DNA of 32,827 nt from positions 1 to 32,827 of the forward strand of contig JAJFFL010000258.1 of assembly GCA_021776705.1 (NCBI GenBank), given 5' to 3'. Positions 1-32,827 of the stretch are shown here, in pieces (positions within the stretch are counted from its first letter, which is position 1; the number at the start of each line of letters is the position of its first letter). This stretch comes from Alphaproteobacteria bacterium. Its GTDB lineage: Bacteria > Pseudomonadota > Alphaproteobacteria > Caulobacterales > Maricaulaceae. The position numbers were made by a program, and so were the translations under genes. The notes under the pieces were generated by a model. That model was not told where the DNA came from and searched no databases. It was given only the letters and a program-made list of their open reading frames with translations.

Positions 1-2
1 GT

Positions 3-953
3 CTGCTCGGCCGGGTGGAGGAGTGGTTCATCGAACATCTGTTGCCGGGCGACACCTTCCTGTTTTCGGGCCAAGTCTTGAGGCTCGAGGGCGTGGTCGA
101 GGTCTCGGCCTTGGTGTCGCGCACCGCCGACGAGGCGCCGAAAGTGCCATCCTGGGGCGGCGGAAAGTTTCCGCTGTCGACGTTCCTCGCCAAGGGCGTG
201 CGGGCGATGATCGACAGCCCGGAGAGCTGGTCGCGGCTGCCCGGGCAAGCGCGCGAATGGCTGGAGCTGCAGCGCGAAAAATCCGCGATTCCGAAGCCCG
301 ACGAGCTGCTCGTCGAAACGTTTCCGCGGGCGCGCAAGTTCTACCTCGCCGCGTACCCCTTCGAAGGCCGGCTCGCGCATCAAACGCTGTGCATGCTGCT
401 GACCCGCCGCCTCGAACGCCTCGGCCGCAAGCCCATGGGCTTCGTCGCCACCGACTATGCGCTGCTGATCTGGGCGCTCGACCCCTTGGACACGCTCGAC
501 CTCGACGCCCTGTTCGACGAGGACATGCTCGGCGACGATCTCGACGCCTGGCTGCAGGAATCGGTGATGATGAAGCGCACGTTCCGCGACTGCGCGACGA
601 TCTCAGGCCTGATCGAACGCCGCAATCCGGGGGCCCAGAAGACCGGCCGCCAAGTGACGTTCTCGACCGACCTGATCTACGACGTCCTGCGCCGTCACCA
701 GCCCGACCACATCCTTCTCGAAGCCGCCTGGCGCGACGCTGAGACGGGCCTGCTCGACCTCGGGCGGCTGGCGGAGATGCTGCGCCGGATCAAGGGCCGG
801 ATCCTGCATGCGGCGCGCGATCACGTAACGCCGCTCGCGGTGCCGCTGCTGCTCGAGATCGGCAAGGTCCCGATCCACGGCGACGCCAGCGAGGCGCTGC
901 TCGCCGAAGTCGCCGGCGAGGACGATCTCGTCGCGGAGGCGAGGGGGGCCTAG
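3..953 (+). CDS. Ligase-associated DNA damage response DEXH-box helicase (Lhr-like), C-terminal part, truncated by window start
   Basis: Frame is open to the window edge (LLGRVEEWFIEHLLPGDTFLFSGQVLRLEG...); C-terminus ...LLLEIGKVPIHGDASEALLAE resembles Lhr-type ligase-associated helicases; pdeM is found downstream. Confidence 0.8.
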   Translation: MLGRVEEWFIEHLLPGDTFLFSGQVLRLEGVVEVSALVSRTADEAPKVPSWGGGKFPLSTFLAKGVRAMIDSPESWSRLPGQAREWLELQREKSAIPKPDELLVETFPRARKFYLAAYPFEGRLAHQTLCMLLTRRLERLGRKPMGFVATDYALLIWALDPLDTLDLDALFDEDMLGDDLDAWLQESVMMKRTFRDCATISGLIERRNPGAQKTGRQVTFSTDLIYDVLRRHQPDHILLEAAWRDAETGLLDLGRLAEMLRRIKGRILHAARDHVTPLAVPLLLEIGKVPIHGDASEALLAEVAGEDDLVAEARGA

Positions 954-2416
954 TCCGCCGAGCGGCCGCCGCGGCCGCCGTAGCCGATCGACCGGTCGCC
1001 GCCGCCCCAGCCGCCGTAGGGGCGAAGACTGATCGGGCTGTGCGGGTTGTATTCATTGTAGAGCCGGGGATTGGATCCGTACTGCCCGCCGCCGCGGTAG
1101 CCGTAGCCGCCGGCTTCCGGGTCGAGCCGCGCCGGCCAGTCGGCGTTGGTCGCGCGGCCGTTTTCGTCGACGTGTCCGTCGCCGTGGCTGCCTTCGAAGG
1201 CGCGACCGTCGGCGTGGGACAGGGTCACGACCCGCTCCCACAGGCCGCCGGCGAGATCCATCACCCAGTAGTAGGACGCGCCGAGTTCCTCTTTGGTCGC
1301 GTCCGACAGCGCGATGTCGCCGGCGCCGGCGGTCCAGGCGCCGTCGGCGTCGCGGTGACGCAGGAGGCGAGTCTTCGAACCGGACCCCCACGGGTAGTCG
1401 AAGCCGGCCGGAATCTGCGGTCCGCGGGCGGCCTTGGTGAATTCGAGGTCGGTGATCGGCCGCAACGCCGCCCAGTCGAGAAACCCGAGCATGTCGGTGA
1501 AGGTCATGTAGTTCATCGGCTGCTTCGGTTCGCCGGCGACGAAGCCGTCGCCGTCGGCGCGGATCGAGCCGTAGTTTTCCGGCGCCAGCCAGTCGTCGTC
1601 GGGCTCCCACGGCCGCGCGCCCTGGTCGGCGATGTGGTTGAGGAACGCGGCGAAGTCGCCCTGCGTCACCTCGTGTTTCATGACGTAGAAGGCGTCGAAA
1701 CCCTTCGGAAACGCGTCCGGAACCGGGCCCGCCTGGTCGCCGCGGTATTCGGATCCGCCGATGTCATAATAAAGCGCGCCCGCCGCCGGGCCGACCTCGA
1801 AGCCGACTTCGGAGCCGATCTCGAAAGCGCCGCGCCAGCCGCCGTCGGCGTCGGAGGTGTAGTAGGCGGCGTAGGCCTTGGCGTTCTCGTCCGCGTCGCC
1901 GGTCGAGAAGGGACCTTCGGGAACATAGACCATTTCGAGCGCGTGCGCGGTCGCCGCCGAAGGTCGAAACGCGTTGAGAACCGCGCCGTCAAGCTCGACC
2001 TCGACGATCCAGGCGGCGTCCCCCTGGTGCGCGGCGGCGGCCGAGACGAAGACGCCGGTTCCGTCGGCCGCGATGGTCGCGGTCCCCGGCGGGCCGTCGG
2101 GATCGACCGGTTCGACCGCCAGCACGCTTTTGATCCGGGCGTGGCGCGACACGACGCCGTCGTCGCCCGGGATTCGTCCGGAAAGCTTGTAGAACAGCCA
2201 GGCGGCGTCGTGGTTGCGGTCGTTGCGCCAAGAGCCGGACCATTCCACCCGGGCGACGGCGATCAAGCGCACGGCGTCGGGATTTTCCGACAGCGTGGCG
2301 AACGTCGGCGCGCCGTCGGCCCGCACTTCGTGATGGACGATCCGAAGGTCGTCGGCGAACCCGGCTCCCGTCGACGCGGCGGCGAACAGGGCGGCGGCGA
2401 GCAGGCGGCGCGGCAT
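950..2416 (-). CDS. Secreted SUMF1/formylglycine-generating-enzyme-fold protein
   Basis: ATG at 2416 followed by a signal peptide (MPRRLLAAALFAAASTGAGFA); FGE-like motifs: FYVMKHEVTQGDFAAFLN, MNYMTFTDMLGFLDWAALRPITDLEFTKAARG, MDLAGGLWERVV. Confidence 0.8.
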   Translation of the reverse strand: MPRRLLAAALFAAASTGAGFADDLRIVHHEVRADGAPTFATLSENPDAVRLIAVARVEWSGSWRNDRNHDAAWLFYKLSGRIPGDDGVVSRHARIKSVLAVEPVDPDGPPGTATIAADGTGVFVSAAAAHQGDAAWIVEVELDGAVLNAFRPSAATAHALEMVYVPEGPFSTGDADENAKAYAAYYTSDADGGWRGAFEIGSEVGFEVGPAAGALYYDIGGSEYRGDQAGPVPDAFPKGFDAFYVMKHEVTQGDFAAFLNHIADQGARPWEPDDDWLAPENYGSIRADGDGFVAGEPKQPMNYMTFTDMLGFLDWAALRPITDLEFTKAARGPQIPAGFDYPWGSGSKTRLLRHRDADGAWTAGAGDIALSDATKEELGASYYWVMDLAGGLWERVVTLSHADGRAFEGSHGDGHVDENGRATNADWPARLDPEAGGYGYRGGGQYGSNPRLYNEYNPHSPISLRPYGGWGGGDRSIGYGGRGGRSAD

Positions 2417-2541
2417 GGCGGTGGCTCCGAAGGTCCGTGACAGAGCGCGATAGGACCACAGGCGCACCACCGCCGCACGCCGTCGCGGCGGCGAATACGG
2501 CCGATTCACTCAGGTTTTCGACGAGCGGAGGGAAAACTCGC

Positions 2542-2892
2542 TCAGGGGTTCGAGACCGCGTCCTCGATCGTCTCCTTCACCCGCTCGATTTCGACGGTGT
2601 AGTCGTCGGAGGCGGTTTGCAGGGCTTCGGTGCACACTTCCATGACCTCGGTCGGCGAACCGCAGCCGGCGAGACGGTGAAACATTTTCATGTTGTGCTC
2701 GGCCCGCGCCATGGCGAAACGCGCCATTTCCTCGCTCATCGCCATCGACCTGCGCCACGTGTCCATCCAGGTCTGCGCCACGGCTTCGCCGCCGGCGGCC
2801 GCCGTCTCAATCACGGCGGCGCCGTTGCCGGGGGCCTCGGTTTTCGACGCGGTCTTGGGAGCGGAGCGGGATTTTGGGTTTGACGTGGTCAT
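2542..2892 (-). CDS. Phasin family protein (polyhydroxyalkanoate granule-associated type)
   Basis: 117 aa; Ala-rich N-terminus then helical MARFAMARAEHNMKMFHRLAGCGSPTEVMEVCTEALQTASDDYTVEIERVKETIED. Confidence 0.65.
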   Translation of the reverse strand: MTTSNPKSRSAPKTASKTEAPGNGAAVIETAAAGGEAVAQTWMDTWRRSMAMSEEMARFAMARAEHNMKMFHRLAGCGSPTEVMEVCTEALQTASDDYTVEIERVKETIEDAVSNP

Positions 2893-2964
2893 ATGTCTCC
2901 TCCGGCGAAACCCGGCCTGCGTCGAAACGGCGGAAGGCCGCCGGCGCGCCGGATCACTATGATA

Positions 2965-2977
2965 CCACTTGTAGTGG
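2965..2977. promoter_or_regulatory. Inverted repeat CCACT-TGT-AGTGG between divergent phasin and ATPase genes
   Basis: 5-bp perfect arms, 3-bp spacer, in an AT-richer stretch. Confidence 0.4.
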
Positions 2978-3015
2978 GGTCTATCACGCCGCGCATCGTG
3001 GTGAGTCGTCGCATA

Positions 3016-5631
<2,616 letters not shown>

Positions 5632-5698
5632 GCGGCGGTCTGTGGACGCCGCGCGCCGCCGGCTTGGCCTTCGCCCGCCGCCGGGCTTTGATGCCGGC

Positions 5699-6397
5699 AT
5701 GGATCCAACCGTTCTCGACGCCGCGCGGTGCGCCGCCGACGTCGCCGGGGCCGAAGTCGTGTTCGACCGGTCCGGCGCCGCATGGCTGCCGGCGCACCGC
5801 GCGCTGCTGGTCGCCGACCTGCACTTCGAGAAGGGCTCGGCTTTCGCAGCGCGGGGCGTGCCGTTGCCGCCCTACGACACGCGCGCGACCTTGGCGCGCT
5901 TGGCCGCCGCGATCGCCGCCTACGCCCCGGCGACGGTGGTCGCGCTCGGCGACAGTTTTCACGACCTCGGCGCCGGCGCGCGGATGAGTGCGGCGGACCG
6001 CGACGACCTCGCGCGGCTGGCGGCGTCGACGCCCGAGTGGGTTTGGATCGAAGGCAATCACGACCCGTCCCCGCCGCCCGGGCTGGCGGGGACCTGCGCC
6101 GCCGAGCTTGCGCTCGGGCCCCTGACCCTGCGCCACGCCCCGACCGGCGCGCGCGGCGAGGCGGCCGGCCATCTGCATCCCTGCGCCAAGATCGCGCGGC
6201 GCGGCCGCAGCCTGCGCCGGCGCTGCTTCGCGGTCGATGGGACGCGTCTGATCCTGCCGTCGTTCGGGGCCTTCACCGGCGGCCTCAACGTTTGCGACGC
6301 GGCGTTCGACGGGCTCTTGTCGCCCGACGCGCGGGCGTATCTGCTTGGTCGCGACGCGGTGTGGCCGGCGGCGCGGCGGACGTGGCGGCCCGATTGA
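5699..6397 (+). CDS. pdeM: Ligase-associated DNA damage response endonuclease PdeM (metallophosphoesterase)
   Basis: ATG at 5699; LLVADLHFEKGSAFAARGVPLPPYDTRATLARL, GDSFHD, WIEGNHDP, AGHLHPCAKI, LILPSFGAFTGGLNV. Confidence 0.9.
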   Translation: MDPTVLDAARCAADVAGAEVVFDRSGAAWLPAHRALLVADLHFEKGSAFAARGVPLPPYDTRATLARLAAAIAAYAPATVVALGDSFHDLGAGARMSAADRDDLARLAASTPEWVWIEGNHDPSPPPGLAGTCAAELALGPLTLRHAPTGARGEAAGHLHPCAKIARRGRSLRRRCFAVDGTRLILPSFGAFTGGLNVCDAAFDGLLSPDARAYLLGRDAVWPAARRTWRPD

Positions 6398-6411
6398 GGA
6401 GATCGGCGACG

Positions 6412-7197
6412 TCAGCGGCGGCGGAAGACCTGCGCCGCGCCCCAGCCCATGACGACGGCGAAGCACACCGCCGCGAAGCCGTACAAGATCGGCCGGTCGT
6501 GGGCGATGGAATGGATGGCGCGTTCGACGCCGACCTTGACCACCCGCAGCTCGGTCGACTTGTGGGCCAGAGCGCTGCCGTCGCGAAACAGATAGGCGTC
6601 GGCCGTGTAGCGGCCGGTGAGGGAGCCCGGCGGAACGTTCACGGCGGCGCGGAACAGGCCGCCTTCGAGGATGTCGACGCCGCCCGGTTCGTCGCGATAC
6701 AGGCCGCCGCTTTCCTTCACCCGGACGATGGCGCGACGGTATTCCGCGATCTGAGCGGCGAATTCGGCGGCGCGCGGGCCGACCGCGCGCAGCGGCGCGT
6801 GATCGGCGCCGATCGACAGGCGCTGCAAATTGTTGGGCGGCGCGATCAGGTCCAGCGGCCGCGTCGACGCCGTGGCGTAATACGACGGCGCGCCTTCGAA
6901 CCGCGCCGGCCGGCCGTTGAGCCAGATCCCGAACGTGCGGCTCTTGCGCATCACCTGCAACGGCCGAACCGGGCCGCGCACCACCACGACCACGTCGTCG
7001 CCCTCCTCAAGCCCTTTGGCGACGCCGTACAGAACGATTTTCGCGCCGGTGAAATTTGAGCTGATGCGCACTTCTTCTTCGGTCAACGCGGTGACGATCG
7101 ACGGTGCGTCCACGGCCGGTTCGGCGTCTTGAGCGGCCGCGGCGGCGGCGTGCGCCAGCCCGGCGAACGCGAGCAGGAGGCCGGCCCGGCGGGTCAC
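6412..7197 (-). CDS. TIGR02186-type membrane-anchored protein, partner of TauE/SafE
   Basis: GTG start at 7197 overlaps the upstream stop; signal peptide, VRISSNFTGAKIVLYGVA, C-terminal TM helix. Confidence 0.75.
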   Translation of the reverse strand: MTRRAGLLLAFAGLAHAAAAAAQDAEPAVDAPSIVTALTEEEVRISSNFTGAKIVLYGVAKGLEEGDDVVVVVRGPVRPLQVMRKSRTFGIWLNGRPARFEGAPSYYATASTRPLDLIAPPNNLQRLSIGADHAPLRAVGPRAAEFAAQIAEYRRAIVRVKESGGLYRDEPGGVDILEGGLFRAAVNVPPGSLTGRYTADAYLFRDGSALAHKSTELRVVKVGVERAIHSIAHDRPILYGFAAVCFAVVMGWGAAQVFRRR

Positions 7198-8105
7198 GTC
7201 GGGCTCATCATGGTGAACATTTCGCCCGGCGTCCGCACCAGTTCGAACACCAGCACGGCGGCGACCAGCAGCACCAGGATCGCCAGGCCGGCGCGCAGCT
7301 GCTCGCCTTTGATCTTCTGGCCGAAGCGCGCGCCAAGCTGCGCCCCGATCACGCCGCCGACGATCAGCAAGGCGGCGAGCAGCACGTCGACGGTTTGGTT
7401 CTGGGCCGCCTGCAGCACCGTCGTGAAGGCGGTGACGAAGACGATCTGAAACAGCGACGTGCCGACGACGACGTTGGTCGGCATGCGCAAGATGTAGATC
7501 ATCGCCGGCACCATGATGAAGCCGCCGCCGACGCCCATCAAGGCCGCCAGAAGACCGACGAGAAAACCGATGGCGACCGGCGGAATGGCGCTTTCGTAAA
7601 GGCCGGAACGGGGAAACTTGGTCTTCAGCGGCAAGGCGTCGAGGATCCGCGTGCGCTGCGGCCGCGGCGGCGCCTGGCCGCTGTCGCGTTGCCGCATGGC
7701 GCGCAGGCTCTCCATCAGCATGAGGCCGCCGATCGCCGACAGAAACACCACGTAGGCGACCGAGACGAAGACGTCGATCTGGCCGGAATCCTTGAGCGCG
7801 CCGAAGATCTGAACGCCCAGCACCGACCCGAACACGCCGCCCGTGACAAGCAGGCTGCCCATCTTCATGTCGACGCCGCCGCGCCGCAGATGCGCCAGCG
7901 CCCCGGAGACCGACGAGGCGGTGATCTGGTTGGCTTCCGTGGACACCGCGACGGCCGGGGGGATGCCGGTAAAGATCAGCAACGGAGTCATCAAGAATCC
8001 GCCGCCGACGCCGAACATGCCGGAAAGAAAACCAACCCCGCCGCCGAGCAACAGCAACCACAAGAGGTTGACCGAGACTTCGGCGATGGGGAGGTAAATT
8101 TCCAT
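7194..8105 (-). CDS. Sulfite exporter TauE/SafE family permease
   Basis: Polytopic; two copies of the GVGGGF motif (GMFGVGGGFLMTPLLIFTGIPPAVAVSTEANQ and LMGVGGGFIMVPAMIYILRMPTNVVVGTSLFQ). Confidence 0.92.
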   Translation of the reverse strand: MEIYLPIAEVSVNLLWLLLLGGGVGFLSGMFGVGGGFLMTPLLIFTGIPPAVAVSTEANQITASSVSGALAHLRRGGVDMKMGSLLVTGGVFGSVLGVQIFGALKDSGQIDVFVSVAYVVFLSAIGGLMLMESLRAMRQRDSGQAPPRPQRTRILDALPLKTKFPRSGLYESAIPPVAIGFLVGLLAALMGVGGGFIMVPAMIYILRMPTNVVVGTSLFQIVFVTAFTTVLQAAQNQTVDVLLAALLIVGGVIGAQLGARFGQKIKGEQLRAGLAILVLLVAAVLVFELVRTPGEMFTMMSPT

Positions 8106-8117
8106 CCGACGCCCGCG

Positions 8118-11100
8118 CTAACGCGCGGCGTCGGTGTCGAGCTGTTCGAGCAAAGTCGCGTCGATCACGCCGGTCACGGCCAGTCCGGCCGCCGCTTGAT
8201 AGGCTTCGACCGCGTCGCGCGTGCGCGGGCCCACGGCCCCGTCGGCCGGCCCGATGTCGTAGCCGAGCTTGGCCAAAAGCGTCTGGGCGCGGGCGATCGC
8301 CGCTTCGTCGTCGAGCGACGGCGCGTCCCACGGGGTGTCGGCGAAGACGCCGTTGGCGGCCGGATCCGGCGTGCCGGGGGTGAAACGCTCGACGGCCTCG
8401 TCGGCGCGGTCGAGGGCTTCCGTGTCGAGGCGGCCGCCGACCGAGTCGGCGCGCAACGCCGCGTCGCCGTCGCCGGAGCGTCCGGCGATGGCGTACCACG
8501 CGTAGGCGTCCGGCAGGGAGAGCGGGACGCCGAGACCTTGTTCGTACAGCACCGCGAGATTGTACTGCGAATCCGTCGCCCCGAGGAGCGCCGCCTCCTC
8601 GAACCAGCGCGCCGCTTGTTCAAAATCTTGCGAGGCGCCGCGGCCTTCGGCGTAGTAGATGCCGAGATTGTGCATCGCCTTGCGGTGTCCGGCGTTGGCG
8701 GCGCGCTCGGTCCAGCGCCGCGCCTCGGCGAGGTCTTTGCTGCCGACGCCGCGGCCGTTTTCGTACAGTTTCGCCAGCCGGTATTGGGCCGACGGCAAAC
8801 CATTTTCGGCCGCCTGGCGGATGTAGCGAACGCCTTCGTCGACAAGTCCCGCCTGAAGTTTCACCGCGCCGAGTTGATACTGGGCGATCGGATCGCCGGC
8901 TTCGGCGGCGGATTCGATGTCCGAGGACGGCGCGACGACGGCCGCCGGAGCGGGAGCGTCGACGTCGGCGATCTCGACGGGAATCGTCGGAACGGCGTCG
9001 ATTTCGAGGCCGGCGTCCACGCCTTCGTCCGGCGCGGCGACGGTCGCGGCTGCGGCCGCGCCGGAGTCCTCTTCGGCGATGAACGCCGCGTCGCCCTCGC
9101 CGGTCGGCGGCGTGAACGTGGCGGTCTCTTCGTCGAGGCCGACGGGCGTTTCCGGCGTGTCGGCGACCTCGTCCAATTCCACGGCCGCGTCGCGCCGGCC
9201 GAGCACGGCGGAGGCCGGAGCTCGGTTTTCGACGTCGCGGCGCGACACGGCGTCGCCGACGACGCCGTTCAGGGGATCGGCGCCAGCGTCGATGTCCGCG
9301 CCGTCCTGGGCCCCGTCGGACAGGATCATGTAGGCGGCCGCGGCGACCGACACGAAGGCCAGCACGCTGGCGGCGGCGAGGAGTCGCCGGCCGCGCCGCG
9401 GTTTGGCGGTTTGGCCGCTTACGGGACCGAATCCGGGCGACGACGCCTCAGCGTCGCGCGCGCGCCGCGCCGACCCGGGATCGGTCAGGAACCCTGGCGG
9501 CGGGGCCGTGTCGTCTTCGGAATCGGCGAACAGATCCGCGTCCTCGTCGAAGGCCGTCTCCGGCGCGTCTTCGTCGAAATCGTCGCCGCTCTCCGGACGC
9601 AACTCGAAGGAGCTTGAAATCTCAAAATCCGGACCCGCGTCGTCGGCGAACCCGTCGGCGTCTGGGTCGGGATGGTCGAACGCCGCGGTGGCGTCGTCGT
9701 CGTAGCCGCCTTCGGCCTCGGCCGGGTCGTCCTCGGACACGAACATCTCAAGATCTTCGCCGTCGGTCTCCCCGTCGTCCGCGGCGACAGGCTCGCCGGA
9801 TGTGTCGGCCTCGAATTCTTCGAACGCGGCGGCGGAGTCCTCGTCGTCGCCCCGCTCATCGTAGGCCGGGTCGGAAAAATCCATGTCCGCGTCAAATTCA
9901 AAACCGCGTTCGTCGTCGCCGCCGCGGTCTTCCGCGGCCGCCGGCCGCCGTTCGAGCGTCTCCAGCCGCGAGGTCAAGTTGGAGAGGGCGCGCTGCACCG
10001 GGCTTAGAGCCGCGGCGGTCTCGTCCTGGCCGGCGTCGAGGCGCTTGTAAACGTTCGACATCGCCTCTTCGACCATCCGCGACGTGCGCTCTTCGCTGGC
10101 CTGAATGCGCTCCACCAGATCGTCGGGGGCGCCGCCGCCGGCGGCGATGCGGCCGCCGAGGTCGTCGACGCGCGTCGACACGCCTTCCAGCGCGTCCGCG
10201 GAACGCCGCTCCGCGTCCGCAATCTTGTCTTGCAGTCTTTCCGCCACACGCGCGATCTCGTCGCCCATACGATCTACCGCGGCGACGCCGTTGTTCTCGA
10301 TTTCACGCAGCCGCGCCTCGATAGCATGGTCGATGTCGCCAGCGCCTTCAACGGCCTTGAGCGCCAAGGTTTCGGCCCGCGCTTCCATGCGCTTTTCCGA
10401 CTCCTTGATGCGGCCTTCCATCGCGCCGGCCAGCTTGCCGACTTCCGTCGCGATGCGTTCAAGCTGCTTGGATTGCCGGCTTTCTGATTGCGCCACTTTT
10501 TCCGCGATTTCGGCGATCCGCGCTTCGACGGCCCCGTCGATCGAGTCGCCGGACGCCGCCGCTTCCAGTTGGCCGGCGATGTCGACGCGGGTTTCGGCGA
10601 TCATCTCGCCGAGTTCCTTGCTGAGCGCGTCGAAGCGCGCGTCGATCGCCGCCGGGTCCGCGCCGACGGAATTTTCGACGCCGTTGAGGCGCGTTTCAAG
10701 ATCGGCGAGCGAGGCGCCGAGCGACTTCATGGCCTTGTCGGTGATGTTTTCCGCGTCGCCGAGGCGGTTGTTGATTTTGGCGACGGCGTCCTGCAAGGCG
10801 CCGGCGTCGCTGGTCTTTTTCAGTTGTTTTTCAACGAACTTCTCGATGTCCGCCCGCGCTTTTTGGATCTGCGCGTCGGCCACGTCCGCGGCCTTGTCGA
10901 CCTTGGTTGAAACTTCGCCGAGACCGGTTTCCAGCTCCGCCAGGCGGTCTTGGGCCAGCGTTTCGGTCGCCGTGACCCGGTCGGCCATCTGGTCGAGCGC
11001 CGCTTCAAGCGACTTCAGCTTGGCGAGGTCCTTGCCGCCGCCGTCGCTTTCCTCAAGCTTCTTGATCCGCTTTTGCAGCGCGTCCTGGGTGTCGCGAATG

Positions 11101-11426
11101 TTGGCGAGAGTGGCGTCGTACTTTTTCTGAAAATCGACGGTGGTTTCTTCTGAGTTTTGAAGTCGTGAAATGACTCCCAGCACCGATTGGTCGATGCCGG
11201 TGATCGCGAGCGTCGAGCGGTGTTCGGCGGCTTCGATTTTCCGCGACAGGCGCTCCAAGGCTCCCGGCAGACCGTCGGGATCGTCGTCGTCGTCGCCGCG
11301 ATCGTCGAGCAGGCGTCGGTTGAGCCATTCACCGATCGTGATGCCCTCTTTGCGGGCCTGCGCGCGCGCAATTTCTCGGGCGCGGGGATCGATCCCTCTC
11401 AAGCTCCATGAGCTCTCGGCGGCCAT
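8118..11426 (-). CDS. podJ: PodJ-like polar localization protein: coiled coil, TM helix, Sel1 repeats, peptidoglycan-binding domain
   Basis: N-terminal MAAESSWSLRGIDPRAREIARAQARKEGITIGEWLNRRL, long coiled coil, acidic linker, TM (LLAAASVLAFVSVAAAAYMIL), Sel1 repeats (AQYRLAKLYENGRGVGSKDLAEARRWTERAANAGHRKAMHNLGIYYAEGRG), C-terminal PG-binding (LAKLGYDIGPADGAVGPRTRDAVEAYQ). Confidence 0.75.
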   Translation of the reverse strand: MAAESSWSLRGIDPRAREIARAQARKEGITIGEWLNRRLLDDRGDDDDDPDGLPGALERLSRKIEAAEHRSTLAITGIDQSVLGVISRLQNSEETTVDFQKKYDATLANIRDTQDALQKRIKKLEESDGGGKDLAKLKSLEAALDQMADRVTATETLAQDRLAELETGLGEVSTKVDKAADVADAQIQKARADIEKFVEKQLKKTSDAGALQDAVAKINNRLGDAENITDKAMKSLGASLADLETRLNGVENSVGADPAAIDARFDALSKELGEMIAETRVDIAGQLEAAASGDSIDGAVEARIAEIAEKVAQSESRQSKQLERIATEVGKLAGAMEGRIKESEKRMEARAETLALKAVEGAGDIDHAIEARLREIENNGVAAVDRMGDEIARVAERLQDKIADAERRSADALEGVSTRVDDLGGRIAAGGGAPDDLVERIQASEERTSRMVEEAMSNVYKRLDAGQDETAAALSPVQRALSNLTSRLETLERRPAAAEDRGGDDERGFEFDADMDFSDPAYDERGDDEDSAAAFEEFEADTSGEPVAADDGETDGEDLEMFVSEDDPAEAEGGYDDDATAAFDHPDPDADGFADDAGPDFEISSSFELRPESGDDFDEDAPETAFDEDADLFADSEDDTAPPPGFLTDPGSARRARDAEASSPGFGPVSGQTAKPRRGRRLLAAASVLAFVSVAAAAYMILSDGAQDGADIDAGADPLNGVVGDAVSRRDVENRAPASAVLGRRDAAVELDEVADTPETPVGLDEETATFTPPTGEGDAAFIAEEDSGAAAAATVAAPDEGVDAGLEIDAVPTIPVEIADVDAPAPAAVVAPSSDIESAAEAGDPIAQYQLGAVKLQAGLVDEGVRYIRQAAENGLPSAQYRLAKLYENGRGVGSKDLAEARRWTERAANAGHRKAMHNLGIYYAEGRGASQDFEQAARWFEEAALLGATDSQYNLAVLYEQGLGVPLSLPDAYAWYAIAGRSGDGDAALRADSVGGRLDTEALDRADEAVERFTPGTPDPAANGVFADTPWDAPSLDDEAAIARAQTLLAKLGYDIGPADGAVGPRTRDAVEAYQAAAGLAVTGVIDATLLEQLDTDAAR

Positions 11427-11510
11427 CGCAACTGCTCCTCATCGCGGCGCGCCTTGGATGACCGACATCGGCCGAGCGCCAAACTCGTTGCTGTGCCGCT
11501 GTGATCCGCC

Positions 11511-11548
11511 GATTCCGTTGCGAATCACAATGCGCGCACGGGTGACTC
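11511..11548. promoter_or_regulatory. Cluster of three GANTC (CcrM-type) sites
   Basis: GATTC 11511-11515, GAATC 11522-11526, GACTC 11544-11548. Confidence 0.6.
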
Positions 11549-11566
11549 GACCCTTCGCTGCTGCTG

Positions 11567-11581
11567 TTAACAGCGCGTTAA
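11567..11581 (-). promoter_or_regulatory. CtrA box TTAA-N7-TTAA upstream of podJ-like gene
   Basis: Reverse strand reads TTAACGCGCTGTTAAC, matching TTAA-N7-TTAAC exactly. Confidence 0.65.
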
Positions 11582-11617
11582 GCGTGATCTCTGTGGGAGA
11601 ATTCGAACGAATGATCT

Positions 11618-11637
11618 TGACGTTTACGTCAACGTCA
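11618..11637. promoter_or_regulatory. 20-bp near-perfect palindrome, candidate MerR-family operator
   Basis: TGACGTTTACGTCAACGTCA; 18 of 20 positions symmetric; 14 bp before the MerR-family start codon. Confidence 0.6.
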
Positions 11638-11651
11638 GGCAAGACACGGCC

Positions 11652-12137
11652 ATGATCAAGCCCGCCCCGTCCAACGCCGAATTTTCAATCCGCGATCTGA
11701 CGGCGGAGTTCGGCGTCACCGCCCGCGCTTTGCGCTTTTATGAGTCGAAAGGCCTGTTGAAGCCGGACCGGCGCGGCCAGGCGCGGGTTTACTCCGCCAA
11801 CGACCGAGCGCGGCTCGCCTTGGTGCTGCGCGGCAAGCGCGTCGGCTTTTCGCTCGATGACATTAAGGAAATGCTCGACCTCGACGACATCAGCCAAGGC
11901 GGTCGCGCCGCCATGGCCTCGGCGATCACCCGGTTCGACGAGCGCATTGAGGCGCTGAAGCGTCAACGCGCCGACATCGATCACGCGGTCGAAGAGCTCG
12001 AAGCCGGACGCGCATGGCTGAAGACGCGGCTCGCCGACGAGGAGCCGTCGCCGGAGTTGAAAACCCGCGCCGCCGCATTCGAAGAGCTTGCAAAATCTTG
12101 GCTTTACGGAGGCGAATCCCCCGCCGCCGCTGACTGA
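11652..12137 (+). CDS. MerR family transcriptional regulator
   Basis: [65 protein letters not shown]. Confidence 0.93.
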
Positions 12138-12205
12138 TCCGTGGTACTTCAATTGTGAGGCGAGGGCGGCGCTCGAGGCTCGCCCCGCAAGGGAGACGAA
12201 ACCCG

Positions 12206-13999
12206 ATGCCGATCTATTCCGCCCCCGTTCGCGAGATGCAGTTCTTGTTCGACGACGTGCTGCAGGTCGACAAGTACTCGAACCTGCCCGGGTTCGCCGA
12301 CGCGCCGAAGGATCTGCGCGACGCGATCCTCGCCGAGGGCGCCAAATTCGCTGAAGAGGTCCTGCAGCCTCTCAATCGGGTTGGCGACCTCGAAGGCTGC
12401 GTGCGCAACGCCGACGCGTCGGTGACGACGCCGAAAGGCTTCAAGGACGCCTACAAGCAATTCGTCGACAACGGCTGGGGACTTTTGGCGGCGGACCCCG
12501 AATACGGCGGCCAAGGCCTTCCGCACGTGCTCAATCTTTCGTTCATGGAGATGGTGTCGTCGGCGAACCAAGCCTGGGGCATGTACCCGGGCCTGACCCA
12601 CGGCGCCTATTCCGCCATTCACGCCGGCGGCTCGGACGAGCAAAAGCGGACCTATCTGCCCAAGCTCGCCACCGGCGAATGGGGCGGCACCATGAATCTC
12701 ACCGAACCCCAATGCGGCACCGACCTCGGCCTGATCCGCACCAAGGCCGTGCCGCAGGGCGACGGGACCTACAAGATCACCGGCCAGAAGATCTGGATAT
12801 CCTCCGGCGAGCACGACATGGCCGACAACATCATCCACCTCGTGCTGGCGCGTCTCGAAGGCGCGCCGGAGGGGGTGAAAGGCATTTCGCTGTTCATCGC
12901 GCCCAAGTTTCTGGTCAAGGACGACGGCTCGCTCGGCGACCGCAACGGAGTCGAGTGCGGCGGCCTGGAAGAGAAAATGGGCATCCACGGCAATTCGACC
13001 TGCGTCATGAACTACGACGCCGCGACCGGCTATCTCGTCGGCGAAGAGAACAAGGGTCTGCGGACCATGTTCGTGATGATGAACGAGGCGAGGCTCGGCG
13101 TCGGCCTGCAAGGGTTGGCGATCTCCGAAGTCGCCTACCAGAACGCCGTCGCCTTTGCGAAAGACCGGGTGCAGTCGCGCTCGATCTCCGGCGACAAGCG
13201 GCCCGACCTGCCGGCCGACCCGATCATCGTGCACCCGGACGTGCGCCGCATGCTGATGGACACCAAGGCCTTCAACGAAGCCGCGCGCGCCTTCGCCTAC
13301 TGGACGGCGCTGCACGGCGATCTTGAGCACAAGTCGCCCGACGAAGACGTTCGCACCAAGTCCGGCGACTACATGGCCTTGCTGACGCCGATCATCAAAG
13401 CCTTCCTCACCGACCGCGGATTGAAGGGATGCAATGACAGCCTCCAGGTCTTCGGCGGATCGGGCTACGTCGAAGAGTGGGGCATGTCGCAATTCCTTCG
13501 CGACGTGCGCATCGCCTTGATCTACGAGGGCACCAACGGCGTCCAGGCGCTCGACCTCGTCGGCCGCAAGCTGGCGCTGCACGGCATGCGCCCGATCACG
13601 ACGTTCAACGCCGAACTCGACGACTTCATCGCCGAGAACCAAGACGACGCGGACCTCAAGCCGTTCATCGACGGCCTTAAGACGTCCAAAGATCGGCTCG
13701 GCGTGGCCACCAATTGGCTGGTGGAGAACGGCCTCGCCGATCCGGACAACGCCGGCGCCGCGTCGACCGATTACTTGATGATCTTCGGCTACACGGCGCT
13801 CGCCTACATGTGGGCGCTGATGGCCAAGTCGGCCTACGCCAAGAAGGCCGACGGCGGCGCCGGGGACGCCTTCTACGACACCAAGATCACCACCGGTCAC
13901 TACTTCGTCGAACGGCTGCTGCCGGAAACGGCGGCGCATCTAGAGAAGGTGCAAGCCGGCGCCGCGTCGATGATGGCCCTCGAGGCGGAGGCGTTCTGA
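12206..13999 (+). CDS. Acyl-CoA dehydrogenase, long form with C-terminal extension (DmdC/FadE-like)
   Basis: 597 aa; [79 protein letters not shown]. Confidence 0.92.
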
Positions 14000-15165
14000 T
14001 GCCGCGCGACGTTCTCGACATCCCGGTTCCGGAGTGGCGTCAGGTCGACGACGTCGCGCTTTACGGCGATTCCGTCGCCGCCTTTGTTGAGAAGGAATGC
14101 GCGCCGCATCAGGACCGCTGGGAGAAGCAGGGCGAGGTCGACCGCATGCTCTGGAACAAGGCCGGCGAGGCGGGTCTGCTCGTGCCGGCGTGCCCGGAAG
14201 AGTACGGCGGCGCCGGCGGCGACTTCCGGCACGACGTGGCCTTCATCGAAGAGGTGCACGGCCGCGGCGTCGACGCCTGGGGCGCGTCGCTGCACAACGC
14301 CATCGTCGCGCCCTACATCTGGGCCTACGCCACGGAAGAACAAAAGCAGCGCTGGCTGCCGAAGTTGGTGTCGGGCGAATACGTCGGCGCGATCGCCATG
14401 ACCGAACCGTCCGGCGGCTCCGATCTGCAGTCGATGAAAACGACGGCGCTGAAGGACGGCAACGGCTACCGAGTCAACGGCGCCAAGACCTTCATCACCA
14501 ACGGCGGCCAAGCCAACTTCATCATCGTCGCCGCCAAGACCGACCCCAGCGAAGGCGCCAAAGGCGTGTCGCTGGTGGTGCTCGAAACTGACGGACTTGA
14601 CGGCTTCCGCCGCGGCACGCCTTTGGACAAGGTCGGCCTCAAGGGTCAGGACACTTCGGAGCTGTTCTTCGACGACGTCCACATCCCGGCCGAAAATCTG
14701 CTCGGCACGGAAGAGGGCAAGGGCTTCTACCAGCTGATGGAGAAGCTGCCGCAGGAGCGCCTCGAGATCGCGGTTCAGGGCATCGCCATGATCGAACGGG
14801 CGCTGAAGGAGACCATCGCCTACGTCAAGGAGCGCAAGGCGTTCGGCAAGCCGGTGATGGCGTTCCAGAACACCCAATTCAAGCTCGCCGAGTGCAAGAC
14901 CGAAGCGACCGTCGCGCGCGTTTTCGTCGACCGCTGCGTCGAACTCCTGGTCGAGGGCAAGCTCGACGCGGCGACGGCGTCGATGGCGAAATACTGGGTC
15001 ACCGACTTGCAGAACAAGATCGTCGACGAGTGCGTGCAGCTGCACGGCGGCTACGGCTACATGAACGAATATCCGATCGCCCGCATGTGGCGCGACGCTC
15101 GGGTGCAGCGCATCTACGGCGGCACCAACGAAATCATGAAGCTGCTGATTTCGAGGACGCTGTGA
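13999..15165 (+). CDS. Acyl-CoA dehydrogenase family protein
   Basis: ATG at 13999 overlaps previous TGA; AMTEPSGGSDLQSMKT, NGAKTFITNGGQANFI, QLHGGYGYMNEYPIARMWRDARVQRIYGGTNEIMKLLISRTL. Confidence 0.95.
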   Translation: MPRDVLDIPVPEWRQVDDVALYGDSVAAFVEKECAPHQDRWEKQGEVDRMLWNKAGEAGLLVPACPEEYGGAGGDFRHDVAFIEEVHGRGVDAWGASLHNAIVAPYIWAYATEEQKQRWLPKLVSGEYVGAIAMTEPSGGSDLQSMKTTALKDGNGYRVNGAKTFITNGGQANFIIVAAKTDPSEGAKGVSLVVLETDGLDGFRRGTPLDKVGLKGQDTSELFFDDVHIPAENLLGTEEGKGFYQLMEKLPQERLEIAVQGIAMIERALKETIAYVKERKAFGKPVMAFQNTQFKLAECKTEATVARVFVDRCVELLVEGKLDAATASMAKYWVTDLQNKIVDECVQLHGGYGYMNEYPIARMWRDARVQRIYGGTNEIMKLLISRTL

Positions 15166-15593
15166 GCGACGCGGCCGAACTTCCCGCCTATTTCAAGCTG
15201 GCGGACCCGACCGGCACGGCCAAGTTGCTGGGCTGGACGCTTGACCGCGCCGACGAGGACGCGGGAACGGTTGAAGTCTCGTTCCTCGCGACGACCGACT
15301 TCACCAACCCGGTCGGCAACGTTCAGGGCGGCATTCTCGCGGCGATGCTCGACGACACGCTCGGACCGGCGGTGGTGGTGAAGTCGCGCGGGACCGTGTT
15401 CGCGCCGACGATCCAGATGAATCTGCATTTTCTCAGGCCCGTGACGCCAGGCCGCATCCGCGCCGAAGCGCGCTGCATTCAACTCGGCAAGACGATCGCT
15501 TACATCGAAGGAACCCTGTTCGACGCCAAAGGCGAGGTCGCCGTGCGCGCGACCTCGACCGCCCGCGTCGTTCGCGTCGAAGATTTGAGGTAA
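15162..15593 (+). CDS. PaaI family hotdog-fold thioesterase
   Basis: GTG start overlapping previous stop; TNPVGNVQGGILAAMLDDTLGPAVV, IQMNLHFLRPVTPGRIRAEARCIQLGKTIAYIEGTLFDAKGEVAVRAT. Confidence 0.88.
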   Translation: MSDAAELPAYFKLADPTGTAKLLGWTLDRADEDAGTVEVSFLATTDFTNPVGNVQGGILAAMLDDTLGPAVVVKSRGTVFAPTIQMNLHFLRPVTPGRIRAEARCIQLGKTIAYIEGTLFDAKGEVAVRATSTARVVRVEDLR

Positions 15594-15598
15594 CCGAC

Positions 15599-16069
15599 AT
15601 GGCCGCCCACACCGCAACCGTGGCTTGGACCCTGAAAGACGGCGACGACTTCGCCTCCGGTAAATATTCCCGCGCCCACGAATGGCGCTTCGACGGCGGC
15701 GCCGTGGTGCCGGCGTCCCCGGCGCCGAGCGTCGTTCCGGCGCCGATGTCGGAACCTGCGAACGTCGACCCGGAGGAGGCCTTCGTCGCCTCCCTGTCGT
15801 CCTGCCACATGCTGTTTTTCCTGTTCTTCGCCCAGAAGGCCGGTTTCGCGGTGACGTCCTACGTCGACGACGCCGTCGGCACGCTCGGGGTCATGAGCGG
15901 CAAAAAGGCGATGACGAAAGTCGAACTGCGCCCGGCGATTTCATACGCCGGAAAATCGCCGACGGCGGACGAGCTCAAAAAGCTCCATCATGACGCGCAC
16001 GAAGCCTGCTTCATCGCCAATTCGGTCACCACCGAGGTCGTCATCGGACAAACGGAGACCGCGTCGTGA
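15599..16069 (+). CDS. OsmC family peroxidase-like protein
   Basis: VDPEEAFVASLSSCHMLFFLFFAQKAGFAVTSY and HHDAHEACFIANSVTTEV (both conserved Cys present). Confidence 0.9.
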   Translation: MAAHTATVAWTLKDGDDFASGKYSRAHEWRFDGGAVVPASPAPSVVPAPMSEPANVDPEEAFVASLSSCHMLFFLFFAQKAGFAVTSYVDDAVGTLGVMSGKKAMTKVELRPAISYAGKSPTADELKKLHHDAHEACFIANSVTTEVVIGQTETAS

Positions 16070-16704
16070 GCGAATATCGTCTGACCGGCTTCGCGGAGTC
16101 CGGCAATTGCTACAAGGCGGCGCTCGGGCTTGAACTCGCCGGCGCCGACTGGGAGGCGGTGGTCGAAACGAAGTTCATGGAAGGCGTGTCGCGGACGCCC
16201 GACTGGCGCGCCGCCAACAATGCGATGGGCGAAGTGCCGATCCTTGAACACGGAACCCGCAAGCTGTCCCAGTCCGGCGTGATCCTCGACTACATCGCGC
16301 AGACGACAGGCAAATTCGGCTGGTCGAATGACGACGAGCGTCGCGAAATTCTTCGGTGGATCTTGTTCGACAACCACAAGTTCACCGGCGTCCTTTCGCT
16401 GATCCGCTGGCGACGCGCCTTCATGAACGCGCACGACGAGATCACCGCCTATCTCGCCGAACGGTTCGAGTCGGCGATCGGCGTCGTCGAAGATCATGTC
16501 TCCAAGAACGATTGGATCGCGCTCGGCAAGCCGACGATCGCCGACGTTTCACTCGCCGGCTACGTCTACTTCGACGGCGAGCACGGGCTCGACTGGAGCA
16601 AGTATCCGGCGACCGACGCTTGGCGCGGCCGTGTCGCCGCGTTGGACAAGTGGCGCGCCCCCTACGACCTGCTGCCGCGGCTTCGCGAACCCGCGAGCGC
16701 CTGA
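16066..16704 (+). CDS. Glutathione S-transferase family protein
   Basis: GTG start overlapping previous stop; SGNCYKAALGLELAGADWEAV, GEVPILEHGTRKLSQSGVILDYIA, IGLGKPTIADVSLAGY-type C-terminal domain. Confidence 0.88.
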   Translation: MSEYRLTGFAESGNCYKAALGLELAGADWEAVVETKFMEGVSRTPDWRAANNAMGEVPILEHGTRKLSQSGVILDYIAQTTGKFGWSNDDERREILRWILFDNHKFTGVLSLIRWRRAFMNAHDEITAYLAERFESAIGVVEDHVSKNDWIALGKPTIADVSLAGYVYFDGEHGLDWSKYPATDAWRGRVAALDKWRAPYDLLPRLREPASA

Positions 16705-16722
16705 GATTTTAAGGAGTCACCC

Positions 16723-17927
<1,205 letters not shown>

Positions 17928-17928
<1 letters not shown>

Positions 17929-18302
17929 TGATGAGCGGCGTGCCGCTTCGCAGCGTCGCACCGGTCCTGTGCGTGACCGACATGGCGGCGACGGTCGACT
18001 GCTTGGTGAACCGCCTCGGTTTCACGCTGCAGGGCCAAGCCGGCGATCCGCCGAGCTGGGCGTCGCTTGTCCGCGACCGGGTCGAGCTGATGGCGGTGTG
18101 CGGCGACCACCCGAAGCCGGCACAGGACTGGGCGGCCTACATTTACGTCGCCGACGCCGATGCGCTTTTTGACGAGTTCACGTCCCGCGGCGCGGACCTC
18201 AAGGGGCCGCCATCCAACAAGCCTTACGACAACCGCGAATTCGAGGTGCGCCTGCCCGACGGCCGCGTCCTTGCCTTCGGCGGTCCAATTTCAGAGAAAT
18301 GA
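17928..18302 (+). CDS. VOC (glyoxalase/bleomycin resistance-like) family protein
   Basis: [66 protein letters not shown]. Confidence 0.88.
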
Positions 18303-18313
18303 GGAGTGACCCG

Positions 18314-20602
18314 ATGAACCTCACCAACTTCCGTTTCGAGGTCGACGGCGACGGCGTCGCTTTGGTGACCTACGACATGCCCGACCGGTCGATGAACGTG
18401 ATCTCGGCTTCGGTCTTGAAGGAGCTCACGCAGATCGCCGACGCGATTTCGTCCGACGACAAGATCAAGGGCGCGGTGATCACCTCGGCGAAGGACACGT
18501 TCTGCGCCGGCGCCGACTTGTCGGAACTTGGCGGCGTCCTCGGCGGCGTCGGCGATCTGACCGGCGACGCGGCCAAGCAGCGCGTCTTCGACGAAGCCTT
18601 CAAGCTCAATCAGGCGCTGCGCAAGCTCGAGACCTGCGGCAAGCCGGTCGCGGCGGCGATCAACGGCCTGGCGCTCGGCGGCGGTTTTGAAATCACGCTG
18701 GCGTGCCACTACCGCATCGCCGCCAACGACAACCCGAAGCTCAAGCTCGGCCTGCCCGAGTCCATGGTCGGCGTCTTGCCCGGCGGCGGCGGCACGCAGC
18801 GGCTGCCGCGGCTGATCGGCGCCATGGGGGCGCTGGATCTAATCCTGCAAGGCAAGCAGATCGACGCCGGCACGGCGCATCTGCAAGGCATCCTGCACGA
18901 TACCGCGCCGGGCGCGGAGATCGTCGCCAAGGCCAAGGCCTGGGTGCGCGAGCCGGACATGGTCGAGCCGACCGATCCACGCGCCGCCGAGTTCGGCCTC
19001 AAGCCGGGCAAGTCGTCGGCGATCAACGCCAAGGCGGTGGCGCCGTGGGACAAGGCGAAATTCAAGTACCCGGGCGGCGGGCCCTACCACCCCGCCGGCA
19101 TCCAGATCTTCGGCGGCGCGCCGGCGATGGTGCGCAAGAACACCTGGGGCAACTACCCGGCCCAGCGCTACATCCTGTCGTGCGTCTACGAAGGCGCCCA
19201 GGTCGACATCGATGCCGCGCTGCGGATCGAGTCGCGCTACTTCGCCAAGCTGCTGATGCGGCCGGAAAGCCGCAACATGATCCGCTCGCTGTTCTTGTCG
19301 AAGCAGGACCTGGACAAGGGCGGGCGGCGTCCGTCCGGCCAGACCAAGGGCGAGATCAAGAAGATCGCCGTCATCGGCGCCGGCTTCATGGGCGCGGGCG
19401 TGGCCACGGTCTCGGCCCAGGCCGGGATCGAGGTCGTCCTGATCGACGTCAATCAGGAAGGGGCCGACAAAGGCAAGCAGCACGCCGTCGACCACTTCGC
19501 CAAGCGCGTCGCCAAGGGCCGCATGCCGCAGGGCAAGGCCGACGAGATCACCGGCCGCATCACCGCGACGTCCGACTACGCGGCGATGAAGGACGTCGAC
19601 CTCGTCGTCGAGGCGGTGTTCGAAAACTCCGAACTCAAAGCCAAGATCACCAAGATGGCCGAGGAACAGATGCGCGAGGACGCGGTCTTCGGCACCAACA
19701 CCTCGACCATCCCGATCACCAGCCTGGCGACGGCGTCGACGCGGCCGGCGAATTTCATCGGCGTGCATTTCTTCTCGCCGGTGGAGAAAATGATGCTCGT
19801 CGAGCTGATCGTCGGCGAGCAAACGAGCGACTACGCGGTCAGCCGCGCGCTCGACTTCGTCACCAAGATCAAGAAGACGCCGATCGTCGTGAAGGACACG
19901 CGCGGCTTCTACGCCAACCGCTGCGTCATGCGTTACATCGAGCAGGGCATGTCGATGCTCGCCGACGGCTATCTGCCGGCGCTGATCGAAAACGGCGCCA
20001 AGATCGCCGGCATGCCGGTGGGGCCGCTGTCGTTGCAGGACGAAGTGGCGATCGACCTCGCCCACAAGATCCTGTCGCAGACCAAGAAGGACCTCGGCGC
20101 CGATTACGTCGAGGGCCCGACCGATAGGATCATCTCGACGATGTTCGACGCCGAACGCTACGGCCGCAAGAACGGCAAGGGCTTCTACGTCTATCCCGAC
20201 GGCGGCAAGAAGCGGCTGTGGGATCAGCTCGGCCAATTCGCGCTCAAGGGCGTGCTGCCCGAAGACAAGCAGCCGACCGTCGACCTCATCCGCGACCGCA
20301 TCCTCTACGCCCAGGCCCTCGAGGCCGCGCGCACCATGGAGGAGGGCATCGTCGAGGACCCGCGCGAGGCGGATCTCGGTTCGATTCTCGGCTGGGGCTT
20401 CGCGCCCTTCACCGGCGGCGTCTTGAGCTTCATCGACACCGTCGGGGCCAAGGCGTTCGTCGCCCGCGCCGACGAGCTGGCGAAACAACACGGGAGCCCG
20501 TTCGAAGTTCCGGCGTTGCTGCGCGAGATGGCGAAAAACGGCGAGACCTTCTACGGGCGGTTCGGAGCCAAGGCGCCGAGCCCGGAGCCGGTGGCGGCGT
20601 AG
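18314..20602 (+). CDS. fadJ: Multifunctional enoyl-CoA hydratase / 3-hydroxyacyl-CoA dehydrogenase (FadJ/FadB-like)
   Basis: Hydratase motifs FCAGADLSELGG and NGLALGGGFEITLACHYRIA; NAD-binding IAVIGAGFMGAGVATVSAQAGIEVVLID; TRGFYANR, FYVYPDGGKK. Confidence 0.94.
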   Translation: MNLTNFRFEVDGDGVALVTYDMPDRSMNVISASVLKELTQIADAISSDDKIKGAVITSAKDTFCAGADLSELGGVLGGVGDLTGDAAKQRVFDEAFKLNQALRKLETCGKPVAAAINGLALGGGFEITLACHYRIAANDNPKLKLGLPESMVGVLPGGGGTQRLPRLIGAMGALDLILQGKQIDAGTAHLQGILHDTAPGAEIVAKAKAWVREPDMVEPTDPRAAEFGLKPGKSSAINAKAVAPWDKAKFKYPGGGPYHPAGIQIFGGAPAMVRKNTWGNYPAQRYILSCVYEGAQVDIDAALRIESRYFAKLLMRPESRNMIRSLFLSKQDLDKGGRRPSGQTKGEIKKIAVIGAGFMGAGVATVSAQAGIEVVLIDVNQEGADKGKQHAVDHFAKRVAKGRMPQGKADEITGRITATSDYAAMKDVDLVVEAVFENSELKAKITKMAEEQMREDAVFGTNTSTIPITSLATASTRPANFIGVHFFSPVEKMMLVELIVGEQTSDYAVSRALDFVTKIKKTPIVVKDTRGFYANRCVMRYIEQGMSMLADGYLPALIENGAKIAGMPVGPLSLQDEVAIDLAHKILSQTKKDLGADYVEGPTDRIISTMFDAERYGRKNGKGFYVYPDGGKKRLWDQLGQFALKGVLPEDKQPTVDLIRDRILYAQALEAARTMEEGIVEDPREADLGSILGWGFAPFTGGVLSFIDTVGAKAFVARADELAKQHGSPFEVPALLREMAKNGETFYGRFGAKAPSPEPVAA

Positions 20603-20625
20603 GCGCCCTGATCCGCACACGCAAG

Positions 20626-20651
20626 CGGGGCCGGTTCGCCGGCCCCGTTTT
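20626..20651. terminator. Bidirectional intrinsic terminator between convergent fadJ-like and feoB genes
   Basis: CGGGGCCGG-TTCG-CCGGCCCCG stem followed by TTTTC. Confidence 0.75.
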
Positions 20652-20656
20652 CGTAT

Positions 20657-22480
20657 CTAAAGCCCGGCCCAGGTCGCGACCCAATACGTCGCGCCGGCCG
20701 CCACATAGGCCAGGGCCACCAGGTAGCCGAACATGAATCCGGTCCACGCCCACGAGTTCATCTCGCGGCGCGCCGTGGCGAGGGTGGCGAGGCACTGCGG
20801 CGCGAAGACGTACCAGGCGAGGAAGGCGAGGGCGGTCGGCAGCGACCAGGCCGACTGCAGGGTCGCGGCGAGTCCGGCGGTGTTTTCTTCGCTCGCCTGC
20901 ACCGCGTAGACGGTGCCGAGAGCGCCGATGGCGACCTCGCGCGCCGCCATGCCTGGCACCAGGGCGATGGAGATCTCAAGGTTGAATCCGATCGGCGCGA
21001 GGACGAACTCCAGCACCGCGCCGATGCGGCCGGCGAAGCTCTCGCGCAAGGTCGTCGCGGACGCCGGGTAGCTGGCGAGGAACCACAACACGACCGAGGC
21101 CCCGAGAATGATCGTGCCGGCGCGTTTCAGGAACGCCGCCGCGCGACGCCACAGCTCGATCGCGAAGTCCTTGACCGCCGGCAGCTTGTAGGTCGGCAGC
21201 TCCATGATCAGCGGCTGCGCCTGCCCCTTGGTGACGGTGCGCTTGAGCACGAAGGCGACCGTGACCGCGCTGACGACGCCGGTCAGATAGAGGCCGAACA
21301 TCACGATTCCCTGCAAATTGAAGACGCCGACCTGGTCGCGCGGAATGAACGCGCCGACGATCAAGGTGTAGACCGGCAGCCGCGCCGAACACGTCATCAA
21401 GGGGGCGATGAGAATCGTCGTCAGCCGGTCGCGTTCGCTTTCGATGGTGCGCGCCGACATCATGCCGGGAATGGCGCAGGCGAAGCTCGACAAAAGCGGA
21501 ATGAAGGCGCGGCCGTTTAGCCCGACGCGCAACATCAGATCATCCATCAGGAACGCCGCCCGCGCCATGTATCCGGAGGCCTCCAGCATCAGGATGAAGG
21601 TGAACAAGATCACGATCTGCGGCAGGAAAATCACCACCGAGCCGACGCCGGCGATGATCCCGTCGGCGACCAGACTGGCGAGCCAGTCGACGCCGATCGT
21701 GGAGCGCGCGAAATCGCCGAGAGCGGCGGCGCCGGCGTCGATCAGGTCCATCGGCGCATTGGCCCAGGCGTAAACCGCCTGAAACATCAAGAACAGGATC
21801 GCCGCCAGCACGAACGGCCCGGCGAGCGGGTTCAGGACCACGCCGTCGACGGCGCGCGTGATCCGATTCATCGGCGGTTCGAACAGGATCACGTCGCTCG
21901 CCATGTCGCGCGACTCGGCCTGCAACGCCTTGAGGTCGAGGCTGCCGGACGACCGCGCCGGGGCGGTCAGGTTCGGCAGTTCGGCGTCGAGCCGGGCGAG
22001 CAGGGCTTCGCGGCCCGGCGCCCGGGTGGCGCGCGAGGTCACGACCGGGACGCCGAGGCGGGTCTCGAGCGCGGCGACGTCGAGTTTCACCCCGTCGCGG
22101 TCGGCGAGGTCGATCATGTTGAGGATCACCAGCATCGGCCGTCCGAGGGCGCGGATCTGCAAGACGGTGTGCAAGTGAGTGCGCAGTTGAGCGGCGTCGA
22201 TCACGACCAGCAGCGCGTCCGGCGGCGCTTCGGCGTCGAGCTTGCCGGCGATGACGTCGAGGGCGACGCGTTGGTCCATCGAGCGCGCCGACAGGCCGTA
22301 GACGCCCGGCAGGTCGATGAGTTCGACCTCGGCGCCGGCGGGCGTGCGGAAGCGCCCGGCGCGCGTCTCGACGGTCACGCCGGGGTAGTTGGCGACCTTG
22401 GCGCGGCCGCCCGTGAGGCCGTTAAAGAGAGTGGACTTGCCGGCGTTCGGCGCGCCGACAAGGGCGAGGCGAACGGTCAT
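20657..22480 (-). CDS. feoB: Ferrous iron transport protein B
   Basis: [17 protein letters not shown] (G1), NYPGVTVE (G2), DLPGVYGL (G3), [10 protein letters not shown] (G4), polytopic C-terminus with [34 protein letters not shown]-type region. Confidence 0.96.
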   Translation of the reverse strand: [607 protein letters not shown]

Positions 22481-22719
22481 CCGGAGGCGCGCGCGCCGCG
22501 GACGCGGATGGCGGCGGCTTCGCCGGCGCGCAAGGCGATGAGCGTGCGGTTGAGACGCACGCAGACGCCGGTCGCCCCCAAGGGGCCGGCGTGCATCACT
22601 TCGACTTCGTCGTTCTCCGCGAAGCCGATTTCGCGCAGCTTCGCGGCCAGGTCCGGGTCGTCCTCGGCGATGGCGGCGACCCAGGCCGCGCGGCCGATTT
22701 CAAGCTCGTGAAGCGTCAT
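22477..22719 (-). CDS. feoA: Ferrous iron transport protein A (FeoA)
   Basis: MTLHELEIGRAAWVAAI...LREIGFAENDEVEVMHAGPLG...LIALRAGEAAAIRV; ATGA overlap with feoB start. Confidence 0.93.
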   Translation of the reverse strand: MTLHELEIGRAAWVAAIAEDDPDLAAKLREIGFAENDEVEVMHAGPLGATGVCVRLNRTLIALRAGEAAAIRVRGARASG

Positions 22720-22757
22720 GCTTCGCCTCATTCCAAGGAGAGCCGGACGCTGCAGCA

Positions 22758-22775
22758 TTTGCGAATGCGTTGCAA
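22758..22775. promoter_or_regulatory. Candidate Fur/iron-regulator site upstream of feoA
   Basis: TTTGCGAATGCGTTGCAA, partial dyad resembling TTGCGAAT-type Fur boxes. Confidence 0.35.
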
Positions 22776-22817
22776 GTTCAAATGTAACGCCGCGGCGTCA
22801 GGTCGCGTTTGGCGGGC

Positions 22818-23510
22818 TCAGTAGGGCGCTCCCACGGCCTGGCAGAGGAACTTCATCACCGGACTTGCGTCCTTGAACGCCTTGGCGACGTCGTCGACGA
22901 AACCGGGCGTGGCGGCGGCTTTTTGCGGAGCTTCGGCCATGATGAAGAAGGAGCGCTTCTTGAGGTCGTCGATCGCCGGGTGGTCAGGGTCGAAGCCTTT
23001 CGGCGGCCGCGACAGGGGGTCGCCCTCGCGCAGGTCGCCGAACGTCTTCTTCACCGACGCCGCGCCTTTGGCTTTCGACCATTCCGACGTCTTGCCGGCG
23101 ATGCGCTCCCGGATCGCCTTGAGCTTGTCGGACGGCGGCATCCACAGACCGCCGCCGTAGAACACGCGTCCGGGCTCGAGATGCAGATAGAACCCTGGCG
23201 CGTGCGCGTCCTTGCCGGCGTCGTGGCGGAATTGCGCCGCCGCGTGGGTCTTGTACGGGGTCTTGTCCTTGGAGAAGCGCACGTCGCGGTGGATGCGAAA
23301 CATCGAGCCGCCGTTGACCTTCGGGATCGCCATGAAGTGCGGCGACACCTTCGCCAGCTTCGGCGCGATGGCGGTGATGAAGTCGAGCAGCGGGGCTTCG
23401 ATCTCGGCCTTGTAGCGGGCCTTGTTCGCTTCGAACCACGGCTTGTCGTTGTTCGCTTTTAGGTCCTTCAAGAACTTGAAGAAGCTCGGCTTGAATCCCT
23501 CAAACGTCAT
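22818..23510 (-). CDS. DUF2461 (TIGR02453) family protein
   Basis: MTFEGFKPSFFKFLKDLKANNDKPWFEANKARYKAEIEAPLLDFI, MFRIHRDVRFSKDKTPYKTH, GFYLHLEPGRVFYGGGLWMP. Confidence 0.92.
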   Translation of the reverse strand: MTFEGFKPSFFKFLKDLKANNDKPWFEANKARYKAEIEAPLLDFITAIAPKLAKVSPHFMAIPKVNGGSMFRIHRDVRFSKDKTPYKTHAAAQFRHDAGKDAHAPGFYLHLEPGRVFYGGGLWMPPSDKLKAIRERIAGKTSEWSKAKGAASVKKTFGDLREGDPLSRPPKGFDPDHPAIDDLKKRSFFIMAEAPQKAAATPGFVDDVAKAFKDASPVMKFLCQAVGAPY

Positions 23511-23525
23511 GTTCGCCGCCCTCAG

Positions 23526-23538
23526 TTGCATATTGCAA
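23526..23538. promoter_or_regulatory. Palindrome TTGCA-TAT-TGCAA upstream of DUF2461 gene
   Basis: Perfect 5-bp arms; extending outward to CAGTTGCA/TGCAAGTG gives 7 of 8 arm matches. Confidence 0.45.
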
Positions 23539-23585
23539 GTGACTGACGATGTGACGGCAGAGGCGCGGCGCCGTCAAGCGCCGAC

Positions 23586-24428
23586 TCACTCGCCGGGCGG
23601 ATAGAGCTTGCGCAGGCCCGTCGACAGGGCGGTGGGGAAGATCGAGGCGTGTGTCTCGTTGTCGAAAATGTCGGCGCCGGCGACCGTCAGCCGCGGGTCG
23701 TCGCGCGCGTCGAGGGCGTCGGCGAAGCGGCGCATCTCGGACACCATCAGGTGCACGCCCTGTTGTTCCTCGAACGAGCCGACGGCGAAATAGATCCGCG
23801 TGTCGTCGCCGAGGGCGTCGCCGCGCGTCTCCGCTTCGAGAGCAAAGGCGTAGCCGTCGTCGTACCACAGCGACGGGCTGACGGAGATGATGCGGTCGAA
23901 CAGGTCCGGGCGCGACAGCAGCGTGGTCGCGGCGAACACGCCGCCGTAGGAGTGCCCCACCAGGCCGCGCGTGTTCGCGACAACCCTGTAGCGCTCTTCG
24001 ACGAAGGGAATGATGGCGTCGGCGAAGGCGTCGCGAAACGCCGCGGCGCCGCCGGACTCGGCCTGGAACTCCGGCCCGTAGCCGCCGTCGGGCACGTGCG
24101 TGGGGGTGTAGTCGCGGCTGCGGTTGGCGCGATAGCCGCGCACCGTCTTGTCGGGGTAGGCGACGCCCACGAGCACCGCCGGGGTCATCTGGCCTCGCGC
24201 CGTTAGGTGATCGGCGATCGCGACGGCGAGCGGAAAGCTGTATTCGGCGTCGAGCAGGTAGATCGCCGGGTAGTCGCGGATGGATTCGGCGTAGCCCGGC
24301 GGCGTGTGCACGTAGAGCTGATAGGCGACGCCGTTGGCCGCCGGCGCCAGGTCGATCACGGCGCTGTCGGGCAGGGCGACCGGATCCTGCGCGGCCAGCG
24401 CCGCGGCCAGCATCAACACATTGGGCAT
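23586..24428 (-). CDS. Secreted alpha/beta-hydrolase (Fes/IroE-like putative esterase)
   Basis: ATG at 24428 with short signal-like N-terminus; YQLYVHTPPGYAESIRDYPAIYLLDAEYSF, GLVGHSYGGVFAATTLLSRPDLFDRIISVSPSLWYDDG. Confidence 0.85.
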   Translation of the reverse strand: MPNVLMLAAALAAQDPVALPDSAVIDLAPAANGVAYQLYVHTPPGYAESIRDYPAIYLLDAEYSFPLAVAIADHLTARGQMTPAVLVGVAYPDKTVRGYRANRSRDYTPTHVPDGGYGPEFQAESGGAAAFRDAFADAIIPFVEERYRVVANTRGLVGHSYGGVFAATTLLSRPDLFDRIISVSPSLWYDDGYAFALEAETRGDALGDDTRIYFAVGSFEEQQGVHLMVSEMRRFADALDARDDPRLTVAGADIFDNETHASIFPTALSTGLRKLYPPGE

Positions 24429-24512
24429 GGGCGGTTCATCTAGTTCTAGCGGTCCTATGCGACACATATAGCGATCAAACGGCACACGTCGCAACGGCGG
24501 CCGCCGAAGCGC

Positions 24513-25283
24513 CTAGAACGCCCACACGTCCATCGCCAGGGCGCCGTGGGTGAAGCTGGCGTGGCGGCGCTCGGCTTGGCGCAGATCGCCGGCGGAAAGC
24601 GCGGCGATCAGCGGCGTAAAGTGCTCCGGAGTCGGATGGTTGCGCGCCGCCTGCGGAGCCGAACGCCAGTCGAGCAGAGCGTCGAGGTCGCCGGCGGCGA
24701 GACGCGCCGCCGCCCAGTCGGCGAAGTCGCGCGCGAAGTTCGCGACCGGCGCGTCTTCGGGCGTGCGCAGGCTGTCGCGCAGGGAATGGGTGAGCGAGCC
24801 GGAGCCGACGATTTGAACGCCGTGATCCGCCAGCGGCGCAAGCGCGCGGCCAAGGCGCGCGGCGTCGGCCGCGTCGCCGCCGGCCGGCAGAGCGATCTGA
24901 ACCACAGGCGTGTCGGCGTTCGGCCGCATCAGGCTCAGAGGAATCCAAACGCCGTGGTCGAGTCCGCGACGCGCGTCGGCGACCGCATCAATGCCGGCCG
25001 CGGCGAGTTGACGGACGATTTCGCCGGCCAGCTCCGGGTCGCCGGGCGCCGGATAGGTCATGGCTTCAAGCTCTGGGCCGAACCCCCAAAAGTCGTGGAC
25101 CGTTTCCGGCGTCGGGCTCGCCGTGACGCCGACCGGCGTGGCCTCCCAATGCGCCGACACAACCGCGTAGGCGCGGGGCGAAGTGTCGGCGGCCAAGCTT
25201 TCAAGATGCGCGCGCGCCGCGCTGGCGCCTGTGGCCAAGGTTGGAGCCCCATGGCCGAGAAAAAGAGGACGAAGCTGAGACAT
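24513..25283 (-). CDS. LigB/DODA-type extradiol ring-cleavage dioxygenase family protein
   Basis: LRPLFLGHGAPTLA, AYAVVSAHWEA, VHDFWGFGPELEAMTYPAPGDPELA, RGLDHGVWIPLSLMRPNADTPVVQIAL, GSGSLTHSLRD. Confidence 0.92.
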   Translation of the reverse strand: MSQLRPLFLGHGAPTLATGASAARAHLESLAADTSPRAYAVVSAHWEATPVGVTASPTPETVHDFWGFGPELEAMTYPAPGDPELAGEIVRQLAAAGIDAVADARRGLDHGVWIPLSLMRPNADTPVVQIALPAGGDAADAARLGRALAPLADHGVQIVGSGSLTHSLRDSLRTPEDAPVANFARDFADWAAARLAAGDLDALLDWRSAPQAARNHPTPEHFTPLIAALSAGDLRQAERRHASFTHGALAMDVWAF

Positions 25284-25289
25284 GGCGGA

Positions 25290-25348
25290 CACTCTTTAAG
25301 TTGCGTGCTGTCGTCCTATTTGAGCAATTCCAAATTCGACTTAAAGTG
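25290..25348. promoter_or_regulatory. Nested inverted repeats in the LysR/dioxygenase divergent region
   Basis: CACTcTTTAAGT (25290-25301) against ACTTAAAGTG (25339-25348); inner ATTTG (25318-25322)/CAAAT (25331-25335). Confidence 0.5.
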
Positions 25349-25387
25349 GGAAATCGGCAACTACTGTTTCCAGATGGGAATGAAACA

Positions 25388-26290
25388 ATGGACCGCATCG
25401 AGGCTATGCGTCTGTTCGCCGCCGTCGCCGAACACGGCGGCTTCACCCAGGCGGCGCGGCGCGAGGGCGTGTCGCCGGCGCAAGTGTCGAAGAAGGTCGC
25501 CGCGCTCGAATCCTTGCTCGGCGCGCGGCTCCTCGACCGCACCACGCGTTCCGTATCGCTGACCGCCGCGGGCGCGGCCTACCTCGAAGGCGCGCGGCCG
25601 CTGCTCGCCGACCTCGACGCGCTGGAGGACGGGGTGCGCGCTGAACACTCCGAGCCCGCCGGCGCCCTGCGAATTTCCGCCCCGCTGACGTTCGGGACGC
25701 GGCGCTTGATGCCGGTCGTTCTGGCGTTCTTGAAGGCGCACCCAAACGTTGAGGCGCGCCTGTCGCTGTCCGACCGCATGGTCGATCTCGTACTGGAAGG
25801 CTTCGACGTCGCGGTGCGCATCGGCCGGCTCGACGATTCAAGCCTGATCGCGCGCCGCCTGGCGCCCGCCAAGGTGGCGCTGGTGGTCAAGGCGGGGCAT
25901 CCGGCCGAATCGATCGTGTCGCCCTCCGACCTCGAAAAGTACACCTGCGTCATCGACACCAATGTGCCGTCGCCGCGCCGATGGACGTTTGAAAAGAACG
26001 GGTCGGTGGAGGAAGCGCACGTGTCCGGCGGGCTGCACGTCAATTCGGCGGACGCGGCGCGGTGCGCCGCGCTGGAGGGCTACGGCGTAATCCTGGTCCC
26101 AACGTTCGTAATCGGCGAGGACGTGGCCGCCGGGCGGCTGACGCGGCTGTTGTGCGACTGGACGCCGGAGCACCGCGACATCTGGGCGGTGTTTCCGCAA
26201 AACCGCTTCTTGTCAGGGCGCGTGCGCTTGTTCGTCGATCACCTCGCCGAGGCGTTCGGCCCGGAACCGGAGTGGGACGAGGGGCTTTAG
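25388..26290 (+). CDS. LysR family transcriptional regulator
   Basis: MDRIEAMRLFAAVAEHGGFTQAARREGVSPAQVSKKVAALESLLGARLLDRTTRSVSLT; substrate-binding domain follows. Confidence 0.95.
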   Translation: MDRIEAMRLFAAVAEHGGFTQAARREGVSPAQVSKKVAALESLLGARLLDRTTRSVSLTAAGAAYLEGARPLLADLDALEDGVRAEHSEPAGALRISAPLTFGTRRLMPVVLAFLKAHPNVEARLSLSDRMVDLVLEGFDVAVRIGRLDDSSLIARRLAPAKVALVVKAGHPAESIVSPSDLEKYTCVIDTNVPSPRRWTFEKNGSVEEAHVSGGLHVNSADAARCAALEGYGVILVPTFVIGEDVAAGRLTRLLCDWTPEHRDIWAVFPQNRFLSGRVRLFVDHLAEAFGPEPEWDEGL

Positions 26291-26293
26291 CAC

Positions 26294-26716
26294 CTAACCC
26301 TCATCCGGCGTTGCGATGTAGAACTTGTTCACGATTCGCCACTCGCCGTTGACCTTGGCGAGTTGGAACATGTCGAAATAATCGCCATCAAAGTCGAAGG
26401 TCGCGTGCGCGGCGACGCCGTGGAAAATCTCGATCGACAAGATCTCGCCCTGCATGGCGGGCGCAGGGTCGCCGCTGGTCCAATGTTCGAATGCCGCAGT
26501 GATCGGATGCGACGCAATCTCGCCAGTCGCGGTGTGGCCTTTCATGTGCGCCTTGTCGACGACGAAGGCCTTCTCGAGTTTTTCGAGGTTTCCTTCCTTG
26601 ACGCCCTCGAAGTAGCTGAAGATCGCGGCTTCGACGGCCGCCTTGTCCTCGGCGTCGTCGGCGAACGCCGCGCCGGTCAGCGCCAGAGCGGCGCACAAGC
26701 TGATCAAAACGCGCAT
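26294..26716 (-). CDS. Exported NTF2-like (lumazine-binding-type) protein
   Basis: Signal peptide MRVLISLCAALALTGAAFA; AAIFSYFEGVKEGNLEKLEKAF, GDYFDMFQLAKVNGEWRIVNKFY. Confidence 0.82.
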   Translation of the reverse strand: MRVLISLCAALALTGAAFADDAEDKAAVEAAIFSYFEGVKEGNLEKLEKAFVVDKAHMKGHTATGEIASHPITAAFEHWTSGDPAPAMQGEILSIEIFHGVAAHATFDFDGDYFDMFQLAKVNGEWRIVNKFYIATPDEG

Positions 26717-26718
26717 CA

Positions 26719-26762
26719 CGTCCTCCCGGTTTTTCAAGTGTACGAAACCACGTCGGAGGACG
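26719..26762 (-). promoter_or_regulatory. 5'-UTR hairpin that would sequester the Shine-Dalgarno of the NTF2-like gene
   Basis: mRNA-sense CGTCCTCC-GACGT-GGTTT-CGTACACTTGAA-AAACC-G-GGAGGACG-TG-ATG; two perfect stem segments (8 bp and 5 bp). Confidence 0.5.
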
Positions 26763-26806
26763 AACGCCGAATGACGGATTTGTAAGGCCGGCGGGCGGCG
26801 TCGCGA

Positions 26807-27184
26807 TCAGCGCCAGCCGCGCCGCTCTTCGCCGCCGCCGCCCTTGCCGTCGAGCGCGCCGAGAATTTTCTCGATCGCGTTGTCGGTGCCGAGCGCGGAG
26901 CGGCGGGCGTGCGAGTGGACTTCGCGCACCACCTGCTCGTAATCGAGGCCCTGACCGTTGGAGGCTTGGGCGAGTTCTTCCTCGGTGAGGTTCTCCAACT
27001 CGCGGCCTTCGGTGTCGGAGATCACCAGATTGGCGGTCGAGGCGGTGGCGTCGACGACGACGTTGAAAGCGTCGGCTTCAAAGGCGTACGCGTGCTTGCC
27101 CGGACCCTCGGTCCATTCGACGGACCCGGACAAGGTCTGCGCATGGATCTTGTCGATCAGCTTTTTGGTCAGATCGTGAATCAT
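26807..27184 (-). CDS. Uncharacterised 125-aa protein in dcm/vsr operon
   Basis: ATG at 27184 overlaps the vsr stop (ATGA); MIHDLTKKLIDKIHAQTLSGSVEWTEGPGKHAYAFEADAFNVVVDA. Confidence 0.7.
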   Translation of the reverse strand: MIHDLTKKLIDKIHAQTLSGSVEWTEGPGKHAYAFEADAFNVVVDATASTANLVISDTEGRELENLTEEELAQASNGQGLDYEQVVREVHSHARRSALGTDNAIEKILGALDGKGGGGEERRGWR

Positions 27185-27666
27185 CGCGCGGTTCTCCCGG
27201 GTCGCGGTTTCTTCTGGCTTAACCCGACCTGTCGTTTGGATAAAGCCGTCTCGCCAGTGCGGCCGAGGAATGCGCCGATTCGCCCCGCGAAATCCTCGCG
27301 CTTGAGCTCGCACTCCCACAGCGTCAGGGCGCGCCAGCCCTGGGATTCAAGCGCCGCGAGGGCGTGCGCGTCGCGCGCCTTGTTGCGGGCGATCTTGTCG
27401 CGCCAATAGGCGGCGGTGGTTTTGGGGGCGCGGGCGCCGCGCCGACAGTCGTGGCCATGCCAAAAGCAGCCGTGGACGAAAATCACCGCCCGGCGGCCCG
27501 GAAACACCAGATCCGGCGAGCCCGGCAAGTCCCTGCGGTGCAGCCGGAATCGGTACCCCAGGGCGTGCGCGAGCTTGCGCACCTGGATTTCCGGCTTGGT
27601 GTTCTTGCCCTTCACCGCGGCCATCACCGCCGAGCGCTTGTCGGGCGTAAAGACGTCGTGGCTCAT
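27181..27666 (-). CDS. vsr: Very short patch repair endonuclease (Vsr)
   Basis: MSHDVFTPDKRSAVMAAVKGKNTKPEIQVRKLAHALGYRFRLHRRDLPGSPDLVFPGRRAVIFVHGCFWHGHDC...LTLWECEL. Confidence 0.95.
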   Translation of the reverse strand: MSHDVFTPDKRSAVMAAVKGKNTKPEIQVRKLAHALGYRFRLHRRDLPGSPDLVFPGRRAVIFVHGCFWHGHDCRRGARAPKTTAAYWRDKIARNKARDAHALAALESQGWRALTLWECELKREDFAGRIGAFLGRTGETALSKRQVGLSQKKPRPGRTAR

Positions 27667-28859
27667 GGCTCCCAGGTACCGCGCCAGGCGCGGAAACCCA
27701 AGGTCGCGCGTCCGGCGAGCGTCGCGCGCATCACGCCGCCGATCAGCGGCAGCTTGCAGGCGAGGCCGAGAAACGCGTCGCGCATGAGGCCGACGGCGCG
27801 GCTGTTCGACTGGAACACCGGCGTCAGGATCCAGGACATGAATTGATAGAACCGGGTGTGGGCCGAGCGCGCGCGCGCGTAGGCGCGAAGCGCGGCGGGC
27901 AAGGCGTGGACCGTCGCGCCCGGGCCGACGGCGCGCGCCAGCTCCAGCGCGTCGAGCAGGGCGAGGTTGGCGCCTTGGCCGAGTTGCGGACTCATGCCGT
28001 GCGCCGCGTCGCCGATCAGCACCACCCGTCCCCGGCGCCACGGCCGCGCCGCGACGTTGCGGTATTCCGCCTCGGCAAGAGTGCGCATGTCGGTCAGGCC
28101 GTTGAGCAGGGCGGCGGCGTCCGGCCACAAGGCGGCGACGTCGGCGCGCAGCGCCTCGATCCCGGCGGCGCGCGCGGCGGCGAAGTTTTCGCGGCGCACG
28201 GACCAGAAGAAGGAGACGTGCCTGGCGTCCTCCGCGCCCGGCGCGGCGCCGACCGGGAGGACGCCGATCATGATCGCGGCGCCGTCGTAGACTTGCGCCA
28301 AGGTTCCGTCCCAGCGCCCGGCGGTGTCCGGACGGATCGTCCACAAGGCGCCCCAGGGGTAGAGCGGCGCGCGGGCGTTCGGGACGACGCGGTCGCGCAA
28401 CGTCGACGCCGCGCCGTCCGCGACCACGATCAGATCGGCGGGCGCGCGGTCGCCGTCGGCGAAGACGCAGGCGGGGGCCTCGGGATCGCCGACATCGACC
28501 ACCTTGCGGCCGCACGCGACGCTCACGCCGGCGCCGCGCACGGCGTCGTGGAGGGCGTCAAACAGGATCGCGCGATGGACCCCAACGCCGTGCGCGCCTT
28601 CGTAGCCGAGGTCGAGCACGGCGCGGCCCGCCGGCGTGCGGCCGAGGAGCCGGCGCACCGGCGCGCCGCGCGCCGCGACCTGATCGCGCAGGCCGAGGGC
28701 GTCGAGCGCCGCAAGTCCGGTCGGCTGCATCAAGAGACCGGCGCCGAGCGGGCGCGCCGCGGCGAATTCTTCGTGGATGACGACGTCGTGGCCGCCGCGT
28801 CGCAGCGCCAGGGCCGCGGCCATGCCGCCGATCCCGCACCCGACGACGGCGATCTTCAC
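27663..28859 (-). CDS. FAD-dependent monooxygenase (UbiH/salicylate hydroxylase-like)
   Basis: MKIAVVGCGIGGMAAALALRRGGHDVVIHE, DLIVVADGAASTLR, GRVVLIGDAAHGMSPQLGQGANLALLDALELA; GTG start; ATGA overlap with vsr. Confidence 0.92.
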   Translation of the reverse strand: MKIAVVGCGIGGMAAALALRRGGHDVVIHEEFAAARPLGAGLLMQPTGLAALDALGLRDQVAARGAPVRRLLGRTPAGRAVLDLGYEGAHGVGVHRAILFDALHDAVRGAGVSVACGRKVVDVGDPEAPACVFADGDRAPADLIVVADGAASTLRDRVVPNARAPLYPWGALWTIRPDTAGRWDGTLAQVYDGAAIMIGVLPVGAAPGAEDARHVSFFWSVRRENFAAARAAGIEALRADVAALWPDAAALLNGLTDMRTLAEAEYRNVAARPWRRGRVVLIGDAAHGMSPQLGQGANLALLDALELARAVGPGATVHALPAALRAYARARSAHTRFYQFMSWILTPVFQSNSRAVGLMRDAFLGLACKLPLIGGVMRATLAGRATLGFRAWRGTWEP

Positions 28860-28863
28860 CGCG

Positions 28864-30030
28864 TCACGCCGCGGCTTCGGCCGGCGCCTCGGCGAGCAGG
28901 GGCTCGATCAGGGTGGCGGCGAGCCAGCGCACGACCGGGGCCGCCAGGCCGTCGCCGGTGACCGACAGGGCGGCGGTCGCGCCGTCGGGCAGCGCATAGT
29001 CGTCCGGCAGGCCCATCAGGCGCGCGGTCTCGCGCGGCGTCAGGACCCGGGAACGGATATCGCCGTCGTCGCACACGAACAGAAATTGCCGGCTCGAGCC
29101 GCCGGCCGGGGTGCGCAGGCAGCCGGCGAGGCCGTCGAAGCGCGCCTCGACCCGCTGCACCCGTTCGCCGTTTTCGACCCGCATGCGCCGGAACGCGGCG
29201 CCGACCCGGCGTTCGCCGGCGGCGCGCGCCGCCTCGAGGCGTTCGCGGTGCAAGGGCGCCATCAGCGAGATCAGGCGCCGGGTATCTTTCTTGGCGTGCC
29301 AGAGACTGTCGGGCACGTCGTCGTCGAGCACGTCGATCAAGGCCGTGTTGCGCGCCGGCGGTTCCGGCGTCCGCCACCACACCCAGCCGGCGCGGAGATT
29401 TTTCGGCAGGCGCTTGACCGCCGCCGCGACCGCGGAGGTGCGCCCGAACGCCGGCGGCGCGTCGCGATCCAAAAGGTCGCCGCCGACGCCGAGATCGGCG
29501 GGCGCCGAGCCGCGCACGGCGACGAAGAACAGGCGCGGGCGCGACTGCGGCAGGAAGCGCGCGGCGTCGAGTTCCAGCGCGCCGTAGGTCCAGCCGGCGT
29601 CGTGCAGGCAGGAGACGATTTCGCGGAAGTCGTGGCCGCCGTTCGACGTCAGCACGCCGGAGACGTTCTCCAGCACCACGACGCGCGGGCAGCGGCCTTC
29701 GGCGCGCAGATCCTCCATCAGGCGCCAGAACCCGTAGAAGGTCCCGGAGCGCTCGCCGCCGAGGCCTTCGCGGCGGCCGGCGAGCGACAGGTCCTGACAG
29801 GGAAACGACGCCCAAGCGAGGTCGGCGGTCCCGGGCAACTGGTCAGCCTGGACGTCCCACACGTCGCCTTGGTGGAAGTCTTCGCCGCCGAAGTTCAATC
29901 GGTAGACGGCCGCCTTTTTCGGGTCGAGATCGTTGGCGAACAGGCACGCCCACCGCGGCCCGAGACCGAGCCGCGCCATCCCGCCCCCGGCGAAGAATTC
30001 GTAGAAGGTGTGACGTGATCGGCCGCGCAT
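28864..30030 (-). CDS. dcm: DNA (cytosine-5-)-methyltransferase
   Basis: FYEFFAGGGMARLGLG (motif I), ASFPCQDLSLAG (motif IV), VVLENVSGVL (motif VI), QSRPRLFFVAV (motif VIII), RVLTPRETARLMGLPDDY. Confidence 0.95.
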   Translation of the reverse strand: MRGRSRHTFYEFFAGGGMARLGLGPRWACLFANDLDPKKAAVYRLNFGGEDFHQGDVWDVQADQLPGTADLAWASFPCQDLSLAGRREGLGGERSGTFYGFWRLMEDLRAEGRCPRVVVLENVSGVLTSNGGHDFREIVSCLHDAGWTYGALELDAARFLPQSRPRLFFVAVRGSAPADLGVGGDLLDRDAPPAFGRTSAVAAAVKRLPKNLRAGWVWWRTPEPPARNTALIDVLDDDVPDSLWHAKKDTRRLISLMAPLHRERLEAARAAGERRVGAAFRRMRVENGERVQRVEARFDGLAGCLRTPAGGSSRQFLFVCDDGDIRSRVLTPRETARLMGLPDDYALPDGATAALSVTGDGLAAPVVRWLAATLIEPLLAEAPAEAAA

Positions 30031-30110
30031 CGCGCCACTCTACAGGCGATTCGCGTTGCCGGGGCGTTTCTGCGACGCGACGTGGTCGAGCAGATGTGCA
30101 GAATGCGGGC

Positions 30111-31016
<906 letters not shown>

Positions 31017-31110
31017 GTTGAGGTCGTCCGCCTCGTGCGCGGCATTCGCCGCGTCGTGCTATGAATCGGCGCGCAATTGGGCGGACAGCACTGCGAACGG
31101 GGTGGCTCTC

Positions 31111-31605
31111 ATGAGGCGCGTATTCTTGGCGGCCGTCATACTCGTGTCCGCCGCTTGCGGCCCCGCCGCCGACACCGGCCCGGCCGTGCCGGTGGTGACC
31201 GACGCCTGGGCGACGCCGACGCGGGAGCCGACCATGCCATGGGCGCAGCGCGTGCCTGAGGGCGCGCTCGGAAGCGACGGCTACGCGGTGATCCGCAATC
31301 CGGGCGGCGTCGACGACAAGTTGGTGTCGGCGTCGAGCCCGCGCGCGGCGCGCGTGGACATCGATCTGATCGTCGTCTCCGGCGGCGCCATGCACCTGGG
31401 CGACGTCGGCGACGGCGTCGTCATCCCGGCGCGCGGCGAAGTGGTGTTCGAACCGGCCGGCCACATGCTGGCGCTGCTCGACACCGACGGCGCCTTCGCG
31501 ATCGGCGATGAGATTCCCGTGACCCTGACGTTCGAACACGGCGGCGACGTCGACGCCGTGTTCGAGGTGCGTCAGCTTCCCTGGCTCGAAGGGGCCGACG
31601 AATGA
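31111..31605 (+). CDS. PCu(A)C-like copper chaperone lipoprotein
   Basis: Lipobox LVSAAC; AYAVIRNPGGVDDKLVSASSPRAARVDID...GAMHLGDVGDGVVIPARGEVVFEPAGHMLALLD. Confidence 0.75.
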   Translation: MRRVFLAAVILVSAACGPAADTGPAVPVVTDAWATPTREPTMPWAQRVPEGALGSDGYAVIRNPGGVDDKLVSASSPRAARVDIDLIVVSGGAMHLGDVGDGVVIPARGEVVFEPAGHMLALLDTDGAFAIGDEIPVTLTFEHGGDVDAVFEVRQLPWLEGADE

Positions 31606-32255
31606 CGGCCGACAAGCCCATCGCCCTCGAAGACCGCGAGACCCGCGGCGACGCGCGCCTGTTCTCGCCGTCGGCGGCGCGCAACGGCGGTCCCATCGCC
31701 GACGTGCTGGCGCGGTTCCTGGCGAAGAACGCCAAGGTGTTGGAGATCGGCTCGGGCACCGGCGAGCACGCCGTGGCGTTCGTGACCGCGCGGCCGGACC
31801 TGACCTGGTTCCCGTCGGAACTCGATCCGGCCTCGCGCGCCAGCGTCGCGGCCTGGACGGCGCACGCGGCGCTCGCGCAAATTCGGCCGCCGTCGGTGAT
31901 CGACGCCAGCGCCGAGACGTGGGGGGTCGAAGACGAGGCGCCGTTCGACGCCGTCGTCTCGATCAATATGATCCACATTGCGCCGTGGGCGGCGGGTCGC
32001 GGTCTGATCGCCGGCGCCGGCAGGTTGTTGCGGTCGGGCGGGATCTTGTTCCTCTACGGCGCCTATTCCCGAGGCGGCGCCCACACGTCGCCGTCGAACG
32101 CCGAGTTTGACGCGTCGCTCAAGTCCCGCGATCCGGATTGGGGCGTGCGCGACCTCGACGACGTGGAGGCGGAGGCGCGCGCCCGAGGTTTGGAGCTTCG
32201 CGACGTCGTCGAGATGCCGGCGAACAATCTCTCGGTGGTGTTCGAGAAGGCGTAG
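31602..32255 (+). CDS. DUF938 family SAM-dependent methyltransferase-like protein
   Basis: DARLFSPSAARNGGPIADVLARFL, VLEIGSGTGEHAVAFV, FDAVVSINMIHIAPWAA; ATGA overlap with preceding gene. Confidence 0.92.
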   Translation: MTADKPIALEDRETRGDARLFSPSAARNGGPIADVLARFLAKNAKVLEIGSGTGEHAVAFVTARPDLTWFPSELDPASRASVAAWTAHAALAQIRPPSVIDASAETWGVEDEAPFDAVVSINMIHIAPWAAGRGLIAGAGRLLRSGGILFLYGAYSRGGAHTSPSNAEFDASLKSRDPDWGVRDLDDVEAEARARGLELRDVVEMPANNLSVVFEKA

Positions 32256-32282
32256 AGCCCCGGCCGGGCTGAACGGCGCCAG

Positions 32283-32415
32283 CGCTTCGAGACGCCGCTT
32301 CGCGGCGCTTCAGCCTGAGGGTCCGAGCTTGGCTCCTCGACCAGCGGTTGGTCGGTGCATTTCTTAGCGTCCCTCATTTTGAGGAGCGGACCGAAGGTCC
32401 GCGCCTGGAACGACA
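32283..32415. repeat. Two head-to-head copies of a palindromic CCTCA...GAGGAGCG...TCTCGAA-type intergenic repeat
   Basis: Reverse complement of 32283-32322 (ACCCTCAGGCTGAAGCGCCGCGAAGCGGCGTCTCGAAGCG) aligns with 32370-32412 (TCCCTCATTTTGAGGAGCGGACCGAAGGTCCGCGCCTGGAACG). Confidence 0.65.
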
Positions 32416-32429
32416 GGCGCCGGCTCCGC

Positions 32430-32827
32430 CTAGCCCGGCGCCGGCGCGGCGATCGCCCGTGACAGCAGCTGGCCGGCGAACGTCGGCGGATCGCTGAAGG
32501 CGCGCTCGACCCAGGTCGGGTCGAGGCGGTCAATCAACAAGAACACCGCCAAGCCTTCATCCTGACTCCACTTGCGGCCGCCGCGGCGCCAGGCGTCCAG
32601 CGCCTCCTCGTATTCCAATCCGCCGCCTCGCGGGTGGACGAGCCAGGCGAACCCCGCCCATTGGCCGACCCCCTCCATCGTCAGGAAGGCGCTTTCGATT
32701 TCCTTGAACTCGGCGTCGAGGCCGACGAACCACTGCAGCCGGCGCGACTCCATCATCCCCCAGGCCGAGCGCGCCGCGCCGCGTTGCAAGGTCGGGTCGG
32801 CGGCGGCGAGCGCTTCGTACAGGCGGT
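32430..32827 (-). CDS. Hypothetical protein, C-terminal part, runs off the window end
   Basis: Frame stays open to the window edge (RLYEALAAADPTLQRGAARSAWGMMESRRLQWFVGLDAEFKEIES...). Confidence 0.6.
   Translation of the reverse strand, partial: RLYEALAAADPTLQRGAARSAWGMMESRRLQWFVGLDAEFKEIESAFLTMEGVGQWAGFAWLVHPRGGGLEYEEALDAWRRGGRKWSQDEGLAVFLLIDRLDPTWVERAFSDPPTFAGQLLSRAIAAPAPG

Follow-up and report, generated by a model that had tools for sequence, protein, structure and literature searches.

The locus considered here raises the question of why a gene for an FAD monooxygenase (FMO) is embedded between a cytosine methyltransferase gene, dcm, and a mismatch endonuclease gene, vsr. The window, that is, the whole stretch of DNA analysed (32,827 nucleotides), is the entire contig (C177) of a draft Maricaulaceae genome of 2.87 Mb in 322 contigs. 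Its features that bear on this question are as follows.

28864..30030, minus strand: dcm-type DNA (cytosine-5) methyltransferase, 388 aa (PF00145, 2.2e-40; TIGR00675, 3.6e-38)
27663..28859, minus strand: FMO with the group A aromatic/heterocycle hydroxylase fold, 398 aa, GTG start (PF01494, 1.3e-27)
27181..27666, minus strand: vsr, very-short-patch repair mismatch endonuclease, 161 aa (PF03852, 1.1e-33; TIGR00632, 1.2e-43)
26807..27184, minus strand: 125-aa protein, an N-terminal-domain-only member of a Caulobacterales family according to homologue comparison
25388..26290, plus strand: LysR regulator, a landmark outside the system (PF00126/PF03466)
24513..25292, minus strand: LigB-family (extradiol dioxygenase-like) protein, a landmark beside the LysR gene (PF02900, 1.1e-31)

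The initial annotation had described the first four genes as a tightly packed minus-strand series, and the coordinates and gene models bear this out. The dcm and FMO genes are separated by 4 bp (28863-28860), the FMO stop codon overlaps the vsr start codon by 4 bp in an ATGA sequence (27666-27663), and the vsr stop codon overlaps the start codon of the 125-aa ORF in the same manner (ATGA, 27184-27181). Short overlaps by themselves are frequent in compact GC-rich operons, and thus the evidential weight lies in the recurrence of the FMO/vsr overlap across loci. The dcm, FMO and vsr genes are presumably co-transcribed, and the motifs of all three products are intact. The identities previously given to dcm and vsr hold, since curated models match both (for dcm, PF00145 and TIGR00675 above cut-off in Pfam and NCBIfam profile searches). 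PCQ, ENV and QSRPR motifs are readable in the dcm translation, which resembles M.HhaI in a PDB search, while the vsr product can be aligned with E. coli Vsr (1cw0; 1.1e-24) with all the catalytic E/D/H/H/D positions retained. From family membership and intact motifs, Dcm would methylate a cytosine within a short sequence motif, and deamination of the resulting 5-methylcytosine (5mC) would give T:G mismatches whose T is nicked by Vsr, both enzymes presumably acting as in E. coli. No restriction enzyme is found beside dcm among the operon genes and ten other genes of this contig that were scanned, and in this sense dcm is solitary; the earlier statement that the window lacks a restriction endonuclease is correct for these genes, its reach being limited to one of the 322 contigs. 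In the E. coli dcm-vsr operon, too, vsr follows the gene of a solitary 5mC methyltransferase and the ends of the two overlap or nearly do so, although at the present locus the FMO gene lies between them and, in Caulobacteraceae, a cysteine synthase-like gene intervenes as well. At loci without FMO, dcm overlaps vsr directly (-4 bp in L081, L084, L287 and L288).

We consider it probable that a flavin hydroxylase gene of separate metabolic role is embedded in, and co-transcribed with, a solitary Dcm-Vsr operon. FMO itself is best read as a hydroxylase of aromatic compounds or heterocycles that has a function of its own, rather than as a DNA-base modifier or a defence gene. Of the three options initially offered, DNA-base modification, a defence role and a passenger gene, the last is favoured in the form of an independent co-transcribed metabolic enzyme, and the other two are not.

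FMO belongs to the PF01494 group A flavoprotein monooxygenases, as all the flavin motifs (GxGxxG, DG and GDAAH) are present on an FAD_binding_3 fold. 6-Hydroxynicotinate 3-monooxygenase, which ranks first in the profile search, and other group A enzymes share PF01494 and the GxGxxG, DG and GD motifs. The AlphaFold2 model (mean pLDDT 95.4) is matched by Foldseek over its full length to MHPCO, 3-hydroxybenzoate 6-hydroxylase (3HB6H), the urate hydroxylase HpxO and the tropone monooxygenase TrlE, with TM scores of about 0.74-0.81. On the other hand, identity to the group A enzymes is only 21-28%, and FMO has a distinctive conserved LTPxFQS segment (345-351). FMO does not fall in a named equivalog (urate, salicylate, 3-hydroxybenzoate or ubiquinone hydroxylase, or others), the displayed NCBIfam matches all being below cut-off (best score 160 bits against a cut-off of 372); assignment of a substrate via a curated family was dropped for this reason. 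Judging from family, fold and conserved residues, NAD(P)H would reduce the FAD to allow formation of a C4a-hydroperoxide, by which a small aromatic or N-heterocyclic metabolite would be hydroxylated. In L103, L105, L109 and L114, FMO is the last gene of an acyl-CoA-type cluster with thiolase, MaoC and SDR genes. The LysR neighbour of the window has counterparts 49-51% identical in L250, L251, L079, L080 and L273, and the LigB-family neighbour has counterparts in L095/L251 (58% identical) and in Oceanicaulis. These clusters and neighbours fit small-molecule metabolism without fixing the substrate.

The residues of FMO give little sign of a change of function upon linkage. A comparison of 98 relatives shows 56 positions with conservation of at least 90% both in members linked to dcm/vsr and in unlinked ones. 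Those outside the nucleotide-binding motifs include W173, Q189, F218-W219-S220, Y266 and T346-P347..Q350, which may line the substrate pocket. The invariant residues are common to relatives in other phyla that have no dcm/vsr nearby. Only five positions differ according to linkage in the same 98 relatives, and the residue typical of linked FMOs is found at nearly all five in the unlinked members of their clade too. This unchanged conservation suggests that the substrate of FMO did not change when its gene joined dcm-vsr. With a pI of 9.75, against 8.63 for unlinked members, the linked FMOs are slightly more basic, which is compatible with nucleic-acid contact, although it is not evidence for such contact. 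FMO is under purifying selection similar to that on dcm and vsr, with dN/dS of 0.11-0.25 in close pairs, and so it is not decaying.

The arrangement is not unique to this strain. It was followed in a set of 60 genomes of relatives, an order-wide sample of 249 genomes and a separate scan of one genome per species, gene positions in the loci of relatives being determined by tblastn and a retrained gene caller. Among the 60 relatives, two further genera of the family have FMO next to vsr (G033 and G021; G035), and dcm adjoins FMO in a third genus (G002), where the contig ends and cuts the linkage. The one-genome-per-species scan finds the same cluster in Oceanicaulis. The order is dcm-FMO-vsr in Maricaulaceae and dcm-cysK-FMO-vsr in Caulobacter/Phenylobacterium, cysK encoding a cysteine synthase-like PLP enzyme (PF00291) within the dcm..vsr interval of Caulobacteraceae. 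This conservation across two families rules out a strain-specific insertion of FMO. In 21 of the 22 measured loci with both genes, which come from two families, the ends of FMO and vsr either share 4 or 7 bp or are separated by 7 bp; the exception, L252, has the order dcm, vsr, FMO with -4 bp overlaps. In the order-wide sample, each of the best 14 FMO matches has dcm and/or vsr as a neighbour, and the remaining 83 have neither beside them. A survey of dcm-vsr neighbourhoods had been proposed in the initial annotation. Of the 89 genomes with linked dcm-vsr among the 249, only 13 have a close FMO beside the pair, and the family of the 125-aa protein is mostly encoded elsewhere. In the open-access literature searched, no description of a dcm-FMO-vsr arrangement was found, nor anything relevant to a link between vsr and a monooxygenase or to flavin-dependent oxidation of 5mC.

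The 125-aa protein has no match in Pfam, NCBIfam or PHROGs, and its AlphaFold2 model (pLDDT 89.7) has no PDB match at E<=0.001. Within the relatives set, homologues with 26-37% identity are present in 11 other genomes, mostly encoded away from vsr; they adjoin vsr there only in G003 and G020, and outside the set also in G256. The protein is a short tail-less member, whereas most other members carry long acidic or proline-rich tails, many of which end in FNPW-like or PFGxKK-like motifs. We treat its gene as a chromosomal neighbour abutting vsr in this lineage.

The history of the association was examined in FMO and dcm trees, both quick maximum-likelihood searches without bootstraps. In the FMO tree of 117 rows, all 26 linked rows, one of which duplicates the window, fall in a single clade of 29 with SH-aLRT support of 95. 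This clade splits into a Maricaulaceae branch and a Caulobacteraceae branch plus L100, and its three unlinked members are Maricaulaceae. The linkage label requires 3 changes on this tree versus 23.7 expected from shuffles. Outgroup FMOs from Reyranella, Legionella, Kangiella, Lysobacteraceae, Myxococcota and Planctomycetota have neither dcm nor vsr in flanks of about 6 kb, an absence that is local to these flanks rather than genome-wide. The initial annotation had held that grouping with ordinary hydroxylases would speak against a special role. In part this is what is seen, as the clade is nested in a broad family found without dcm/vsr nearby, and within the clade FMO persists without any dcm and its invariant residues are the same in linked and unlinked members. 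The dcm tree broadly tracks organism families, and FMO presence on it requires 15 changes, 7 of them forced by well-supported branches. Because the FMO tree indicates a single origin, these changes are best read as repeated loss. In the L131/L257 pair, dS is 0.15 for FMO and 0.28 for vsr but 1.23 for dcm, indicating that dcm can be exchanged separately. The association of FMO with dcm/vsr is thus old and mostly vertical, and it is not obligate. FMO would have entered the dcm/vsr slot once, no later than in an ancestor shared by the linked lineages of Maricaulaceae and Caulobacteraceae, and would have been retained by vertical descent. Translational coupling to vsr across the overlapping codons may have helped.

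That the parts are separable is seen in a single chromosomal slot. In Maricaulaceae, this slot is flanked by genes for a Fur-type regulator, a thioesterase-like protein, a TPR protein and a lipoprotein, often with a LysR gene; the LysR-flanked slot is common to the window and the loci of Oceanicaulis, G223, G015, G029 and G010. Three loci (L095, L250 and L075) have dcm-FMO-vsr there; L079 and L080 have only FMO, L081 has dcm and vsr but no FMO, and L270, L272, L273 and L274 have only dcm. In L096, FMO has no upstream dcm and the contig ends just after FMO, which cuts the linkage. G015 and G029, the genomes of L079 and L080, are both about 100% complete; a genome-wide search finds no dcm in either at E<=1e-10, and yet their FMO is intact. 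Moreover, vsr is absent from G015, and the only vsr of G029 (48%) lies outside the slot. Conversely, no FMO of any kind is found at E<=1e-10 in G013, G004 and G003, and only a distant type (39-42%) is present in G199 and G010. The slot vsr is absent from G004, G199 and G010, where dcm stands alone. Caulobacter G160 has a dcm 95-98% identical to that of FMO-bearing Caulobacter loci and lacks FMO; the spacer that precedes FMO in its relatives joins vsr directly, representing a clean loss, and its other FMO homologues are only distant (31-32%). Hence FMO can drop out while dcm-vsr remains, or remain when dcm and vsr go, and since loss and retention occur in both directions, neither part depends on the other: FMO and dcm-vsr are neither jointly required nor jointly lost. 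A DNA-base modifier would be expected to occur obligately with its methyltransferase, and this is not the case in G015 and G029, which have no dcm, or at most dcm-vsr loci, which have no FMO.

There remains the placement of FMO itself. Its position before vsr with overlapping codons has outlasted the divergence of two families, which is more than expected of a random passenger. One explanation, improbable but the strongest of the alternatives, is hitch-hiking by addiction: if loss of the methyltransferase is costly while Vsr stays, a gene between the two would be held and co-inherited even if only mildly beneficial. Deletion of FMO together with a neighbour would break the pair, cysK occupies the same interval in Caulobacteraceae, and both the long retention of FMO and its occasional clean loss alone would be accounted for. 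A precedent is found in Caulobacter crescentus of the same order, where vsrA makes loss of scmA costly, so that a Vsr-like nuclease can stabilize a solitary methyltransferase (PMC12907096); this offers a possible reason why a gene between dcm and vsr might stay in place. The two systems are alike in that a solitary 5mC methyltransferase is functionally tied to a Vsr-like nuclease, but scmA and vsrA are unlinked, VsrA is a DUF559 protein and no monooxygenase is mentioned (PMC12907096). ScmA-VsrA is therefore not the same locus as the dcm-vsr of the window, and its extension to a TIGR00632-type Vsr is an extrapolation. The occurrence of dcm without the slot vsr (in the three genomes named above) also argues against addiction.

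A working partnership with Dcm-Vsr is unlikely. FMO would then hydroxylate either 5mC itself, whether still in DNA or freed as the base or nucleotide, or a compound arising from its deamination or turnover, and the coupling would match the level of FMO to that of Vsr. The conserved position and vsr overlap in two families, the single origin of the linkage, the slightly basic character of linked FMOs and the presence among the fold matches of HpxO, which hydroxylates the purine-like base urate, can all be brought forward in its favour. However, known group A hydroxylases bind small molecules in a buried pocket. FMO occurs in genomes without dcm and is absent where dcm-vsr stays, the family-wide conserved residues are unchanged with linkage, and no dcm/vsr is found in the examined flanks of the Legionella, Myxococcota and Planctomycetota relatives. 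For the persistence without dcm and the shared residues in particular, the DNA-base modification initially considered is not supported. If FMO did act directly in 5mC chemistry, that role would have to be dispensable for FMO and for the Dcm-Vsr pair alike, and the version in which FMO oxidizes 5mC or a deamination/repair product, and a related free pyrimidine in genomes without dcm, is slightly less likely still.

It is very improbable that the operon serves as a defence or anti-phage cassette, with Dcm labelling host DNA as self and either FMO or the 125-aa protein acting as effector: the PADLOC methyltransferase models that match dcm, including DruM2, are expected to match any such methylase, PADLOC finds no defence partner beyond weak motif-level matches among 14 window proteins (the operon and ten others), so that the suggested defence or anti-defence role lacks defence genes beside FMO, the slot is chromosomal and conserved with vertical descent rather than island-like turnover, and FMO has no PHROGs match at E<=1e-5. 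A phage origin of FMO or of the 125-aa gene was dropped, as neither matches PHROGs.

The independent metabolic hydroxylase thus remains the preferred reading. Conserved order and overlapping codons point to a functional link, while presence and absence in the slot argue against one, which calls for caution in naming DNA-modifying enzymes from operon neighbourhood alone. Were FMO to oxidize 5mC or a product of its deamination or repair, the dcm-vsr operon would encode a flavin-dependent step of 5mC oxidation in bacteria. These loci constitute a natural set for testing whether dcm-vsr pairs stabilize unrelated genes placed between them.

Synonymous divergence is uneven across the slot in Caulobacter: between loci L257/L141 and L131, dS is 1.23 for dcm, 0.15 for the gene of the FAD monooxygenase (FMO) and 0.28 for vsr. 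A divergent dcm beside close FMO and vsr genes suggests that the methyltransferase alone was replaced.

A further rearranged form of the slot is found in another Caulobacter locus, L111, where a divergent dcm (49% identity) is inverted relative to FMO-vsr.

L111:3628-4785, minus strand (opposite to FMO-vsr), dcm beside FMO-vsr

In the window, dcm is flanked by a divergently transcribed gene for a fragment of elongation factor G (EF-G), which lacks the GTPase domain.

30111-31016, plus strand, stand-alone EF-G fragment of 301 aa, domains III, IV and V only

This fragment shares about 55% identity with full-length EF-G of relatives, and a separate, long-frame EF-G match lies on another contig (C2) of the same genome. 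No clear case of a similar short stand-alone copy was found in 40 relatives.

In the Caulobacterales family of the 125-aa protein (L063-L071, L211, L065), the N-terminal domain is conserved and leads into very long acidic/proline-rich tails; many members carry a short aromatic motif at the C-terminus. A Pfam scan of two members gave no match.

In Caulobacter/Phenylobacterium, the dcm..vsr interval contains a gene for a cysteine synthase-like PLP enzyme.

L102:5002-5985, L101:5016-5996, L106:5016-5996 and further loci in Caulobacteraceae, gene for the cysteine synthase-like PLP enzyme, between dcm and vsr

Since this gene is present with or without FMO, the interval has acquired metabolic genes more than once.
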